Shown here: piece after piece, positions 1 through 64,000 of the stretch
Position numbering within the stretch: position 1 is the first letter of the stretch
Layout: each line of letters starts with the position of its first letter
IMG/VR virus record: IMGVR_UViG_3300043446_003177
Coordinates: 62,001 to 126,000 of that record
Length of the DNA stretch: 64,000 nucleotides
Reading direction: 5' to 3' (one strand)
From: a virus
Translations under genes and position numbers: made by a program
The notes under the pieces: model-generated
Seen by the model: only the letters and a program-made list of their open reading frames with translations
Database searches by the model: none
Told to the model about the DNA's origin: nothing

Positions 1-189
1 ACCGAATTTGTTTGCGTCAAACCGAAGTCAAACAAAGCAAAAAATAGATTTGCAAATCAGATGAATGGACTTCATTCCTGTCGAGTGGAGCAAAAAAAAG
101 ATGGAAAGTTGTTTCTAGCTTCGATTACTGGTCAATACTTTTTCTGGATTCCTGAGAGCGGAGATGAGCACTGGGAGATTGTGAAATGA
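1..189 (+). CDS. hypothetical protein, 3' part only
   Basis: Frame 1 is open from the first base to TGA at 187-189, giving 62 residues with the 5' end outside the window. The tail is rich in aromatic residues (QYFFWIPESG, ending HWEIVK) and looks like a small globular phage protein. Its stop overlaps the next start as ATGA. I do not recognise the family. Confidence 0.7.
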   Translation, partial: TEFVCVKPKSNKAKNRFANQMNGLHSCRVEQKKDGKLFLASITGQYFFWIPESGDEHWEIVK

Positions 190-401
190 AAAAAGTTTTT
201 ATTTTCCTTTCTGTAATTTCTTTTGCTGCTCCCTCTTTTGCAGAGGTTCGATTTAGGAATAAAGTTGTCTCCTTTAACGCAGATCGTGTTTGTGCAAATC
301 TAATTGGAATTCCAAAAAATTCAAAGAATGTTTCGTATGAGGAATGGGAACAATTTCAATCTTGCATAAGGTATTTTGATCTGGTTGATGGTGTCTATTA
401 A
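186..401 (+). CDS. small exported protein with signal peptide
   Basis: 71 residues. The N-terminus has a short basic stretch (MKK), a hydrophobic core (VFIFLSVISFAA) and a likely signal peptidase site near SFA-E around residue 19. The mature part would be about 50 residues with two cysteines (near residues 36 and 60) that could form a disulfide. The start forms ATGA with the upstream stop. Periplasmic location is inferred; the function is unknown. Confidence 0.7.
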   Translation: MKKVFIFLSVISFAAPSFAEVRFRNKVVSFNADRVCANLIGIPKNSKNVSYEEWEQFQSCIRYFDLVDGVY

Positions 402-436
402 AAGTCTATTAAATATTAATAGAATAGGAGAGGGCC

Positions 437-604
437 ATGGTTGCTCTGTTTCTCACGACCACAATTACTTGCAGTCAAGCATTCAGCATTATTAACAAAA
501 TCAAATCTAATGGTGCTTTACCAGAATACTTAAAAACTGAACTGATTGAAACGATTCGTGAAACTATTCCAACTTGTCCTGTGAAAGTTAAAAAAGATGG
601 ATGA
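437..604 (+). CDS. small hypothetical protein
   Basis: 55 residues, MVALFLTTTITCSQAF to VKVKKDG. The hydrophobic N-terminus with a cysteine could be a short signal or lipoprotein-like segment. A strong ribosome-binding site (AGGAGAGG at about 426-433) precedes the ATG. The 35-nt gap upstream holds the AT-rich inverted repeat CTATTAAATATTAATAG. Function unknown. Confidence 0.6.
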   Translation: MVALFLTTTITCSQAFSIINKIKSNGALPEYLKTELIETIRETIPTCPVKVKKDG

Positions 605-767
605 AGCGCCAGACGTTAAATGGAATCGCGGATTAGATTTGTTTATTGAAAGTGTGCATAAACCAGACCATGAACTGAGACAGTGTGCTCACAATCAAAA
701 ATGTTATAATGAACTCATGGCGGTTAGAGATAATGTATTAGAATACCTTAAAACATTAAGAAAATGA
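597..767 (+). CDS. small hypothetical protein
   Basis: 56 residues, mostly helical and charged, with two central cysteines (QCAHNQKCYNE). It starts 8 nt before the upstream stop and ends in an ATGA overlap with the next gene, so it sits in a translationally coupled trio. No family recognised. Confidence 0.6.
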   Translation: MDEAPDVKWNRGLDLFIESVHKPDHELRQCAHNQKCYNELMAVRDNVLEYLKTLRK

Positions 768-1003
768 ACCCTTATACAATTTGGTTTATATTGTTTGCTT
801 TTGCTGCATATTTCATCGCAACTGATGAAAGTGTTGCAAAGGCAGTTTTTTATGCTACCAAAATCATTCAAAATAAATTTGTAATCTTTCGTTGGTGGTT
901 GGTTCATAATCCAGCAACACCATGGGCACGTTACTCCATGTGGAGACGCTCAAATAAACTTGCAAAAGAGTTGATGAAAGAGTTAGAATCAAGAAATAAA
1001 TAA
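764..1003 (+). CDS. small membrane protein
   Basis: 79 residues. Residues 5-20 (TIWFILFAFAAYFIAT) form one clear transmembrane segment, followed by an amphipathic stretch with three tryptophans and a basic C-terminal helix (WRRSNKLAKELMKELESRNK). The likely topology is a short N-terminal anchor with a cytoplasmic basic tail. Function unknown. Confidence 0.65.
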   Translation: MNPYTIWFILFAFAAYFIATDESVAKAVFYATKIIQNKFVIFRWWLVHNPATPWARYSMWRRSNKLAKELMKELESRNK

Positions 1004-1023
1004 TCATTATCACAATAATACAC

Positions 1024-1350
1024 ATGCTTTCTACACAATATCGACTCCGACTTGAGGCAATCTGTGAGAAAATTGTAAAGAGTGAGGAGGTGAGTTTGGA
1101 AGATATGATCTGGGCTGAAAAACTTGCAAAGGCAAATAGATCTGCAGCAACTATGCTGCGTCAAGCAAGAAGAAAAGCAGAAAACCCAGACATGAAAGAA
1201 GGAGATCTTGATGATTTTTTAAATCAACTTGATATTGGTGGTACTGGATTTGATCGTTTTGGTAAACGTGGTTTTGATAGCGTCGATGATATGGTAGACT
1301 GGTGGACAGAAGGAAAAGACAAACCTGATGACTGGAGACAACGTGACTGA
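1024..1350 (+). CDS. conserved cyanophage hypothetical protein
   Basis: 108 residues. The N-terminal half is helical (LEAICEKIVKSEEVSLEDM, then AKANRSAATMLRQARRKA); the C-terminal half is Gly/Asp/Trp-rich. Proteins with this N-terminal pattern recur in T4-like cyanophages as hypotheticals (from memory). The 20-nt AT-rich gap upstream shows no clear SD. The C-terminus overlaps the next start. Confidence 0.65.
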   Translation: MLSTQYRLRLEAICEKIVKSEEVSLEDMIWAEKLAKANRSAATMLRQARRKAENPDMKEGDLDDFLNQLDIGGTGFDRFGKRGFDSVDDMVDWWTEGKDKPDDWRQRD

Positions 1351-1714
1351 GAAAAAACTAAATGAGTTTGGTAAAGCAATGCAGGAGTGGTGGGATTCTG
1401 ATGCTTGCAAAGAACTTCAAAAAGCAAATAAAGAAGCACGAGAACGTGCTATTGGAAAGTACCATATGCTATCGGAAGAAGATAAGATTGATATGGTAGA
1501 AGCAATTACCCATATTATGTGTAAGGCAGAGAGTGAAGGTTGTTCTCATCGTGGTTTGCAACACGAACTCGGCATTTATCCTGGAGGTTTCTGGGTAGAT
1601 CATCTTATGGATGTTCATAATGCTCTCTGGTCTTATTATCATGATAAAAAGAGAGAGAAAGAATTGTGTGATGACCTAGATTCACTTGAAGAATTTTTGA
1701 ATAAAGAAGAGTGA
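1328..1714 (+). CDS. conserved cyanophage hypothetical protein
   Basis: 128 residues, overlapping the previous gene by 23 nt from ATG 1328; a GTG at 1343 is an alternative. The core (SEEDKIDMVEAITHIMCKAESEGCSHRGL, then GIYPGGFWVDHLMDVHNALWSYYHDK) is His/Cys/Trp-rich and resembles a conserved cyanophage hypothetical family. The tail is acidic. Function unknown. Confidence 0.7.
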   Translation: MTGDNVTEKKLNEFGKAMQEWWDSDACKELQKANKEARERAIGKYHMLSEEDKIDMVEAITHIMCKAESEGCSHRGLQHELGIYPGGFWVDHLMDVHNALWSYYHDKKREKELCDDLDSLEEFLNKEE

Positions 1715-1743
1715 GGGACAGAACACAAACTGTCCACTGATTC

Positions 1744-1772
1744 TTGACTTGCGTTGGTTTGGGATCTATAGT
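1744..1772 (+). promoter_or_regulatory. sigma70-type promoter
   Basis: TTGACT at 1744-1749 and TATAGT at 1767-1772 are separated by exactly 17 nt. The start codon of the next gene follows 22 nt after the -10 box. This is the only good promoter I see ahead of the nearly gapless 42-gene run that follows. Host RNA polymerase recognition is inferred. Confidence 0.65.
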
Positions 1773-1794
1773 AGGTTCATAGATCACAAGACAC

Positions 1795-2382
1795 ATGACC
1801 TACAAAGCAACTCTCAAAGTTCAGTTTGATACTGAGTTCGTCAATCAAACTTCTTATGGTGTATATGATGATGAAATTCTCCCCGAGGAGCATTATACCT
1901 TTGAGATTCCTGCTCAAGACCTCAATACCATTCAACTGTTCCGTTTCTTTGGAACTGTTGCCCGCACAATGGGACATAATGAAATTGGTATCATGAAGGG
2001 TGCTTGTTCTCTTGCATTCAATGATATGCGAAGTGAAGAGGATATGCGTAAGATTGCTGATGAGTTTGATCTTCTTCTTTCAGAAGACTATCATAAAAAA
2101 CTTGTTGAATATGATACTCAACAGGATGAAGATTTGAAGAAAATGGAAGCAGAAATTCGTGACCTGAAAGCTAAGATCTCTCGTCTTGAGAATCCTGAGA
2201 ATCCTCAATATACTGATGAGGAAATGGATGCAATGACCTATCAAGAATGGGGGCATTTGATTCCTGGTAGTTATGCTGCTGTTCAAAATGGATGTAAGTG
2301 CCCTGTAATGGATAATCAAGAAATGCCTGAGGATCGTAAATGGGTAAATGGTGATTGTCCTCTTCACGGTAAACTGAAATGA
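1795..2382 (+). CDS. hypothetical protein with coiled coil and Cys/His tail
   Basis: 195 residues. Residues 1-60 look beta-rich. Residues about 100-145 form a coiled coil (DEDLKKMEAEIRDLKAKISRLE). The tail has a metal-site-like pattern, GCKCPVMDN ... GDCPLHGK, seen in other phage proteins (from memory). It is the first gene behind the 1744-1772 promoter and ends in an ATGA overlap. Zinc binding is inferred and the function is unknown. Confidence 0.7.
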   Translation: MTYKATLKVQFDTEFVNQTSYGVYDDEILPEEHYTFEIPAQDLNTIQLFRFFGTVARTMGHNEIGIMKGACSLAFNDMRSEEDMRKIADEFDLLLSEDYHKKLVEYDTQQDEDLKKMEAEIRDLKAKISRLENPENPQYTDEEMDAMTYQEWGHLIPGSYAAVQNGCKCPVMDNQEMPEDRKWVNGDCPLHGKLK

Positions 2383-2840
2383 AAGAGTTTGATTACTCTC
2401 TTAATTACAAAACTTTAGATTTCTCCAATTCTGATACAAAAAAACTATATAGAATTGGACGCGGAGAGCAGGGAGTCCTCCTTGTGCGCCCATATACCGA
2501 AGATATCTGCAAGTATTGGAGGTTCAAGGATGAGACTACTGCTCGCAAATCTGCTGCTAAAATATACGAAATGTTCTGTTCGTACAGCAGGGACAACGAT
2601 TTCATTGGTATGGACATGGCCCGCAAATTCCTTGAGATGGGATTTACACGGGCTCGCAGGTATGCGAATCACTCTGACGGAAAAAAATACTCTGAAACTG
2701 GTGAGGTACTACCCCAAAGTGCAGATGCACTTACAGGCACAAAAGCAAAAGCAGCAAGAATCTTCAAGGAATATAGAGATTTAGCCGCCTATGATAAGTC
2801 CTATGTTAGAATGAGAAAGCAGTGGAGGGCACAAGAATGA
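2379..2840 (+). CDS. DUF4385 family protein
   Basis: 153 residues. The family-typical stretches RIGRGEQGVLLVRPY, YWRFKD, ARKSAAKIYEMF and DMARKFLEMGFTRARRYANH are all present, so I assign DUF4385 from the sequence pattern. The family is common in bacteria and T4-like phages, with no established biochemical role that I know of. It is coupled by ATGA at both ends. Its length suits a complete single-domain protein. Confidence 0.85.
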   Translation: MKEFDYSLNYKTLDFSNSDTKKLYRIGRGEQGVLLVRPYTEDICKYWRFKDETTARKSAAKIYEMFCSYSRDNDFIGMDMARKFLEMGFTRARRYANHSDGKKYSETGEVLPQSADALTGTKAKAARIFKEYRDLAAYDKSYVRMRKQWRAQE

Positions 2841-3052
2841 TGAAAAAGGGACATCGTGTGTGCTTCATTGGATGTAGCACACATCAGATTAATTGGGGAA
2901 ATAATGATGATCCTAATCCAATTTTAACTGAAGGTGAAGTTTATGTGATAGAATCTGTGGATGTACATTCTCAGCATACAAAGATTAAACTTGTAGGCTA
3001 TCCTGGGTGGTTCAATTCAGTATGTTTTCATAGGAGTGAAAATGAAACCTAA
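2837..3052 (+). CDS. small beta-rich (SH3-like?) protein
   Basis: 71 residues from ATG 2837, which forms ATGA with the upstream stop; the frame is open from GTG 2822 as well. The pattern GHRVCF ... LTEGEVYVIESV ... HTKIKLVGYPGWFNSVCF suggests a small SH3-like beta barrel of a kind common among phage hypotheticals. The fold is inferred and the function unknown. Confidence 0.65.
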   Translation: MMKKGHRVCFIGCSTHQINWGNNDDPNPILTEGEVYVIESVDVHSQHTKIKLVGYPGWFNSVCFHRSENET

Positions 3053-3224
3053 AACTCGTGTTATTCTTGAAATGGCGATTGAACAAGGCGTTCAACGTGG
3101 TTGGCGTCTTGCTCACAAACATGTAGAGAATCCAGAAGAGCATGTAATCATTGAACGTATCAATGATACTGTGATGTCTGAAATCTATGAATACTTTACT
3201 TTTAGTGAGGAGGAATTTCAATGA
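3042..3224 (+). CDS. small hypothetical protein
   Basis: 60 residues from ATG 3042, with AGGAG 5 nt upstream; GTG 3036 is a less likely start. Mostly helical, with several histidines (RLAHKHVENPEEHV). It begins inside the previous gene and ends in an ATGA overlap. Function unknown. Confidence 0.65.
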   Translation: MKPKTRVILEMAIEQGVQRGWRLAHKHVENPEEHVIIERINDTVMSEIYEYFTFSEEEFQ

Positions 3225-3502
3225 GTTTTTCTAAAACAGTTTCTGTTGTTGCTGCACTTGCAAGTATCTTCAGCGTTGGTCTTGCAAGTTGGAAGATTTC
3301 CGAAGACATTAAAAAAGAACAAACTACACCGCTGGAGCAGAAAATTCAAGACCTTGAGAAAAAACTAGAAGAAACTAAGGAACCAATCCAACAACCAATC
3401 ACATCGATTCCTGCTCCCACTAATCTTCCTACTACCACACAAACTCAAGCACCTCAACTTCCTCCGGCATCTCCTCCCCCTCCAGTGGAATCTCAACAAT
3501 GA
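3221..3502 (+). CDS. membrane-anchored proline-rich protein
   Basis: 93 residues in three parts: a hydrophobic segment (VVAALASIFSVGLASW, about 8-23), a coiled coil (LEQKIQDLEKKLEETKE, about 38-54), and a Pro/Thr/Gln-rich tail ending PPASPPPPVESQQ. This fits an N-terminal membrane anchor with an extended linker. RBS GAGGAGG precedes the ATG. Function unknown. Confidence 0.65.
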   Translation: MSFSKTVSVVAALASIFSVGLASWKISEDIKKEQTTPLEQKIQDLEKKLEETKEPIQQPITSIPAPTNLPTTTQTQAPQLPPASPPPPVESQQ

Positions 3503-3765
3503 CTCTTGAAGAAATCATTGAAGAATATGGACAGGAAGTATTAGACACATACTACGAACTTTTTCCAGATAAAGATATTACAAAGTTTGGTGATAGGTTC
3601 TGTGGCCCTGTTGGATCACTTGAAAACTTTGTAGAAGACTGCTATTATTCTACTGGAAGTAATGAGTTGGAAAGTCTAGCAGATTTTGCTTCAGGTGTAT
3701 TTTCTGAATATTATTACTACGACGAAGAAACCTCAACTGGATTTGTATTTTACAATGAGCGATGA
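3499..3765 (+). CDS. small acidic hypothetical protein
   Basis: 88 residues, very acidic and aromatic (SEYYYYDEETSTGFVFYNER at the C-terminus). Coupled by ATGA to the upstream proline-rich gene. Small acidic proteins in this part of cyanophage genomes are often thought to be takeover factors, but nothing here shows that. Confidence 0.65.
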   Translation: MTLEEIIEEYGQEVLDTYYELFPDKDITKFGDRFCGPVGSLENFVEDCYYSTGSNELESLADFASGVFSEYYYYDEETSTGFVFYNER

Positions 3766-4144
3766 TGCGCCCTGGTTAGATTGTATGGATGGATTTATGA
3801 CTCACGAAGAAATGCTTGAAGAAGCAGCACGACGAGAAGCAATCGTAGCAAAAGTATCTGAAGAAGATTACCAGAAAGTCCTGGATGAGGCAGCAAGACA
3901 AAAAGAAGAAAAAGTCCTAGACATCGCAAAAAACATTATGGAGGAAAACAAAGAAGCATTCCAACATCTTGCTGCGATCGAAAGAAAGGAATTTGCAGAG
4001 AAAGATTTTGAAGATCTTACCAGAGATCAAAAGATCCAACTTGCTTTGGAAGAAATTGATTGGATTGTGATTGGTGGGCAAGATGGTCAAGAGTTTTATG
4101 GTTCTATTCAGTTTCTCCGAAAAGTATTGAGGAGTTTGCGATGA
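3755..4144 (+). CDS. helical acidic hypothetical protein
   Basis: 129 residues from ATG 3755 (MSDDAPWLD), which lies inside the end of the previous gene; the frame is open upstream to 3686 but without a comparable start. Long charged helices dominate (residues 20-100). Ends in an ATGA overlap. No family recognised. Confidence 0.65.
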   Translation: MSDDAPWLDCMDGFMTHEEMLEEAARREAIVAKVSEEDYQKVLDEAARQKEEKVLDIAKNIMEENKEAFQHLAAIERKEFAEKDFEDLTRDQKIQLALEEIDWIVIGGQDGQEFYGSIQFLRKVLRSLR

Positions 4145-4416
4145 CTGATGAAGACCTGAATGCTATAATGATTCATCCAGAGGTTGCAAAATCTATGAGA
4201 GATGAGTATTATGGTATGAGTAAGTGGGAATGGTTTGTTGAAGGTTTCCGTAACATTCATTATATCCTTGATTGTTATGAGACCGTAGAGCATTTCCCTG
4301 ATGACTTCTGGGAAGGATTATCGTGGGGTTGGTGTTGCGAATACATTTATCCTTATGATGACCCTTACAATCCTTGTATTTCACCTGAACGTAAACTGAG
4401 ATTAGGTCGATGGTAA
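4141..4416 (+). CDS. hypothetical protein
   Basis: 91 residues from ATG 4141, which forms ATGA with the upstream stop. Trp/Tyr/Cys-rich, with FWEGLSWGWCCEYIYPYDD near the C-terminus. The frame extends upstream to 4060, but the coupled start fits the pattern of this operon. Function unknown. Confidence 0.6.
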   Translation: MTDEDLNAIMIHPEVAKSMRDEYYGMSKWEWFVEGFRNIHYILDCYETVEHFPDDFWEGLSWGWCCEYIYPYDDPYNPCISPERKLRLGRW

Positions 4417-4739
4417 TCCTCCATAAACTCATACTTAACAATAGATATCTCCGCTACACACCTTTTTGGTGGTGGTGGAGATTGATGTTGCATCATGGTT
4501 TTCGCTTTGATGATTATCACGTTTGGGGATCATTCTGGCATTCTCTCAGTCACGGGTGGGAGCATATGGAATATGTCTATAAGTTTGAAGAGTATTGGGG
4601 TAAGGGTTCTTATCCTCCAGAAAAAATTATTTTATCGAAAGAAGGATTTGATGCACTGGTGGATAAACTCAATGAACCACCACAATATAACGAAAAGATT
4701 GCTAGGGTATTGCAACGTAAAGCGCCATGGGACGAATGA
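4410..4739 (+). CDS. Trp/His-rich hypothetical protein
   Basis: 109 residues, starting 7 nt before the upstream stop. The N-terminal third is basic and then Trp-rich (RYTPFWWWWRLMLHHGF); the middle has HSLSHGWEHMEYVYKFEEYW. The C-terminal 35 residues look helical. No family recognised. A shorter ORF in another frame at 4495-4752 is a shadow. Confidence 0.6.
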   Translation: MVILHKLILNNRYLRYTPFWWWWRLMLHHGFRFDDYHVWGSFWHSLSHGWEHMEYVYKFEEYWGKGSYPPEKIILSKEGFDALVDKLNEPPQYNEKIARVLQRKAPWDE

Positions 4740-4897
4740 AGCCACTACCTGATAAACTACAACTTGATATTATGTGGGCAGTGGCGACCAGTACCAGTAT
4801 TGAAACTGGTACAAGACCCCACTATGGGTTCGCCAAGATGCTGTATGATGAACTTATGGACATCAAACCTCCTGTGAATCTTGGAGAACTAAAGTGA
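4736..4897 (+). CDS. small hypothetical protein
   Basis: 53 residues (MKPLPDKLQLDIMWAVATS ... PVNLGELK). It starts in an ATGA overlap and ends in a GTGA overlap with the next gene. Probably helical. Function unknown. Confidence 0.6.
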   Translation: MKPLPDKLQLDIMWAVATSTSIETGTRPHYGFAKMLYDELMDIKPPVNLGELK

Positions 4898-5067
4898 ACT
4901 ACCTTTGCCTTGTTGATGGTGTAGTAGAATATGGGAGCACAAGTCCTTCTGACTTTGCACACTATCAGATGATGTATGCCGAAGACCACCGTGATGCTAA
5001 TGTTCAGTATCTTACTCTGACTGATGAAGAGTATGATGAAATGTTCCCTTATGAGGAAGAAGAATGA
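4894..5067 (+). CDS. small acidic protein, GTG start
   Basis: 57 residues. The start is GTG in a GTGA overlap with the upstream stop, the same coupling geometry as the ATGA junctions. The product begins with a beta-like stretch (NYLCLVDGVVEYG) and ends highly acidic (EEYDEMFPYEEEE). Function unknown. Confidence 0.6.
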   Translation: MNYLCLVDGVVEYGSTSPSDFAHYQMMYAEDHRDANVQYLTLTDEEYDEMFPYEEEE

Positions 5068-5249
5068 CTTACACCATCACCAAACACATTCAAATCGAAC
5101 ACGAAGAAGATGGTTGGAGTTTTGATTTCACTGCTGATGAACTTGGGACTGTGAGTATAGAGGATGGTAATGGGCCAGGATATCAAACTATTCACATTCC
5201 CAAAGATTGTATTCAACACTTTATTGATGTTCTGGAGCAATACAAATGA
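5064..5249 (+). CDS. small hypothetical protein
   Basis: 61 residues, alternating beta-like pattern (TYTITKHIQIEHEEDGWSF, then GYQTIHIPKDCIQHFIDVLEQYK). Coupled by ATGA at both ends. Function unknown. Confidence 0.65.
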   Translation: MTYTITKHIQIEHEEDGWSFDFTADELGTVSIEDGNGPGYQTIHIPKDCIQHFIDVLEQYK

Positions 5250-5455
5250 CTTACGATGAACTCTACGATCATGTGGTAAAATATGTTGCTATGCCACATA
5301 CTACTATCACAGTTCACGATCAACGCCGTGCCTGTTTAATTCTTGGTGCTTTTATGGAGTTTATTCTTGATTGTCAGGATGCTGGTATTGATTTGAACAC
5401 GATTGATACTACTGGTATTGTGAATATGAAACTTGATGAACTGGAGGGTAAGTAA
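5246..5455 (+). CDS. small hypothetical protein
   Basis: 69 residues, mostly helical, with MEFILDCQDAGIDLNTIDT in the centre. It starts at ATGA, and its TAA shares a base with the next ATG (TAATG). Function unknown. Confidence 0.65.
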   Translation: MTYDELYDHVVKYVAMPHTTITVHDQRRACLILGAFMEFILDCQDAGIDLNTIDTTGIVNMKLDELEGK

Positions 5456-5649
5456 TGCCGTTCTTTCCCGACTGCTATGACGAGTGGGGACTCTACAAGA
5501 TTACCTATGATGGAGACCATAAGATGTATGAAATGTTGTATGAGGGAACTGAAGAAGAGTGTCGTCAATATGCTTATGATAACTACACCGATAAAGAACA
5601 GGGTGAAATGTGCCTGATGGATTGGGAAGCTAGGGAGTGGGATGTATGA
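5455..5649 (+). CDS. small acidic hypothetical protein
   Basis: 64 residues, Tyr/Asp/Glu-rich (YKITYDGDHKMYEMLYEGTE, then CLMDWEAREWDV). The start is set by the TAATG overlap; the stop forms ATGA with the next gene. Function unknown. Confidence 0.65.
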   Translation: MPFFPDCYDEWGLYKITYDGDHKMYEMLYEGTEEECRQYAYDNYTDKEQGEMCLMDWEAREWDV

Positions 5650-5813
5650 ATAAACCACAAAAGTTTAAACATATCTCTCGTGCTATTGATAAGCATGGAG
5701 TTCATCACCTTGATGCTATTGACGATGAAGGTCGTCACTGGTATGCTACCATGAGGCAAAAGGAAGAACTCTGGCTCACCTATGTTCAACACTGGACTTT
5801 GAAGACTCACTGA
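5646..5813 (+). CDS. small basic His-rich protein
   Basis: 55 residues (MNKPQKFKHISRAIDKHGVH ... VQHWTLKTH) with about seven histidines. It is among the few basic products in this stretch. It starts in an ATGA overlap and ends in a TGATG overlap. Function unknown. Confidence 0.6.
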   Translation: MNKPQKFKHISRAIDKHGVHHLDAIDDEGRHWYATMRQKEELWLTYVQHWTLKTH

Positions 5814-6109
5814 TGACTAAAGAAATTGACATCTCAAAAGTCCTCATAGAAGGAGACACCGCAACCATTATGGGTGTGAAGTATAAGAGAGTGGATGAAC
5901 CACCAAAAACACTCACAGACATTATTGTTCGTTGGTGGGGAGACTCGGAAACACAAGACAAAGATCCTATTATTACTGACCTTGTAGATGATATTGAGAA
6001 GTGGTTGCCGAAAGAACAATCTGCTGCTGGTTCTCAAAATGTTTATGTGGAATGCACCGTAGAAGGTTTCAACGACGCAATCAACAAAATTAAGAGGAAA
6101 CTGCGATGA
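5813..6109 (+). CDS. hypothetical protein
   Basis: 98 residues. The pattern KVLIEGDTATIMGVKYKRVDEPPKTLTD suggests a beta-rich N-terminus; the C-terminus looks like a short alpha-beta unit (NVYVECTVEGFNDAINKIKRKLR). Coupled at both ends (TGATG, ATGA). Function unknown. Confidence 0.65.
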   Translation: MTKEIDISKVLIEGDTATIMGVKYKRVDEPPKTLTDIIVRWWGDSETQDKDPIITDLVDDIEKWLPKEQSAAGSQNVYVECTVEGFNDAINKIKRKLR

Positions 6110-6294
6110 GTAGATTTACAGAAAACCCAGACGAAATCGTACTTCAAGACATTCAAATGTTTCATCTGGAAAGTATGAATGAACGCACACTTTGGATTGG
6201 TGTATATACTGAAGATGATAAAATCTATCACTTGAATATTTCTGCGGATGGTGATAAACTGAAGTACTATTGGAGTAATGAGACCTGTGACTGA
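6106..6294 (+). CDS. small hypothetical protein
   Basis: 62 residues with a beta-sheet pattern (ERTLWIGVYTEDDKIYHLNISADGDKLKYYW). Starts at ATGA. Function unknown. Confidence 0.6.
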   Translation: MSRFTENPDEIVLQDIQMFHLESMNERTLWIGVYTEDDKIYHLNISADGDKLKYYWSNETCD

Positions 6295-6493
6295 CGAACA
6301 AAAACTTACATTTTTACTCAATGAACTTAAACTTCTAGCAAGAAAAACACATTGTTATGATGGAAGAGGTGGAGACAATCTCTATTATTACACAGATGAC
6401 CACGATGCAACATTTGATGATGGGAGTCAATATGGTTTGGTTTCATTTGCTCGCAGCATCCTAGAAAGTATGGGTGAGACTTATGACCACTAG
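6278..6493 (+). CDS. small hypothetical protein
   Basis: 71 residues from ATG 6278; GTG 6287 is an alternative nearer the upstream stop. A helical N-terminus is followed by an Asp/Tyr/Gly-rich centre (YDGRGGDNLYYYTDDHDATF). Function unknown. Confidence 0.6.
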   Translation: MRPVTDEQKLTFLLNELKLLARKTHCYDGRGGDNLYYYTDDHDATFDDGSQYGLVSFARSILESMGETYDH

Positions 6494-6674
6494 AGCCCTA
6501 CAAATCCTAGAATCAACGATGGAGTTGTCTATGAGACCCAAAAGTGGCGATAGACAGAAGTTGATTGCTCGTGTGATTCGTGAGGTTGCTGATCGTTTAT
6601 GCACTGATTGTGGAGAACTTGAAGACCCCATTGAGATTTTGCGTGAAATTGCTGATGAGGTAGAAGCACTATGA
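6483..6674 (+). CDS. small helical hypothetical protein
   Basis: 63 residues from ATG 6483, inside the end of the previous gene; GTG 6474 is an alternative. Predicted helices with RQKLIARVIREVADRLCTDC in the centre and an acidic tail. Function unknown. Confidence 0.6.
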   Translation: MTTRALQILESTMELSMRPKSGDRQKLIARVIREVADRLCTDCGELEDPIEILREIADEVEAL

Positions 6675-6883
6675 GAGACCTTGATCGTGCTATGCTACTT
6701 GGTGTAGTGTTGGGTATGATATTCCTTTCACTGTTTTATATAATGAAACCAGATACTAAAAACCAACCAGAAACTCCAAAGTCTAACTTCACGGTAGTTG
6801 ATAAATATGAGAACTGTGATGTAGTTCAATGGTCTTATGGTGGTCTTGCTGACTACAAATACTTTTTGTATTGCCCTAAATGA
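6671..6883 (+). CDS. small membrane protein
   Basis: 70 residues. Residues 8-25 (MLLGVVLGMIFLSLFYIM) form a transmembrane helix. The rest, with cysteines and aromatics, probably faces the periplasm. ATGA at both ends. Function unknown. Confidence 0.65.
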   Translation: MRDLDRAMLLGVVLGMIFLSLFYIMKPDTKNQPETPKSNFTVVDKYENCDVVQWSYGGLADYKYFLYCPK

Positions 6884-7065
6884 ATCTTACTGAAAAAGAA
6901 AAAATATATCATAATATATGGTGTTGTGCATATCAACGTAGATATAATGCAAAATGTAAAGGTGATTGGGAATTGTATGATCGTGAACATCAAACTTTAC
7001 TAATGTGTCTTAGAATAGCAAAGTGGACTAAATTTGATAGCGAAGAACCACATTATCTAAAATGA
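6880..7065 (+). CDS. small hypothetical protein
   Basis: 61 residues, basic-aromatic, with three cysteines (IWCCAYQRRYNAKCKGDW). Coupled by ATGA at both ends. Function unknown. Confidence 0.6.
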   Translation: MNLTEKEKIYHNIWCCAYQRRYNAKCKGDWELYDREHQTLLMCLRIAKWTKFDSEEPHYLK

Positions 7066-7256
7066 CTCAAATCTTTAAACAAACTTCTGATGAACCTTAT
7101 ATTCGTCATCACTATAAATTGGTGTTTGAAGATGGTAAATCCATAATTTTTGATAACTATGAAGATGTTCAAGTAACTTGGTTTAAAACTGCAGGTCAGT
7201 TTTTAAGTCACATTGAGGTTCTAGATATTAAAGAAAAAAAGAGAGGATTTATTTAA
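7062..7256 (+). CDS. small hypothetical protein
   Basis: 64 residues with a beta-rich pattern (HHYKLVFEDGKSIIFDNYEDVQVTWF). The stop directly abuts the next ATG with no spacer. Function unknown. Confidence 0.6.
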   Translation: MTQIFKQTSDEPYIRHHYKLVFEDGKSIIFDNYEDVQVTWFKTAGQFLSHIEVLDIKEKKRGFI

Positions 7257-7520
7257 ATGAATTTGTTCAACTTTAAACATCGTGAAGACTTTGGGCACGA
7301 ATGGTATGTTCAGGTTTTGAATGTAAAGAATTGGAGTTTGCTTCAAGCATCCGTAAGTTGGAATGATTATCCTGGATGGCCTTATATTCAAATCAAATCG
7401 GGTACAGGATCTACTTTGAGTATTCTATTCTGGGCTTATAAGTTTGGTTTTGATATTGGAATAATTGAACGCACTTGGAAATGGGATTATAGAAATGAGC
7501 AAGAAACTGAACTGGTTTGA
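7257..7520 (+). CDS. hypothetical protein
   Basis: 87 residues, Trp-rich and beta-like (EWYVQVLNVKNWSLLQASVS, WNDYPGWPYIQIKSG). It starts at the base after the upstream TAA. The C-terminus overlaps the next start by 26 nt. Function unknown. Confidence 0.6.
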   Translation: MNLFNFKHREDFGHEWYVQVLNVKNWSLLQASVSWNDYPGWPYIQIKSGTGSTLSILFWAYKFGFDIGIIERTWKWDYRNEQETELV

Positions 7521-7836
7521 GTATTACTTTGGTCACTGCTTCCAAACTGGCTGGAGAGAGATCTGGAATAACTTTAAGATGTGGAGAGATCTCATCAGTG
7601 GAAACTATGAGAACTATGCCCTACTAAAAGATGACGATCCTTATGAAGAATGCTATAATTGGTTCTGGACAAGTATCAATCTTGATGAAACATATCCCAA
7701 AGAGTTTCTTGAGTATCTGATGGAAATGTGTGATAGAATTGATCGTGGTGAAGAAAAATTGATTCCAATGGATCTTGAAAAACTTCATGAAATTAGTGAA
7801 CTTTTGGATGATGAATTAGATGATGACGATCTTTGA
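7495..7836 (+). CDS. acidic helical hypothetical protein
   Basis: 113 residues from ATG 7495 (MSKKLNWFEYYFGHCF); the frame is open further upstream to 7465. The C-terminus is very acidic (ISELLDDELDDDDL). Function unknown. Confidence 0.65.
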   Translation: MSKKLNWFEYYFGHCFQTGWREIWNNFKMWRDLISGNYENYALLKDDDPYEECYNWFWTSINLDETYPKEFLEYLMEMCDRIDRGEEKLIPMDLEKLHEISELLDDELDDDDL

Positions 7837-8014
7837 TATGATGCATGATGAACAACATTATGGTTGGGTTGTAGATAAACGCTACGACTGGATCAATATG
7901 TTGAATAAGATGCAAAAAAATAATCCAAGACGATTTAAAGAGTTTCAGTATTCGCAAGAGACAATTTACCATCACCTAGATAGATTGCAACAGGAACAAA
8001 ATCTTTACGACTAA
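7820..8014 (+). CDS. small hypothetical protein
   Basis: 64 residues. ATG 7820 overlaps the upstream gene by 17 nt; ATG 7838 just after that stop is an equally fair start. Helical, with DRLQQEQNLYD at the end. The stop shares a base with the next start (TAATG). Confidence 0.55.
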   Translation: MMTIFDMMHDEQHYGWVVDKRYDWINMLNKMQKNNPRRFKEFQYSQETIYHHLDRLQQEQNLYD

Positions 8015-8490
8015 TGAGCGAAGTAACTTTTAAGAAGCACAGAGTATTCCGTGAGACACAATCAGTTATCTTTTATGATATTTCTGTGGAAGGATCTAAT
8101 GCATCAGACCTCGTGGTTCACGAAGGTCCTGCTATTAGTCCTCCTGATGATATTGTAGGGGCAAAACAGTTTTATATTCATTATCATCAGGTAGACCATA
8201 ATCGTGTTCTGCAGGGTATCCGTACATTTGAACTGGTCAATCCTGAGTGGAGGTATCCTTATCACATTGTTCATCTTAATCGTAGTTCTGGTGCTCTGGT
8301 CATTCCTCAAAGAACATATCATCGCTCCTGGTCAGGTGAAGAAGGATCTATTGTAATTAATCAAGCAATTAGAGATGATAAATTTGATGATAAGACTGAG
8401 TTTATCCCTGTCTCAGCAGCACAGAATGAAGACCTGTATCGCATCCTAGCACACGAAAAACCAGTCATTCATACACTTGGGGAAATGTGA
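8014..8490 (+). CDS. cupin-like hypothetical protein
   Basis: 158 residues, beta-rich throughout. YIHYHQVDHNRVLQG, an FELVNPEWRY strand and a late RTYHRSW segment resemble the two metal-binding motifs of a cupin barrel, as in sugar epimerase or isomerase-like cupins. It lies two genes upstream of a clear mannose-6-phosphate isomerase-type cupin and a UDP-sugar dehydrogenase-like gene, which fits sugar metabolism. The fold is inferred. Confidence 0.6.
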   Translation: MSEVTFKKHRVFRETQSVIFYDISVEGSNASDLVVHEGPAISPPDDIVGAKQFYIHYHQVDHNRVLQGIRTFELVNPEWRYPYHIVHLNRSSGALVIPQRTYHRSWSGEEGSIVINQAIRDDKFDDKTEFIPVSAAQNEDLYRILAHEKPVIHTLGEM

Positions 8491-8660
8491 TGGAAGGATT
8501 TAATGATTGGTTTTATGAGATGGAAGGTTATGGTTTTCGTGCAGAACGTTTTTGGAGCGATTATGATGCTAAAGATCAAATTGCTATGATGGAATGGTTG
8601 AGAACTGCCTATCGAATGGGATATGAAGAAGGACAACGACTTTATGGGGGAACAGAATGA
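8490..8660 (+). CDS. small hypothetical protein
   Basis: 56 residues (MEGFNDWFYEMEGYGFRAER ... QRLYGGTE), acidic-aromatic and probably helical. The start is in a TGATG overlap and the stop in an ATGA overlap with the cupin gene. Function unknown. Confidence 0.6.
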   Translation: MEGFNDWFYEMEGYGFRAERFWSDYDAKDQIAMMEWLRTAYRMGYEEGQRLYGGTE

Positions 8661-8992
8661 CTATAGTTGAAAGACCTTGGGGCACATTTGAAACTTTATA
8701 TGAGTCAGATTCGTATAAAGTAAAGAAAATTTGTCTAAATTCTGAGCAATCATTTTCATTACAATATCATAAGAATCGTCATGAGGACTGGATTATTGTT
8801 GAAGGTGATGGTATAATTAATGATGGTTGGAAAGTTAGAAACTGTATCGTGGGGGATAGATTTCATATTCCTCCAAAAAACATTCATCGAGCTACAGCAG
8901 GACCAGATGGATTAGTTTTCATTGAGGTGCAGCGTGGAGTCTGTGATGAATCTGATATTGTTCGTATAGAAGATGATTATGGACGATCTTAA
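8657..8992 (+). CDS. mannose-6-phosphate isomerase type II C-terminal-like cupin
   Basis: 111 residues. The hallmarks of the MannoseP_isomer cupin are present in order: RPWGTFETLYES near the N-terminus, FSLQYHKNRHEDWIIVEGDG (metal-site histidines), FHIPPKNIHRA, VFIEVQRG and the terminal DIVRIEDDYGR. Cellular members interconvert mannose and fructose 6-phosphate or form the cupin half of bifunctional GDP-mannose enzymes; phage copies are stand-alone. A role in surface sugar metabolism is inferred from the nearby dehydrogenase. Confidence 0.85.
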   Translation: MTIVERPWGTFETLYESDSYKVKKICLNSEQSFSLQYHKNRHEDWIIVEGDGIINDGWKVRNCIVGDRFHIPPKNIHRATAGPDGLVFIEVQRGVCDESDIVRIEDDYGRS

Positions 8993-9173
8993 AAAAACAG
9001 AGTCTACTGAGTTTCCTTATGAAAAATTTAATATAAAATTATTTCATACAGATGGGAAAGAAAAGAGAGTTTGTTATTTTGAGTGTGACGCTCATTTAAA
9101 AAAATACATAAGTCGTTACAATTTGAAGAAAAAAGACATTAAAATCTTGATTAAAGAGGATAAAAATGACTAA
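8979..9173 (+). CDS. small basic hypothetical protein
   Basis: 64 residues from ATG 8979; ATG 8973 also fits. Lysine-rich (KKYISRYNLKKKDIKILIKE) with a beta-like centre (FNIKLFHTDGKEKRVCYFEC). Overlaps the cupin gene by 14 nt. Function unknown. Confidence 0.6.
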   Translation: MDDLKKTESTEFPYEKFNIKLFHTDGKEKRVCYFECDAHLKKYISRYNLKKKDIKILIKEDKND

Positions 9174-9273
9174 AAGAACTTATACTCAAAAAGATGGGAC
9201 TATTTGGGAATGGGAAGAAACACCAGAACTAATTAAAATTTTAGAACAACTTCATAAAGAAAAAAATGATTGA
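9166..9273 (+). CDS. very small hypothetical protein
   Basis: 35 residues (MTKRTYTQKDGTIWEWEETP ... LHKEKND). RBS AGAGGA sits 6 nt before the ATG. It overlaps both neighbours by 8 nt, which supports its being real despite its size. Function unknown. Confidence 0.5.
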   Translation: MTKRTYTQKDGTIWEWEETPELIKILEQLHKEKND

Positions 9274-10078
9274 GAATGTTGGAATAATTGGTAATGGTTT
9301 TGTAGGGAACGCTCTCTACGAAAACTTTAGATATCGAACTCCAACAAGAGTTTATGATATTGATTCAAACAAATCTAAACATACCTATGAGCAGGTTTTG
9401 GCTGCAGATGTAGTTTTTGTTTGCTTACCAACGCCAATGATGGAAAATGGAGAATGTAATGTAAAGTACATATGGAAGTTCTTTGAAGAAGTTCCTCTTC
9501 ATACTCCTTGTTTATTTGTAATCAAATCAACTGTTCCTATTGGGACAACTGATCAGATTATTAACTTCAGAACAGATTTAAACATTCTTCATAACCCAGA
9601 GTTTCTAACTGCAGAAAATGCACAAAGAGATTTCTTCAATTGTGATAGGAATGTGATTGGTGGAGATTCTTATTATTCCAACTCTTTAAAGGAATTTTTA
9701 TATAAAGTATTTCCCGAGTGGGAAGAAAAAAATGTTCCATGCTATCTGGTACAAGCAAAAGAATCTGAAATGATTAAATACTTCTCAAATTCTTTCTTAG
9801 CCGTCAAGATTGCATATTTTAATCATGTCTACCAAACATGCAAGTTCTTTAATGGGGATTATGATGTAGTTAGGACTGCAATTGGTGAAGATAAAAGAAT
9901 TGGAACATCTCACACTAAAGTTCCTGGTCCAGATGGGCAACTTGGGTTTGGTGGATTTTGCTTTCCAAAAGATATTAACGCTCTAATTCATACGTTAAAA
10001 CAATGTAACATTGACGCCTCTTTACTTGAGGCGTCTTGGGAGTATAATACCAGAGTACGAGAAGAATTCAATTCATGA
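9266..10078 (+). CDS. UDP-glucose/GDP-mannose dehydrogenase-like protein
   Basis: 270 residues. The Rossmann motif GIIGNGFVG (6-14) and the catalytic cysteine motif GGFCFPKD (about 230-237) are intact, as are VFVCLPTPM, VIKSTVPIGTT and NPEFL. Family members oxidise UDP-glucose or similar sugars to uronic acids and are usually near 430 residues. Here the C-terminal UDP-binding domain is missing, so activity on a normal nucleotide sugar is uncertain. The neighbouring cupin genes support sugar metabolism. Confidence 0.85.
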   Translation: MIENVGIIGNGFVGNALYENFRYRTPTRVYDIDSNKSKHTYEQVLAADVVFVCLPTPMMENGECNVKYIWKFFEEVPLHTPCLFVIKSTVPIGTTDQIINFRTDLNILHNPEFLTAENAQRDFFNCDRNVIGGDSYYSNSLKEFLYKVFPEWEEKNVPCYLVQAKESEMIKYFSNSFLAVKIAYFNHVYQTCKFFNGDYDVVRTAIGEDKRIGTSHTKVPGPDGQLGFGGFCFPKDINALIHTLKQCNIDASLLEASWEYNTRVREEFNS

Positions 10079-10587
10079 ACATCTTTGTAACGTCACCGTG
10101 GCCTGCTGAAAGTGCTGTATGCCTTCCCGATAAACACATCGTCAAGATGCCTTTGGAATGCTGCCAAATGCTTTCTATTGTCGGATCTGAAAAGTGGGGT
10201 CATAACTACGGCACTCTCCCTAAGACTGATGGTACTCCCTACAGAACTGAAAAGGGTGCGTTTCGTAATCATCCCTGTACCAAATGGGCAATGGATAGTA
10301 TCAACAATGCCTATTGGTTGATTAAATGGGGAATGAATTTGTGTGATGAATATGCGCTAAGATACAATAAAATACACTCTTGCTATTCAACTTTGGTTCA
10401 TGCGTATTATATCTTCCCAAAAGGAAAAATTAATAAAGTAACTCCATTTGCCCGTGCGATGCCAGATGAATATAAATTTGACACAAGCATTGACACTTTT
10501 ACTGCTTACAAAATGTATATCGCATCCAAACCTTGGGTTGCATCTAATTATCTTCGTATGCCAGAGAGGAAACCAGAATGGATCTAA
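10075..10587 (+). CDS. conserved phage protein, possibly pyrimidine-dimer glycosylase-related
   Basis: 170 residues. The pattern PDKHIVKMPLECCQMLSIV, FRNHPCTKWAM, NAYWLIKWGMNLCDEYALRY and a late TPFARAMP matches a widespread phage family sometimes annotated as pyrimidine dimer DNA glycosylase or endonuclease V-like (from memory). No catalytic residue is verified here. A DNA repair role is therefore tentative. Coupled by ATGA. Confidence 0.65.
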   Translation: MNIFVTSPWPAESAVCLPDKHIVKMPLECCQMLSIVGSEKWGHNYGTLPKTDGTPYRTEKGAFRNHPCTKWAMDSINNAYWLIKWGMNLCDEYALRYNKIHSCYSTLVHAYYIFPKGKINKVTPFARAMPDEYKFDTSIDTFTAYKMYIASKPWVASNYLRMPERKPEWI

Positions 10588-10727
10588 GATATCACGTTCT
10601 TGACCCAACAACTCCTTGGTATGAGTTCTTATCATATCAAGAGTGTTGTTGGTCTTTGGGAGTTCCTGTTCGTTTGGGATCTTTCATGCGATATAATGCT
10701 TATCTAAAATCTGTAGGTGTATCATGA
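10578..10727 (+). CDS. small hypothetical protein
   Basis: 49 residues (MDLRYHVLDPTTPWYEFLS ... LKSVGVS), probably helical. It overlaps the upstream gene by 10 nt and the next by ATGA. Function unknown. Confidence 0.55.
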   Translation: MDLRYHVLDPTTPWYEFLSYQECCWSLGVPVRLGSFMRYNAYLKSVGVS

Positions 10728-10951
10728 CTGATCCACATTGGTTTAAAAAGAAGTGGGGACTTGAGGATCCCGTATTAATTGATAAAGTATATGAAAGACT
10801 TGTTGATCTTGAGGAAAGAGTTAAATCTTTGGAAAAAGAAAACATAGAAACTACAAATGCATTGTATGAGATTGAAAACAGATTACAAGCAAAGATTGAC
10901 AATATACACCCCGTAACCTATAATTTACAAAACTATTCATTGGACAAATGA
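10724..10951 (+). CDS. small coiled-coil protein
   Basis: 75 residues. Residues about 20-60 form a coiled coil ([20 protein letters not shown], then [10 protein letters not shown]). The N-terminus resembles short phage structural or accessory proteins ([12 protein letters not shown]). It lies directly upstream of, and is ATGA-coupled to, the ferredoxin gene. Function unknown. Confidence 0.65.
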
Positions 10952-11238
10952 CTTTTAATGTAACTCTCCGTACTCCTGACGGTTCCGAAACCACTATTCA
11001 GTGCCCTGCAGATACTTACATTCTTGATGCTGCAGAGGAAGCTGGAGTCGATCTTCCCTATTCTTGTCGTGCAGGAGCATGTAGTTCTTGCGCTGGTAAA
11101 GTAATCGAAGGAACAGTAGACAATGAAGATCAAACATTCCTTGATGATGACCAAGTTGCAGATGGTTTCATTCTAACTTGCACTGCCTATCCTACTAGCG
11201 ATTGTGTGATTCTGACTGAGCAAGAGGAAAACCTGTGA
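10948..11238 (+). CDS. petF: plant-type 2Fe-2S ferredoxin
   Basis: 96 residues, full length for a photosynthetic ferredoxin. The cluster ligands are Cys40, Cys45, Cys48 and Cys78 with the classic C-x4-C-x2-C-x29-C spacing ([11 protein letters not shown], then ILTCTAYP). It carries one low-potential electron. In cyanobacteria the donor is photosystem I, and partners include FNR and bilin reductases. Cyanophages often carry petF to keep electrons flowing during infection. No other photosynthesis gene lies in this window. Confidence 0.95.
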
Positions 11239-11501
11239 CTGCTGGAATGTTGGGGCAGTTTGCTCTTGCCCTTGAAAAACTTGGATGGGACGCCAATGAT
11301 GAACTCTCTGTTGAGATTGGTGGCGTAGCAGTAACAGGAACTGCTAGTCATCCAGATGCAAATGCAAAGTGGGCGAAACCATTTGGAACCGTAACATATC
11401 AGAACGACGCTTTTATTGTTATCAAGAACAAAACCAGAAGTCCTATGGTATTCTCCCAACCAAATCCCGAACTCAAACAACAACATCCTTATCAAAAGTA
11501 A
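11235..11501 (+). CDS. hypothetical protein, GTG start
   Basis: 88 residues. GTG 11235 overlaps the ferredoxin stop as GTGA. Beta-rich ([30 protein letters not shown]) with a Pro/Gln tail. Its tight coupling to ferredoxin may mean co-expression, but no functional link is visible. Confidence 0.6.
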
Positions 11502-11686
11502 TGTACGATCTAGACTGTTTTGAAAAAGCACTGGCACACTTCGGAACCCGTGTAGATATTATTATCGCCCTTGAAATGGGCGATAAAATTGATTCTGATA
11601 GTGCCTATAAAATGATCAAAGAAGAGTTGAAACAACTCAAAAAGATTCGTAAAAAATATAAGGATGATGGGTGTGATGAGTGCTGA
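11501..11686 (+). CDS. small helical hypothetical protein
   Basis: 61 residues from ATG 11501 in a TAATG overlap ([20 protein letters not shown]). Upstream in-frame sequence exists but lacks a better start. The C-terminal helix is lysine-rich with two terminal cysteines (CDEC). Function unknown. Confidence 0.6.
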   Translation: MYDLDCFEKALAHFGTRVDIIIALEMGDKIDSDSAYKMIKEELKQLKKIRKKYKDDGCDEC

Positions 11687-11846
11687 TAGTTTTAAAGTAA
11701 CACAAAATACCGATGGTACATTTACTATCGAATGGGATGAGAAAGATCCTAAGTACGAGTTTCTGAATCACTTGACGGAAGATCAAATTAAGGATATTAT
11801 AATGAAAAATGTTGAATTTTATCTAAATCAAAATAAAGGAGAATAG
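11676..11846 (+). CDS. small hypothetical protein
   Basis: 56 residues from ATG 11676 (MSADSFKVTQNTDGTFTIEW). The beta-hairpin-like start and helical end resemble many small phage proteins. It is followed by AAAGGAGAATAGAA, an SD for the next gene. Function unknown. Confidence 0.55.
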   Translation: MSADSFKVTQNTDGTFTIEWDEKDPKYEFLNHLTEDQIKDIIMKNVEFYLNQNKGE

Positions 11847-11848
11847 AA

Positions 11849-12478
11849 ATGTTATTGGATTATGCCTCTGTAGTCAACCAGTTTAAAGTGAACGTGACTG
11901 GAATTATCCATGTCGGTGGCCACATTGGTGAAGAACTAAAGACATACAAAAAGCATAATGTCCCTAATTTGATCGTCTTTGAACCACAAAAACCTTGTTT
12001 TGACTTACTCAAAAAAGAAGCAGATTCTCTTGAGTTTGAAAACATTCAATTAGTTAATAAAGCACTTGGTAGTGACTTTGGGACTGTTGTGATGTACTGT
12101 AATATTCCAGATGGTTTGTGTAGTTCTGTACTAAAACCAAAAGAAGTTTATAAATTAGATCCAAATTTTGATTTCTCAATCAGAGAAGAAGTTGAAATGG
12201 TAACCCTAGATTCAGTCATCGAAGAGGATCATAACTATAACTTCTTAAACATGGACACTCAAGGATATGAGTTGGAAGTTTTGAAGGGAGCTACAAAAAC
12301 ACTGGAAAAAATTGACTATGTGTATACAGAAATCAATAGTGTTGAGTTGTATGAGGGTTGTCCGATGGTAGAAGATCTTGATACATACCTAGAGAGTTAT
12401 AATTTTGTTAGAGTTAAAACTGGATGGGGTCACCCAACCTGGGGTGATGCTTTCTACGTTAAAGATCATTTAATTTAA
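11849..12478 (+). CDS. FkbM family methyltransferase
   Basis: 209 residues. The SAM-binding motif GGHIGEELKTYKK (about 23-35) is followed by LIVFEPQKPCFDLLKKEA. The FkbM signature NMDTQGYELEVLKGA (about 134-148) and VYTEINSVELYEG are intact. FkbM-type enzymes O-methylate sugars or small molecules. They are common in T4-like cyanophages, where the substrate is unknown; a role in polysaccharide modification is inferred. A good SD (GGAG) precedes the ATG. Confidence 0.9.
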   Translation: MLLDYASVVNQFKVNVTGIIHVGGHIGEELKTYKKHNVPNLIVFEPQKPCFDLLKKEADSLEFENIQLVNKALGSDFGTVVMYCNIPDGLCSSVLKPKEVYKLDPNFDFSIREEVEMVTLDSVIEEDHNYNFLNMDTQGYELEVLKGATKTLEKIDYVYTEINSVELYEGCPMVEDLDTYLESYNFVRVKTGWGHPTWGDAFYVKDHLI

Positions 12479-12490
12479 GATAAAGAAAAA

Positions 12491-13138
12491 ATGGATTACA
12501 AAAAGTATTCTCTTGAAAATCTAGAAAACTGGTTGCATGATGCGATGTCTTGTGCAGAAGCATCTCCTCAAGAAATCTATGATGTGATTAAAGGTGTTGT
12601 TGAGGATAACTATCGTACTTATCAACAACAAGCATCCAGAGCACATGAACTTCTTTCTTTATTGAATAATAATGGGCAGTCATATGATGATGTTCTGAAA
12701 GAAAGAGAATACTATGAACCATCTATACCTGAAGAAGAACTTTCTCAGTATAAAGTATCGCTGAGTTGTGATAAAGATGATCCATCACCCGAATGTAAAG
12801 GTGCCTGGAATGATTTTTGGGAAGATGCTGATGAATATGCACTTAGAGAAGCAGAATACTACAATGCATCTTCTCCAGAAGAAACATCCGAAGAGAGAGT
12901 TAAGAGAATCAATGAATCTTTAGAAGGACAAGCAGAATATGGTGAATCATTCCAAAAAACTTGGAGTGTTTCTATAGAAGAAGATGGTGTTACTGGAGAT
13001 GTGTTTATAACTTTCCCACCAGAGGCCTTAAGAGCAGCAAATATATCGGAAGGCGATGAAGTTGAGTGGATAGATAACAAAGATGGTACATTTACTGCTA
13101 AAAAAGTAGAAAAACTGGTTTCAATGGATGAGTGCTGA
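12491..13138 (+). CDS. acidic protein with AbrB/SpoVT-like C-terminal domain
   Basis: 215 residues. Residues 1-150 are acidic and helical with no recognised domain. Residues about 165-208 have a swapped-hairpin AbrB-like pattern: WSVSIEEDGVTGDVFITFPP, then SEGDEVEWIDNKDGTFTAKK. Such domains bind DNA as dimers in AbrB, MazE and SpoVT, so a regulatory role is plausible. The assignment rests on pattern only. Confidence 0.65.
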   Translation: MDYKKYSLENLENWLHDAMSCAEASPQEIYDVIKGVVEDNYRTYQQQASRAHELLSLLNNNGQSYDDVLKEREYYEPSIPEEELSQYKVSLSCDKDDPSPECKGAWNDFWEDADEYALREAEYYNASSPEETSEERVKRINESLEGQAEYGESFQKTWSVSIEEDGVTGDVFITFPPEALRAANISEGDEVEWIDNKDGTFTAKKVEKLVSMDEC

Positions 13139-13383
13139 TGTACACTCTTTTTCTGTTAAAAGGACTTGCACCATTTGTTGCTGGTCTATGTTTTGAAAAT
13201 TTTATGACTAAACAAGGAGAACTTTGCAATGTTAGAGATTCTTCAGAACGTGTGGTAAAATATGACCCACAAGATCCAGAAAATGCTTGTTATCGTGATG
13301 GTATTTTCTACCCTCGGTGCAAAGATCTAGAAAATCCAGAAGTTCTTCACTATCACAATCTATTACTAAAGGAAAGACAATAA
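13138..13383 (+). CDS. small protein with hydrophobic N-terminus
   Basis: 81 residues from ATG 13138, in a TGATG overlap with the upstream stop. Residues 2-20 (YTLFLLKGLAPFVAGLCFE) are hydrophobic and may be a membrane anchor or signal. Four cysteines lie in the first 65 residues. Function unknown. Confidence 0.6.
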   Translation: MYTLFLLKGLAPFVAGLCFENFMTKQGELCNVRDSSERVVKYDPQDPENACYRDGIFYPRCKDLENPEVLHYHNLLLKERQ

Positions 13384-13385
13384 TT

Positions 13386-13619
13386 ATGGCTTTATCACAA
13401 TCTGTCGAAGAATCCCTGAAAGAAGCAGAACAATCTCTGCGAAATGCACTAGCATACGCTGCTCGTCAAGAACGTCCTATGGTATGTTCAGTTATTGCAG
13501 ATCTTATCAGTCGTATTGAATCACTACAAAATACAGATGCTATTTTGGATAAACTGGAGCAACGAATGAATGGGGATGAGGATAGTAAGCGAGGTCGTTG
13601 GGGTCCATTTGGATCTTAA
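13386..13619 (+). CDS. small helical protein
   Basis: 77 residues from ATG 13386 (MALSQSVEESLKEAEQSLRN). One long helical region is followed by a Gly/Arg-rich end (SKRGRWGPFGS). It is the last gene of the gapless run; an 88-nt gap with a dyad follows. Function unknown. Confidence 0.6.
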   Translation: MALSQSVEESLKEAEQSLRNALAYAARQERPMVCSVIADLISRIESLQNTDAILDKLEQRMNGDEDSKRGRWGPFGS

Positions 13620-13653
13620 CAAACTGTAACACGATCCCGAAGAGAATATTAAG

Positions 13654-13671
13654 ATACCATAGATATGGTAT
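13654..13671 (+). promoter_or_regulatory. perfect dyad, possible operator
   Basis: ATACCAT and ATGGTAT form perfect 7-bp arms around AGAT, in the gap between two genes. There is no T-run after it, so a terminator is unlikely. The position 36 nt before the next start suits a protein-binding site. Confidence 0.4.
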
Positions 13672-13707
13672 AGATCATGTTAAACTGAGTTCAGTCGCAA
13701 CGCATAA

Positions 13708-13875
13708 ATGACCATTGACCGAGACCTTACGCAAGAAGAATGGGACGAAATGAATGTACTTCGCAAAGCAATTAATTATAATCCAAGTCAAGTGCATCCA
13801 GACAAAATGCAGCGATTTAGTGAACTTCTAGTTAAATCTATGGGTGGTAACGGCGAACCCACGCGGACAGTTTAG
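13708..13875 (+). CDS. small hypothetical protein
   Basis: 55 residues (MTIDRDLTQEEWDEMNVLRK ... NGEPTRTV). Helical N-terminus, with a Gly/Pro tail. ATAAATG at the start could double as part of a late-promoter-like sequence, but it is too close to the ATG. No SD. Function unknown. Confidence 0.55.
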   Translation: MTIDRDLTQEEWDEMNVLRKAINYNPSQVHPDKMQRFSELLVKSMGGNGEPTRTV

Positions 13876-13915
13876 AAAGCGGCACACAGGCGATCCTGGA
13901 GGGGTCTGGTGCCCT

Positions 13916-13921
13916 TATAAT
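13916..13921 (+). promoter_or_regulatory. consensus -10 box (TATAAT) with cassette-type leader
   Basis: TATAAT lies 21 nt before ATG 13943. The leader (ACTCTCATACGCAACGAACC) closely matches the leaders of the GC-rich cassettes at 24.6-27.0 kb. I see no good -35 box. This looks like an outlying member of the same promoter class. Confidence 0.5.
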
Positions 13922-13942
13922 ACTCTCATACGCAACGAACCG

Positions 13943-14404
13943 ATGACCACCACCTTCGCTGAGTATTCCGCCCAAGCAGAGGCACGGAAGAACATCGCAG
14001 AGGCAGTCCTGGGGCACACTTATGCTCTATGTGAGGCACTGCGCCAGAACTTCATTGAATACAGCATCAAATCCCATCAGAAGTTTGTTGATGATGCTGA
14101 TACTCATGAGTATCATCAAAAGCAGATTGATAAACTGAGGCAAGGTATTTGTGATTATGAGTTCTACCCTGAAACGGGTCGTAAGTATCATAAGATTATT
14201 ATGATAATTCATAATACTGCTAGTCCTACTGGCACTAGTCGCTCTGTCCATGCTTTTGTAGACAAGAAGACTGGTCAGGTTTACAAGTCTGCATCCTGGA
14301 AGTCTCCTGCTAAGGGTGTTCGCTACGATCTTCGCATTATTGAGCAGCGTGAATGGTTGCTTGAGAATGCTGATTGGGCAGGTTCCTATCTGTACGCTCG
14401 CTGA
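13943..14404 (+). CDS. hypothetical protein
   Basis: 153 residues from ATG 13943, chosen because the -10 box and leader lie directly upstream; the open frame to 13844 would cross the promoter. A helical N-terminal half (AEYSAQAEARKNIAEAVLGH) is followed by a beta-rich part (KIIMIIHNTASPTG, HAFVDKKTGQVYKSASW). Conserved in cyanophages from memory; function unknown. Confidence 0.7.
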   Translation: MTTTFAEYSAQAEARKNIAEAVLGHTYALCEALRQNFIEYSIKSHQKFVDDADTHEYHQKQIDKLRQGICDYEFYPETGRKYHKIIMIIHNTASPTGTSRSVHAFVDKKTGQVYKSASWKSPAKGVRYDLRIIEQREWLLENADWAGSYLYAR

Positions 14405-14412
14405 GGTTAATT

Positions 14413-14721
14413 ATGGCTACTTGGAGAGCGGATGTATTTGTAAATTCTAGAGTTGGTAGAATTACAACTGAAGTTGAAGCAGCAACTTTTGCGGGAGCGA
14501 GAGAGCAAATCTATGCAAAGCATGGAGATGTTCAGCAGATTACAAATCTACATGAAGTGAGAAGTAGTGGCGGTGGTTTATCGTCGTCTGGTGATTATGG
14601 TGGAACTATATGGTTGGTCGCAATTCTATTTGTTATTTGGTTGATTGTTGAATACTGGTACTTTATCGTCCCAGGTGCTATTATACTAGGAATCTTGTAT
14701 TGGTATGGTCGTAATGCCTAG
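14413..14721 (+). CDS. membrane protein
   Basis: 102 residues from ATG 14413. The first 45 residues form a small soluble alpha-beta unit (TWRADVFVNSRVGRITTEVE, then AREQIYAKHG). Two adjacent transmembrane segments follow near the C-terminus (IWLVAILFVIWLIV and YFIVPGAIILGILYW). Function unknown. Confidence 0.65.
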   Translation: MATWRADVFVNSRVGRITTEVEAATFAGAREQIYAKHGDVQQITNLHEVRSSGGGLSSSGDYGGTIWLVAILFVIWLIVEYWYFIVPGAIILGILYWYGRNA

Positions 14722-15679
14722 AATTGAAATTTTAGAACAACCTGTAGAGAAACTGGATTCTGTGGAGCAGACATTTGATCTGGTCTATATGGATCCTCCG
14801 TTTGGATTGCAGCGAGACTTTACAATGCAGGAGGAAGATGGTCAAGAAAAGGGATTTAGTGATAATTGGAATTCATTTGATGAGTATATTGATTGGTATG
14901 CTGGTGTTATTAATAATTGCTTCTCAAAGTTGAATAAAGATGGTTGGTTGTATGCACACAATAACTTCATTGGTAATGCTTTAGTATTGTCTAAAGTTGA
15001 TCCTAAAGTTCGTGATGCATTCTATACTAATATTTCATGGAAACGTAGTGGCCCGAAGAATAATTTAAAGAATGGGTGGGGGAATATTGTAGACAGTATT
15101 ATTGTACTCAGAAAAGGTAAACCTTACTTTGAAGTTGAGTATGGATCTCTGGATCCAGTATATGCAGCAAATAGTTTCAAGAACAAGGATGGGGTTGGAT
15201 ATTACGCTCTTGCAAAGGTGACTGGAGAAAAGAGTCGTCCTTCTGCTCGATTTGAGTATAAAGGATATAATCCTCAGTATGGTTTCCGTATAACAAGGGA
15301 AAAACTGGAAGCATTGGACGCTCAGGGTCTGTTGCACTACGGCGCAAATAATATCTACAAAAAAATCTATTCTCATGAGTCCAAAGGTGTTCCCGTACAA
15401 AATTTGTGGGATGACGTGTATTTTATCAGTAGAAGTGAGCAGAATAAGCGTAAGTACCCAACACAAAAGCCTTTGAAGTTGTTGGAGCGTATTATCAAAT
15501 CATCTTGTCCTGTTGATGGATGGGTGTTGGATCCTTTCTGTGGATCTGGAACTACTGCGATTGCTGCGTTTGGTTTGGATAGAAATTGTGTTACGATGGA
15601 TGTGAATCCAGATGCTGTTCGCATTGCTCAAGAGGCGATATCTGAACTAAATAATCCACTTGTTTCGCAATTCCAATGA
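14714..15679 (+). CDS. beta-class DNA methyltransferase (N6-adenine or N4-cytosine)
   Basis: 321 residues from ATG 14714; ATG 14705 would add three. The catalytic motif DPPF (near residue 27) comes before the SAM-binding motif LDPFCGSGTT (near 272), which defines the beta class, and YPTQKPLKLLERI lies between. It transfers a methyl group from SAM to an exocyclic amine in DNA. No restriction enzyme gene is adjacent, so it is probably an orphan that protects phage DNA or alters regulation. The target site cannot be read from the sequence. Confidence 0.9.
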   Translation: MPRIEILEQPVEKLDSVEQTFDLVYMDPPFGLQRDFTMQEEDGQEKGFSDNWNSFDEYIDWYAGVINNCFSKLNKDGWLYAHNNFIGNALVLSKVDPKVRDAFYTNISWKRSGPKNNLKNGWGNIVDSIIVLRKGKPYFEVEYGSLDPVYAANSFKNKDGVGYYALAKVTGEKSRPSARFEYKGYNPQYGFRITREKLEALDAQGLLHYGANNIYKKIYSHESKGVPVQNLWDDVYFISRSEQNKRKYPTQKPLKLLERIIKSSCPVDGWVLDPFCGSGTTAIAAFGLDRNCVTMDVNPDAVRIAQEAISELNNPLVSQFQ

Positions 15680-16044
15680 TTAAAAACATTTTAATCGCCT
15701 GTCTATTCATTCCTCTACCTGCTGTTGCTCAACAGGTGAATGAATATGATGTTTGTACGAGGTATAGAGAAACCTATGTACCTGGATATTATGATTCATA
15801 TGGTAATTACATTTCAGGCCGAGTAGAATCCGAATCATACAAAGTTCCTTGCGGAACTGGTTATCGAAACAATCCAGAACCTCAACCAAGATATAGGAGA
15901 CAGGTCTATTGTGATCCCACTCGTTCAATTTTAGGTGCAGGACTTGGTGGTGGTCTTGGTGCGATCTTTAACAATTCCAATACTCGTCGCTATACAGTTC
16001 CGATTGGTGCTGCTCTAGGTGGAATTGCCTTTGGATGCAACTGA
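15676..16044 (+). CDS. exported glycine-zipper protein
   Basis: 122 residues. A signal peptide (MIKNILIACLFIPLPAVAQQ, with cleavage likely after AVA) precedes a Tyr/Arg-rich region. The end is a glycine-zipper-like membrane segment (LGAGLGGGLGAIF, then PIGAALGGIAFGC). Similar glycine-zipper proteins associate with outer membranes. ATGA coupling to the methyltransferase. Envelope action is inferred. Confidence 0.7.
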   Translation: MIKNILIACLFIPLPAVAQQVNEYDVCTRYRETYVPGYYDSYGNYISGRVESESYKVPCGTGYRNNPEPQPRYRRQVYCDPTRSILGAGLGGGLGAIFNNSNTRRYTVPIGAALGGIAFGCN

Positions 16045-16069
16045 GTCTGTACCAGTGTGGGAACTGTCC

Positions 16070-16106
16070 ACTCTGCCCCTGACTCTGCCCCACTCTGCCC
16101 TATAAT
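16070..16106 (+). promoter_or_regulatory. -10 box with upstream triple repeat
   Basis: TATAAT at 16101-16106 is preceded by three copies of ACTCTGCCC (16070, 16082, 16092). Upstream again is GGGAACTGTCCACT, similar to the junction element of 21-25 kb. The gene starts 25 nt after the -10 box. No good -35 is visible, so an activator may bind the repeats; that is inference. Confidence 0.5.
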
Positions 16107-16131
16107 TACAAGGTAATCAACGAAACGCCTC

Positions 16132-16542
16132 ATGGGAACCCGCGCTCGCATCGGTCTTGAACTTAAAGATGGTTCTATCCTCTCTGTGTATCATCACTGG
16201 GATGGTTATCCTGAGTGGTTGGGTCGTATTCTGAAGACACACTACAATTCACGCTCTCTTGTTGCTGAACTGATTGATGGTGGCGATATGTCTTCCTGCT
16301 GGACTGATGAGCGTTGGGATGATAGTGGTGTGAAAGGTGTTTATGGTCCTGAATACTACTCTCAGCGTGGCGAAAATTGCCCTCCTCGTCACGATAAAGA
16401 CCTGATGGAGTATCTTCAAAACGGTGAAGAGTATGCCTATGTTTATACTCAATCCGAAGGTTGGTTGTGCTATGATACTTGTAATTGGCGCAATTCCTAT
16501 TTGGAAGGTGTCGAAATTCCCTCTGCTGCCCTTGCTGTTTGA
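16132..16542 (+). CDS. conserved phage hypothetical protein
   Basis: 136 residues. The opening GTRARIGLELKDGSILSVYH and HWDGYPEWLGRIL match a phage family widespread in myoviruses (from memory). The protein has many Trp and Tyr and looks like one compact alpha-beta domain. It has its own -10 box and leader (AATCAACGAAACGCCTC). Function unknown. Confidence 0.7.
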   Translation: MGTRARIGLELKDGSILSVYHHWDGYPEWLGRILKTHYNSRSLVAELIDGGDMSSCWTDERWDDSGVKGVYGPEYYSQRGENCPPRHDKDLMEYLQNGEEYAYVYTQSEGWLCYDTCNWRNSYLEGVEIPSAALAV

Positions 16543-16545
16543 CCC

Positions 16546-16734
16546 ATGAAAACTTCTACTGCCCTTGGCGTTGTATTTGGCGCTGTTGTTATTGTTACCG
16601 CTAGTCTCTTACTTGAGGCCTGGTTGCTTGGATTGATTCTGTCTTGGTTCGGTGTATCGCTGACTTTCTGGCAGAATTTTGCTATAATCTTTCTTGCAAA
16701 CCTCATTTTTAAGAACACCAGTGGATCGAAATGA
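16546..16734 (+). CDS. small membrane protein, two helices
   Basis: 62 residues. Two transmembrane segments: LGVVFGAVVIVTASLLLEAW (about 6-25) and WFGVSLTFWQNFAIIFLANL (about 34-53). It starts 3 nt after the upstream stop. Possibly holin-like in size and topology, but with no specific evidence. Confidence 0.6.
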   Translation: MKTSTALGVVFGAVVIVTASLLLEAWLLGLILSWFGVSLTFWQNFAIIFLANLIFKNTSGSK

Positions 16735-16735
16735 A

Positions 16736-16876
16736 ATGACTGCACTTGAAGAACTTCGATTTGAGAACTTCATTGAGGAGTATGAGCGTCTTGCTTCTGA
16801 ACTGGATGTAAATACGCTCTACTACACTGAAGAGTTTGTTAATTTGACTAAAACCCAATTCACGAGTACAATTTAG
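16736..16876 (+). CDS. small helical protein
   Basis: 46 residues from ATG 16736 (MTALEELRFENFIEEYERLA ... TQFTSTI). One acidic helix. It begins one base after the upstream stop. Function unknown. Confidence 0.5.
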   Translation: MTALEELRFENFIEEYERLASELDVNTLYYTEEFVNLTKTQFTSTI

Positions 16877-16895
16877 GAGTAGTTTCAAACAAACA

Positions 16896-17138
16896 ATGAA
16901 GTATTTTTATCTGGTTGATTATTGGGTTCCGTTTCCATCTTCTGAGTATGGTGGTGTCGTCAGTGTTATTGCGGAGAACGATAATGAATGTCATGATGTT
17001 CTGTTAGAATGGCGTGATGAGTATGAAAACACTCATGATAGTCGCATTATGGAGAATGTAAGTAAGGCTCTTCGTTTCCGTCTTGATTCTGTGCATGACG
17101 ATGAAGAATCGAGAGTTGTTGATTCATTCACGACTTAA
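16896..17138 (+). CDS. small hypothetical protein
   Basis: 80 residues, alpha-beta pattern (KYFYLVDYWVPFPSSEYGGV, then SVIAENDNECHDVLLEWRDE). The two strands and helix resemble small ferredoxin-fold proteins; that is inference. Function unknown. Confidence 0.6.
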   Translation: MKYFYLVDYWVPFPSSEYGGVVSVIAENDNECHDVLLEWRDEYENTHDSRIMENVSKALRFRLDSVHDDEESRVVDSFTT

Positions 17139-17142
17139 TCTC

Positions 17143-17304
17143 ATGTCTGAATACAATCCAAACAGCATGGCGCGGCAACTGAAACAACAATACCGAGAAC
17201 GTATTGAGTATCTTCAGGAGCAAATCATCAATCAACAAAAAGAGATCATCGAATTGCAAAACATTATTAAACAATTGACGGAGGGTAAAGAGTATGATTG
17301 CTGA
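17143..17304 (+). CDS. small coiled-coil protein
   Basis: 53 residues from ATG 17143, five bases after the upstream stop. Residues 12-45 form a Gln/Glu-rich coiled coil (EYLQEQIINQQKEIIELQNI). Function unknown. Confidence 0.6.
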   Translation: MSEYNPNSMARQLKQQYRERIEYLQEQIINQQKEIIELQNIIKQLTEGKEYDC

Positions 17305-17542
17305 TATGATTGTCGATTATTCTCAACATCTTGAGTCAGGTAGAGTTTGGAAGGTTGAGGTTGAGATTCCAATCGAACTTGCAGAGGAAGATGAGCATCT
17401 AGCATCTGAGATTCCAAGTTCATTGTATATTGACTGTTACGTTATCGCACCTGATCGTGATCTTGCCGATTATATTGCGAAACGAATTTATCCTGATTAT
17501 TTGTCTGTTTGTATTGGTGATGATCCCGAACTTCCCGCATAA
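17294..17542 (+). CDS. hypothetical protein
   Basis: 82 residues from ATG 17294, overlapping the upstream gene by 11 nt. Beta-rich start (RVWKVEVEIPIEL), then CYVIAPDRDLADYIAKRIYP. Function unknown. Confidence 0.6.
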   Translation: MIADMIVDYSQHLESGRVWKVEVEIPIELAEEDEHLASEIPSSLYIDCYVIAPDRDLADYIAKRIYPDYLSVCIGDDPELPA

Positions 17543-17801
17543 AGCACCGAAGCATTATGAATACTCTTTTGAAAAGTTTAACGCTCGTTACGTCGCTGTT
17601 TATTTGCACGATCATCGGACGTATGACTATAACCTGGGTAAACCAATTCGGTGCATCTGGGGATTCTATCATTCCAAAACAGGAAACTACCACGCCCCAA
17701 TCAATGCAACGTCAGTGGGTGATGTAGTGAACATTTCGACTACAACTCCATATAGTGCGATGCAACTTAAAACTACACCTTTAGAGAGAGCATTTATCTA
17801 A
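17520..17801 (+). CDS. hypothetical protein
   Basis: 93 residues from ATG 17520, overlapping the previous gene by 23 nt. Tyr/His-rich start (HYEYSFEKFNARYVAVYLH) and a beta-like C-terminus. The open frame upstream of 17520 lies inside the previous gene and reads as hydrophobic shadow sequence. Function unknown. Confidence 0.55.
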   Translation: MIPNFPHKAPKHYEYSFEKFNARYVAVYLHDHRTYDYNLGKPIRCIWGFYHSKTGNYHAPINATSVGDVVNISTTTPYSAMQLKTTPLERAFI

Positions 17802-17803
17802 TC

Positions 17804-17986
17804 ATGCAATTTGCAGAAGGAACACTCGTCAAATACAAACAACACATTGGTACAATTGCTTTTGTGGATGATGGTTGTTTAACGATCTGCATTGCTAGAA
17901 ATGAACACAAGTCTACTGAGGTAAGAATTGTTGTTTATCGCTCTGAATTCAAAGACATTGAACTGTTCAAACAATCACAAAAATGA
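17804..17986 (+). CDS. small SH3-like hypothetical protein
   Basis: 60 residues. GTLVKYKQHIGTIAFVDDGC, LTICI and RIVVYRSEF form a five-strand pattern typical of small barrels that bind nucleic acid or peptides. Ends in an ATGA overlap. The fold is inferred. Confidence 0.6.
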   Translation: MQFAEGTLVKYKQHIGTIAFVDDGCLTICIARNEHKSTEVRIVVYRSEFKDIELFKQSQK

Positions 17987-18141
17987 ATCTTTCACCTAAG
18001 TATGTTATTGCGATTGTAAGTGGATTTGCATTGATTCTCATTTGGAATGCATTTCTAATTGTACGTGATACAAAGTTATTAAAAGCGTATGATGCCTGCA
18101 CACAATTTACTCATCATCCCGATTGTCCTTATTCAAAATGA
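17983..18141 (+). CDS. small membrane protein
   Basis: 52 residues. Residues 7-26 (YVIAIVSGFALILIWNAFLI) form a transmembrane helix, followed by a short tail with two cysteines. ATGA at both ends. Function unknown. Confidence 0.6.
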   Translation: MNLSPKYVIAIVSGFALILIWNAFLIVRDTKLLKAYDACTQFTHHPDCPYSK

Positions 18142-18341
18142 CTGAAGATTTTGTAAAACTGAATGTCCATGAACTTGGTATTCTTTTAGCTGCTCTACAA
18201 CTTGTTGATTTGCGAGAGGAGCATTTAATTGCGAAACAGTATGGAAGTGTTCCTGCACTGTATAACAAACTTTATACTCTCTTTGAGCGAATGGACACTT
18301 CACAGACTGTCCTACGCAACGATGTGGTGCCGTCCTTCTGA
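18138..18341 (+). CDS. small helical hypothetical protein
   Basis: 67 residues from ATG 18138, in ATGA overlap with the upstream stop. Helical, with KLNVHELGILLAALQLVDLR near the N-terminus, a pattern shared with the product of the gene at 18373 (LTSGELLDVIAALEV). The two are probably distant paralogs. Confidence 0.6.
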   Translation: MTEDFVKLNVHELGILLAALQLVDLREEHLIAKQYGSVPALYNKLYTLFERMDTSQTVLRNDVVPSF

Positions 18342-18343
18342 CC

Positions 18344-18349
18344 TATAAT
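18344..18349 (+). promoter_or_regulatory. consensus -10 box (TATAAT)
   Basis: TATAAT lies 23 nt before ATG 18373, with the leader ACAGAGGTAATCAAGGGAACACG. The leader shares GTAATCAA with the gene at 16132. No clear -35 box. Confidence 0.5.
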
Positions 18350-18372
18350 ACAGAGGTAATCAAGGGAACACG

Positions 18373-18594
18373 ATGAAACACCCTATCACCCTCACCTCTG
18401 GTGAATTGTTAGATGTTATTGCTGCTCTTGAGGTGAATGAAGATGAGGCATATTGTATCAAAGATGATCCTCAACTTGCCGCATATTATATGAACCTTGC
18501 AGTGAAGTTTCAAAAGATATATGATCTACTTCAAGGTATTCCTGGTGAAGATCGTATTGCTGAACTTGTGGTCTCTTCTACTGAACTGAAATGA
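18373..18594 (+). CDS. small helical hypothetical protein
   Basis: 73 residues (MKHPITLTSGELLDVIAALE ... ELVVSSTELK), with YYMNLAVKFQKIYDLLQGIP in the second half. First gene behind the TATAAT at 18344. Similar in helix pattern to the preceding gene product. Function unknown. Confidence 0.65.
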   Translation: MKHPITLTSGELLDVIAALEVNEDEAYCIKDDPQLAAYYMNLAVKFQKIYDLLQGIPGEDRIAELVVSSTELK

Positions 18595-18749
18595 TTACCG
18601 ACACTATCCAAGACAAACAGATTCGCCGTTCGATTGTGAAAGCAGTTGAATCGATGGATCTGCGCCTGCTACAGCGTATTGCCTATGAGGTACGTTGTGA
18701 AGAAATGGGTCTTTATCCTGATGGTTGGAAACTTTATCCTGAAAACTGA
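18591..18749 (+). CDS. small hypothetical protein
   Basis: 52 residues (MITDTIQDKQIRRSIVKAVE ... LYPDGWKLYPEN). A basic helical start and a Trp/Pro tail. ATGA overlap upstream, TGATG downstream. Function unknown. Confidence 0.6.
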   Translation: MITDTIQDKQIRRSIVKAVESMDLRLLQRIAYEVRCEEMGLYPDGWKLYPEN

Positions 18750-18958
18750 TGGCTCTTTCAAGTTCCACAATTCAACGTCTTGCTGATGCACTTGCTGATG
18801 ATGTTGCATCTTATATTACCGAGGACGAGCGATTTTTTGAGTTAATGATTGAGTTGATTCCTGATGCACTTTCTGCTAAATTAGGTGATCTGGATCACAA
18901 TGTTGCTGCTGAGTTATCCTGTTGTATTTCTGAACGTTTACGTCTTTTAGCCTCATGA
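18749..18958 (+). CDS. small acidic helical protein
   Basis: 69 residues (ALADDVASYITEDERFFELM, then LDHNVAAELSCCISERLRLL). All-helical prediction by eye. TGATG at the start, ATGA at the end. Function unknown. Confidence 0.6.
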   Translation: MALSSSTIQRLADALADDVASYITEDERFFELMIELIPDALSAKLGDLDHNVAAELSCCISERLRLLAS

Positions 18959-19320
18959 TTTCGATACTAACTTCATTGTTTCTCACGACACCTCCTGTTG
19001 CACCTAAACCAGTGGTGTATCGACCTTTCATTTATGAGACCCCTTGTTTATTAGAGTATGGTCTTCAAACCTATCCTGATACTTGTAAGGTTGTAGAAAC
19101 CCGAGAACCAGGCGGCGCTCTTCGCACAAGGAACATTTACTCTAATAAACATCGTCTCACAATCAAAGGTCGATTTGATAAAACTCAAGGATATATGACT
19201 TGGGATAGTCATAATAAGTATGAGTATAAGTGGGAGTATAAAGTTGGTGGTAATCAAGAGTCTGGTTCATGGACTTATGTGATGCCTGGATTCCTATTGC
19301 AAAATGTAAGTTGGGACTGA
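18955..19320 (+). CDS. possibly exported beta-rich protein
   Basis: 121 residues. A short hydrophobic N-terminus (ISILTSLFLTTPPVA) may be a signal or anchor, recalling the start of the gene at 437 (VALFLTTTITC). The rest is beta-rich with two cysteines (CLLEYGLQTYPDTC). Function unknown. Confidence 0.6.
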   Translation: MISILTSLFLTTPPVAPKPVVYRPFIYETPCLLEYGLQTYPDTCKVVETREPGGALRTRNIYSNKHRLTIKGRFDKTQGYMTWDSHNKYEYKWEYKVGGNQESGSWTYVMPGFLLQNVSWD

Positions 19321-19493
19321 TGCAAGTTACTGAACATAATCTTCATGAGACTGATCTAAGTCTTAAAGACATTAATGAACTTATTCGTTTAGTTAAACAA
19401 GAGAGTCATAATCATAAAGGTGATTCTGCTCGTTTATTGTATTATGGAGTTCTGATTGGTAAGTTAGTTTGTATTCGACACGATCTATTATGA
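19320..19493 (+). CDS. small hypothetical protein
   Basis: 57 residues from ATG 19320, in a TGATG overlap (MQVTEHNLHETDLSLKDINE). Helical, with LYYGVLIGKLVCIRHDLL at the end. Function unknown. Confidence 0.55.
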   Translation: MQVTEHNLHETDLSLKDINELIRLVKQESHNHKGDSARLLYYGVLIGKLVCIRHDLL

Positions 19494-19636
19494 AATTTGA
19501 AATTAGTTATCTCAAACCAAAGAAGAAAGGATACGCTAAACAAAGTGCAGTCTTTTATCAAATTGAAGATGCAATGATGTGGGAAGAGTATGTAAAACAA
19601 AGAGGTTGTAAAGAAGTTCAATTAATGGTAAAATGA
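19490..19636 (+). CDS. small basic hypothetical protein
   Basis: 48 residues (MKFEISYLKPKKKGYAKQSA ... KEVQLMVK). A beta-alpha-beta pattern with a basic loop. The product resembles other tiny cyanophage proteins with the FEISYLKPKKKG start (from memory). ATGA at both ends. Confidence 0.55.
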   Translation: MKFEISYLKPKKKGYAKQSAVFYQIEDAMMWEEYVKQRGCKEVQLMVK

Positions 19637-19890
19637 AAGATAAGTCATTATGGAGATGGTGGGCTAAAGCATTAGGTGAGAAAGCAAGTAAGTGTGATAA
19701 AGAGTCAGATAAGATTGCATTGATTCGCACTACAATTTTTTTCACTTATTTGATTACTAACTGTTTCATTGTTGCAGGTGTAATTCGACATTGGAACGAT
19801 TCAACAAATATTGAAATCTTTATTGAGAATCCTTATGAAACAAGACAACAAATACAACCAATTAAAAGCATATCTATCCCTCAAGTATGA
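19633..19890 (+). CDS. small membrane protein
   Basis: 85 residues. A charged N-terminus (SKCDKESDKIALIR) is followed by one transmembrane helix (TTIFFTYLITNCFIVAGVIR, about 36-55) and a polar tail. Function unknown. Confidence 0.6.
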   Translation: MKDKSLWRWWAKALGEKASKCDKESDKIALIRTTIFFTYLITNCFIVAGVIRHWNDSTNIEIFIENPYETRQQIQPIKSISIPQV

Positions 19891-20050
19891 TTACTATGCT
19901 TCACTTGGAAAGTATGAACTTGGTGAGAGAGAAGACTCCGAATCAGAACATAAGTGGAGACTGATCTCTGATATTATGGAATTCATTGATGGTATGGAAA
20001 TCAGGGAAGAAATCAATCAAAATAAGGTTAATACATTAAAAATCATTTAA
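19835..20050 (+). CDS. small helical hypothetical protein
   Basis: 71 residues from ATG 19835; GTG/TTG-type starts further upstream to 19811 are possible. Overlaps the previous gene by 56 nt. Acidic-basic helices (YKQ-type start MKQDNKYNQLKAYLSLKYD). Last gene before the non-coding palindrome region. Confidence 0.5.
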   Translation: MKQDNKYNQLKAYLSLKYDYYASLGKYELGEREDSESEHKWRLISDIMEFIDGMEIREEINQNKVNTLKII

Positions 20051-20087
20051 AAATGTATTAAAAAATATATGTGTGTTTATTATATGG

Positions 20088-20140
20088 TTCTCAATAAGCA
20101 TGAAATAGTTGAGAATCAATAAGGTTACGTTGTTGAGAAT
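20088..20140 (+). repeat. TTGAGAA repeats at left flank of the palindrome region
   Basis: TTCTCAA at 20088-20094 and TTGAGAA at 20109-20115 form an inverted pair; a third TTGAGAAT lies at 20133-20140. The same motif forms the perfect dyad at 20895-20924 on the other side of the palindrome array. Confidence 0.6.
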
Positions 20141-20151
20141 GTCTTCTAATA

Positions 20152-20192
20152 CCTTATAAAACCCTCCAGTATTCCTTATAAAACCCTCCAGT
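20152..20192 (+). repeat. two-copy tandem repeat, period 22
   Basis: CCTTATAAAACCCTCCAGT occurs at 20152-20170 and again at 20174-20192, identical over 19 nt. Both copies lie in the non-coding stretch before the palindrome array. Possibly a protein-binding pair; TTATAAAA resembles a promoter element. Confidence 0.8.
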
Positions 20193-20275
20193 CCTTGTGA
20201 TCTTAGCGTGCTTTCTATCACAAGAACCGAAAAAAGTCAAGCCCCCGCGAAAAAAGTTCCCAGACCCACACAAAA

Positions 20276-20645
20276 TCTCGACGAGACTTGACGCCAGAAT
20301 CTAGTCGAGATATAATACACACAAGGCATCATAAATCTAGTCGAGATATCCTGCAATAATCTCGTCGAGACCTCATGCATCATTATATCAAGCATTCATA
20401 AATCTCGACGAGATATGCAACAAATCTCGACGAGACTACACAACATTCGTCATCATAATACATCACAAATCTCGACGAGATACACTGCAAATCTCGTACA
20501 TCTCGTGCATATTATACACATAATCTCGACGAGAATGTGCATGAATCTCGTGTGCATTTCGTGACGAATCTCGATGCATATGCATATATACTTTCATATG
20601 CACGTCTCGATACATATGTACGGTTGACACGTGATCTCGTGCATG
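20276..20645 (+). repeat. clustered 11-bp palindromes (TCTCGACGAGA family) in a non-coding region
   Basis: The stretch 20051-20685 has no supported gene. It holds eight full 11-bp near-palindromes: TCTCGACGAGA at 20276, 20403, 20425, 20470 and 20524; TCTCGTCGAGA at 20360; TCTAGTCGAGA at 20300 and 20336. Half sites (TCTCG) continue near 20492, 20501, 20545, 20569, 20604 and 20634, often followed by TGCAT. Centre spacing is irregular, 22 to 54 nt. The spacers are AT-rich. This suits multiple binding sites for a dimeric DNA-binding protein, at a promoter region or replication origin. Confidence 0.9.
20288..20316 (+). promoter_or_regulatory. near-consensus sigma70 promoter overlapping palindromes
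   Basis: TTGACG at 20288-20293 and TATAAT at 20311-20316 are 17 nt apart. One palindrome (20276-20286) ends just before the -35 box and another (20300-20310) fills the spacer. No ORF follows closely, so the transcript would run through the array. Binding at the palindromes would be expected to block it. Confidence 0.6.
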
Positions 20646-20652
20646 TTATTAT
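20624..20652 (+). promoter_or_regulatory. near-consensus sigma70 promoter at right end of the array
   Basis: TTGACA at 20624-20629 and TATTAT at 20647-20652 are 17 nt apart. A palindrome half site (ATCTCGTGCAT) lies in the spacer. ATG 20686 follows 33 nt after the -10 box, so this should drive the gene at 20686. Confidence 0.65.
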
Positions 20653-20685
20653 ATGTACAGTTCAAACACAGGTACACAGGTTCTT

Positions 20686-20847
20686 ATGGCTTACATGCAA
20701 AAGCAGAAGTACAGGATTACACTGGAAATGGATGTACTAGAAGACTTTAATCCTCATCAGATTGATTGGACAGAATTATTTGATCTTGGTGGAGATGAGA
20801 ATGTTACCGCTTATATTGAAGACCTGAGTAGAGATCGAGTCTGGTAA
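20686..20847 (+). CDS. small conserved cyanophage protein
   Basis: 53 residues from ATG 20686; the upstream ATG 20653 lies at the end of the promoter and is unlikely. KYRITLEMDVLEDFNPHQID and DENVTAYIEDLSRDRVW match small cyanophage hypotheticals (from memory). It has a strong dedicated promoter in the palindrome region, so early strong expression is likely. Function unknown. Confidence 0.7.
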   Translation: MAYMQKQKYRITLEMDVLEDFNPHQIDWTELFDLGGDENVTAYIEDLSRDRVW

Positions 20848-20894
20848 TTATACCACAAATTCACCAGATCTGAGGAGATTTATAAAATCTTAAT

Positions 20895-20924
20895 ATTCTC
20901 AATAAGACCTTCGTTATTGAGAAT
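20895..20924 (+). repeat. perfect 11-bp inverted repeat
   Basis: ATTCTCAATAA (20895-20905) and TTATTGAGAAT (20914-20924) are exact complements around an 8-nt loop. It lies 47 nt after a gene and before the next promoter. No T-run follows on the + strand, so this is either a weak terminator or an operator. It shares TTGAGAA with the left flank of the palindrome array. Confidence 0.75.
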
Positions 20925-20955
20925 GAGGACAGTTGGGGAACTGGCACAGTACTAG

Positions 20956-20984
20956 TTGCGAGCCCCCTGGTGATGGGTTATTAT
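20956..20984 (+). promoter_or_regulatory. promoter with TTGCGA / TATTAT
   Basis: TTGCGA at 20956-20961, 17-nt spacer, TATTAT at 20979-20984. Directly upstream is GGAACTGGCACA (20937-20948), the element that recurs before promoters at 21.3-22.7 kb. It shows that the next gene starts downstream of this point. Confidence 0.6.
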
Positions 20985-21007
20985 ACATTTGTCGTCGGGA
21001 ATTCACC

Positions 21008-21166
21008 TTGAAAGACATTCGCATTCGTGTTGAAACCTACGATGGTTTGTGTACAATTTGGTATGAGCGTTCAAAGTTAAAGAATGCTTGCGATGTGATC
21101 AGCAAGCGTGTATACAACCAACTCTGTGGTTTAAACATCAAAGAAGTCAACGTTTCGGTAATTTGA
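21008..21166 (+). CDS. small hypothetical protein, TTG start
   Basis: 52 residues from TTG 21008 (KDIRIRVETYDGLCTIWYER ... VNVSVI). The open frame reaches back to 20933, but that part overlaps the promoter. No ATG is available. Alpha-beta pattern. Function unknown; the exact start is uncertain. Confidence 0.5.
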   Translation: MKDIRIRVETYDGLCTIWYERSKLKNACDVISKRVYNQLCGLNIKEVNVSVI

Positions 21167-21168
21167 TT

Positions 21169-21303
21169 ATGTGTGGTCCTGCTTTTGAGTATACTCGGGA
21201 AGATTTCCTGAATGATGCATCCCAAGAAGAATGGGATGAATGGGAACAGAAAGCGGCAGAACTTGAGCTGCCGTTGGATTACTACCTCGCTGAGTTTGTA
21301 TAA
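21169..21303 (+). CDS. small acidic protein
   Basis: 44 residues from ATG 21169, 2 nt after the upstream stop (MCGPAFEYTREDFLNDASQE ... DYYLAEFV). Acidic and helical. Function unknown. Confidence 0.55.
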   Translation: MCGPAFEYTREDFLNDASQEEWDEWEQKAAELELPLDYYLAEFV

Positions 21304-21342
21304 TATTCCATTGTGACGATCTGAGAACTGGTCCACACCCCC

Positions 21343-21371
21343 TTGCGGGATCCCCGAATTCGTTCTACATT
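21343..21371 (+). promoter_or_regulatory. promoter with TTGCGG / TACATT
   Basis: TTGCGG at 21343-21348, 17-nt spacer, TACATT at 21366-21371. Upstream lies the 20-nt element GTGACGATCTGAGAACTGGT (21313-21332). Start codon ATG 21397 follows after a leader with ATTCGTTCCTGAGAAACAAG. Confidence 0.65.
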
Positions 21372-21396
21372 GCATTCGTTCCTGAGAAACAAGCAA

Positions 21397-21642
21397 ATGC
21401 GTCCTGTTGCTGTTCATCCCGAGAAAAGCATTCGTTTCACCAAACACGCTGCATTTTGGTGTGAGATGATTAATCTGTACAAGAGGAACTATCCGACTCA
21501 TTCGTTTCGTCAAATCGCTGAACATTTTGAATTGAGTGAGACGAATGCCCGTCGTTATTACTACGGCATTCATCACCACAATGCAGGGTATTTTGGTTGT
21601 GGGTATACTCAATTCCGTGAGGGGGCATGTGTGACGATCTGA
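21397..21642 (+). CDS. putative HTH DNA-binding protein
   Basis: 81 residues from ATG 21397, after its own promoter. Residues about 35-57 (HSFRQIAEHFELSETNARRY) fit a helix-turn-helix: two helices with a turn, then a basic recognition helix. The N-terminus is basic, and several His/Tyr residues follow (YYYGIHHHNAG). A regulator of the repeated promoters or palindromes nearby is an attractive but untested idea. The stop TGA is embedded in the repeated element GTGACGATCTGAGAACTGGT. Confidence 0.65.
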   Translation: MRPVAVHPEKSIRFTKHAAFWCEMINLYKRNYPTHSFRQIAEHFELSETNARRYYYGIHHHNAGYFGCGYTQFREGACVTI

Positions 21643-21746
21643 GAACTGGTACATACCCCCTTGCGTTCCACGACCTGGGGGTGTTAAGTTGGTTTCGTGG
21701 TTGAGAAACGCATTCTCCCACACTGTTCTTTGCTCTCTACACTAAC

Positions 21747-22073
21747 ATGGAACTGACCAAATCTTTCCCCCCTGCTGATGATCTTGTGACTAAACTTTCT
21801 GCAATTGATTATCAAAAGCATTTTCATAAGTACATGGATATCGTTGAAACTGTTGTCGTTTATGTAGCTGCTATTGCTACTGTTCTCTGGGATAAGTTTC
21901 AAACCGTGAAGATCACCACTCCTGATATCATCTCTGAATATTTCTACTTCAACTTCAACATGCGTCGTGAATTTGGTGATGAATTCATTGGCGTGAGTGT
22001 TGGTAACCGTTACTTCGGGATTTATGATAACTCCGCTCAGTGGGGCATCCTGGACGAGAATGGTGCGCTCTGA
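21747..22073 (+). CDS. hypothetical protein
   Basis: 108 residues. A helical N-terminal half (YMDIVETVVVYVAAIATVLW) is followed by a beta-like half (GVSVGNRYFGIYDNSAQWGI). TACACT lies only 3 nt before the ATG, so if it is the -10 box the transcript would be leaderless; otherwise the promoter is further upstream. The stop is embedded in the next junction element. Confidence 0.65.
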   Translation: MELTKSFPPADDLVTKLSAIDYQKHFHKYMDIVETVVVYVAAIATVLWDKFQTVKITTPDIISEYFYFNFNMRREFGDEFIGVSVGNRYFGIYDNSAQWGILDENGAL

Positions 22074-22085
22074 GAACTGGCACAT

Positions 22086-22120
22086 GGGGGGTTGATCTGC
22101 CCCCCGATCCCTGATACATT
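22086..22120 (+). promoter_or_regulatory. promoter with -35 box in a hairpin loop
   Basis: TTGATC at 22092-22097, 17-nt spacer, TACATT at 22115-22120. The -35 box lies in the loop of a hairpin made by GGGGGG (22086-22091) and CCCCCC (22100-22105). The upstream transcript could therefore fold or stop here while a new one starts. The next ATG is at 22145. Confidence 0.6.
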
Positions 22121-22144
22121 ACATTCGTACCTGAGAGGCACACC

Positions 22145-22279
22145 ATGTTTGATGAACTCTGGAGTGAGATTCAAGACGCCCCTGGTGAAATCTTTGATCT
22201 CCCCGAATTGCGTGAGTTTGATGATCAGTTCGATGATAAAAGTTTCGGTGATTTCCTGAACTCCAACAATGACTTCTGA
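22145..22279 (+). CDS. small acidic protein
   Basis: 44 residues (MFDELWSEIQDAPGEIFDLP ... FLNSNNDF), strongly acidic. It lies 25 nt after the TACATT -10 box, with a GAGAGGCAC leader. Function unknown; small acidic early proteins can be DNA mimics, but nothing here proves that. Confidence 0.55.
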   Translation: MFDELWSEIQDAPGEIFDLPELREFDDQFDDKSFGDFLNSNNDF

Positions 22280-22433
22280 AATGCAATCGATCAAAGAGTT
22301 CTTTAGTGATTCTGAGTGGGATCTGATTTATGATCTTTTAGAAAGCAATCGTCAGTTTGATACTGATGAGTCGTATGCTGAAGATTACGACACTGCTCTG
22401 AAGAAAATCCGCGATCTCTTTGAGGAAAAGTGA
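22269..22433 (+). CDS. small acidic helical protein
   Basis: 54 residues from ATG 22269 (MTSEMQSIKEFF), overlapping the upstream stop by 11 nt; ATG 22281 is an alternative. Acidic helices (SEWDLIYDLLESNRQFDTDE). TGATG overlap with the next gene. Function unknown. Confidence 0.55.
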   Translation: MTSEMQSIKEFFSDSEWDLIYDLLESNRQFDTDESYAEDYDTALKKIRDLFEEK

Positions 22434-22678
22434 TGAACAACAACGCTAAGACTTGGACCGATGATTTCTCTACTCTGGTGGAGAAGTATGCCGAGTTCGT
22501 GATGGACGGCATGGATTGGAAGACTATGGAACAGTTCGTATTTGATACATTGGTTTCCTCTTACAATGAGTATTCTGAGGAAGAACTGATTAGTGAGATT
22601 CGTGAGTGTTATGATGATGAAGTCCTGGAAAGTTTCGGCGTAAAGATAACAGATGGTCCTGAGGATGTGACGGCCTGA
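22433..22678 (+). CDS. small acidic helical protein
   Basis: 81 residues from ATG 22433, in a TGATG overlap. WTDDFSTLVEKYAEFVMDGM, then FVFDTLVSSYNEYSEEELIS, both helical. The stop TGA (22676-22678) is embedded in the junction element. Function unknown. Confidence 0.6.
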   Translation: MNNNAKTWTDDFSTLVEKYAEFVMDGMDWKTMEQFVFDTLVSSYNEYSEEELISEIRECYDDEVLESFGVKITDGPEDVTA

Positions 22679-22690
22679 GAACTGGCACAT

Positions 22691-22715
22691 GGGGGGTTGC
22701 GGTCCCCCCCTTTTT
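22691..22715 (+). terminator. intrinsic terminator with -35 box in loop
   Basis: GGGGGG (22691-22696), loop TTGCGGT, CCCCCC, then CTTTTT (to 22715): a classic hairpin plus T-run. The loop contains TTGCGG, the -35-like hexamer used at nearby promoters; a GCAATACT -10-like box follows at about 22719. The 25 nt CTGAGAACTGGCACATGGGG plus GGTTG are identical at 22070-22094 and 22675-22699. Confidence 0.75.
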
Positions 22716-22732
22716 CGTGCAATACTAACAGT

Positions 22733-23620
22733 ATGAAAAACACACACATCGAACACCCCGAAGATTCCATCCTGAACGGTGATCTGACCGTGCTGGATTG
22801 GTTCGTGAATGAGGGTAACCTCAGCGTCAAGATTGATGGTGCTCCCGCCATTGTGTGGGGTAAGAATCCTGCGAACGGTGAGTTCTTTGTGGGCACCAAA
22901 TCTGTGTTCAACAAAGTTAAAATCAAGATCAATCATTCTCATGAAGAAATTGATGCGAACCACCAAGGGAAGGTTGCAGAAATTCTTCATGCTTGTTTTG
23001 ATTGGTTGCCTCGTACAGAGTTTATCTTTCAAGGTGATTTTATTGGGTTTGGTGGTAGCGATGAGTATACTCCTAACACGATCACTTATAAGTTCCCTGA
23101 GGTAGTTGATCAGGAGATCATTGTTGCTCCTCATACATTCTACACTGCAGAGAATGACCTTCGTGATGCTGTAGCGCATCCGATGAACTTTATCATCACG
23201 GATACTCATTATGTGAAATTTGTGAAACCCCGTGCATACATTCTGCACGGTCAAACGTCGTTCGCTGATGTAGAAGAGGTGTGCAACTTCGCCCGTCAAA
23301 TGTCTACTACTGTGGACTTCGTTGAGGGTAAGCAACTTTCCGAACTGAAGAAGCAACTCAACGCCTGCATTCGTGAGGGTCGTGAGATTCAAGATGATGC
23401 ATTTGATTGTGATGCTAACCTGATTCGTTTGTGGAAGTTGGTTAAGAGCATCAAGGAAGATTGCCTGTTCCTGTGTCGCAATGATGGTCCTGCAGCGTAC
23501 ATCGTACAGGATCGAATTGATGCCGAAGGTTATGTGATGACCAATGAGTTTGGTATGTTCAAACTGGTGAATCGTGAGGTATTTTCTCACGCCAACTTTA
23601 CCCTGGAAAAGGCATGGTGA
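22733..23620 (+). CDS. RNA/DNA ligase-like nucleotidyltransferase
   Basis: 295 residues from ATG 22733. Motif I of the covalent nucleotidyltransferases is present as SVKIDGAPAIVWG, with Lys33 as the likely AMP-accepting residue (KxDG). FFVGTKSVF and FIFQGDFIGFGG (about 106-117) fit motifs Ia and III; VKFVKPRAY lies later. RNA ligases and ATP-dependent DNA ligases use this fold to seal ends or repair cleaved RNA. Phage relatives are often annotated by DUF only. Whether it is an RNA repair ligase is inference. Confidence 0.75.
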   Translation: MKNTHIEHPEDSILNGDLTVLDWFVNEGNLSVKIDGAPAIVWGKNPANGEFFVGTKSVFNKVKIKINHSHEEIDANHQGKVAEILHACFDWLPRTEFIFQGDFIGFGGSDEYTPNTITYKFPEVVDQEIIVAPHTFYTAENDLRDAVAHPMNFIITDTHYVKFVKPRAYILHGQTSFADVEEVCNFARQMSTTVDFVEGKQLSELKKQLNACIREGREIQDDAFDCDANLIRLWKLVKSIKEDCLFLCRNDGPAAYIVQDRIDAEGYVMTNEFGMFKLVNREVFSHANFTLEKAW

Positions 23621-23621
23621 A

Positions 23622-23629
23622 GATAAATA
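23622..23629 (+). promoter_or_regulatory. late-promoter-like GATAAATA
   Basis: GATAAATA lies 23 nt before the ATG at 23653, matching the T4-like late promoter core recognised by a gp55-type sigma factor. It is the only such box outside the structural region with a good distance to a gene. Confidence 0.4.
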
Positions 23630-23652
23630 CCAAAAGTATACTCAATTAGAAA

Positions 23653-23814
23653 ATGGAATATAGAAAAGAGTTAGAAGTAAATGCAGCTGCACATGAAGCC
23701 TCCAAGTTCCTCCTTGATTCATTCAATCAGGCAGTGGTTGGTGATATTAAAGTGCTCTCCAATCCCGACCAGTTGAGAAGTGTGCCAGTTGAGGAAGCGT
23801 CCACTGAGGATTGA
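23653..23814 (+). CDS. small helical protein
   Basis: 53 residues (MEYRKELEVNAAAHEASKFL ... PVEEASTED). Its TGA stop (23812-23814) is inside the TTGACT -35 box of the next promoter. Function unknown. Confidence 0.6.
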   Translation: MEYRKELEVNAAAHEASKFLLDSFNQAVVGDIKVLSNPDQLRSVPVEEASTED

Positions 23815-23839
23815 CTTTCCCCCTGATCTGCGCCATACT
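23811..23839 (+). promoter_or_regulatory. promoter with TTGACT / CATACT
   Basis: TTGACT at 23811-23816, 17-nt spacer, CATACT at 23834-23839. The -35 box overlaps the stop codon of the upstream gene. A hairpin (CCGTG at 23858-23862, TCGAG loop, CACGG at 23868-23872) lies in the leader just before ATG 23881. Confidence 0.65.
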
Positions 23840-23857
23840 ACGTTTGTTCAATTCAAT

Positions 23858-23872
23858 CCGTGTCGAGCACGG
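23858..23872 (+). promoter_or_regulatory. leader hairpin CCGTG-TCGAG-CACGG
   Basis: A 5-bp perfect stem with a 5-nt loop, 8 nt before the start codon. Nearly the same hairpin (CCCGTG-TCGAT-CACGGG) lies before the HicA-like gene at 27012. Likely a translational or RNA-binding control site shared by the two genes. Confidence 0.5.
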
Positions 23873-23880
23873 CAAACACA

Positions 23881-24633
23881 ATGGGTTTCAAGACTGACGG
23901 TTCTGTTCACCACGGCGGTGTGAAGAATGAGGATCTCACCGTTCGTATTCTGAATGAGATGAAGATCTACGCTCACACTGTAGAAAAGCGTGGCGGTACT
24001 AAGTGTAAAGAAGACGCTGTTGCTGGTGATCAACTGATCAGCATCAAACGCAAGGAAGGCATCAAGAATGGTTCCTTCGATTGGTTCAACACCAGCGCCT
24101 ACAATGATGTGCTGGGTGATACTTTCTCCTCCTTTCTTTCCAATGTGAAAGAGTTGCGCTCGCTGCCTGAAGTGATCCGCAACGATGATGAATTGGTCCT
24201 GAAGATCCGCGACAATTTCAATCAACTTTGTGAGTTGGCGCTGGATAGTCTCAGCAAGGATCAGATTGTTAACATCCTCAAGCGTGGTCTGATTGATAAC
24301 AACTCTGGTTTTGATGTTGTCGTTAACGACACGAAGTCTCAGGAGGTCTACATCTTCTCCGCTGACGATCATCCCGCAGTTTCCTACATCGAACGTGGTT
24401 ACACTCCCGTTCTCAAAGGCAACGGTAAATCTTCCCGCTCTGTCTACTTTGTAGATGCCGAAGGGAATGTGTATGATTGTGGTCTGCGTTTGCGGGTGAC
24501 CAGTAACAACGGGATCAATGCTTTCCTGGGCAACAGTAAAGCAAACTCTAACTCTCAAGTTGTCATCAAACTGCAGCAGGATAAGGTAGCGAATCTCCTG
24601 CAGCAGGTCGATGCCCGTGTGACGGTCTACTGA
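23881..24633 (+). CDS. hypothetical protein, possible PD-(D/E)XK-type nuclease
   Basis: 250 residues from ATG 23881, placed after the promoter and leader hairpin. The first 70 residues include NEDLTVRILNEM and VAGDQLISIKRKEG (about 48-60), an acidic residue, strand and lysine that recall PD-(D/E)XK nucleases, though the usual Glu is replaced by Ser. The rest is helix then beta-rich. It lies next to the ligase-like gene, which could suggest a nucleic-acid processing pair. I do not recognise the family with confidence. Confidence 0.6.
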   Translation: MGFKTDGSVHHGGVKNEDLTVRILNEMKIYAHTVEKRGGTKCKEDAVAGDQLISIKRKEGIKNGSFDWFNTSAYNDVLGDTFSSFLSNVKELRSLPEVIRNDDELVLKIRDNFNQLCELALDSLSKDQIVNILKRGLIDNNSGFDVVVNDTKSQEVYIFSADDHPAVSYIERGYTPVLKGNGKSSRSVYFVDAEGNVYDCGLRLRVTSNNGINAFLGNSKANSNSQVVIKLQQDKVANLLQQVDARVTVY

Positions 24634-24642
24634 GTGTCCACT

Positions 24643-24662
24643 GGGGGGCGCTGCTGCCCCCC
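24643..24662 (+). terminator. G-run/C-run hairpin
   Basis: GGGGGGC (24643-24649) and GCCCCCC (24656-24662) form a 7-bp GC stem with loop GCTGCT. No T-run follows; TGACCCCC and then the TACAAT -10 box of the next cassette do. It separates the last larger gene from the cassette block. Confidence 0.55.
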
Positions 24663-24670
24663 TGACCCCC

Positions 24671-24676
24671 TACAAT
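24671..24676 (+). promoter_or_regulatory. -10 box of cassette 1; one of eleven
   Basis: TACAAT 24671-24676. The same kind of box precedes each small gene of the GC-rich block: TACAAT 24953, TACAAT 25127, TACACT 25381, TACAAT 25579, TACACT 25808, TACAAT 26012, GATACT 26268, TACAAT 26501, TACAAT 26745 and TACAAT 26965. Distance to the start codon is 20-27 nt in nine of eleven. Most lack a recognisable -35 box. The sequence after the box is often ACTCTCAA, then CAAACGACCC and the start codon. Confidence 0.6.
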
Positions 24677-24699
24677 ACTGACAGATCAAACGACCCCCC

Positions 24700-24939
24700 A
24701 TGAAAGTCCAACCCATCGGCAGCAACCAAACCGAGGTGTCCCTGGCAAACGGGACTGAGGTTCTGTTCTCCTATCAGACCCCTGTCGCCGCGCTGGTCCC
24801 TGGTCTGGGGTGGATCCGCACTGACAAGAAGTGGAGCGCCACCACCACCAAGCACATTAACGCCTGGCTGCGGAAGAACTGCGGCGGCGATGTCCAGAGT
24901 GTGCCGCAATGGGAACTGGACCAGTTGGTCGCCTTCTGA
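24700..24939 (+). CDS. cassette 1 small protein
   Basis: 79 residues (MKVQPIGSNQTEVSLANGTE ... WELDQLVAF). A beta-rich start, then a helix (HINAWLRKNCGG). GC-rich codons, unlike the AT-rich structural genes. Leader ACAGATCAAACGACCCCCC. Function unknown. Confidence 0.65.
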   Translation: MKVQPIGSNQTEVSLANGTEVLFSYQTPVAALVPGLGWIRTDKKWSATTTKHINAWLRKNCGGDVQSVPQWELDQLVAF

Positions 24940-24980
24940 CCCCCAGACCCCCTACAATATTCTCAGATCAAACGACCCCC

Positions 24981-25121
24981 ATGATCCGCTACGAAGTCCG
25001 CTACCAGACCCCCTACAATCAGTGTGAGTGGCGGTCGCAATGGTTCCGCACTCTGGAGGAAGCGGAGCGCATGGTAGAGTTCTACCGCTCCTGCGGTTCC
25101 CCTGCCCACATCGCTCCCTGA
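24981..25121 (+). CDS. cassette 2 small protein
   Basis: 46 residues from ATG 24981 (MIRYEVRYQTPYNQCEWRSQ ... GSPAHIAP). A beta-alpha pattern with a helix TLEEAERMVEFYRSCG. The leader is ATCAAACGACCCCC. The larger frame from 24909 would cross the -10 box. Function unknown. Confidence 0.6.
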   Translation: MIRYEVRYQTPYNQCEWRSQWFRTLEEAERMVEFYRSCGSPAHIAP

Positions 25122-25153
25122 TCTGCTACAATACTCTCAACCGCAAACGACCC

Positions 25154-25339
25154 ATGAAAGTTTACGCTGTGATCGGTGGCATTGATTATGAGGGTGAGGA
25201 TTTCGATTCCCTCCGCCTGTTCGATTGCCTCTCCACTGCCGCGGCCTATGCCCGCCAGCTGAAGGATGAGAAGGGGTTCGATTATACCATCCTGGAGACC
25301 CGCGAGGTCTGCCTGGAATCCGCCCTCTGTGCCGCCTGA
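25154..25339 (+). CDS. cassette 3 small protein
   Basis: 61 residues from ATG 25154 (MKVYAVIGGIDYEGEDFDSL ... CLESALCAA). This resembles a conserved phage small-protein pattern: strand, GGxDYEGE loop, then helix and strand. Leader ACTCTCAACCGCAAACGACCC. Function unknown. Confidence 0.65.
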   Translation: MKVYAVIGGIDYEGEDFDSLRLFDCLSTAAAYARQLKDEKGFDYTILETREVCLESALCAA

Positions 25340-25413
25340 GGTACTGTCCACTCGGTCCTGGGAACGACCCTAAACTGCCCTACACTGATCAAGTCAACCA
25401 AGGGAACCAACCC

Positions 25414-25578
25414 ATGCGCTACAACCCCGCCACCGACCGTGCCGTTTCCATCGATGAGATTGCCGCCCAGTGCCGTAACGCTATCCTGAAGGCAGACGCC
25501 TGCCGCGCCATCGACGCCGCCTATGAAGAGATCCTGGAGTTTGCCCGCTGGGAGAATGATGTCCTGATCCCTGCCTGA
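25414..25578 (+). CDS. cassette 4 small protein
   Basis: 54 residues (MRYNPATDRAVSIDEIAAQC ... WENDVLIPA), helical. Leader AAGTCAACCAAGGGAACCAACCC after the TACACT at 25381. The junction upstream again contains TGAGGTACTGTCCACT, akin to the elements at 16045 and 24631. Function unknown. Confidence 0.6.
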   Translation: MRYNPATDRAVSIDEIAAQCRNAILKADACRAIDAAYEEILEFARWENDVLIPA

Positions 25579-25639
25579 TACAATGGGAGCGGGTGCGCCC
25601 TGAAAGACGCCCAGCACAAACCCTAACCCCTTTGATCGA

Positions 25640-25768
25640 ATGACCCGCGAACTCGCTCTGTCCCTGCTCCGTCAAGGCACCAATGGTGGCCAGATCCTGG
25701 AGATCCTGGACTCTATCGCTGCTGATGATGCCGCGGCCGGTCCGACCGCTGAAGAGATCCAATTCTGA
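25640..25768 (+). CDS. cassette 5 small protein
   Basis: 42 residues (MTRELALSLLRQGTNGGQIL ... TAEEIQF). A helical repeat-like pattern (LLRQG-NGGQILEILDSI) seen in small cyanophage proteins (from memory). It has the longest leader of the block, 55 nt after TACAAT 25579. Followed by a strong hairpin terminator. Confidence 0.55.
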   Translation: MTRELALSLLRQGTNGGQILEILDSIAADDAAAGPTAEEIQF

Positions 25769-25780
25769 ATCTGACCACTG

Positions 25781-25808
25781 CCCCCCACGGTTCGCCGCTG
25801 GGGGGTTT
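25781..25808 (+). terminator. hairpin terminator with TTCG loop
   Basis: CCCCCCA and TGGGGGG form the outer 7-bp stem; CGG and CCG, with one bulged C, form the inner stem around TTCG; TTT follows. The TTT is also the first T of TACACT (25808-25813), the -10 box of the next cassette, so termination and initiation signals touch here. Confidence 0.7.
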
Positions 25809-25837
25809 ACACTATGGGAACCAAAGCAAACGAACCA

Positions 25838-25999
25838 ATGCAACGCCTTGACGTGATCTGCCCCTCCGCTCCCTGGGAGAACACTACCACCGATGAGGAC
25901 CGCGCCTGGGATCTGTGCCTGTCGCTCTCTGAAGAGTATGGGTACGCTCAGGTCCGCCAGAATGGGGTGATCATCGGAGACTACACTGAGGGGCGCTGA
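25838..25999 (+). CDS. cassette 6 small protein
   Basis: 53 residues from ATG 25838 (MQRLDVICPSAPWENTTTDE ... IIGDYTEGR). ATG 25814 is in frame but only one base after the -10 box, so the downstream start fits better, with the leader GGGAACCAAAGCAAACGAACC. An alpha-beta pattern. Function unknown. Confidence 0.6.
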   Translation: MQRLDVICPSAPWENTTTDEDRAWDLCLSLSEEYGYAQVRQNGVIIGDYTEGR

Positions 26000-26039
26000 C
26001 CCCCGACCTGCTACAATACTCTCAACTGCAACCGACCCC

Positions 26040-26267
26040 ATGGGCATCCCCGTCAACTGCAACGATTCCGCCAGCGTCTGGACTCTGAGCGCCAATCCGA
26101 TCACCGGTACCGTCCGGGTCCGCTGGTTCAATGCCCCCACCATCTGCTACCGTCACGAGGGCATCTCCCGCCGCGCCATCCTGTCGCTGCTCTGGGATTC
26201 CAACCGCTCGCTGGGACAGTGGGTAAACCGTCACTGCCTGCAGTCCCATGTGACCCTGACCGCCTAG
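26040..26267 (+). CDS. cassette 7, KTSC-like domain protein
   Basis: 75 residues. SVWTLSANPITGTVRVRWFN, CYRHEGISRRAILSLLWDSN and SLGQWVNRHC match the KTSC-domain layout: beta strands ending in Y-x-Y-like, then a helix and S-x-G-x-x-x-N. KTSC domains occur next to lysyl-tRNA synthetase in bacteria and alone in phages; the function is unknown. Leader ACTCTCAACTGCAACCGACC. Confidence 0.65.
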   Translation: MGIPVNCNDSASVWTLSANPITGTVRVRWFNAPTICYRHEGISRRAILSLLWDSNRSLGQWVNRHCLQSHVTLTA

Positions 26268-26293
26268 GATACTCTCAACAGCAAACGACACAG

Positions 26294-26488
26294 ATGACCG
26301 AAGACCGCCTGCTCTCCCTCTACGATCAACTGCTCGCCCTGGCCGAGCAGATCGCTGAAGAGTCCTACGGATGCGACCTGGACCGCCTGGACCCTGAGCA
26401 TCTGGAATTTTACGGTGCCCGCCTGACGGAGGATAACCTGGAGGATCTGGCTGCTGATCTGGCCGCGGCCGCCTGGTTTGAGAACTGA
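26294..26488 (+). CDS. cassette 8 small acidic protein
   Basis: 64 residues from ATG 26294 (MTEDRLLSLYDQLLALAEQI ... AAAWFEN). All-helical and strongly acidic. The -10 box is GATACT; the leader is CTCAACAGCAAACGACACAG. Function unknown. Confidence 0.6.
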   Translation: MTEDRLLSLYDQLLALAEQIAEESYGCDLDRLDPEHLEFYGARLTEDNLEDLAADLAAAAWFEN

Positions 26489-26529
26489 CCTGCGACCTGC
26501 TACAATACCAAAGCAACCGACACCGACCC

Positions 26530-26727
26530 ATGGCCCTCTACAACATCGCCACCGATCTCCAGACCCGCCAGACCGTATGGGTCAGCACCAACGTCGCCAA
26601 GGGTCGCCCCCAGCTGAACTCCCACCGGGATGATGGTGCTGGCCGTTCGCTTGCTTCCCATGGCGTTGACGGTCTGAGCGCCGCCGAACTGGCAGGTCTG
26701 CACACTGACTACGTTGGGCGGGGTTGA
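26530..26727 (+). CDS. cassette 9 small protein
   Basis: 65 residues (MALYNIATDLQTRQTVWVST ... GLHTDYVGRG). TRQTVWVST matches DRQTVWVAR in the product at 26776, so the two cassettes probably arose by duplication. Leader CAAAGCAACCGACACCGACCC. Function unknown. Confidence 0.6.
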   Translation: MALYNIATDLQTRQTVWVSTNVAKGRPQLNSHRDDGAGRSLASHGVDGLSAAELAGLHTDYVGRG

Positions 26728-26775
26728 CCCCCCCCTCCCCGTGCTACAATACTCTCAAGTCAACCGACCCGACCG

Positions 26776-26952
26776 ATGATCCTCTCCCAAGCATCCCGCC
26801 TCACCGATCGCCAGACCGTGTGGGTTGCCCGCAGGAATGACGACACCCCCTTCTACAAACTGACCACCGACTATGGGGTGCCCGCCACCGTATGGGCAGC
26901 GCAGTTCGCTGAGGTGTGCGCCGCCGACGTGCAACCGATTCAATGGGGGTGA
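26776..26952 (+). CDS. cassette 10 small protein, paralog of cassette 9
   Basis: 58 residues (MILSQASRLTDRQTVWVARR ... AADVQPIQWG). It shares RQTVWV and a following strand-turn-helix layout with cassette 9. Leader CTCAAGTCAACCGACCCGACCG. TTGACC at 26724 may be a -35 box, but the spacer is 15 nt. Function unknown. Confidence 0.6.
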   Translation: MILSQASRLTDRQTVWVARRNDDTPFYKLTTDYGVPATVWAAQFAEVCAADVQPIQWG

Positions 26953-26988
26953 CCCCCCACCTGCTACAATACTCTCAACCCAATCGCC

Positions 26989-27003
26989 CCGTGTCGATCA
27001 CGG
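26989..27003 (+). promoter_or_regulatory. leader hairpin CCGTG-TCGAT-CACGG
   Basis: A perfect stem, extendable to 6 bp (CCCGTG/CACGGG), 8 nt before ATG 27012. It matches the hairpin at 23858-23872 except for the last loop base. It lies just after the TACAAT -10 box (26965-26970), so it should be at the 5' end of the transcript. Confidence 0.5.
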
Positions 27004-27011
27004 GTCACCCT

Positions 27012-27230
27012 ATGTCCCCCGTCCGCATCAAAGACGCCCGCCGTACCCTTGACCGCTTGGGTATGGTCTGCCGTGAGGGTGCTAAGCATCGCATCTACAC
27101 TCACCCAACCCGCCCCGATCTTCGGATGACTCTGCCCCATCGCGGTTCGGGTGGGCGTCCTACGCTGTCCGTTGGTCTGTCGTCCTCATTTCATAAGTTC
27201 GTGGCGGCAGTGGAAGCGGTTCGTTCGTGA
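27012..27230 (+). CDS. cassette 11, HicA/YcfA-like protein
   Basis: 72 residues from ATG 27012. DARRTLDRLGMVCREGAKHR, IYTHPTRPDLRMTLPH and the final helix resemble HicA: helix, strand with G-x-K/S-H, strand, strand ending P-H, helix. HicA toxins cut mRNA and are usually paired with a HicB antitoxin; none follows here. The HicA-type histidine is His26. A host mRNA degradation or RNA-binding role is inferred. The leader hairpin may control it. Confidence 0.6.
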   Translation: MSPVRIKDARRTLDRLGMVCREGAKHRIYTHPTRPDLRMTLPHRGSGGRPTLSVGLSSSFHKFVAAVEAVRS

Positions 27231-27471
27231 AGGGCAGCGGGCAGTGTATGGTATAACGTTATCGTTATGCCCGCCCGCCGCGCCCCCTTATATAAAAATC
27301 GATAACTACCCTAACCTACAACGGACCAAAAGAGCGAGAGAGATATAAAGAGACTGAAAAAATTTTTGGGTAGAAAAAACCGAAAAAGGGGTTTTATAAA
27401 CCTGCATATATAATGGGAAATAACTGAGGTTGTCTCAAAAATTTTTTCGGCGCATAATTCCAGATAATCTT
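27231..27471 (+). other. AT/GC transition, non-coding
   Basis: No supported gene. It holds the perfect palindrome ATAACGTTAT (27253-27262), a GC-rich run, then very AT-rich sequence, the dyad GGTTT-TAT-AAACC (27390-27402) and TATAAT at 27409-27414, 57 nt before the next ATG. Base composition switches here from the GC-rich cassettes to the AT-rich late region. Confidence 0.55.
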
Positions 27472-27633
27472 ATGAAGACTGTATATTGCATCTACGCGAA
27501 AGGCAGACGCATTTTTGAAAATTTATCAGAGGATGATTTTCAGCAAATCTGGACAGGGCTAAATCAACTAGTCTCGATATATACGGATGTCGAACGAGAG
27601 GATCTGAGTTTTACGCAAATAGAAATTGAGTAA
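27472..27633 (+). CDS. small hypothetical protein, paralog of 28458 gene
   Basis: 53 residues from ATG 27472 (MKTVYCIYAKGRRIFENLSE ... LSFTQIEIE). The layout (strand, G-R-x-I, LS-x-x helix, acidic D-x-x-D, terminal E-rich strand) matches the product at 28458, which suggests duplication around the glycosyltransferase gene. Function unknown. Confidence 0.65.
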   Translation: MKTVYCIYAKGRRIFENLSEDDFQQIWTGLNQLVSIYTDVEREDLSFTQIEIE

Positions 27634-27684
27634 TTGACTTATTCAAGACAATAGACTAAAATTGATCTGAGGTTACTAAAACTT

Positions 27685-28458
27685 ATGGCAAAAGGATTTA
27701 CTGTTAAAACTGTTGCGCCTAAACCCAAAGCCACTGGCGAAGATTGGGATTATGACGCAATTAAAAAAAGAATGCAAGGTAAGAACATTGTATTCTGTCT
27801 ACCTGGGAGGGGATGCTCATTTCTCTTCCTGAAAAATTTCGTGCAACTTTGTTTTGATCTCGTCCAGAATGGAATGAGTATTCAAATTTCTCAAGATTAC
27901 TCGTCGATGGTAAACTTTGCACGTTGTAAGTGTCTCGGAGCAAATGTTCTGAGGGGTCCGAAGCAGATTCCCTGGGACGGTAAGCTTCCTTACGATTATC
28001 AACTGTGGATTGATAGTGATATCGTATTCACCACTGAAAAGTTCTGGCAACTCTGTGATCTGGCTTTCCCAGAAGAAGGGGAAGAGCGTGAAATCGCTGC
28101 TGGTTGGTATTGCACAGAAGATGGTTCAACCACTTCCGTTGCTCACTGGTTGGAAGAAGATGATTTCCGTAAGAACGGTGGCGTCATGAATCATGAAACA
28201 CTTGATACCATGAGCAAGCGTCGCAAACCATTTACTGTCGATTACACAGGATTTGGTTGGGTTCTGATTAAGAACGGTGTCTTTGAAAATCTGGAATATC
28301 CTTGGTTTGCACCTAAGATGCAAGTCTTTGAGTCCGGTAATGTACAAGACATGTGTGGCGAGGATGTCTCATTCTGTCTAGATGCTAAGGATGCAGGCTT
28401 TGAAATCTGGTGCGACCCTCGTGTTCGCGTCGGTCACGAAAAGACTCGTATCATCTGA
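27685..28458 (+). CDS. GT-A type glycosyltransferase-like protein
   Basis: 257 residues. NIVFCLPGRGCSFLFLKNFV starts a Rossmann-like core; the metal-binding DxD motif is WIDSDIVF (Asp110, Asp112). GEDVSFCLDAKDAGFEIWCD and VGHEKT near the C-terminus fit the acceptor-side acidic residue and a late His of GT-A enzymes. It would transfer sugar from a nucleotide-sugar donor; the acceptor is unknown. Proteins of this type are frequent in T4-like cyanophages. Confidence 0.8.
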   Translation: MAKGFTVKTVAPKPKATGEDWDYDAIKKRMQGKNIVFCLPGRGCSFLFLKNFVQLCFDLVQNGMSIQISQDYSSMVNFARCKCLGANVLRGPKQIPWDGKLPYDYQLWIDSDIVFTTEKFWQLCDLAFPEEGEEREIAAGWYCTEDGSTTSVAHWLEEDDFRKNGGVMNHETLDTMSKRRKPFTVDYTGFGWVLIKNGVFENLEYPWFAPKMQVFESGNVQDMCGEDVSFCLDAKDAGFEIWCDPRVRVGHEKTRII

Positions 28459-28646
28459 TGAAATACAATATTCTTTATAACGGTCGGAAAATATATCAAA
28501 GCCTCTCACAAGAAGAGTGCTTAGAGATACTGCAAGACTTTTCTGAAGAATATTATGAAAAAGATTCTGATATTGATGTAAACTTAATTGAATTGGAGGA
28601 AATCTATGGCGAAGAGACCAGCACTGGGAAACAAGATTGTAATTGA
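28458..28646 (+). CDS. small acidic hypothetical protein
   Basis: 62 residues from ATG 28458, in a TGATG overlap with the glycosyltransferase. MKYNILYNGRKIYQSLSQEE resembles the start of the 27472 product. A highly acidic C-terminus. Function unknown. Confidence 0.65.
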   Translation: MKYNILYNGRKIYQSLSQEECLEILQDFSEEYYEKDSDIDVNLIELEEIYGEETSTGKQDCN

Positions 28647-28749
28647 GTCAAAACCGAAGAAAAGTCGTCAAGGACAAGGTAAACATACTAAATATTCAGC
28701 AAGCAGCCGTAATGGCGCTGGAAAACGTTACCGAGGTCAAGGTAAATGA
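28606..28749 (+). CDS. small very basic protein
   Basis: 47 residues (MAKRPALGNKIVIESKPKKS ... GKRYRGQGK), rich in Lys, Arg, Gly and Ser, without hydrophobic core. SD TTGGAGG sits 6 nt before the ATG. It overlaps the upstream gene by 41 nt. A nucleic-acid-binding role is plausible from charge only. Confidence 0.6.
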   Translation: MAKRPALGNKIVIESKPKKSRQGQGKHTKYSASSRNGAGKRYRGQGK

Positions 28750-28895
28750 GCGAACCTACAGAATATAAGTGGGAATGCGGAAAAGTTAATGGGGGTAATC
28801 CTATTGTGACTTCATATTATGATAGTCCCGATATGCCCACACCAGTAGAAAACAGAGAAACTACAGAAACTCCTGTAGAGTCTTCTCCAGAATAA
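28746..28895 (+). CDS. small Pro/Thr/Glu-rich protein
   Basis: 49 residues (MSEPTEYKWECGKVNGGNPI ... TPVESSPE). A short folded start and a disordered acidic tail. ATGA overlap with the basic protein gene; the stop is followed by a terminator. Function unknown. Confidence 0.6.
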   Translation: MSEPTEYKWECGKVNGGNPIVTSYYDSPDMPTPVENRETTETPVESSPE

Positions 28896-28904
28896 GAATC
28901 TTAA

Positions 28905-28926
28905 GGGCGCTTCGGCGTCCTTTTTT
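28905..28926 (+). terminator. strong intrinsic terminator
   Basis: GGGCGC, TTCG loop, GCGTCC (one G-U pair), then TTTTTT. It lies 10 nt after a stop codon and closes the unit that includes the glycosyltransferase gene. Confidence 0.9.
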
Positions 28927-28944
28927 ATTAGCCGGATTCTCTCT

Positions 28945-29544
28945 ATGTATTACCTAGATTCCAAAGATGAATGGGAGTCTATACATTCAAAAGATTTGTG
29001 GGTTTATAATAAATTGTTTCTGAGTCATCGTCTTGGATATCTTTGTGGACCTCCAGGAGTCCCAGTACCAACACCAGGACATTATATTGTGCGTCCATCT
29101 TTCAATTTATTGGGTATGAGTCGGTTTGCTCGTATAGAATGGATAGAATCCTCTACAGAGCACCTTCATCCGGCTGAATTTTGGTGTGAAATCTTTGAAG
29201 GAGAACATATTAGTGTTGATTTTCAAAATCGCTTACCAGTTCTTGTTGTACTTGGTGAAAGAGATCCGGAAAATCCTCTATATAAATGGAAAAAATGGTC
29301 CAAAATTAACCAAAAAATCGAATTTCCTCCAATTTTATCGGAATTGGAAGGAAACTATGAGTGGATTAACTGTGAATTTATCGGAAATCGACTCATAGAA
29401 GTTCATTTTAGACAAAATCCAGATTTCAGATATAATAATAGTGTTGCTATTCCAGTCTGGGACGACCAAAATGGGCAAAATTTTGAAAAATATACGTTTG
29501 TAGAGGATAAAGATTACTTAAGAAAAGGATTTTTTGTTGATTAA
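28945..29544 (+). CDS. conserved cyanophage hypothetical protein
   Basis: 199 residues. Starts MYYLDSKDEWESIHSKDLWV; GPPGVPVPTPGHYIVRPSFN and GMSRFARIEWIES follow, then an ordered alpha-beta C-terminal half. The pattern is familiar from T4-like cyanophages, where it is uncharacterised. It recalls ATP-grasp-like folds only weakly. No SD before the ATG. Function unknown. Confidence 0.65.
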   Translation: MYYLDSKDEWESIHSKDLWVYNKLFLSHRLGYLCGPPGVPVPTPGHYIVRPSFNLLGMSRFARIEWIESSTEHLHPAEFWCEIFEGEHISVDFQNRLPVLVVLGERDPENPLYKWKKWSKINQKIEFPPILSELEGNYEWINCEFIGNRLIEVHFRQNPDFRYNNSVAIPVWDDQNGQNFEKYTFVEDKDYLRKGFFVD

Positions 29545-29590
29545 CGGGATAGAACCCCGTAAAAAGTTCTGATTTATCAAAATCAGGAGA
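29544..29590 (+). promoter_or_regulatory. two hairpins upstream of, and touching, an SD
   Basis: ACGGG (29544-29548) pairs with CCCGT (29556-29560). CTGATTT (29569-29575) pairs with AAATCAG (29580-29586), and the second stem ends inside the SD AGGAGA (29585-29590). This could regulate translation of the gene at 29596; it is not a terminator, as no T-run follows. Confidence 0.45.
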
Positions 29591-29595
29591 AAAAA

Positions 29596-29778
29596 ATGAA
29601 TCAATCCGAAAAAAGTCAAATGTTGCGCGAAATTTCGCACGACGACTTAACCCCCAAAAAGCACAATTTTGAGGTTCAGAACGAAATTCACGAAAAAATT
29701 AGAAATGATGATGATTATGATGATTGGGAGTATGGAACTGAACCCATTTACGCATCAAAAATCATCAAAGAATCGTAA
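29596..29778 (+). CDS. small acidic hypothetical protein
   Basis: 60 residues (MNQSEKSQMLREISHDDLTP ... SKIIKES), with a central acidic run (NDDDYDDWEYG). Last gene before gp25. Its stop overlaps the late-promoter-like TAATAAATA. Function unknown. Confidence 0.6.
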   Translation: MNQSEKSQMLREISHDDLTPKKHNFEVQNEIHEKIRNDDDYDDWEYGTEPIYASKIIKES

Positions 29779-29784
29779 TAAATA
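29776..29784 (+). promoter_or_regulatory. late promoter (TAATAAATA)
   Basis: Matches the T4-like late promoter core, 20 nt before ATG 29805 of gp25. It should open the baseplate gene block and be read by RNA polymerase with a gp55-like sigma factor (general T4 knowledge). Confidence 0.6.
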
Positions 29785-29804
29785 AGATAGAATTGTACTA
29801 TTAA

Positions 29805-30206
29805 ATGCCAGTAGAGAGAGTCAGTAAGGCTTTTAAAGATACTAGTTTATCTTTTCAGGTTAATCCCCTGAATAAAGATCTTATTGCTCTCAAAAATGAA
29901 ACTGCAATTTCTAGATCCGTTAAAAATTTAGTATTGACCAATAGAGGTGAAAGATTTTTTGATCCTTTTTACGGATCTAGAATTAAAAAATTGTTATTTG
30001 AAAATATGGATGAAATTACGGCAAAATATTTGGAAGATGAAATTAAGTTTGTAATAAACAATTATGAACCTAGAGTATCTTTAAACTTTGTCGAAGTAAC
30101 TCCAAACTATGATATTAATCAATTTGATGTGTTGATCGATTATAGAATTGTTGGTATTGATGCAACATCTCAAGAATTATCATTTGCTTTACTACCTACA
30201 AGATAA
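29805..30206 (+). CDS. 25: baseplate wedge subunit gp25
   Basis: 133 residues, against 132 in T4. DTSLSFQVNPLNKDLIALKN, AISRSVKNLVLTNRGERFF, FYGSRIKKLLFENMDEITA and YLEDEIKFVINNYEPRVSL match the gp25/lysozyme-like baseplate family. In T4 it joins gp6 and gp53 in the wedge core and helps trigger sheath contraction. It is followed directly by gp6, as expected for cyanophages. Confidence 0.95.
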   Translation: MPVERVSKAFKDTSLSFQVNPLNKDLIALKNETAISRSVKNLVLTNRGERFFDPFYGSRIKKLLFENMDEITAKYLEDEIKFVINNYEPRVSLNFVEVTPNYDINQFDVLIDYRIVGIDATSQELSFALLPTR

Positions 30207-32132
30207 ATGCCACTAGTAAACTTTACAAATTTAGATTTCGATCAAATCAAAGTTACGCTCAGAGAGTATCTAAGAGCGAACTCAAACTTTACTGACTATG
30301 ATTTCGATGGATCTAATTTGTCGGCAATTTTAGAAGTATTAGCATATAACACTTATATCAATGCTTACAATGCTAATATGATTAGCAATGAAGTGTTTAT
30401 TGATAGTGCTACTCTTAGAGAGAATATTGTAGCACTTGCAAGGAATATTGGGTATATTCCAAGGTCAAGAAAGTCAGCAAAAGCAACAGTAACCTTCAGC
30501 GTTAACACCAGTAACATCGGTCTTACAGAAGATCCAGTTACTTTGACTTTAAAAAAAGGAATAGTTTTTACATCTGAGAATGTATTTGGAGAAAATTATG
30601 TCTTTTCCATTCCACACGACATTACAGTTCCCGTAGTCTCAAATATTGCAAACTTTGATCAGATTGAAATTTATGAAGGAACGTATATAAATGCAAACTT
30701 TACATATCAATCAAATAATCCAAATCAAAGATTTATATTAAATAACCCAAATATTGATACATCTTTAATTAATATCTTAGTAAGAGATAACGAACAAAGC
30801 ACCGTATCTAGAAATTATAATATTGTCGATAACTTATTTGGAGTCACCTCAACATCAAGAGTTTGCTTTATACAAGAAGTAGAAGATCAAAGGTATGAAC
30901 TAATTTTTGGTGATGGTAAATTTGGAGCAGCACTTGAAAATAACAATTATATTAATGTATCATATGTTGTTACTAATGGACCTTCTGGAAATAACATCTC
31001 AGCGTTCAACTATAATGGAAGAATTTTAGATAACAATGATAATATTATAACTTCAGGAATATCTGCTATTCAAACAAATACACCTGCTCAAGGTGGTGCT
31101 GAAATTGAATCCGTATCTTCTATCAGAAAATATGCTCCAAGGATATATTCGGCACAAAATAGAGCAGTGACTGCTGCAGATTATGAAGCGATTATTCCAA
31201 GAATTTATAAAGATACTGAGTCAGTATCTACTTTTGGTGGAGAAGAATTGGATCCACCACAATACGGAAGAGTTTATTTGGTGATTAAACCAAAGTCAGG
31301 AAGTTATCTACCTAATAGTATAAAAGAAAATTTAAAAAGAGATTTAAAGAAATACAGTGTAGCTGGAATTATTCCAGAAATTATTGATCTTAAATATCTT
31401 TATGTTGAGGTCAATTCAACGATTAATTATGATTCAAATTCTGCTCCAAGTGCGAATTATGTTTCCTCATTAGTTCAAAAAAATGTTAATAGTTATGCAC
31501 AGTCATCTGAATTAAACAAGTATGGGGCAAAATTCAAGTACAGTAAATTTTTAAAAATAATTGACGAAAGTCATGAATCTATTACATCTAACATAACTAG
31601 AGTTCAGATGAGAAGGGATTTGAGACCTATTCTAAATTCATTTGGTGAATATGAAATTTGTTATGGAAATGAATTTTATGTTAAAGACTCTTGTAAAGGG
31701 TTTAATATAAAAACATCTGGATTTAAAGTGTCTGGAATATCCGGAACAGTTTATATGACTGACCTACCAAGAGCAGGTGGAAAAACGGGAACTATTTTCT
31801 TGTTCAAGAAAACTTCCAATAACAATTATGTTGTTTTAAGGAAATCCATAGGAAGCGTCAATTATGTAAAAGGAGAAATAAAACTAAAACCTATTAATTT
31901 TATTTCAACGAGTAAATTTAAAGGAGCTCCTATTATAGAAATTTCAGTTTCTCCTAAATCAAATGATATTATCGGAAAACAGGATCTTTATCTTCAACTA
32001 GATATTAATAGTAGTAAATTCAATTTAATTCCAGATGATATTTCATCCGGATCAGATCCTGCAGGATCTAACTTTTATAAAAAAAATTCTAACCTACTTT
32101 CAAGTTATTCAACTGGGGAATTAACGAGATAA
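30207..32132 (+). CDS. 6: baseplate wedge subunit gp6
   Basis: 641 residues, against about 660 in T4. LREYLRANSNFTDYDFDGSN, LSAILEVLAYNTYINAYNAN and NRAVTAADYEAIIPRIYKDT are typical of the gp6/baseplate J family. gp6 dimers form the ring linking the wedges. It starts directly after the gp25 stop with no gap. The C-terminal 150 residues are beta-rich and may differ from T4. Confidence 0.92.
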   Translation: MPLVNFTNLDFDQIKVTLREYLRANSNFTDYDFDGSNLSAILEVLAYNTYINAYNANMISNEVFIDSATLRENIVALARNIGYIPRSRKSAKATVTFSVNTSNIGLTEDPVTLTLKKGIVFTSENVFGENYVFSIPHDITVPVVSNIANFDQIEIYEGTYINANFTYQSNNPNQRFILNNPNIDTSLINILVRDNEQSTVSRNYNIVDNLFGVTSTSRVCFIQEVEDQRYELIFGDGKFGAALENNNYINVSYVVTNGPSGNNISAFNYNGRILDNNDNIITSGISAIQTNTPAQGGAEIESVSSIRKYAPRIYSAQNRAVTAADYEAIIPRIYKDTESVSTFGGEELDPPQYGRVYLVIKPKSGSYLPNSIKENLKRDLKKYSVAGIIPEIIDLKYLYVEVNSTINYDSNSAPSANYVSSLVQKNVNSYAQSSELNKYGAKFKYSKFLKIIDESHESITSNITRVQMRRDLRPILNSFGEYEICYGNEFYVKDSCKGFNIKTSGFKVSGISGTVYMTDLPRAGGKTGTIFLFKKTSNNNYVVLRKSIGSVNYVKGEIKLKPINFISTSKFKGAPIIEISVSPKSNDIIGKQDLYLQLDINSSKFNLIPDDISSGSDPAGSNFYKKNSNLLSSYSTGELTR

Positions 32133-32136
32133 TAAT

Positions 32137-35100
32137 ATGGTCAAATCAAGAGTAAAAGTTGCGACTGTTTTAGAAAGTCAACTTCCAGAATTTATCAAGG
32201 AAGAGTATCCACTTGCTTCCGAATTTTTATCGCAATATTATAATGCTATAGAGCATCAAGGTGCCCCTCTTGATTTGTTGAATAATATTGACCAGTATGT
32301 AAAATTAGATAATGTTACTGGGTTAGCCAAAACAACTCATCTAACTTCATCTATTGAATTTTATGATAAGACAATAAAAGTAAATTCAACAGAAGGATTT
32401 TCAAACAAATATGGATTACTTCAGATTGGAGATGAAGTAATTACATACACAGGTATAACAACAAATAGTTTTACCGGATGTATTAGGGGATTTGTAGGAA
32501 TAACCTCTTTTAAAAATTCTTTAAAACCTGAAGAATTAGTTTTTTCGGAAACAAATGCTGCTAGCCACGAAAGCAGCTCTGTAGTTAAAAATTTAAATAC
32601 TTTATTTTTAGAAGAATTTTTACTTAAATTAAAAAGACAGTTTGCTCCAGGATTTGATGGTAGAACTTTAGTACCAAATTTAAATGAAAATTTATTCATA
32701 AAGCAAGCAAAAGATTTTTATTCATCCAAGGGAACTGATGAATCATTTAAAATTCTTTTTAAGGCTCTTTATGGAGAAGAGATTGAGGTAGTTAAACCAA
32801 GAGATTATTTATTCCAAGCATCAGATGCTAGATTTAAAAGCACAAAAGATTTAGTAGTTGAGGCAATTGTTGGTGATCCAAGAGACTTAGTTAATAAAAC
32901 TCTAATTCAAGATGAGACTGATTATTCAACTAAGGCATATGGATCTGTAGTAGATGTTGAAAGATTAGTTAAAAATAATAAAGAATATTATAAGATAAGA
33001 TTAGATTATGAATACGATAAAGACATTGCTTTGTCTGGATCAGTTTTTGGAAACTTCACCATTCACCCCAAAACAAAAATAGTCAATACTGAAGATATTG
33101 ATGAAGGATCATCAACAATATCAGTTGACTCTACTGTAGGATTTCCAAATTCTGGAACACTACTGCTAAAAATATCTTTATATGATGATAATGAACTTGC
33201 AAGTATTATAGAAATTCCTTTTACTTATACTGGAAAAACTATTAATCAGTTTTTGGGATGTCAGGGTCTTCCCGAAATTCTAACAAAAAATGAATATGAA
33301 GTCAGAATAAACGATTATGCATATGGACTAACCGATAGTGGAGATCAAGTCAGAGTAAGAGTATCTGGTGTTTTATCTGATCTTGATATCAAAACAAATA
33401 CATACTTGTGCGAATCTGGAGATGATATTAATATTATCTCTCTTGGTAAAGAAGGGTCATCTTCACGCGAAAATAGTTGGGTATATAACATCCCAGTAAC
33501 TTATGCAATTAGATCTATTACAGTTACTTCTTCAGATCCAACTTACAGAATAAGAACTTTTGACCCCCATATAATTTCTAGATTTGATTCGGTAATTTTA
33601 GAATCTGCTGATGGCGTCAAAAAAATTGCAAAGGTTTTAAGAGTAAGTAGTGATGATAGTTTTATCATTGGAGATCAAGGGACTTTAAATTTAAATACAT
33701 CTTATACTGTAACCAGAAGAATTGCTAAAGTAAATACTTTAAATTCTCCAGAATCTAACGTATATAATGCAAATATTCAAAATGTTTATTTTGGAGAAGA
33801 TGATGAATTATATGTAGCTTCAACTTCACTACCAAATTACCAAGAAAGTGTAGATGTTAGAGATTTATCAAAAACTTTTAATGGATCATTCGCCAATACA
33901 GAAATTATAGATATTGGCCCTAATAGTTTTTATACAGGCGATTCAGTTGTTTATAGACCAGGGCCAGAAGGAAATAGGTTAGATCTTGCTGAAGGTGTAT
34001 ATTTTATCAAAAAAATTGATGAAAGAAATATTAAATTATCCAGAAGTAGATCAAATATAAACACAGAGTCTTTTGTAAAGGTTACAGGAAACTTATCTGA
34101 AAATGCAAATAAATTTGAATATTTTGATTTTTCTTATCAAAAACTAGAATCTCAAAATATTATTAGAAAAGTTTGTAATATAACAAACGATTCTAAAACA
34201 TATAAAACAACATCAGGATCTATTGGTATTTTAAAAAATGGAGTTGAGGTTCTCAACTACAAGTCAAAAGATTCTATTTTTTATGGACCAATTGAATCAA
34301 TAGAGGTTTTATCTGAAGGATCTGGATATGACGTTATAAATCCACCGATTTTACAAATTACAGATCCAACTGGAACTGGATGTACTGGATATTGTGCAGT
34401 AACAGGAAAATTAGAAAGAGTTGACATATTAGATAGAGGATTTGACTATCTAGAAAATCCAACTATTACCATATCCGGAGGAGACGGATCTGGAGCTAGA
34501 ATAACTGCAAATTTAATATCAGTAGACCATGAAGTAACTTTTAACTCAACCGAAAAGGGTGGGTTAATTGATGTAGCAAATAGTATAATTGGATTTTCAA
34601 CTGATCATAAGTTCAGACATGGAGAAAGAGTATTTTATTATACAAACAATCAAAGAGCTATCGCAGGATTAACAACTGATGCTTCATATTTTGTATCTGT
34701 TCTTGATTATAAAAGGGTTAGACTATATAAGGAAAAAAATGATGCAATTTCTAGAAGCGACAATTATGTAGGAATTGGAACAACATTTGGTGTTGGAAAT
34801 CATGCATTAAAGTCTGCAAAAAAGAAAAAAATAATAGGATCTGTTAATATCATTTCACCAGGAAGTGGGTATAAAAATAATAAAACTGCAGTAGATACGA
34901 ATGATACTCGCAAGTTTAATGATATCATTATCCCCTTAGATACGATTAAGATCAAAAATCATGGGTATTCTAGCGGAGATATAGTTGTATATGATCCACC
35001 AGCACAACCAATAGGTGGTCTAGCTGCTACATCTTATTATCTAACAAAAGTAGACGCCGACAATTTCAAACTATCCCAACTAGGATCACCTGGACAGGAA

Positions 35101-38100
35101 AATTTTTATTACAGGACTAAACAATATGTTAATCTAACTTCAAAGGGAGTTGGAATACATACTTTTAATCACTTACCAATTACTATAAAAGTATCTGGTA
35201 GATTGGGAATTGGTACAACTGGAAATGATAAATATCAAGCAGTTTTAAATCCAATTTTTAGAGGATCAATTACTTCAGTAAATGTTGTTAATGTTGGATC
35301 TGGATATGGTTCTCCTGATATTATTAACTTTAATAAGCAACCAATATTTGATCTAATTAGAGGATCTTCCGCACAATTAATTCCGATTGTTGCTGATGGT
35401 CGAATTAGAGATGTATTAATCAATTATTCTGGAACAAATTATAACTCCACTCCTAATATTATTATTGAAGGAAGTGGTAGTGGGGCTGTTCTTGTACCAA
35501 TAATTCAGGATGGAATATTAGTTGATATTAAAGTACTTAACGGTGGATTTGGATACTTACAAAAAGACACTAAAGTTACAATAATTGAAGCCGGATTTGA
35601 AGCTTCTTTTTCAGCCAAGATTAAGCAATGGACAATTAATATTTTTGAAAGACTTTCAAGGACTAACGAATTAACATTGGATGATGGAATAATTGCAAAT
35701 GGTTTAAATCCAAATTATGGTTTACAGTATTCGCATGTATACGCACCAAGACCACTAAGAAGGATTCTAAACGCGGTTACTGTTAACGATAGTGGAAGTA
35801 ACAATTACAGACCAGATATTGAATCTGATACAGACCCCGTTTTAAGATACCACTCTCCAATTATAGGATGGGCCTATGACGGAAATCCAATTTATGGACC
35901 ATATGGATATTCTTCCGTATCGGGTGGTACTGTAGTTAGAATGAAATCTGGATATATTTTGGATTTAGATCCAGATAGACCATCCACATTTCCTGCAGGA
36001 TTTTTTGTTGAAGATTATGTTTATAACGCTACTAATGGAAATAATGAAGAATATTTGGATGAGCATAACGGAAGATATTGTGCTACCCCAGATTTTCCAA
36101 ATGGAACATATGCATATTTTGCTACTATTTCCAATGAAACAGTTGAAACAGATGGACCCTTCAGAAATCAAAGAAAACCAGTATTCCCATACTTAATTGG
36201 AGATACTTATAAGTCAAAACCAGATTTATTTAACTTTAAAAAAGAATCAAATCAAAATGATTTAGATCTCAATAGTACCAATTGGACAAGAAATACATAT
36301 CCTTATAATTTTGCAAGATCAAGAACTTTTTATAATTTCTTAGAAAATCCATTAAGCGATGGTAATTTTATAAACGCTGAAGTTAAGAGTATTGGTAGAG
36401 GATTTGTATCTGGTATAGAAATTGTAAATCCTGGAAAAAATTATCAACCAAGAGATCAAATAGTATTTAATAACGAGAATACCTTCGGATCAAATGCCTT
36501 TGCGAAGGTTGAATCTGTTTTTGGTGTAGGAATTTCTACAGTTAGTACAGCATCTTCTACTATTAGTAATATTGAATTTGTACCATATGGTAAAAAAGGT
36601 AATTTTATTGCAATTAGTTCCATTCCACATGGTTATATAAATGGAGAGTATGTAACTATAAGTGGATTAAGCACAGATGGTACAGAATTAAAAGGATTTT
36701 ATACTGCAAATGTAGATACTACATATTATTCATTAAAGGTAGGTATTGAAACTGGAACAACAACCGGAATTGTTACTTATATTAGCATTGCAGGTCCATT
36801 AGATTATCCATATATTGAAGAAAATGATATTCTCGAAATAGAAAATGAACTTGTTAAGGTTTTAAACATTGAACCTGGAAGTTCACGAATTAGAATTTTA
36901 AGACAATACAATGGCACAGTTGCGACCGCACACTCAGCTTCATTAAATTTTTCAGACAGACCAAGAAGATTTGTAATTAATTCTGGATTTACTACAACAT
37001 TTGAATATGTAAGAAATAGAGAATATTATTTCAATCCAAAAGAGTCTGTTGGATTGGGAACAACATCTGGAGTTGGTATATCGTCAGCACTATTCTTTGG
37101 ATTAGATAATTTGAATGTTCCTGTAGGAATAGCTACAAGTTCAGCAACTGTTTTGTATTTTAAAAATGACTTTGATATCTATAAGTTTAATACTGGTGGA
37201 TATATTGAAATAACCAATACTACAACTGCAACTGGAATTGCAAGCACTGCTTTCCACAAACAGCATGTAAAAATAATTTCTGTAGGGTCAACTGCAATAA
37301 CTGTTAATTTCAATTCATCATCTTTACAAGGTGTCGGAGTAACAGCTTTTATTGGAAAAGAAAAATCAGAAGAAATACCAACAAAATCCATTTATATTCC
37401 AAATCATAATTTAATAACAGGAACTAGATTAGAATATAGTCCAAATCAAGGGTCTTCTTTGCTAGTTTCCTTGAATGGAATAACTACATCTTTAACTCAG
37501 TTTTCTTCACTTTATGCGATCAAGATTGATAAAGATACGATAGGAATTTCTACAGTAAGAGTTGGGTATGGTTCCACTGGAATTATATCTGGAATAGGAT
37601 CTACTACAACTACCAATCCACAATTAGCATTTGTTGGATTTGGTACGGGAGTATACCATAGTTTCAAAACAAAGTATGATAATGTTGTTGTTGGAGATTC
37701 CACTATCAACAGAGTAACAGTCTCTACTGGGGAAACTCATGGTCTTGTAGTAGGCAATTCTATTAATATGAATCTAGTGTCCACATCTACTACTACAATT
37801 GTTGTTCAATATAATGATGAAAATAGAAGAATTGTATTAAATCCAAAATCTTTTGTATCTGCTAATGTAAATACACAAGAAAGTTCGATTCAAATTAATG
37901 ATCATGGATTCTATGATGGTCAAAAAATCATATATGTAGCATCCAATCCATTAACCCCTATTGGAGGTCTGACTAGCAATGGAATATATTATGTAATCGC
38001 AATTAACAATAATAGTTTTAAACTTGCTGCAAGTAAGAGTGATGCTACTAGAAAAATTCCTTTATATATTAACTTAACCTCTGCATCTGATGGAACTATA

Positions 38101-41100
38101 TATCAGATAAATCCAAGGATACGAGTATACAAAAATCAAAAAATAGAGTTTGATTTATCAAGTTCCACACTCTCATATAACTTCAAATCTGCATTTAATT
38201 TCTCATTATATAGAGATAAGAACTTTAAACATATTTTCAAATCTGATGAAAAAGATACAGTATTTGAATTATCATATTCTGGACCTATTGGTATTTCACC
38301 CGTAGCTAAAGCAATATTAACAATAACTGACAATTTCCCAAGAAAATTATACTATAAGTTGAATCCAATAGATATTGCAACTTTATCTGACGTTAAAAAA
38401 GATATTATCATTGATAATGAAGTTGAAGATAGAAACGCTATTGAAATCATAACTAGCAAATATAATGGAGAATATCCAGTACTTGGTATTACAACTAATA
38501 AATTTGTTTATCCAATTCCAGAAAAACCAGAGAAAATGGTTTATACGAATTTGATAGATTGTAATGCAAAATATTCTACAAAAGCGTTAAATGCTTATGG
38601 TTCCATTGCTACGATTAATATCAATAGTAAGGGACAGGGTTATAAGTACGCTCCAGGAATATCTTCTATAATTTCAGATTATGGATCTCAAGCTGTTTTA
38701 AGAGTAAGGACAAATAATATTGGAAGAATAAAAACTGTTAAAATTAATAATATTGGATTTGATTATCCATCAGATAAAACTTTAGGTCCTACTGCAAAAC
38801 TACCACAAATACTAAAAGTAGATGTTCTTTCTATAGTAGATAGAATAGGAATTAGTTCTGGTGGAAAAAATTATATAAAAAATCCAAAATTAATTCTTTT
38901 AGATGGTTTAACTTTAAAACCAGTAAAAGATATTGATTTAAGTTATAAAGTTGGAAATCCAACTGTAAAAATTCTTAAGAATACTGACGGTATTAATAAT
39001 GTAACTCCTATTATAATCCCAACAAAAAATCCAAATGGAGTTAAAATTAACTACATTACATTTGATTCTGGATCAGGAATTGCGACTGCTGGAATTGCAG
39101 TAAGTTATAGCGATGCTAAAGATTTTCCTTTCAACGTTGGTGATAAAATTTTAGTCGAAAACACTCAGATTATCCCCAAATCTGGTAAAGGATTTAACTC
39201 CAAGGATTATGATTATCGTTTGTTTAATATAGTAAGCACAGATCCAAACATTGGGGGAGAAAATGGATCAATAACTTACGACATGAGTTCTATTTTGCAA
39301 GATGGTTATCTTCCAGGAACATATGATACGATTAACTCAATAGGATCAATAGTACCCGAAAAATATTTCCCCAAATTTAAAATTACTCTAAAACAAAGAG
39401 ATTTTAGAACTGGAGAAACTATTAGATCTGGAACTAAATCGGCAAAAGTTGAAAAATGGGATGATCAAAATAACTACTTAAAAATTTCTGGAAATCAAAG
39501 TTTCTTAGAAGGGGATTTAATTTTTGGAAGATCTAGTAGAACAAAAGCAACAATTTCGGAAGTAGTTTCTTTTGATTCACAATATAACATTGATTCTTAC
39601 AGCATTTCTCCAGCTGGATTCTTCAGAGAAACTGGGTTCCTAAACAATAATCTACAAAGATTGCATGATAATGAATATTACCAATATTTTTCATATGCAA
39701 TAAGTTCAAAAATCCCAATGGATGTTTGGGATGAACCAGTATCAACTCTAAACCATACTTCTGGATTTAGAAAATTTAGTGATCTTAAGGTTGAATCTTT
39801 TGATTCTGCTTATGCTGGGATAACTACATCTCAAGATGAAGGATCTTTCTTTGGAATAAATGATATTACAAGAACTGTAAATATTAACTGTGTTAATGAT
39901 TTTGATCTTGCAACAGAAAATTCAATTTTAATAGACGATGAATTGACTTCCAATCAAATTATCTTTGCAACTAGAATTATACAAGATTATTCTGAAGCGG
40001 TAACTAATAAAGTCTTAATCATTGATGATATTAGTAGTCAATTTACTTCCGAAAATGAAGATATAACTTATTCTGTAGCAGACAGGGTTTCTGATATTTT
40101 TGATTTTACAAGCAAAGTAACTCAAAAGTTACTAACATTTGTGAAGGATAAGAGATTTGTCGAGAAAAGACAACTTTCAAACGTTACCTTAATTCAAGAT
40201 AACTCAAGTGGATATATCAATGAATATGGTAAAGTTTACACTGACGAAGATTTAGGATCTTTTGATGTTATTACTTATTATGATACTTCTGATATTGTTT
40301 TTGTACCAAATCAATCTAAAGAAAACTCTTATTCTGTAGATATTCTTTCGTTTAATCCAAGTTATACTGAGTCTGTTTCTGGAATATCTTCCTTAAACAT
40401 CGGAAGCAAAGTTAACATAAAATCGAATAAAATTACATATAGTGGAACAGGATCTAAGACAATCGTTGGTATTGCATCAACATATAGATCTGCAAAAATA
40501 CTAGTTGAAGTTGTTAATGCTCAAAACAAAATAGAATTTAATGAATTATCTTTAGTTCATGACGGATCTTCAGTATCACTTCTAGAATATGGAAAATTAA
40601 ATAATAACAAATCATATGGAACAGGTATTGGAACTTATGGTGCCGATCTTTCCTCTAATAATATATTTGTTAAATTCTATCCAAATGAAAGTGGAATTGG
40701 AACTGTAAAAGTTCTATCAGTTTCTATCGCAAATACATCTACTACTGGACTATCAACATATAAGTTGAGCAATTCTATTTTGAATAGCAATACGATTGGA
40801 ATTGCATCAACATCTTCTCCAGGAATAACTACAATAGCATCTTACACTCACTTATCTTATGGTGAAAATTATGGTGGCGCATATTATATTGTAAGTGTTT
40901 CTGATAAATTAAATAATAGACACCAAATCTCAGAAGTTGTCGTAGTCGATGACGGTAATGATGCGGTTTATGTTGAATATGGAAACAATTCAACATCTAT
41001 AGGACTTGGTACAGTTGGCGCAGGAGTTACTAATTCAACGACTAATTTATATTATACTCCAATATCTAATACTGCGGTTGAAGTAACTGTTTTCCAATCG

Positions 41101-44100
41101 TCAATTGGAGTTAAAAATGAAGTTGTTACTACGCAGAAAATTGATTTTTCACAAGGATCTTTAAAAGTATTATCCAGTTCATATACTGGAACAGATATTT
41201 TAGATTATAAGTATGATTTGTACCACAAAAATCTTCCTATTTTTGAAAGAGAATTTGATGCTAGTGACTCTTCGATTGTTTCTATTAGTAATAATTCAAT
41301 AAAATTATTAAATCACTATTTTGTTAGTGGTGAGGAAATAACATATAGCATTGCCGATCCAACCATTGAGTCCCCAATAGGAATTGGAACTACTTCAATA
41401 GTTGGTATTGGTACAACAGATAAATTACCATCAACTCTTTATGTTATAAAAGTTAGCAACTCTGAAATAAAATTTGCATCTTCCGCACAAAATGCACTGT
41501 CTGATCCTCCAGAATACTTAACAATAACTTCATTGGGATCAGGAAAGAGACATAAACTTACTGCTAAAGATCAAATAAGCAAGTCTCTTATCACAATCGA
41601 CGGTATTATTCAATCTCCACTTGCAAATTCTTATATAAAAACTTCTTTGAGTACGTCAATTACTACTTACAGTAATGTAATAAAGGTTGCAGGTATTGGA
41701 AGTTTGGCTTCTGGTGACTTAATACGAGTCGATAATGAGATAATGAAGATTAAGAATATTGGTGCAGCAAATACAATATCTGTTTATAGAAGTAGATTGG
41801 GCACCGAATTAACTTCACATTCAATTGGAACTAGCGTTACCAAACTTTATGGTAATTATGATATTATTGATAACTCAATTTATTTTGTTGATCGTCCATA
41901 CGGAACAACACCGGTTGGTGTTCCCACTAGTAAACCAGATCAAAGAGATTATAGTGGGATTACTACACAATCTTATTTTAGTGGAAGAGTATTTACAAGA
42001 TCGGGAGTTCCAGAATCAAGTCAAAAAGCTTATTCTGATAACTTCGTGTATGACGACATTTCAAATCAATTTAATGGATTTACAACTTCGTTTACTTTAA
42101 AATCTAACGGAAACAACCCTACAGGGATTCAAACTTATAATCCAATCGTTCTTATAAAAGGAATATTCCAAAATAATGAGAGATCTGGAACAGCGGTAAA
42201 CGTAACCGGCAACTTCAAACTCGATGATTCATCGGGAATTTCTACTATAACATTCTTTGGATATTCCGGCATACAAACATCCGATATCAATGTCTCAAGC
42301 ATTCCAATCGGTGGAGTTATTGTTGCAGCGGGATCTTCGCAGGGATTTGGTTACCAACCTCTAGTTTCTGCAGGAGCAACAGTGAGAGTATCCTCAGCTG
42401 GAACAATCACTACAATTAGTATTGGTAGCAGTGGTTCTGGTTACAGAAGTGGAATACAAACATCTGTTACAATCTATGCTAGAAATTCCGGAAATATTAG
42501 TTACGGATCTACGATTATTGGATTTGGAACAATTTATCAAGGAAATGTTGTAAATCCAGTATTAACAAATCCAGGAATTGGATTTACAAATTATACAATT
42601 ACGAGATCAGCATTAGTAACGGCTTCAGTTTCTGCAGGAAGTACAATTGTATACGCCTCAAACCTATCCTTTATTTCCGTAGATGATTATGCATCTGTTG
42701 GATCTGCATTAACTAATGTAAGAATTGTCGGATTGAATACTGGATTCTTTACTATTGGTTCGGCAAGTACTTCTGTAGTTGGTATTAATACTAATGATAT
42801 TATTATATTTAAAAAGTATTCTCCTCCTACAATTACTATAGATAATCCAATTGGATATACTAATATTCCATTAAAGTATGCCGCAGGAAAAACTGGATTA
42901 GGAACTGGAGCTGCAGTTGATATTGTAGTTGGGCAAGGATCAAGTGTTATAGACTTTACGTTAAAAAATTATGGATTTGGATACAAACCTGGAGATATTT
43001 TAACTGTAGATACATCCTCCGTTGGGGTTCAAACAAACAGATCTGCAGGATCTCAATTTAAACAATTCTTTATTTTTGTTGAGAATGTCTACTTCAGCGA
43101 CTTTAGTGCTTGGTCATTTGGTGAACTACAAATTATTGACGACATATCTCCAAACTTTAATGGAAGACGTAAGATATTTAACATAAGCATTGATGGTAAA
43201 ATTACGTCAATTACAACTAAAAAAGGATCGAATATCGATATTCAAGCAAACTTGATTATTTTTGTAAATGATATATTACAAAATCCAGGAGAATCTTATT
43301 TCTTCGATGGTGGTAGTACAATCGAGTTTTCTGAAGCTCCTAAAGGAGCAGATGCGTTAGGTCAAGGTGGAGACACTTGCAAAATATTCTACTATAGGGG
43401 AACTAGAGATGTAGACGTAATTGATGCCGATATTTTAGAATCTGTAAAAGTTGGAGATGATCTAACTCTTACAAGTGATATTGAAAAGTATCAACAAGAA
43501 GAAAGAGCAGTTATTTTAGTCGATTCCACAAGTAGTGTAATCACAAATGCTTATAGTGAAAATGGAGTTTCTGAAGATCCTAAGTTAAGGAGACCTGTTA
43601 TATGGTGCAAGCAAACTGAAGATAGAATTATTGATGGAAAAGAAGTGGGTAAAGATAGAGTTTTATACGAAGCTCTAATTAATCCAGTGGCTACTGTAAT
43701 AAGAAACGTTGGAATTAACACAAATCAAATATTTGTTGATAGTATAAAGCCATTCTTTAATGATAAAAAAGAAAATATTGGAAGCAAATTCTCATCTAAG
43801 ATTGAAATTTATGAAAATAATGATAATTTCGTATCTGCATCTGCAACATGTATAGTTTCTATTGCCGGAACAGTTCAATCTGTAGTTCTTGCTAATGGTG
43901 GAAATGGATATACAAATCCACCTACAGTCACTTTCACCGAACCATATGGTGTAGGAAATACGGGTAGAGCATCTGCAACTGCATCAATAACATCTGGAGT
44001 TGTAACTTCAATTGTAATTGATAATCCAGGAATTGGATATTCTTTAGGCAGACTTCAAAATGTTAGCATTAGTTCTACATTCTTTGGTTCTGGATTCCCT

Positions 44101-44928
44101 CTACCATCTGCATCTTATTCTAACTTGAGAGTATCATCTTTAACTGGAGAAGGTAGAGATGCTACTATAGACCTTGTTGTTCTAAACGATAGAGTAAATC
44201 AAATCAGTGTAAATGAAAAGGGAACTGGGTATAAAGTTGGCGATCTATTGGTAATAAGGTCAATAGATGCTGAAACTGAGGTAAAAAATCTAGATTTAGA
44301 AATTATGATGAATGTAATTTCTATTGAGAGTCCAACTGTTTTCATAGATCCACCAAACATAGAAAATGTAGAAAAAATTGATAATGTAACCTATGAGGGA
44401 GATTTTGGAATTATTACTGGAATTAAAACCACTTCAATTGGAACCGATAAAGGATTAATATTTGATCTCTTTATCCCATATAATTCTACTATTAGAAATG
44501 CAAATGTAAATGTTGGATTGGGTACAACTGGATTTAGTGGGATTCAGACTGGATATTTCTTTGTTGCCTATAACACTAATGTCGGCAATGGAATTACATC
44601 ATATGATCTAAATGGAGCTTCAGTTGGCGTTGGAACTACATTTATAGACAATGTATATCAGGCAGTATCAGTTTCTTATGGATCGACGAGTGCTATTGGA
44701 GTGGGGATGACTAATTTAGTATCAGTAACCGTTAAGGTTTCTAATAATTCCATTTCTGGTCTTGGATACAGTTCTTATTATGGAAACTATAGTTGGGGAA
44801 AAATTACAACCACAGGCAAAAATACCAAATCATTTACTGCACAGTCAAATAATGGAATTACTGGATTATCAACCTGTCCAGTCGTTAGAAGGAGATATCC
44901 TTTAAAATATGAGTTGTATGCACTATAA
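32137..44928 (+). CDS. giant gp7-position baseplate protein with YHYH domain
   Basis: 4263 residues in one open frame, about 12.8 kb or a fifth of the window. By position (after gp6, before gp8) it replaces T4 gp7 (1032 residues). The N-terminus (ESQLPEFIKEEYPLASEFLS) is typical of the cyanophage protein. A YHYH-like segment lies near residues 1238-1260 (SPIIGWAYDGNPIYGPYGYS). Many beta-rich repeats of the form I-x-N-x-G-x-GY-x-x-P and several DE...R-x-G-T modules follow. It is probably a wedge protein with large external, fibre-like extensions that could contact the host surface. Confidence 0.85.
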   Translation: MVKSRVKVATVLESQLPEFIKEEYPLASEFLSQYYNAIEHQGAPLDLLNNIDQYVKLDNVTGLAKTTHLTSSIEFYDKTIKVNSTEGFSNKYGLLQIGDEVITYTGITTNSFTGCIRGFVGITSFKNSLKPEELVFSETNAASHESSSVVKNLNTLFLEEFLLKLKRQFAPGFDGRTLVPNLNENLFIKQAKDFYSSKGTDESFKILFKALYGEEIEVVKPRDYLFQASDARFKSTKDLVVEAIVGDPRDLVNKTLIQDETDYSTKAYGSVVDVERLVKNNKEYYKIRLDYEYDKDIALSGSVFGNFTIHPKTKIVNTEDIDEGSSTISVDSTVGFPNSGTLLLKISLYDDNELASIIEIPFTYTGKTINQFLGCQGLPEILTKNEYEVRINDYAYGLTDSGDQVRVRVSGVLSDLDIKTNTYLCESGDDINIISLGKEGSSSRENSWVYNIPVTYAIRSITVTSSDPTYRIRTFDPHIISRFDSVILESADGVKKIAKVLRVSSDDSFIIGDQGTLNLNTSYTVTRRIAKVNTLNSPESNVYNANIQNVYFGEDDELYVASTSLPNYQESVDVRDLSKTFNGSFANTEIIDIGPNSFYTGDSVVYRPGPEGNRLDLAEGVYFIKKIDERNIKLSRSRSNINTESFVKVTGNLSENANKFEYFDFSYQKLESQNIIRKVCNITNDSKTYKTTSGSIGILKNGVEVLNYKSKDSIFYGPIESIEVLSEGSGYDVINPPILQITDPTGTGCTGYCAVTGKLERVDILDRGFDYLENPTITISGGDGSGARITANLISVDHEVTFNSTEKGGLIDVANSIIGFSTDHKFRHGERVFYYTNNQRAIAGLTTDASYFVSVLDYKRVRLYKEKNDAISRSDNYVGIGTTFGVGNHALKSAKKKKIIGSVNIISPGSGYKNNKTAVDTNDTRKFNDIIIPLDTIKIKNHGYSSGDIVVYDPPAQPIGGLAATSYYLTKVDADNFKLSQLGSPGQENFYYRTKQYVNLTSKGVGIHTFNHLPITIKVSGRLGIGTTGNDKYQAVLNPIFRGSITSVNVVNVGSGYGSPDIINFNKQPIFDLIRGSSAQLIPIVADGRIRDVLINYSGTNYNSTPNIIIEGSGSGAVLVPIIQDGILVDIKVLNGGFGYLQKDTKVTIIEAGFEASFSAKIKQWTINIFERLSRTNELTLDDGIIANGLNPNYGLQYSHVYAPRPLRRILNAVTVNDSGSNNYRPDIESDTDPVLRYHSPIIGWAYDGNPIYGPYGYSSVSGGTVVRMKSGYILDLDPDRPSTFPAGFFVEDYVYNATNGNNEEYLDEHNGRYCATPDFPNGTYAYFATISNETVETDGPFRNQRKPVFPYLIGDTYKSKPDLFNFKKESNQNDLDLNSTNWTRNTYPYNFARSRTFYNFLENPLSDGNFINAEVKSIGRGFVSGIEIVNPGKNYQPRDQIVFNNENTFGSNAFAKVESVFGVGISTVSTASSTISNIEFVPYGKKGNFIAISSIPHGYINGEYVTISGLSTDGTELKGFYTANVDTTYYSLKVGIETGTTTGIVTYISIAGPLDYPYIEENDILEIENELVKVLNIEPGSSRIRILRQYNGTVATAHSASLNFSDRPRRFVINSGFTTTFEYVRNREYYFNPKESVGLGTTSGVGISSALFFGLDNLNVPVGIATSSATVLYFKNDFDIYKFNTGGYIEITNTTTATGIASTAFHKQHVKIISVGSTAITVNFNSSSLQGVGVTAFIGKEKSEEIPTKSIYIPNHNLITGTRLEYSPNQGSSLLVSLNGITTSLTQFSSLYAIKIDKDTIGISTVRVGYGSTGIISGIGSTTTTNPQLAFVGFGTGVYHSFKTKYDNVVVGDSTINRVTVSTGETHGLVVGNSINMNLVSTSTTTIVVQYNDENRRIVLNPKSFVSANVNTQESSIQINDHGFYDGQKIIYVASNPLTPIGGLTSNGIYYVIAINNNSFKLAASKSDATRKIPLYINLTSASDGTIYQINPRIRVYKNQKIEFDLSSSTLSYNFKSAFNFSLYRDKNFKHIFKSDEKDTVFELSYSGPIGISPVAKAILTITDNFPRKLYYKLNPIDIATLSDVKKDIIIDNEVEDRNAIEIITSKYNGEYPVLGITTNKFVYPIPEKPEKMVYTNLIDCNAKYSTKALNAYGSIATININSKGQGYKYAPGISSIISDYGSQAVLRVRTNNIGRIKTVKINNIGFDYPSDKTLGPTAKLPQILKVDVLSIVDRIGISSGGKNYIKNPKLILLDGLTLKPVKDIDLSYKVGNPTVKILKNTDGINNVTPIIIPTKNPNGVKINYITFDSGSGIATAGIAVSYSDAKDFPFNVGDKILVENTQIIPKSGKGFNSKDYDYRLFNIVSTDPNIGGENGSITYDMSSILQDGYLPGTYDTINSIGSIVPEKYFPKFKITLKQRDFRTGETIRSGTKSAKVEKWDDQNNYLKISGNQSFLEGDLIFGRSSRTKATISEVVSFDSQYNIDSYSISPAGFFRETGFLNNNLQRLHDNEYYQYFSYAISSKIPMDVWDEPVSTLNHTSGFRKFSDLKVESFDSAYAGITTSQDEGSFFGINDITRTVNINCVNDFDLATENSILIDDELTSNQIIFATRIIQDYSEAVTNKVLIIDDISSQFTSENEDITYSVADRVSDIFDFTSKVTQKLLTFVKDKRFVEKRQLSNVTLIQDNSSGYINEYGKVYTDEDLGSFDVITYYDTSDIVFVPNQSKENSYSVDILSFNPSYTESVSGISSLNIGSKVNIKSNKITYSGTGSKTIVGIASTYRSAKILVEVVNAQNKIEFNELSLVHDGSSVSLLEYGKLNNNKSYGTGIGTYGADLSSNNIFVKFYPNESGIGTVKVLSVSIANTSTTGLSTYKLSNSILNSNTIGIASTSSPGITTIASYTHLSYGENYGGAYYIVSVSDKLNNRHQISEVVVVDDGNDAVYVEYGNNSTSIGLGTVGAGVTNSTTNLYYTPISNTAVEVTVFQSSIGVKNEVVTTQKIDFSQGSLKVLSSSYTGTDILDYKYDLYHKNLPIFEREFDASDSSIVSISNNSIKLLNHYFVSGEEITYSIADPTIESPIGIGTTSIVGIGTTDKLPSTLYVIKVSNSEIKFASSAQNALSDPPEYLTITSLGSGKRHKLTAKDQISKSLITIDGIIQSPLANSYIKTSLSTSITTYSNVIKVAGIGSLASGDLIRVDNEIMKIKNIGAANTISVYRSRLGTELTSHSIGTSVTKLYGNYDIIDNSIYFVDRPYGTTPVGVPTSKPDQRDYSGITTQSYFSGRVFTRSGVPESSQKAYSDNFVYDDISNQFNGFTTSFTLKSNGNNPTGIQTYNPIVLIKGIFQNNERSGTAVNVTGNFKLDDSSGISTITFFGYSGIQTSDINVSSIPIGGVIVAAGSSQGFGYQPLVSAGATVRVSSAGTITTISIGSSGSGYRSGIQTSVTIYARNSGNISYGSTIIGFGTIYQGNVVNPVLTNPGIGFTNYTITRSALVTASVSAGSTIVYASNLSFISVDDYASVGSALTNVRIVGLNTGFFTIGSASTSVVGINTNDIIIFKKYSPPTITIDNPIGYTNIPLKYAAGKTGLGTGAAVDIVVGQGSSVIDFTLKNYGFGYKPGDILTVDTSSVGVQTNRSAGSQFKQFFIFVENVYFSDFSAWSFGELQIIDDISPNFNGRRKIFNISIDGKITSITTKKGSNIDIQANLIIFVNDILQNPGESYFFDGGSTIEFSEAPKGADALGQGGDTCKIFYYRGTRDVDVIDADILESVKVGDDLTLTSDIEKYQQEERAVILVDSTSSVITNAYSENGVSEDPKLRRPVIWCKQTEDRIIDGKEVGKDRVLYEALINPVATVIRNVGINTNQIFVDSIKPFFNDKKENIGSKFSSKIEIYENNDNFVSASATCIVSIAGTVQSVVLANGGNGYTNPPTVTFTEPYGVGNTGRASATASITSGVVTSIVIDNPGIGYSLGRLQNVSISSTFFGSGFPLPSASYSNLRVSSLTGEGRDATIDLVVLNDRVNQISVNEKGTGYKVGDLLVIRSIDAETEVKNLDLEIMMNVISIESPTVFIDPPNIENVEKIDNVTYEGDFGIITGIKTTSIGTDKGLIFDLFIPYNSTIRNANVNVGLGTTGFSGIQTGYFFVAYNTNVGNGITSYDLNGASVGVGTTFIDNVYQAVSVSYGSTSAIGVGMTNLVSVTVKVSNNSISGLGYSSYYGNYSWGKITTTGKNTKSFTAQSNNGITGLSTCPVVRRRYPLKYELYAL

Positions 44929-44931
44929 ATA
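44924..44931 (+). promoter_or_regulatory. late promoter (TATAAATA)
   Basis: A perfect T4 late promoter octamer overlapping the stop of the giant gene, 17 nt before ATG 44949. It gives gp8 and downstream genes an extra start independent of the 12.8-kb gene. Confidence 0.7.
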
Positions 44932-44948
44932 GGTAAAAAAGCCAAAAA

Positions 44949-46511
44949 ATGTCTGCAATTATAACTGATCAACTTAGAATTTTGAATGCTAAGAATTTTG
45001 TTTCGGATGTATCATCCGGATCAAATTCTTATTACGCTTTTATTGGACTTCCAAACGCTACTGAGTTATCTGCTACTTGGGATACTATTCCACCGGCTCC
45101 AAAAGATAATTTTGATGAAGAAAATAATTATTGGGATACAGTAATAGCTTTGAAAAAGGTTGCTCCTGATAATGTTAGACAGGTTATTAGAAAAATAACC
45201 TGGACATCTGGATCTGTTTACGATATGTATCGTCATGATATTAGTAGAACCAGAACTGCAAAACCATCTGGATCTACTAGTCTATATTCTTCAAATTTTT
45301 ACGTTGTAAATAGTGACTATAGAGTTTATATTTGTCTTCAAAATGGAACTGATCCAGAAAATCCAGAAGGTAGACCATCATTAGACGAACCAACCTTTAC
45401 AGATTTGGAACCCAAATCTGCAGGAACTAGTGGAGATGGTTATATTTGGAAATATCTATATACAATCAAACCAGGCGATTTGATTAAGTTTGATTCAACC
45501 AATTTTATGCCCGTACCAAAAAATTGGTCTTCAAGCGCAGATGATGCTGCAGTTAGAGTTAACGCATCAACTAGTGGACAGTTAAAAATTGCAACTATTA
45601 CTGATAGAGGTAGTGGAGTTGGTCCAGCAAACTCGATTTATACTAGAGTTCCTATTAGAGGTGATGGAACTGGTGCTGAAGCAACAGTAGTTATAAATAA
45701 CGACTCTAAGGTAGAATCTATTACTATTTCAAAAGGAGGATCTGGTTATACTTACGGTATTGTTGATCTTGCTGAAGGTAATGTTCCAGAAGCAACTATA
45801 ACTCCAAAATTCAATGTTATCATTCCGCCAAAAGGTGGACATGGATTTGATATTTATAGAGAACTTGGAGCTCATAACGTTTTAATATATACAAGAATCG
45901 AAAACGACGATCAAAATCCCGACTTTATTACTGGAAACAAAATTGCTAGAGTCGGAATAGTAAGAAATCCACAATCATATTCTTCAACTTCACTATTATC
46001 TTTTGATAAGGCAAGTGTAGTTGGTGCGATGATTTTAAGAGGCACTGATGATTTCTTTGACTATCAGAATGCATCTTTTGCATATAATTCCACTATTACC
46101 CAATCAGTAGGATCTGGAATAACCGCTACTGGAAGAGTAGTATCATATGATCCAAATACTGGAGTTTTAAAATACTGGCAGGATAGAACAATAGTTGGAT
46201 TCAATACAGATGGATCAGTAAATGATCAAGTAGCATATGGATCCGAGTTCAATTTGAATGAATTTACAATTACAGGAGGATCTTTAACTATTGTTGGAGA
46301 GACTTCTACATTAGCAATCAACACAGCATTTTCTGGTGTAACAACGACTATAAATAGTAAAAAATATTATCTTGGACAGACCTTTGAAATGGGACTATCA
46401 AATCCTGAAGTTAAAAAATATTCTGGTGATATTATTTACGTGGATAATAGACCATCCATTACTAGGTCATTAAATCAAAAAGAAGATATTAAGGTTATTT
46501 TGCAATTCTAA
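44949..46511 (+). CDS. 8: baseplate wedge subunit gp8
   Basis: 520 residues; T4 gp8 has 334. The N-terminal 330 residues match gp8: YYAFIGLPNATELSATWDTI, VIRKITWTSGSVYDMYRHDI, NSDYRVYICLQNGTDPENP and GYIWKYLYTIKPGDLIKF. The extra length comes from a beta-rich C-terminal part with a GGSGYTYG repeat unit. gp8 forms part of the outer wedge with gp7 and gp10. Confidence 0.9.
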   Translation: MSAIITDQLRILNAKNFVSDVSSGSNSYYAFIGLPNATELSATWDTIPPAPKDNFDEENNYWDTVIALKKVAPDNVRQVIRKITWTSGSVYDMYRHDISRTRTAKPSGSTSLYSSNFYVVNSDYRVYICLQNGTDPENPEGRPSLDEPTFTDLEPKSAGTSGDGYIWKYLYTIKPGDLIKFDSTNFMPVPKNWSSSADDAAVRVNASTSGQLKIATITDRGSGVGPANSIYTRVPIRGDGTGAEATVVINNDSKVESITISKGGSGYTYGIVDLAEGNVPEATITPKFNVIIPPKGGHGFDIYRELGAHNVLIYTRIENDDQNPDFITGNKIARVGIVRNPQSYSSTSLLSFDKASVVGAMILRGTDDFFDYQNASFAYNSTITQSVGSGITATGRVVSYDPNTGVLKYWQDRTIVGFNTDGSVNDQVAYGSEFNLNEFTITGGSLTIVGETSTLAINTAFSGVTTTINSKKYYLGQTFEMGLSNPEVKKYSGDIIYVDNRPSITRSLNQKEDIKVILQF

Positions 46512-46517
46512 AGAATT

Positions 46518-49500
46518 ATGCCTCAGGAAACTAATCTCAACGTTACTCCATATTTTGACGATTACTTAGCACGTAATGGAGGTAAACAAAATAACTACTA
46601 TAAAGTTCTTTTTAAGCCTGGATACCCTGTTCAAGCTAGAGAGTTAACAACTTTACAGTCAATTCTACAAAACCAAATTGAACAATTTGGAAATCATATT
46701 TTCAAAGAAGGTAGTGTAGTAATACCTGGACAAGTAAACTATCTTCCAAAATTTCCAGCAGTGGAAGTTGAAGCAGAATTTCTTGGTATACCACTAAGAA
46801 CTTATGCTCAGAGTTTAATTGGTAAAGAAATTGTTGGCGATGACTCTGACGTAAGAGCAAAAGTTATAGCAGTTAGGGATGTTGAGAATTCCCCTAGAAG
46901 ATATTTTACATTATATGTAACATATACAAGAACAGGCGTTAATGGAGCTTCTGTTTTTGCTAATAACGAAACTCTACTTTTACCAAGTGGATTGGTAAAA
47001 GGCGCTTTAGTGATACAACCAAATCAAGGATTTGCTATTACTGCTTCCCAAAGAGCAACTTCAGTCGGAACCGCTGTAGCTGTTTCTGAAGGTGTTTATT
47101 TTGTTAGAGGAACTTTTGTTGATGTAGATAATCAACTTATTCTTTTAGATCCATATTCCAATAAACCAAATTATAAAGTTGGATTTGATGTTATTGAAGA
47201 GATAATCACAGTAGATGATGACCCAAAACTTGCAGACAATGCAAGAGGATTTAATAATTATGCAGCCCCAGGAGCAGATAGATTTAAAATAAGTTTAATC
47301 CTCACTAAAAAAGATTTGGATGAAGAAAAAAATGAAAGCTTTGTTCAACTTTTAGAAATTAGAGACGGTAAAATATACGGAGTAACTAAGAGAACAAATT
47401 ATAGTTTAATTAGGGATGAATTAGCTAGAAGAACTTTTGACGAATCTGGAGATTATTATGTTAAACCATTTGATGTAGTTACAAGAGAGTCTCTAGACGA
47501 TCTAAAGGGAAATAATGGAATATTTAAAGAAGGCAGGCTTACATACGAAGATAACAAACCAAGTGATGATCTAGGTGTTTATCAAATATCTCCAGGAAAA
47601 GCTTATGTAAAAGGTTATGAAATTGAGACCATTAGTCCAACATTTTTAGATTTTCCAAAACCAAGAAAAACCAGAACTTTACGAGATCAGAGCATAAATT
47701 ATTTAACTGGTCCGGCACTAAGACTGAATAATGTAAATTCTGCACCAGATATTGGAATTGCAACCTCATATACGCTTTCATTGAGAAACACTAGAGTTGG
47801 AGTAAACTCTGAAGTTGGTGCGGGAAAGGAAATTGGATTATCAAGAGTGTATGACTTTGCATTAGAATCCGGTTCATATGATACTTCATTACCAGATACT
47901 AATCAATGGGATATTTCTTTATTTGATACAAAATTATACACAGAGCTTAGATTAAATACTGAAGTAACTCTTTCTTCACCACTTCATATTCTAGGTAAAG
48001 CTAGTGGAGCAAATGGATTTTTGCGTTTTGATGTATCAAATTCTGGAATCATTACTGCATACGATACTAAAGGGACATTTATTGCGGGCGAAGAACTAAT
48101 TTTTAATGGTATTGAATCAAATGGAATCACAACATCTGTTTTACAATACAAGCTTTCAGATGTAAAATCTTTATATGGTGTTTCTGGAATCAATACATTT
48201 ACTGCCGATGCAAAGCAAGAAGTAACTAGAAATTTTGGACAGGTCACTATAAGTGCTGCTACTGGTGGAATTAGTACTGTGACTTCATCAAAAGTTACTT
48301 TCCCAACAAAAATTGAAATTGATGATTTGGTATCTTATACCAATCCAGGATTTTCTGTACCAAGTTATGCTAAAGTAACAAATGTATATAAATCGGCATT
48401 AACTATCGAGGCAATTACTTCCGTTTCTGGAGTATGCACTGGAGGACTTCCAACATCACAGATTACTCCCTCCGATTTTAGTTTAATAAACACTAAACTT
48501 CTTTCTTCTCCAGATAATACACTTTTCACAAAGTTACCAAAAAATTTCGTTTCGTCTGTAAACTTAAGTGAATCTAACTTAACAATAAGAAAGCAATTTA
48601 CAGTTTCTATTTCTGCAAACAAAACCGCACCTATCATTGCGGGAGAGAACGAAACTTTCTTACCATTTGATGAAGAAAGATATGTTTTAGTAAGATCTAA
48701 TGGAAATGTTGAGGCTCTTTCTGCAGATAAATTAGTTTTTGCAAATGGTAGCAAACAATTAGAAATTTTAGGGTTAGCAAGTGGTACGGACACTGGTGCT
48801 AAATTAATTGCTACTCTTAGAAAAATAAATGTTAAGAGCAAACTCAAATTAAGAAGAAAGGTAACTTCAGTAGTAATTGATAAGTCTTCTTTACCACAAT
48901 CCGGTATTGGACAATCAACTCTCAATGATGGACTGACTTATGGAACTTTCCCATATGGAACCAGAGTTCAGGATAAAGAGATTTGTTTGCAATATCCAGA
49001 TATTGTTCAATTACATGGTGTTTATGAATCAACGAGTACAACATCTCCAGTATTAACTAGAATTAGATTTTCTGCCTTCGATGGACCATCGGCAAAATCA
49101 TCCGATTTAATTGTCGGTGAAGAGTGGGTAGGCGCAAGAAGTTCTTCTATAGGATTAAATGTTGGTAGAATTGATGATGAGACAATTGAAGTTATAAGGA
49201 CAAACAGAAGAACTCCTCTAGTAGGAGAAAGAATTAAATTTAAAGAATCAGGTGTAACAGCAATTGTAGAAGAAGTAAATATTGGGGATCCAAATATTAC
49301 TTCACATTATGTCCTTGATAATGGACAAGAAGATACAATTTATGATTATGGTAAAATTGTTAGAAGGTCTCAGTTTGCTGCACCAACTAGAAAAATAAGA
49401 ATAGTATTTGAATCTGCATATTATTCAGATTCCGATGATGGAGATATTACAACTGCAGCATCATATTCAAGATACGAATATGACGAAATTCCATTTAGTG

Positions 49501-52500
49501 ATAGAAGAATAAAATGTTCCGATCTTCTCGACATTCGCCCTAGAGTACAAGTATATACACCAACTGCAGGATCTAGATCTCCGTTTGAATTTTTAGGAAG
49601 ATCTTTTGTAAGTGGATCGAATAATTCTTCCAAAAATATTTTAGTTTCTGATGAATCTATCTTACTAACATATTCACATTATCTGTCTAGAATTGATAGA
49701 ATTTATCTAAGTAAAGATGGTGAATTTACAATTGTAAGAGGAACTCCAGCAGAATTTCCAAAAGAACCTTTACCTTTAAATGATGCTTTAGAAGTTGCAA
49801 AGGTCACACTTCCTCCGTATCTATCAAATGCTAACGATGCTCAGATCAAACTAGTATCTCATAAGAGATATAGAATGACTGATATTGCAAAATTGGATGA
49901 TAGAATTTCAAACCTAGAATATTATACAACATTATCTCTTTTAGAATCTCAAACTCAGAATCTATTCGTCCCAGATAGTAATGGACTTAATAGGTTTAAA
50001 TCTGGATTCTTTGTAGATAATTTCTCTACAGCAAATCCACAAGCTAAAACAGCAATTCCAAGAAATGCAATTGATGTTAAAAAATCAGAGCTTAGACCAG
50101 CAACATATACAACTCAATTGGATCTTATACTTGGTTCAAAGTCTCTAGTAGGAATTGGAAGTTCAGCTGACCCAACTGTAGACTCTAGATTTGTATCAGA
50201 CATTATCGGAAGTAATATTAGAAAAACTGGTCAACTTATAACTTTAAACTATAGTGATGCAAGGTATTTAAGACAACCATATGCAACTCGTGCAATTAAT
50301 GTAACTCCATATGCAGTAACAACATATGAAGGAACTATAGAACTTGAACCGTCTTCGGATATTTGGATTGATACAACCAGAATAGAAGCCAACACCATAA
50401 CAATTGATACTTTTACTCCTGCACTAGGAATTCTAAAAGAAGTTATTCCGGGATTTGACCCACAAACTGGATTTGGCCCAACAACCTGGAATGCATGGAA
50501 CACTGTTTGGACAGGATCCACAACAACTAGAAATGGTTGGATACAAACAACAGTTGATACCGGAACAAGTACTAGAACAGGAACTAGACTTGAAGTTACA
50601 CCTGTTACGACAACACAATCACTTGGAGATAAACTAGTTGATAGTGATGTAATCACTAATATGAGATCCAGAAATATAGAAGTTACTGGAAATAGATTTA
50701 AGCCATTTACTCAACTGTATGCCTTCTTTGATGGGACTGATGTTAATGCATTTGTGTTTCCAAAACTCATTGAAATTAAAATGATTAAAGGAACCTTCCG
50801 AGTTGGAGAAACTGTAACGGGTGATGATAAAACAAGAACAAATGGTGCAGAAATTCCAAAAATTAAATTTAGAGTAGCGAACGCAAATCACAAATATGGT
50901 GCATATAATAAACCAGAAGACATTTATGATGTAAACCCATACACTAGAGCAAATAGCCTTCCAGCAAATTATTCATCAACATCAACAATCCTTAATGTAG
51001 ACACATACCATTTAACTGAGGGTGTTAAAGATGGATTTGATGGATATATTGCAAAGGGTATGCGTTTGAAAGGAGGTACTAGTGGTGCTGTTGCTGAAGT
51101 AACTAATGTTAGACTGGTAACTGACGATGTTGGTACTATCATTGCATCTTTCTTCATTCCAGATCCAAATATTAGAACTAATCCAAAATTCAAAACTGGA
51201 ATTAGAACCTTTAGATTTACAAATAGTTCAACAAATTCTACTGTTTCTGGAATTTTAGTTACTTCTGGCGAAGAGCAATACTTTGCTCAAGGTACTTTAA
51301 ATACGGTACAAGAAACCATCCAATCAACAAGAAGTCCAAGATTCCAAACAAAAACACTAACAGAACAAAAAGCTGCTACAAGAACAACTGTTGTTGATTT
51401 AACTCCTCCACCTCCCCCACGCCGCCACGACCCACTAGCACAGTCATTCTACGTTGATGAACCAAGTGGAATTTTTGTAACTAAGATTGATTTATATTTC
51501 CAATCAAAAGATCCTACAGGAAAACTTCCACTAATATTCCAACTTCGTACAATGTCGTTGGGAGTTCCAACAGAAGAAGTTTATCCATTTAGTGAATTAA
51601 TCGTACTACCAAAATATATTAAGACATCTCAAGATGGATCTGTAGCGACAACATTAACATTCCCATCACCAGTTTATCTGAAAGGTGAAAAAGAACATGC
51701 TATCGTTATGCTTTCTGATTCAAATGAATATCAAGTTTGGTGTTCTAGAATTGGCGAAATTGATATTACTACCCAATCTGGACCAGAATCTCGCCAGGTT
51801 GTAGTTACAAAACAACCAGATCTTGGATCACTATTTAAGTCTCAAAATGGATCTACTTGGGATCCAAGTCAATATGAAGATCTAAAGTATACTTTATATC
51901 GTGCAGAATTTGCAAATACTCAGACTGGTACAGTAAACTTCTTCAATCCAAATCTAACAACAAGAAACAAAAAAATTGCAAAGTTACCTACAAACCCAAT
52001 TCAATTCTTCTCTAAAAAGATAAGAGTTTCATTAGCTTCTTCTATCAATGATCCCAATCTACAAATTGGAAATACAATATTCCAAACTGCATCCAATGCT
52101 ACAGCAAATTATGTAGGATCTGCAGGTTCGGCTAGTGGAACCTTAGGAATAACAAATTCTGGAATAGGATATACTCCATCTGATGGGTCGAGTTTTACAT
52201 ACAATAATATTTCTCTAGTTACTGTTACTGGATCTGGAAAAAATGCAACAGCCAATATCACTATTGGGGCAAACGCAACAACTAATGGAATTGCAATTGC
52301 AGCAACAGTAGTTAATGGTGGAACTGGATATGTAACTGGTGACGTACTAACTGTTAATTCCCTAGGTGTAGATGGATTAGGTGAAAACTTACGTTTAACT
52401 GTTAGAAACACTTCTGGAGGAAATCAGCTAATTCTCGATAACGTTCAGGGTGATTTTATTACTGGAGCAGGATCAACAATTAGATTTGTAACATCTGCTG

Positions 52501-53945
52501 GTATTAATACAGATTTAAATTCTGCAGTTGGTGGTGGTGTTACGGTTTCTAGTGTAGACTTAGCAAGTGTATATCAGGATGGATTGCATTTCAAAGTCAA
52601 TCACAGAAATCATGGAATGCATTCAAAAACTAACGATGTAATTATTAGTGGAGTAGATCCAACAACAAAACCAGCAAAATTAAATGCCGATTTAGGGGAT
52701 ACTTCAGAAAACATTGTTTTAGTTGATGCAAGTGGATTCTCTACGTTTGAAAATGTTGGAATTGCAACTACAAATAGAGGATATTTATTAATTGAGGATG
52801 AAATTATTTCTTATAGTGGAGTATCTGGAAATACTTTAACAGGTGTTACTAGAGGAATTGATAATACAAAAGTGTTCACTTATGCAAAGGGAACTGATGT
52901 TTATAAGTATGAAACTCGCGGAATTTCTCTAAGGAGAATTAACAAAACACATACTTTACAGGATGCAACAGTACCAGAGGCAATTGGATTAGATTATTAT
53001 TGGTTAAGATTGAATATGGATGGAGTTGATATTGGCGAAACAGATGAAATCCCCGATAGAAATACTTCCGCAAGTTTCCCTAAACTTTACATTAATGAAA
53101 CTAAAACTTCTGGAGGGTCTGATGTATATGCAACCCAAAATATACAATTTGACATGTTACATCCTCAAGTTCAAACTTTAGTTCTACCAGGAACAAAGAT
53201 AGATTCTACTGCAAGAACAGTTAGTGGTACGAGTGTGAACAATAATGCAGAAATTTCATTCTTAGATAAGGGATTTGAATCTGTATCACTAAATGCGGAT
53301 AACTTCTTATCTTCACCAAGATTAATTTGTTCTCAAATTAATGAAAAGAATAAGTTATCTGCTCTACCTATTAACAAATCTTTTGAATTGTCTTTAGTTC
53401 TATCTTCAACTAAATCAACTGTATCCCCAGTTATAGACTTACATAGACTTGGAATTATTTTATCATCAAACAGAGTGAATAGAGTTATTACAAATTATAT
53501 TTCGGACAACAGAACATCAACTCTAGATGGGGATCCAACAGCGTTTACATATGCAACTGCACCAATAACTCTAGAACTTGCAGCAACTTCGATTAAATGC
53601 TTATTTACAGCGTATGTAAATAATGATGCAGAAATCAGAGCACTTTATTCTGTAGGGAAAAATGCTAAAGATTTACAAATTTATAATTTATTCCCTGGAT
53701 ATGATAACTTGGATGTGAATGGTGATATTATCAATCCAAACAGAAATAGTGGTCTTCCCAATAAGAAGGTTCAAAAATCAACAGAATTTTCTGGAGATAG
53801 TAACAAGTTAACATTTAGAGAATATGAATTTTCTATAGATAAACTTCCACCATTTAGATATTATAGCATTAAATTGTTAGGGACTTCTACAAATTCTGCC
53901 CATCCACCTATTATAAGAGACTTTAGAATAATCGCATTAGCTTAA
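46518..53945 (+). CDS. giant DUF4815 virion structural protein (gp10 position)
   Basis: 2475 residues. The N-terminus (NVTPYFDDYLARNGGKQNNY, FKPGYPVQARELTTLQSILQ, NQIEQFGNHIFKEGSVVIPG) is the DUF4815 hallmark of marine T4-like phages. The middle has a long beta-rich region; PPPPPRRHDPLAQSFYVDEP near residue 1630 begins a domain common in tail-fibre-associated proteins. GxGY repeats and a DE...RG module lie near 1870-2130. By position it takes the place of T4 gp9/gp10, so it probably links baseplate and tail fibres. Confidence 0.85.
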   Translation: MPQETNLNVTPYFDDYLARNGGKQNNYYKVLFKPGYPVQARELTTLQSILQNQIEQFGNHIFKEGSVVIPGQVNYLPKFPAVEVEAEFLGIPLRTYAQSLIGKEIVGDDSDVRAKVIAVRDVENSPRRYFTLYVTYTRTGVNGASVFANNETLLLPSGLVKGALVIQPNQGFAITASQRATSVGTAVAVSEGVYFVRGTFVDVDNQLILLDPYSNKPNYKVGFDVIEEIITVDDDPKLADNARGFNNYAAPGADRFKISLILTKKDLDEEKNESFVQLLEIRDGKIYGVTKRTNYSLIRDELARRTFDESGDYYVKPFDVVTRESLDDLKGNNGIFKEGRLTYEDNKPSDDLGVYQISPGKAYVKGYEIETISPTFLDFPKPRKTRTLRDQSINYLTGPALRLNNVNSAPDIGIATSYTLSLRNTRVGVNSEVGAGKEIGLSRVYDFALESGSYDTSLPDTNQWDISLFDTKLYTELRLNTEVTLSSPLHILGKASGANGFLRFDVSNSGIITAYDTKGTFIAGEELIFNGIESNGITTSVLQYKLSDVKSLYGVSGINTFTADAKQEVTRNFGQVTISAATGGISTVTSSKVTFPTKIEIDDLVSYTNPGFSVPSYAKVTNVYKSALTIEAITSVSGVCTGGLPTSQITPSDFSLINTKLLSSPDNTLFTKLPKNFVSSVNLSESNLTIRKQFTVSISANKTAPIIAGENETFLPFDEERYVLVRSNGNVEALSADKLVFANGSKQLEILGLASGTDTGAKLIATLRKINVKSKLKLRRKVTSVVIDKSSLPQSGIGQSTLNDGLTYGTFPYGTRVQDKEICLQYPDIVQLHGVYESTSTTSPVLTRIRFSAFDGPSAKSSDLIVGEEWVGARSSSIGLNVGRIDDETIEVIRTNRRTPLVGERIKFKESGVTAIVEEVNIGDPNITSHYVLDNGQEDTIYDYGKIVRRSQFAAPTRKIRIVFESAYYSDSDDGDITTAASYSRYEYDEIPFSDRRIKCSDLLDIRPRVQVYTPTAGSRSPFEFLGRSFVSGSNNSSKNILVSDESILLTYSHYLSRIDRIYLSKDGEFTIVRGTPAEFPKEPLPLNDALEVAKVTLPPYLSNANDAQIKLVSHKRYRMTDIAKLDDRISNLEYYTTLSLLESQTQNLFVPDSNGLNRFKSGFFVDNFSTANPQAKTAIPRNAIDVKKSELRPATYTTQLDLILGSKSLVGIGSSADPTVDSRFVSDIIGSNIRKTGQLITLNYSDARYLRQPYATRAINVTPYAVTTYEGTIELEPSSDIWIDTTRIEANTITIDTFTPALGILKEVIPGFDPQTGFGPTTWNAWNTVWTGSTTTRNGWIQTTVDTGTSTRTGTRLEVTPVTTTQSLGDKLVDSDVITNMRSRNIEVTGNRFKPFTQLYAFFDGTDVNAFVFPKLIEIKMIKGTFRVGETVTGDDKTRTNGAEIPKIKFRVANANHKYGAYNKPEDIYDVNPYTRANSLPANYSSTSTILNVDTYHLTEGVKDGFDGYIAKGMRLKGGTSGAVAEVTNVRLVTDDVGTIIASFFIPDPNIRTNPKFKTGIRTFRFTNSSTNSTVSGILVTSGEEQYFAQGTLNTVQETIQSTRSPRFQTKTLTEQKAATRTTVVDLTPPPPPRRHDPLAQSFYVDEPSGIFVTKIDLYFQSKDPTGKLPLIFQLRTMSLGVPTEEVYPFSELIVLPKYIKTSQDGSVATTLTFPSPVYLKGEKEHAIVMLSDSNEYQVWCSRIGEIDITTQSGPESRQVVVTKQPDLGSLFKSQNGSTWDPSQYEDLKYTLYRAEFANTQTGTVNFFNPNLTTRNKKIAKLPTNPIQFFSKKIRVSLASSINDPNLQIGNTIFQTASNATANYVGSAGSASGTLGITNSGIGYTPSDGSSFTYNNISLVTVTGSGKNATANITIGANATTNGIAIAATVVNGGTGYVTGDVLTVNSLGVDGLGENLRLTVRNTSGGNQLILDNVQGDFITGAGSTIRFVTSAGINTDLNSAVGGGVTVSSVDLASVYQDGLHFKVNHRNHGMHSKTNDVIISGVDPTTKPAKLNADLGDTSENIVLVDASGFSTFENVGIATTNRGYLLIEDEIISYSGVSGNTLTGVTRGIDNTKVFTYAKGTDVYKYETRGISLRRINKTHTLQDATVPEAIGLDYYWLRLNMDGVDIGETDEIPDRNTSASFPKLYINETKTSGGSDVYATQNIQFDMLHPQVQTLVLPGTKIDSTARTVSGTSVNNNAEISFLDKGFESVSLNADNFLSSPRLICSQINEKNKLSALPINKSFELSLVLSSTKSTVSPVIDLHRLGIILSSNRVNRVITNYISDNRTSTLDGDPTAFTYATAPITLELAATSIKCLFTAYVNNDAEIRALYSVGKNAKDLQIYNLFPGYDNLDVNGDIINPNRNSGLPNKKVQKSTEFSGDSNKLTFREYEFSIDKLPPFRYYSIKLLGTSTNSAHPPIIRDFRIIALA

Positions 53946-53946
53946 A

Positions 53947-54165
53947 ATGAAACATTACAAAGTAGAAGGGTATTCAAATTTACTAAGAGATACTGATGTT
54001 GGTGCTATAGTCAATACTAATGATATTGAATATGAACAATATCTCGCAACTAGATCATTAAAAGAAATTGAATCTGAAAAAATTAATTCACTAGAAAATG
54101 AAGTGAAAGATATTAAAAATGATCTTGGTGAAATTAAAAATTTACTTAGGAGTTTGATTAAATGA
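53947..54165 (+). CDS. small coiled-coil protein
   Basis: 72 residues. A folded start (KHYKVEGYSNLLRDTDVGAI) is followed by a coiled coil (EIESEKINSLENEVKDIKND). It begins one base after the giant gene and ends in an ATGA overlap. It occurs at this place in other cyanophages (from memory). Possibly a virion assembly helper. Confidence 0.7.
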   Translation: MKHYKVEGYSNLLRDTDVGAIVNTNDIEYEQYLATRSLKEIESEKINSLENEVKDIKNDLGEIKNLLRSLIK

Positions 54166-54329
54166 ACCCATCAGATATTGAACTAGAAAATTTTAGCAAG
54201 TCTTTTGAATATGAAAAATTATCTAGAGACATAGATAGTATTGAAGATATTGCGATTCTTAGAAATTTAGCAAAATCTTACATTAAATTATACTTTAAAC
54301 AACAAGAAGTAGTAGCAAGTTTCCGATAA
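54162..54329 (+). CDS. small helical protein, weakly NblA-like
   Basis: 55 residues (MNPSDIELENFSKSFEYEKL ... QQEVVASFR). Two helices with the order E-x-F-x-x-SFE ... SRD ... LAKSYIKLYFKQQEVV, which recalls NblA, the phycobilisome degradation adaptor of about 60 residues. The resemblance is by eye and could be chance for a small helical protein. Coupled by ATGA and TAATG to structural genes, a conserved placement in cyanophages from memory. Confidence 0.6.
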   Translation: MNPSDIELENFSKSFEYEKLSRDIDSIEDIAILRNLAKSYIKLYFKQQEVVASFR

Positions 54330-55171
54330 TGTCCCAACCATCTACTAGACAACAACTTATTGATTATTGCAAAAGAAAACTGGGAGCTCCAGTTTTAGAA
54401 ATCAATGTCGCTGACGAGCAAATTGATGATTTAGTAGATGATGCTATACAGTTTTTCCAAGAAAGACACTTTGATGGTGTTGGTCAAGTATTTTTAAAAT
54501 ATCAAATTACTCAGAATGATATCGATAGAGGTAGAGCACCGAGAAATGGAAATGTTGGTGTAGCAACAACATCTGCTTCGGCGGTTATAGGTGGATCTAC
54601 AACCAACTTTAATTTCTCCGAAAACGGTAATTTTTTACAGATACCTCCTGATATTATTGGAATTAATAAAGTAATGCAATTTGATGGTACTAATAGAGTA
54701 TCTTCTGGGATGTTTAGTATTAAATATCAATTATTTTTGAACGATATTTACTATTGGGGATCTACAGAGATTTTAACATATTCCATGGTAAAAAGATACC
54801 TTGAAGATTTAGATTGGTTATTGACTAACCAAAAGCAAATTAGATTTAATAAAAGAATGGACCGACTCTATATGGATATAGATTGGTCAGCAGTTAATGT
54901 TGGCGACTATGTAATCATCGACTGTTATAGAGTATTAAATCCTAATGAATATCCTAGAGTCTGGAATGATTCATTCCTAAAACCATATTTGACTGCATTA
55001 ATTAAAAAGCAATGGGGGCAAAACTTAATCAAATTCCAAGGAGTTAAACTTCCTGGGGGTGTTGAGTTAAACGGAAGACAAATATATGATGATGCTACAA
55101 GAGAATTAGAGGAAATAATGAATAAGATGTCCAATACATACGAATTACCACCTTTCGATATGATAGGTTAA
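54329..55171 (+). CDS. 13: neck protein gp13
   Basis: 280 residues (T4: 309). RQQLIDYCKRKLGAPVLEIN, DDAIQFFQERHFDGVGQVFL and DIDWSAVNVGDYVIIDCYRV are typical of gp13. It forms the head-completion ring that binds the portal vertex after packaging, together with gp14. The start is in a TAATG overlap. Confidence 0.93.
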   Translation: MSQPSTRQQLIDYCKRKLGAPVLEINVADEQIDDLVDDAIQFFQERHFDGVGQVFLKYQITQNDIDRGRAPRNGNVGVATTSASAVIGGSTTNFNFSENGNFLQIPPDIIGINKVMQFDGTNRVSSGMFSIKYQLFLNDIYYWGSTEILTYSMVKRYLEDLDWLLTNQKQIRFNKRMDRLYMDIDWSAVNVGDYVIIDCYRVLNPNEYPRVWNDSFLKPYLTALIKKQWGQNLIKFQGVKLPGGVELNGRQIYDDATRELEEIMNKMSNTYELPPFDMIG

Positions 55172-55175
55172 TCAT

Positions 55176-56573
55176 ATGCTTAATCCATTTTTTCTCCAAG
55201 GATCAAAAGGTGAGCAAAATCTTATACAAGATTTGATTAATGAACAAATTCAAATGTATGGAATTGAAGTTCATTACCTACCAAGAAGATTTTTGACCAC
55301 AAAGACTGTTATAAGAGAAGTAATAGAATCTACTTTTAGAGATGCTTATCCAATTGAAGCATATATTGAAAATTATGAAGGGTATGGTGGACAAGGAACT
55401 ATCCTTTCAAAATTTGGAATACAAGATCTAGATGATCTTACATTAGTAATTTCTAAAGAAAGATATGACTCTTACATCTACCCTTTAATACAATATCAGA
55501 ACATACCAGATACTGAACTAATTTCAAGACCTAAAGAAGGAGATTTAATTTATTTTCCTTTGGGTGATAGATTGTTTGAAATTAAATTTGTAGAGCATGA
55601 ACAACCTTTTTATCAACTAGGAAAAAATTATGTTTATGTTCTAAAATGCGAACTATTCAGAGCTTCAAATGAAGAAGTTGATACCAACATCGATTACATT
55701 GATGATAATGTAAAAGAAGACGGTTATATTCAATCTTTGACTTTGGCTGGTTCTGGAGTAACAGCAACTGCATATACTGGATTGGTAAATGGTGCGGTTT
55801 ATGGAGTAACTATTCTGAATAGAGGATCGGGATATGAATCACAACCAACAATTGTTTTTGAAAAATCTCCAGTTTCTGGGGGAACTGCAACTGGAACTGC
55901 AAATATGATTTCTGGGTTAGTTGATTGTAACGGAACAACATCCAAAAAAATTCAATCTATTATTATTACAAATCCGGGATTTGGATATACAGTAGCGCCA
56001 AAAGTAATTGCTCTGGGCGGCGGACCTGATGCATCTGGATTTATAGCAACTTGTTCTATTGGTGATGGAGTAGTAGGAGTAGTAACAATCACCAATGGTG
56101 GAACAGGATATCTAGTATCTTCTCCACCTGCCGTTGCATTTAGCACTGCACCTTACGGTGGTATAACAGCAACAGGAATTACCTCAGTAAGTACTGCTTC
56201 TACTATTTCTAATATATCAATGGCGAATCGTGGGGTTGGTTACATAACTACTCCAACAGTAACTATTGGAAACCCAGTTCTCATTGGATCAGGATCTTAT
56301 ATATTCAATGAGTATGTAATTGGAGGGATTAGTAGTACAACTGCAAGAGTATCTTCTTGGAATGGGGTAACGAGAATACTACAAATTTCAAAACCAGATG
56401 GAGAATTTATAGACGGAGAAACTTTAACAGGACAAGAATCTGGAGCTGTTTATAAAATATCTTACAAATCGGAATTTGATATTACTGATAAATACGCAAC
56501 AAATGATGAGATTGAAGTTGAATCCGATAATATCGTTGATTTCACTGAACGAAATCCTTTTGGTATGCCCTAA
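55176..56573 (+). CDS. 14: neck protein gp14, enlarged
   Basis: 465 residues; T4 gp14 has 256. Residues 1-180 carry the gp14 core: NPFFLQGSKGEQNLIQDLIN, EVHYLPRRFLTTKTVIREVI, DLTLVISKERYD and RPKEGDLIYFPLGDRLFEIK. Residues about 185-370 are an insertion of at least four GxGY beta repeats (LNRGSGYESQPTIV, TNPGFGYTVAPKVI, TNGGTGYLVSSPPA, ANRGVGYITTPTVT). A core-like C-terminus follows (DEIEVESDNIVDFTERNPFG). It joins the head to the tail. Confidence 0.92.
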   Translation: MLNPFFLQGSKGEQNLIQDLINEQIQMYGIEVHYLPRRFLTTKTVIREVIESTFRDAYPIEAYIENYEGYGGQGTILSKFGIQDLDDLTLVISKERYDSYIYPLIQYQNIPDTELISRPKEGDLIYFPLGDRLFEIKFVEHEQPFYQLGKNYVYVLKCELFRASNEEVDTNIDYIDDNVKEDGYIQSLTLAGSGVTATAYTGLVNGAVYGVTILNRGSGYESQPTIVFEKSPVSGGTATGTANMISGLVDCNGTTSKKIQSIIITNPGFGYTVAPKVIALGGGPDASGFIATCSIGDGVVGVVTITNGGTGYLVSSPPAVAFSTAPYGGITATGITSVSTASTISNISMANRGVGYITTPTVTIGNPVLIGSGSYIFNEYVIGGISSTTARVSSWNGVTRILQISKPDGEFIDGETLTGQESGAVYKISYKSEFDITDKYATNDEIEVESDNIVDFTERNPFGMP

Positions 56574-56575
56574 AG

Positions 56576-56583
56576 GATAAATA
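56576..56583 (+). promoter_or_regulatory. late promoter (GATAAATA)
   Basis: GATAAATA lies 2 nt after the gp14 stop and 27 nt before ATG 56611 of gp15; TAAATA also recurs at 56585. This fits a T4-type late promoter. Confidence 0.6.
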
Positions 56584-56610
56584 GTAAATAAGAAATATTG
56601 ATCTCCCATC

Positions 56611-57618
56611 ATGTTTGAGTATTTTTATCACGAAATTTTTAGGCGAACCATTATAGGGTTTGGAACTTTATTTAATAATATAACAATTAAAAAAACTGAT
56701 GATAATGGAAATGTGGTTTCTGAAACTAAAGTTCCTTTAGCTTATGGTCCCACCCAAAAGTTTCTGGCTAGATTAGAACAATCTCCCAATCTAAACAAAC
56801 CAGTTCAAATAACACTCCCAAGAATGTCTTTTGAATTTGTTGGGTTGAATTATGATACTACTAGAAAATTAACTCAAACACAAACTTTTTTAACTTCTTT
56901 AGCTTCAGATAATACTCAACCAAGAAAAGCATATCTACCAGTTCCATATAACATGGACTTTGAGTTGAGTATAATGACTACATTGAATGATGATATGCTC
57001 CAAATTGTAGAGCAAATTTTACCATACTTTCAACCATCATACAATTTAACAATTACTCTAGCTGGAGACATTGGAGAAAAAAGAGATATTCCGATTGTAT
57101 TCAATAATATAACGATGCAAGATGATTATGAAGGAAATTTTGATACTAGAAGGGCATTAATTTATACGCTAAGATTTACGGCAAAAACATATCTATTTGG
57201 CCCTATCGCATCTGCAGGAATTTCAAACGAAATTATCAAAAAAGTTTCTGTTGGATTTGTCGAGGGTGGAAAAACAACTTCACCAAGAAGAGACCTTACA
57301 TATACAGTTGAACCTCAAGCTACAAAAAATTATACTGGAAATGCAATTACCTTATTAACAGATAATGTTGAGCTAGAAACAAAGACATTCTCTGTTGCAG
57401 ATGCTTCCAGTCTAATTAAAAATACGGTTATTACAATAGATGATGAGACCATGAAGGTTTTATCAAAAACTGGAAATTCTATTACAGTAGAAAGAGGACT
57501 ATATGATACCAAAATCACTGAGCATGTATCTGGAACGAATCTTTATACAATAACAGAATCTGATAATGCACTAATTGAATTTGGGGATGATTTTGGATTT
57601 AATGGATTATTCACATGA
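56611..57618 (+). CDS. 15: tail sheath stabiliser and completion protein gp15
   Basis: 335 residues (T4: 272). MFEYFYHEIFRRTIIGFGTL, FNNITIKKTDDNGNVV, VPLAYGPTQKFLARLEQ and RVSFEFVG-like KPVQITLPRMSFEFVG match gp15. It caps the tail tube and sheath and binds the neck. The C-terminal 75 residues add a DE...RG module (IDDETMKVLSKTGNSITVER), also found in the giant proteins. ATGA overlap with gp16. Confidence 0.92.
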   Translation: MFEYFYHEIFRRTIIGFGTLFNNITIKKTDDNGNVVSETKVPLAYGPTQKFLARLEQSPNLNKPVQITLPRMSFEFVGLNYDTTRKLTQTQTFLTSLASDNTQPRKAYLPVPYNMDFELSIMTTLNDDMLQIVEQILPYFQPSYNLTITLAGDIGEKRDIPIVFNNITMQDDYEGNFDTRRALIYTLRFTAKTYLFGPIASAGISNEIIKKVSVGFVEGGKTTSPRRDLTYTVEPQATKNYTGNAITLLTDNVELETKTFSVADASSLIKNTVITIDDETMKVLSKTGNSITVERGLYDTKITEHVSGTNLYTITESDNALIEFGDDFGFNGLFT

Positions 57619-58052
57619 AACTAATGAGCAAAAATTTTGATGAACTAAATGAGACGTTTAACGTCGAGAGTTCTATTGTCGAAACAGAAAAAGATGACTC
57701 CGCAATAAAACCTATTGAAGAAAATAGTAAAGTTGATGATATTCAAAAGGATTATGAATATACTAGAGGAAATTTATATTCTTTAATTGAAAAAGGACAA
57801 GAAGCTATAAATGGAATTTTAGAACTTGCTCAAGAAAGTGAAATGCCCAGAGCTTATGAAGTTGCTGGGCAATTAATAAAAAGTGTTGCTGATGCAACAG
57901 ATAAATTAATGGACTTACAAAAGAAGTTAAAAGATATTGATGAAAGTAAATCCTCCAGAGGACCAACTACAGTAAATAATGCTCTTTTTGTAGGATCTAC
58001 TGCGGATTTAGCAAAATTTTTAAAACAACAATCGCAAAATGAAAACGTTTAA
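57615..58052 (+). CDS. 16: small terminase subunit gp16
   Basis: 145 residues (T4: 164). DYEYTRGNLYSLIEKGQEAI, NGILELAQESEMPRAYEVAG and QLIKSVADATDKLMDLQKKL are the gp16 core. It forms the ring that recognises DNA for packaging with gp17. ATG 57615 gives the ATGA overlap; ATG 57624 is also possible. Three genes separate it from gp17, unlike T4, where they are adjacent. Confidence 0.92.
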   Translation: MKLMSKNFDELNETFNVESSIVETEKDDSAIKPIEENSKVDDIQKDYEYTRGNLYSLIEKGQEAINGILELAQESEMPRAYEVAGQLIKSVADATDKLMDLQKKLKDIDESKSSRGPTTVNNALFVGSTADLAKFLKQQSQNENV

Positions 58053-58194
58053 AGAATTTCAAGAAGAGTGGAGCAATAAATATAAGAAGAGTATTAATTG
58101 CTCAAATCCTAAAGGATTTTCTCAACGCGCCCATTGTGCCGGTAGAAAGAAAAGAGCAAAAGGTGAACAGACTAAATCAAAACCAGTTGAATAA
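58039..58194 (+). CDS. small basic protein
   Basis: 51 residues (MKTFKEFQEEWSNKYKKSIN, then CSNPKGFSQRAHCAGRKKRA). The KTFKEF start and SNPKGFSQRAHCAGRKKR motif recur in cyanophage virion-associated proteins (from memory). It overlaps gp16 by 14 nt and the next gene by TAATG. Probably virion-associated. Confidence 0.65.
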   Translation: MKTFKEFQEEWSNKYKKSINCSNPKGFSQRAHCAGRKKRAKGEQTKSKPVE

Positions 58195-59930
58195 TGCCCA
58201 AGATAAAGTCCCATAAAACAGTTGAACAAATTGCAAAGAAGCATCGCCTTGATGTTTCTTTCATACAGAAGCAACTTGATATGGGAGAACCCATTGAACA
58301 TGAGCATACAAAAGATCATGAATTAGCGATGGATATTGCTCTTCAACATCTTGATGAAATTCCAGATTATTATACTCGATTAAAAAAAATGGAGGCATCC
58401 GCCAAAAAAGAACATAAAAAATTTAAAGATGTTACTGAAGAGGGTCTTCGTGATTGGTTTGGAAAATCAAAATCAAAAGATGGAAAAGCGGGTTGGGTAA
58501 ACGTTGTAACTGGCGGAACATGCGCTAGTGATGAACCTGGAGAAGGAGTTCCAAAATGTGTCTCTTCTTCAAAAAGAGCGAGTATGACTCCAGCAGAAAG
58601 ACGTTCTGCATCAAGAAGAAAAAAAGCGGCAGATTCTGGACAACAAGAAAAATCTGGTGCTGCAAAACCAACCTATGTTTCTACAGATTCACCTAAAAAG
58701 AAAATGAAAGAAGAAATGGAAGTACAAGAAGAAAAAGATAAACCAAGTAAAGGTAGTGGTAAAAAAGATGCTTGCTATCATAAGGTAAAGGCAAGATATG
58801 ATGTTTGGCCTAGTGCATATGCATCTGGTGCATTGGTCAAATGTCGCAAAAAAGGTGCTGCAAATTGGGGTACAAAATCCGAAGCGGTAGAAGAAGAAAG
58901 ATTTTGTCCATTATGCGATAAAAGGGAAAAAAGATCAGAATGTTCTTATGGGGAAGAAGCTTGGGATAAAGTATCAATTAAAGATCATGAATATTCTATG
59001 GCTAGATCAGAAATAAAGAACATTATTGATGCTGCTAAAAGACTTGAAAAGAAAGTAGCAAAAGGTGAAGGATCTCTGGAAGCTTGGGTACAATCAAAAA
59101 TTACTAAGGCTGCAGACTACATTGATACTGCTGCAGATTATGTTGCAAGTGGAGAAATGGAAGAAGCATGTTGGACTGGATATAAGCAAGTGGGGATGAA
59201 AAAGAAAGGAAAAAAAATTGTTCCTAATTGTGTTCCAGCATCCGAAGAAAAACTAGTAGATAAAATTGTAAACGAAATTATTTCTGAAAAGCAAAATTCA
59301 AGTACAATTGAAGATGCAAATGGAAACAGTTTTGTTGAAGTAGTTAACTTGATTGAACCGGAACCAATCAAAGGATTTAAATCACAAATTGAAGAGGCAA
59401 CACGTTTGCAGTCACAAACTGGAAATATAGTTGCAGTAACTATATCTTGGAGAGGAAAATATTATGCAATGCGTATGTTTTTCCCTCAGGCAAAAGTTCC
59501 ATCAAGAAAAGAAATTAATGATGAGATTAAAAAAGTATATCCAAATTCTATAGTTGTTGCTCACTCAGTTTCCGAGTTTACTCCAGGACAACCCTTAATC
59601 CAAACTGGAGTTCAGGGTGGAAGTTACGGAAATCCAGGTCCAAGCAAAAATTATGTAAAAACAATGGGTGAAGACTGGCAGTCAGTCAATCGCAAAGATA
59701 AAACTGATGGTCTCAGTCAAAAAGCTGTAAATGCTTATCGTCGTGAGAATCCAGGTTCAAAACTTCAAACTGCAGTAACAGAAAAGAACCCAACAGGTAA
59801 AAGAGCATCTCGTCGCAAATCATTCTGCTCAAGGATGAGTGGTATGAAAAAAAGATTAACTTCCGCAAAAACTGCAAACGATCCAGATTCCAGAATCAAC
59901 AAAGCCCTTCGTCGTTGGAACTGCAACTAA
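58194..59930 (+). CDS. DUF5872-containing virion-associated protein
   Basis: 578 residues. An N-terminal DUF5661-like helical part (HKTVEQIAKKHRLDVSFIQK, EHTKDHELAMDIALQHLDEI) is followed by DUF5872-like units: EEGLRDWFGKSKSKDGKAGW, VNVVTGGTCASDEPG, then ACYHKVKARYDVWPSAYASG. Two small Cys motifs and a Lys-rich region follow. Residues about 400-470 (VAVTISWRGKYYAMRMFFPQ) resemble the next protein. The C-terminus (RKSFCSRMSGMKKRLTSAKT) is like capsid-associated phage proteins. Function unknown. Confidence 0.75.
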   Translation: MPKIKSHKTVEQIAKKHRLDVSFIQKQLDMGEPIEHEHTKDHELAMDIALQHLDEIPDYYTRLKKMEASAKKEHKKFKDVTEEGLRDWFGKSKSKDGKAGWVNVVTGGTCASDEPGEGVPKCVSSSKRASMTPAERRSASRRKKAADSGQQEKSGAAKPTYVSTDSPKKKMKEEMEVQEEKDKPSKGSGKKDACYHKVKARYDVWPSAYASGALVKCRKKGAANWGTKSEAVEEERFCPLCDKREKRSECSYGEEAWDKVSIKDHEYSMARSEIKNIIDAAKRLEKKVAKGEGSLEAWVQSKITKAADYIDTAADYVASGEMEEACWTGYKQVGMKKKGKKIVPNCVPASEEKLVDKIVNEIISEKQNSSTIEDANGNSFVEVVNLIEPEPIKGFKSQIEEATRLQSQTGNIVAVTISWRGKYYAMRMFFPQAKVPSRKEINDEIKKVYPNSIVVAHSVSEFTPGQPLIQTGVQGGSYGNPGPSKNYVKTMGEDWQSVNRKDKTDGLSQKAVNAYRRENPGSKLQTAVTEKNPTGKRASRRKSFCSRMSGMKKRLTSAKTANDPDSRINKALRRWNCN

Positions 59931-60247
59931 TGAAATCATTCAATCAATTTCTATCAGAAGCTGTAAACATTGCCGGAGATTTTAACGGCAATCTATACAT
60001 TAATAGTTCTGAAATGCAATCAGAACAGGTTAAAGAATCTTTTTTTGCTGATGTTGTATGGGAAGGGAGACTTTATCGCCTTGAAGTTGAAGGTAGCATG
60101 ATGAATAAAACAGAACTAGCTGAACAACTTCAAGATCAATATCCAGGGGTAATTGTTCACAATATTTACCCACAACAACCATCAAGTTCATTAAAAATTA
60201 AAAATACGCAAAGATACCAACCAGAAAGATTGACTTGGAGTGACTAA
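59930..60247 (+). CDS. small protein, paralog of a domain in the preceding protein
   Basis: 105 residues from ATG 59930 in a TAATG overlap (MKSFNQFLSEAVNIAGDFNG). The pattern ADVVWEGRLYRLEVEGSMMN, then ELAEQLQDQYPGVIVHNIY, matches residues about 400-470 of the 58194 product (ISWRGKYYAM ... YPNSIVVAHSV). A duplicated small alpha-beta domain. Function unknown. Confidence 0.7.
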   Translation: MKSFNQFLSEAVNIAGDFNGNLYINSSEMQSEQVKESFFADVVWEGRLYRLEVEGSMMNKTELAEQLQDQYPGVIVHNIYPQQPSSSLKIKNTQRYQPERLTWSD

Positions 60248-60249
60248 TT

Positions 60250-61581
60250 ATGGCTATTTGGAATAAAAATGATCAAGATTATCTAAATCAAGAACGATCT
60301 TTATTTGAAATTTTTGGTGTTGCAACTAGAGACGGAAAAATTGTAGATAAATTTAACAGATTTCCAGTTGATGTTCTTCCAGCAAATGCAGATGCCTTTG
60401 GAAGAACTAGGGTATCAAATCCTCTCACACTTTTTGACTCTTCGCACAGATATAGAGACAATAATCTGTGGACAAATTTGATTGTAGGCACTGGTTCTAC
60501 TGTTGGATTTGTGACTACACAGGGATTAATTAATATTGGTATTGGAACTACTGCTGGTTGTTCTGTGATTAGAGAAACTACAAAGGTGTTTTCTTATCAA
60601 CCAGGAAAGTCATTATTGATAATGAACACCTTTGTTCCTGAGACACCAAAAGCAAATCTAACACAAAGAGTTGGATATTTTGGTGCAGATAATGGTATCT
60701 ACTTTGAGATTGCTGGAATTGGAAGCACTTCAATCAGTTTTGTAGAAAGAAGTTTATCTATAGGAACAGAAACAAGAGTCCCACAAACAGAATGGAATAT
60801 TGATAAATTAGATGGAACTGGTGTTTCTGGAATTACTCTAGACCCATCTAAAGCACAAATTCTGTGGACTGATATTGAATGGTTAGGACTTGGAACCGTT
60901 AGAGTTGGATTTGTGATTGATGGTATATTCATTCACTGCCATTCTTTCCATCACGCAAATAAAATTCAGTCAACATATATGACTACTGCGTGTTTGCCTT
61001 TGAGGTATGAGATTGCAAATACTGGAATAACCACAAGTACAAGCACACTCAAACAAGTTTGTTCTACAGTGATTTCAGAAGGTGGTTATGAACTTCGTGG
61101 ATTGCAACAAGGTGTGGGAACTACTATCACATCTCCAGTAACTCTCGCAACAGCTGGAACCTATTATCCTATTATTTCATTAAGACTAAAAACATCCCCA
61201 AATAGATTAGATGCTATTGTAATTTTGACTGCTCTTTCCATTATGGGCATTACGAATAATGTTCATTATAACTGGAGAGTGCTTGCAAGTGCAGATACTA
61301 CTGGTGGTGGAACTTGGGTCAGTGCTGGGGTTGATAGTTCCGTTGAATATAAGATTGATGGTGGAAGTGTGACTGGAGGTAGAATATTAGCAGAGGGATA
61401 CAGTAGTGCATCTAATCAGGCAGTAACCGCAGTTGATATTCTCAAAGAAGCATTATTCAAATTCCAGTTAGAAAGAGATGGATTAACTGGAACTCCATAT
61501 GAATTAACAGTTGTTGCTTCTGCTAGTTTAGCAAATGCTAGTATTCACGCTTCAATGGATTGGGAAGAAGTTAGTAGGTAA
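60250..61581 (+). CDS. virion structural protein
   Basis: 443 residues, beta-rich throughout. NRFPVDVLPANADAFGRTRV, SNPLTLFDSSHRYRDNNLW and FVIDGIFIHCHSFHHANKIQ recall a structural protein found in T4-like marine phages (from memory). Probably an appendage or capsid-decorating protein. It sits between gp16 and gp17, 2 nt after the upstream stop. No enzymatic motif seen. Confidence 0.7.
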   Translation: MAIWNKNDQDYLNQERSLFEIFGVATRDGKIVDKFNRFPVDVLPANADAFGRTRVSNPLTLFDSSHRYRDNNLWTNLIVGTGSTVGFVTTQGLINIGIGTTAGCSVIRETTKVFSYQPGKSLLIMNTFVPETPKANLTQRVGYFGADNGIYFEIAGIGSTSISFVERSLSIGTETRVPQTEWNIDKLDGTGVSGITLDPSKAQILWTDIEWLGLGTVRVGFVIDGIFIHCHSFHHANKIQSTYMTTACLPLRYEIANTGITTSTSTLKQVCSTVISEGGYELRGLQQGVGTTITSPVTLATAGTYYPIISLRLKTSPNRLDAIVILTALSIMGITNNVHYNWRVLASADTTGGGTWVSAGVDSSVEYKIDGGSVTGGRILAEGYSSASNQAVTAVDILKEALFKFQLERDGLTGTPYELTVVASASLANASIHASMDWEEVSR

Positions 61582-61587
61582 ATTATT

Positions 61588-63231
61588 ATGAGTGAAGTCT
61601 ATCTTGGTAATCCAAATCTTAAAAAAGCAAATACCCAAATTGAATTTACAGAAGATCAAATTATTGAATTCTTAAAATGTAAAGAAGATCCGGTTTACTT
61701 TGCAAAAAATTATGTAAAGATTGTAACTCTTGATTATGGTCTACAACCATTTAAACCATATCATTTCCAAGAGAAGTTAATTAATAATTTCCATAAGAAC
61801 AGATTTAATATCTGTAAGATGCCTCGACAGACAGGTAAATCCACTACAGTAGTGTCTTTCCTGCTCCACTATGCCGTCTTTAACGATAATGTTAACATAG
61901 GTATCCTAGCAAACAAAGCAGCGACCGCACGGGAGCTCCTGGATAGGTTACAGACTGCATATGAAAACCTACCCAAGTGGATGCAGCAAGGAATTATAGC
62001 TTGGAACAGAGGATCTCTTGAACTTGAAAATGGGTCAAAAATATTAGCGGCATCCACCTCTGCTTCCACAGTTCGTGGTATGTCTTTTAATATTATTTTC
62101 TTGGACGAATTTGCATTCGTCCCAAATCATATTGCCGACGATTTTTTTAGTTCGGTATATCCAACAATTTCTTCAGGTAAGTCCACAAAGGTTATAATCG
62201 TTTCAACTCCAAAGGGGATGAATCATTTTTACCGAATGTGGCATGATGCTGAAAGGGGTAAAAATGAATATGTATTTACCGACGTTCACTGGAGCGAAGT
62301 TCCAGGAAGAGATGAAAAGTGGAAAGAGCAGACAATTGCAAACACATCAGAACAGCAATTCAAAGTTGAGTTTGAATGTGAATTTTTAGGATCAGTAGAT
62401 ACTCTGATTGCGCCAAGCAAAATAAGAAATTTAGTATATGATCACCCAAGAAAAAGAAACGCAGGATTGGATGTTTATATAGATCCGCAAGAAAATCACG
62501 ATTATATTATTACAGTTGATGTTGCAAGAGGAGTTGGAAGTGATTACTCAGCTTTTGTAGTTGTGGATATAACACAGTTTCCACATAAGGTAGTTGCAAA
62601 ATACAGGAATAATGAAATCAAACCTATGCTATTTCCGAGTATCATTCACGAAGTAGCAAAGAGTTATAATAATGCTTATATTTTATGCGAAGTTAATGAT
62701 GTTGGAGATCAAGTTGCTAGTATTATCCAATATGATTTGGAATATAATAATTTACTCATGTGTTCTATGAGAGGAAGAGCCGGTCAAATTGTCGGACAAG
62801 GATTTTCTGGAAAGAAAACTCAACTCGGAGTTAAGATGTCCAAGACTGTTAAAAAGGTTGGATGCCTTAATTTAAAGACAATGATTGAGGAAGATAAGTT
62901 ACTCTTCAACGACTATGAAATTATAAGCGAACTAACAACATTCATTCAAAAACATAATTCCTTTGAAGCGGAAGAAGGATGTAATGATGATTTGGCGATG
63001 TGCCTGGTCATTTATGCTTGGTTAGTTGCTCAAGATTATTTTAAAGAATTAACTGATCAAGACGTTAGAAAAAGATTATACGAGGAGCAAAAAAATCAAA
63101 TAGAACAAGATATGTCTCCGTTTGGATTTATTATTGATGGTACAGAAGCCGATAGTTTTATAGATGCTGATGGAGACAGATGGTTTGCTGACGAATATGG
63201 AGATAGATCTTACATGTGGGAATATAGGTAA
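61588..63231 (+). CDS. 17: large terminase subunit gp17
   Basis: 547 residues (T4: 610). Walker A is RQTGKST (80-86), Walker B with the catalytic Glu is NIIFLDEFAF (168-177), and VSTPKG is the coupling motif. The nuclease half shows ITVDVARGVGSDYSAF (about 307-322), CEVNDVGDQ (about 369-377) and a late NDDLAMCLVIYAW with the acidic residues of the RNase H-like site. The protein powers DNA translocation into the prohead and cuts the concatemer. No intron or intein is visible. Confidence 0.97.
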   Translation: MSEVYLGNPNLKKANTQIEFTEDQIIEFLKCKEDPVYFAKNYVKIVTLDYGLQPFKPYHFQEKLINNFHKNRFNICKMPRQTGKSTTVVSFLLHYAVFNDNVNIGILANKAATARELLDRLQTAYENLPKWMQQGIIAWNRGSLELENGSKILAASTSASTVRGMSFNIIFLDEFAFVPNHIADDFFSSVYPTISSGKSTKVIIVSTPKGMNHFYRMWHDAERGKNEYVFTDVHWSEVPGRDEKWKEQTIANTSEQQFKVEFECEFLGSVDTLIAPSKIRNLVYDHPRKRNAGLDVYIDPQENHDYIITVDVARGVGSDYSAFVVVDITQFPHKVVAKYRNNEIKPMLFPSIIHEVAKSYNNAYILCEVNDVGDQVASIIQYDLEYNNLLMCSMRGRAGQIVGQGFSGKKTQLGVKMSKTVKKVGCLNLKTMIEEDKLLFNDYEIISELTTFIQKHNSFEAEEGCNDDLAMCLVIYAWLVAQDYFKELTDQDVRKRLYEEQKNQIEQDMSPFGFIIDGTEADSFIDADGDRWFADEYGDRSYMWEYR

Positions 63232-63461
63232 TGGAAATTGATAAGCAATTAAAGTTAGGACATTTATTATTGGCGGATAGAACTTGCAGATGTTGTGGAG
63301 AAGTTAAGAATTTGATCGATGGATTTTATAGGACTCGTAAAAATAGAGGACCAGTAGCATCTTCGTATTCTTACGAATGTAAAGAATGTGCAATTAAAAG
63401 AATCATAAGAAGAAAATCTTTGCCAAAAAATACTTCTAAATGGGAATATCCTGACTGGTAG
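63231..63461 (+). CDS. small four-cysteine zinc-finger-like protein
   Basis: 76 residues. CRCCGEVKNLIDGFYRTRKN and YECKECAIKRIIRRK supply two C-x2-C pairs about 30 residues apart, typical of a zinc ribbon or HNH-like finger without the catalytic His. Basic overall. It begins on the last base of gp17 and ends in an inverted repeat (CTGACT-GGT-AGTCAG, 63451-63465). DNA binding is inferred. Confidence 0.65.
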   Translation: MEIDKQLKLGHLLLADRTCRCCGEVKNLIDGFYRTRKNRGPVASSYSYECKECAIKRIIRRKSLPKNTSKWEYPDW

Positions 63462-63500
63462 TCAGTTCACGTCATGTTTCCCCCATGAAAAGTAACTTTT

Positions 63501-63509
63501 TAATAAATA
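63501..63509 (+). promoter_or_regulatory. late promoter (TAATAAATA)
   Basis: TAATAAATA lies 34 nt before ATG 63544 of gp18. It would drive the highly expressed tail sheath gene separately. An SD (GGAG, 63533-63536) follows. Confidence 0.65.
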
Positions 63510-63543
63510 TTTTTTAGATAAACTGAGATTTACGGAGAAAAAC

Positions 63544-64000
63544 ATGGCGACTCCTCAATTATCTCCCGGTGTACTTATTAGGGAAGTTGACCTAACAGTA
63601 GGAAGGGCTGATAACGTATTTGAGAATACGGGTGGTATTTGTGCTCCTTTTTCAAAAGGACCAGTTAATGAGGTAATTGATGTTACCAGTGAGCAAGAGT
63701 TATTAAATGTTTATGGAAAACCACTTTCAACAGACAGACAATATGAGTGGTGGTTAAGTGCGTCTTCTTTCTTAACCTATGGTGGAAAATTAAAAACGGT
63801 AAGAATTGACGGAGATAACTTAAAAAATGCTATTGTAGGATCTTCATCATCAACTCCAGCAGTTAAGATTAGAAATTATGACGAATATAGCGAGAATTAT
63901 TCTGAGGCAGACGCAGTAAGTTTCTTATATGCTGCGAAGAATCCAGGAACCTGGGCAAATGGACTAAAAATTTGCACAATTGATGCTTTTGCTGATCAAA
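63544..64000 (+). CDS. 18: tail sheath protein gp18, 5' part
   Basis: 152 residues are visible; the gene runs off the right edge. MATPQLSPGVLIREVDLTVG, FSKGPVNEVIDVTSEQELLN and WWLSASSFLTYGGKLKTVRI are the conserved start of the contractile sheath protein. It polymerises around the tail tube and contracts on infection. Preceded by its own late promoter. Confidence 0.96.
   Translation, partial: MATPQLSPGVLIREVDLTVGRADNVFENTGGICAPFSKGPVNEVIDVTSEQELLNVYGKPLSTDRQYEWWLSASSFLTYGGKLKTVRIDGDNLKNAIVGSSSSTPAVKIRNYDEYSENYSEADAVSFLYAAKNPGTWANGLKICTIDAFADQ

What the first reader, a model, noticed from the sequence alone, without database searches (positions are those of the whole stretch)
20276..20645. 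Dense array of 11-bp palindromes in a 635-nt gene-free region
Eight full copies of TCTCGACGAGA or one-base variants (centre T, or TCTAG) and about six half sites lie within 370 nt, in an otherwise very gene-dense genome. Spacing is irregular (22-54 nt between centres) and the spacers are AT-rich with many ATGCAT-like motifs. Such clustering cannot be chance and fits cooperative binding by a dimeric protein: a multi-site operator, a replication origin or a partition/packaging landmark. This is the strongest candidate here for an undescribed system.
Basis: seen in the sequence. Interest (0 to 1): 0.85.

Follow-up and report, generated by a model that had tools for sequence, protein, structure and literature searches.

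The report
Operator array at cyanophage early promoter
A stretch of virus DNA in front of an early gene carries eight copies of an 11-base palindrome, laid over the gene's promoter the way repressor binding sites are, and the same undescribed arrangement recurs in well over a hundred sequences from related viruses of marine and freshwater cyanobacteria.

Summary
The array is real. The 172-kb genome holds eight sites of the form TCTMG-W-CKAGA, all within 20276-20534 of the window; simulated genomes hold 0.5 on average, at most 2. The genome is a near-complete T4-like cyanophage. Arrays of the same motif occur in at least 119 IMG/VR stretches (scan truncated) and in isolates P-SSM2, S-SKS1, S-SRM01 and S-T4, but not in 19 other cyanomyoviruses, and no cyanobacterial host contig was found. 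They sit at one syntenic site: ahead of a ~53-aa gene (PHROG 12516) with a sigma-70 promoter. The palindromes overlap promoters: here one lies in the spacer of TTGACG-N17-TATAAT (20288-20316); across 101 arrays a palindrome abuts a -35 box 17 times (0.76 expected per offset). Spacings cluster near 23, 32, 42, 64 and 73 bp, roughly whole helical turns. Close relatives carry other motifs at the same place, like operators of different immunity groups. Best reading: a multi-site operator through which a dimeric phage protein, probably a repressor, shuts off early transcription. Binding is not shown and the protein is not identified. A small MazE/AbrB-like protein tracks the arrays in other phages but is missing here. 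Replication-origin and partition readings have no support.

The parts
20276..20286 (.). palindrome 1, TCTCGACGAGA, just upstream of the P1 -35 box
20288..20316 (+). promoter P1: TTGACG-N17-TATAAT; palindrome 2 lies wholly inside its spacer and abuts the -10 box
   Evidence: sequence, promoter scan
20300..20310 (.). palindrome 2, TCTAGTCGAGA, in the P1 spacer
20336..20346 (.). palindrome 3, TCTAGTCGAGA
20360..20370 (.). palindrome 4, TCTCGTCGAGA
20403..20413 (.). palindrome 5, TCTCGACGAGA
20425..20435 (.). palindrome 6, TCTCGACGAGA
20470..20480 (.). palindrome 7, TCTCGACGAGA
20524..20534 (.). palindrome 8, TCTCGACGAGA
20491..20639 (.). half-site zone, ATCTCG at 20491, 20500, 20545, 20568, 20634
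20624..20652 (+). promoter P2: TTGACA-N17-TATTAT with half site ATCTCG in the spacer; in the place of the promoter of array-less relatives
20686..20847 (+). 53-aa conserved protein, PHROG 12516, function unknown; its family lies by 97 of 115 arrays
20194..20224 (.). upstream element CTTGTGATCTTAGCGTGCTTTCTATCACAAG, variants of it conserved in array-bearing and array-less phages
21397..21642 (+). candidate regulator: 81-aa predicted helix-turn-helix protein, relatives seen only just downstream of arrays
12491..13138 (+). candidate regulator: 215-aa protein with C-terminal MazE-like domain (PF04014 E 1.4e-4, just under cut-off)

Best explanation
The array is a multi-site operator of early promoters in a group of T4-like cyanophages. 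A dimeric DNA-binding protein, most likely phage-encoded, binds TCTMG-W-CKAGA palindromes and CGAGAT half sites, contacts neighbours across roughly whole helical turns, and covers the spacer, -35 and start-site regions of host-sigma-70 promoters. It thereby represses the early small-gene operon once enough protein has accumulated. Shown by sequence: array, uniqueness, synteny, promoter overlap, spacing preference, turnover of the motif among relatives. Inferred: protein binding, repression rather than activation, cooperativity, early shut-off. Sub-estimates: DNA-level operator 0.85; repression rather than activation 0.7; phage-encoded binder 0.75; the small MazE-like protein as binder in phages that have it 0.35; identity of the binder in this phage open.
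For: Eight sites, all in one place in 172 kb. Same motif arrays in at least 119 viral stretches and in P-SSM2, S-SRM01, S-SKS1 and S-T4. Promoter overlap: window P1; P-SSM2 TTGACA-aTCTCGACTAGAtctgg-TATAAT; S-SRM01 TTGCAT-CTCGACGAGCATTATGC-TATAAT. In 101 non-redundant arrays a promoter-like pair starts exactly 6 nt before a palindrome 17 times and 28 nt before it 11 times, against a mean of 0.76 per other offset. Spacing peaks at 22-24, 31-33, 39-43, 62-65, 72-74 bp. The array lies between a conserved upstream element and the promoter of the same gene in array-less relatives. Different repeated motifs at the same promoter in near relatives. No cyanobacterial contig with paired sites in GTDB. 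Cyanomyoviruses lack motA, asi, alt and mod homologues (PMC2984593).
Against: No binding or expression data. The shifted-site control for spacer overlap is only moderate (28 of 101 arrays against 16.4 +/- 3.0, maximum 24), and the arrays share ancestry. Only 20 of 101 arrays have a strict promoter over a palindrome. Most sites lie downstream of the promoter, so a roadblock, a buffer or another role is possible. The MazE-like candidate is absent from this phage, is acidic, and its association with arrays is confounded by shared lineage.
Confidence: 0.65

Rival explanations
1. Activator array: a regulator bound to the sites recruits RNA polymerase to the early promoters.
For: Multi-site, roughly helically phased arrays beside promoters also suit activators.
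Against: Preferred positions are inside the 17-18 bp spacer and over the start site, where a bound dimer should block polymerase; promoters are near consensus and need little help; array-less relatives drive the same gene from a bare promoter.
Confidence: 0.15
2. Binding site of a host regulator exploited by the phages.
For: The phage binder is not identified in this phage; phages of Prochlorococcus and Synechococcus share the motif.
Against: No paired sites in any contig titled as cyanobacterial among 84,980 genomes; several array-less phages infect the same host WH7803; the motif changes between close relatives.
Confidence: 0.1
3. Replication origin with iterons bound by an initiator.
For: Repeated palindromes in an AT-rich gap resemble iterons.
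Against: Up to three arrays per genome, at promoters of different small genes; absent from 19 cyanomyoviruses; cumulative GC skew has no turn at the array.
Confidence: 0.05
4. RNA-level leader: the palindromes act as hairpins in the transcript.
For: The leader folds more stably than shuffles, z -6.5, as any set of palindromes would tend to.
Against: A palindrome on its own has at most a 4-bp stem with a 3-nt loop. One-sided variants (TCTAG with CGAGA and the mirror: 39 and 28 sites) outnumber paired changes (12). Sites also lie inside promoter spacers and upstream of -35, where they are not transcribed from that promoter. No Rfam family above its threshold.
Confidence: 0.05
5. Recombination or cassette-shuffling repeats, like the promoter-stem-loop cassettes of T4-type phages.
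For: Arrays lie in the variable small-gene region; the S-PM2 work cites such cassettes (PMC4503421).
Against: Arrays keep one syntenic site and a short palindrome with phased spacing; there is no terminator stem-loop unit repeated with each promoter.
Confidence: 0.04

Closest known systems
Repressor operator clusters of temperate phages (lambda OR/OL type)
   Same: Palindromic sites of one dimeric protein, overlapping sigma-70 promoters of early genes, several copies close together (comparison from general knowledge).
   Different: 3-9 sites of 11 bp over up to about 300 bp, mostly downstream of the promoter, in lytic T4-like phages without known lysogeny; no repressor identified.
Stoperators of mycobacteriophages L5 and Bxb1
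   Same: Many copies of one short repressor site in a phage genome (from general knowledge).
   Different: Stoperators are asymmetric and scattered over the genome; here the sites are palindromic and confined to one to three promoter arrays.
KorA/KorB operators of plasmid RK2
   Same: Short palindromes whose half sites almost touch; repression, also at a distance; recent mechanism in PMC11790492 (abstract seen).
   Different: Sites here are clustered and of another sequence; no ParB/KorB relative was seen, though none was sought by profile.
MazE/AbrB/SpoVT swapped-hairpin regulators
   Same: The small protein that tracks the arrays in other phages matches PF04014 in 13 of 24 members and folds like MazE, SpoVT and AbrB.
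   Different: Acidic, no toxin partner sought, DNA binding untested, absent from the window phage.
T4 early-to-middle control (MotA/AsiA, Alt, Mod)
   Same: Would serve the same step, ending or redirecting early transcription.
   Different: Those act on polymerase; cyanomyoviruses lack them (PMC2984593); here the control would be a DNA operator.

Membership tests
Multi-site repressor operator | several copies of a palindromic site clustered at one locus | tested here: met
   8 sites in 259 bp, none elsewhere
Multi-site repressor operator | sites overlap promoter elements | tested here: met
   window P1; 17 and 11 exact-offset cases against 0.76 expected per offset in 101 arrays; cruder shift control moderate
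Multi-site repressor operator | a protein binds the sites and lowers transcription | not testable with these tools
   needs pull-down and reporter assays
Multi-site repressor operator | repressor gene encoded with the operator | tested here: inconclusive
   MazE-like in other array phages but not in G000; HTH and MazE-domain candidates in the window
Iteron replication origin | one locus per replicon with initiator gene and skew or replication signal | tested here: not met
   one to three arrays per genome, no skew turn, no initiator seen
MazE/AbrB swapped-hairpin family (small protein of array phages) | family profile or fold match | tested here: met
   PF04014 E down to 9.7e-5 in 13 of 24; Foldseek best hits MazE, SpoVT, AbrB, E 0.2-1.3, probability up to 0.99
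MazE/AbrB swapped-hairpin family (small protein of array phages) | present in the window phage | tested here: not met
   only a chance-level match in G000
MazE/AbrB swapped-hairpin family (small protein of array phages) | DNA binding through basic loops | tested here: inconclusive
   invariant Lys3 and near-invariant N-terminal residues, otherwise acidic; binding itself not testable here

The most novel reading that the evidence does not exclude
Lytic T4-like cyanophages carry immunity-like operator groups: each group has its own repeated operator motif at the same early promoter and a matching small regulator, which switches early genes off and could silence a superinfecting phage of the same group.
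Probability: 0.2. Interest if true: 0.82.

Novelty: new variant of a known kind. Interest (0 to 1): 0.6.

Why it matters
Cyanomyoviruses are among the most abundant marine viruses, yet how they end or redirect early transcription without MotA, Asi, Alt and Mod is recorded as unknown (PMC2984593). A conserved operator array at an early promoter of P-SSM2, S-SKS1 and S-T4, all cultured, makes this directly testable with isolates in hand. Turnover of the motif between close relatives would also hint at self/non-self discrimination among lytic phages.

Tried and rejected
Exact motif text search and several cyanophage searches in the literature found no description. BLAST of the array DNA finds only a few records because the spacers diverge. 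Gene presence/absence across 5 array-bearing and 6 array-less genomes gave no DNA-binding protein shared by all array phages including this one. Profile search with the MazE-like family failed in G000. Variation of the motif with MazE-like clades gave p 0.016 but was post hoc with a duplicate genome, so it is not used. Rfam gave nothing above thresholds. GC skew showed no origin. The coding-strand bias of the central base (A 314, T 176) is probably explained by a short ORF that reads the motif as Leu-Asp-Glu in most relatives, so it was not taken as RNA-level evidence.

Full report
Observation. They are the only sites of this definition in the 172,232-base genome; first-order Markov genomes contain 0.5 on average and at most 2. 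The genome is near complete: of 56 long ORFs conserved in ten compared genomes it lacks only three pieces, all psbA.

Anatomy. Palindrome 1 precedes, and palindrome 2 fills the 3' part of, the spacer of TTGACG-N17-TATAAT (20288-20316, P1). Six more palindromes follow downstream, then half sites ATCTCG up to 20634. A second promoter P2, TTGACA-N17-TATTAT (20624-20652), carries a half site in its spacer and lies about 34 nt before the ATG (20686) of a 53-aa protein of PHROG 12516. In array-less cyanophages (S-SM2, Bellamy, SynMITS9220M01, S-SCSM1) the same gene follows a bare promoter, and variants of a conserved upstream element (20194-20224 here) precede it; the array lies between the two.

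Distribution. Among named isolates, P-SSM2, S-SRM01, S-SKS1 and S-T4 have arrays; P-SSM5 matched the P-SSM2 array by BLAST but was not scanned. Nineteen other cyanomyoviruses have no cluster. In 84,980 bacterial and archaeal genomes the paired pattern gave 54 stretches, none titled cyanobacterial and mostly single pairs. So the motif is a phage trait, not a host one. Of 115 arrays 97 have the PHROG 12516-type gene nearby. S-SRM01 has three arrays within 5.5 kb of the early small-gene region.

Promoter coupling. P-SSM2 reads TTGACA-aTCTCGACTAGAtctgg-TATAAT and S-SRM01 TTGCAT-CTCGACGAGCATTATGC-TATAAT. In 101 non-redundant arrays (492 sites), on the coding strand, a promoter-like pair with at most 2 mismatches starts exactly 6 nt before a palindrome 17 times, and 28 nt before it 11 times, against 0.76 on average at other offsets. 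In the window the offset is 12, so its palindrome abuts the -10 rather than the -35 box. A cruder test with shifted sites is weaker: 28 arrays with a palindrome in a spacer against 16.4 +/- 3.0, maximum 24 in 200. Distances between sites cluster at 22-24, 31-33, 39-43, 62-65 and 72-74 bp, which fits binding on one face of the helix; the first peak is a little off two turns, and a simple periodicity measure had no sharp maximum at 10.5.

DNA rather than RNA. Single-sided variants such as TCTAG with CGAGA (39) and its mirror (28) outnumber paired TCTAG/CTAGA (12), and sites sit upstream of -35 and inside spacers. The leader's low folding energy (z -6.5) follows from palindromes pairing with each other.

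Turnover. Relatives found through the downstream gene keep the locus but not always the motif: L335 and L342 have this motif, L326/L328 have TCTAGACTAGA and TCTCTACTAGAT, L336-L340 have a quite different repeat (TTCGTATA, ATTCGTG, and TCTTATCGTATAAGA flanking a TTGACA-N17-TATAAT promoter), L331-L334 have none. This resembles operators of different immunity groups.

The binder. A 56-63 aa protein with the MazE/AbrB fold lies 1.5-7 kb downstream of arrays, never upstream, in 41 array loci. Its profile finds it in all four complete array-bearing isolates and in none of 19 array-less ones at E below 1e-15; S-CAM7 (5.6e-14) and S-PM2 (6e-9) have distant relatives. Of 15 loci with this gene and at least 5 kb upstream, 11 have a palindrome array and three more (L358, L365, L371) have half-site arrays. 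Thirteen of 24 members match PF04014; the model (pLDDT 80) is nearest to MazE, SpoVT and AbrB, with weak E-values. But it is acidic and is missing from this phage. Here the candidates are a 215-aa protein with a C-terminal MazE-like domain (12491-13138; also in some array-less phages) and an 81-aa HTH protein (21397-21642) whose only relatives in the sequences examined lie just downstream of arrays in L057, L104 and L341/L342 (HTH-like fold). I do not claim either.

Mechanism. Shown: clustering, uniqueness, synteny, promoter overlap, spacing preference, turnover. Inferred: a dimer binds, cooperates across helical turns, and represses early transcription as it accumulates. That would fill a recorded gap, since cyanomyoviruses lack motA, asi, alt and mod (PMC2984593).

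Literature. No paper in the held library prints the motif in a phage context or describes such arrays in the searches made; the S-SRM01 genome paper mentions no palindromes or promoters. The library lacks many subscription papers, so prior description cannot be excluded.

Noticed in passing
window 24655-26991: Six intergenic repeats of 24-38 nt around CTACAATACTCTCAA, each before a small ORF, in a stretch of 52-62% GC inside a 37% GC genome; promoter-like and possibly imported as a block.
   Followed up: no
window 20938, 21312, 21630, 22056, 22661: Second intergenic repeat family, TCTGAGAACTGG(C/T)(A/C)CA followed by a C or G run, between small genes.
   Followed up: no
window 20088-20140 and 20893-20925: Inverted repeats TTCTCAATAA / TTATTGAGAA on both sides of the array-gene unit.
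   Followed up: no
L126, L127, L128 and about 80 of 101 array loci: A short ORF overlaps the array in most relatives, reads the motif as Leu-Asp-Glu and ends in a conserved LAYRHYA-like tail; absent from the window.
   Followed up: partly
whole genome G000: psbA appears to be missing although 53 of 56 widely conserved ORFs are present.
   Followed up: partly
window 26916-27230: ORF resembling HicA toxins by eye (LGMVCREGAKHRIYTHPTRPDLRMTLP), in the GC-rich block.
   Followed up: no
L336-L340, about 500 bp upstream of the PHROG 12516-type gene: A different palindrome, TCTTATCGTATAAGA, flanks a consensus promoter, with many TTCGT repeats: a second operator type at the same locus.
   Followed up: partly
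L139, L143, L190: Three contigs filed under bacterial MAGs carry two paired sites each; possibly viral contigs.
   Followed up: no
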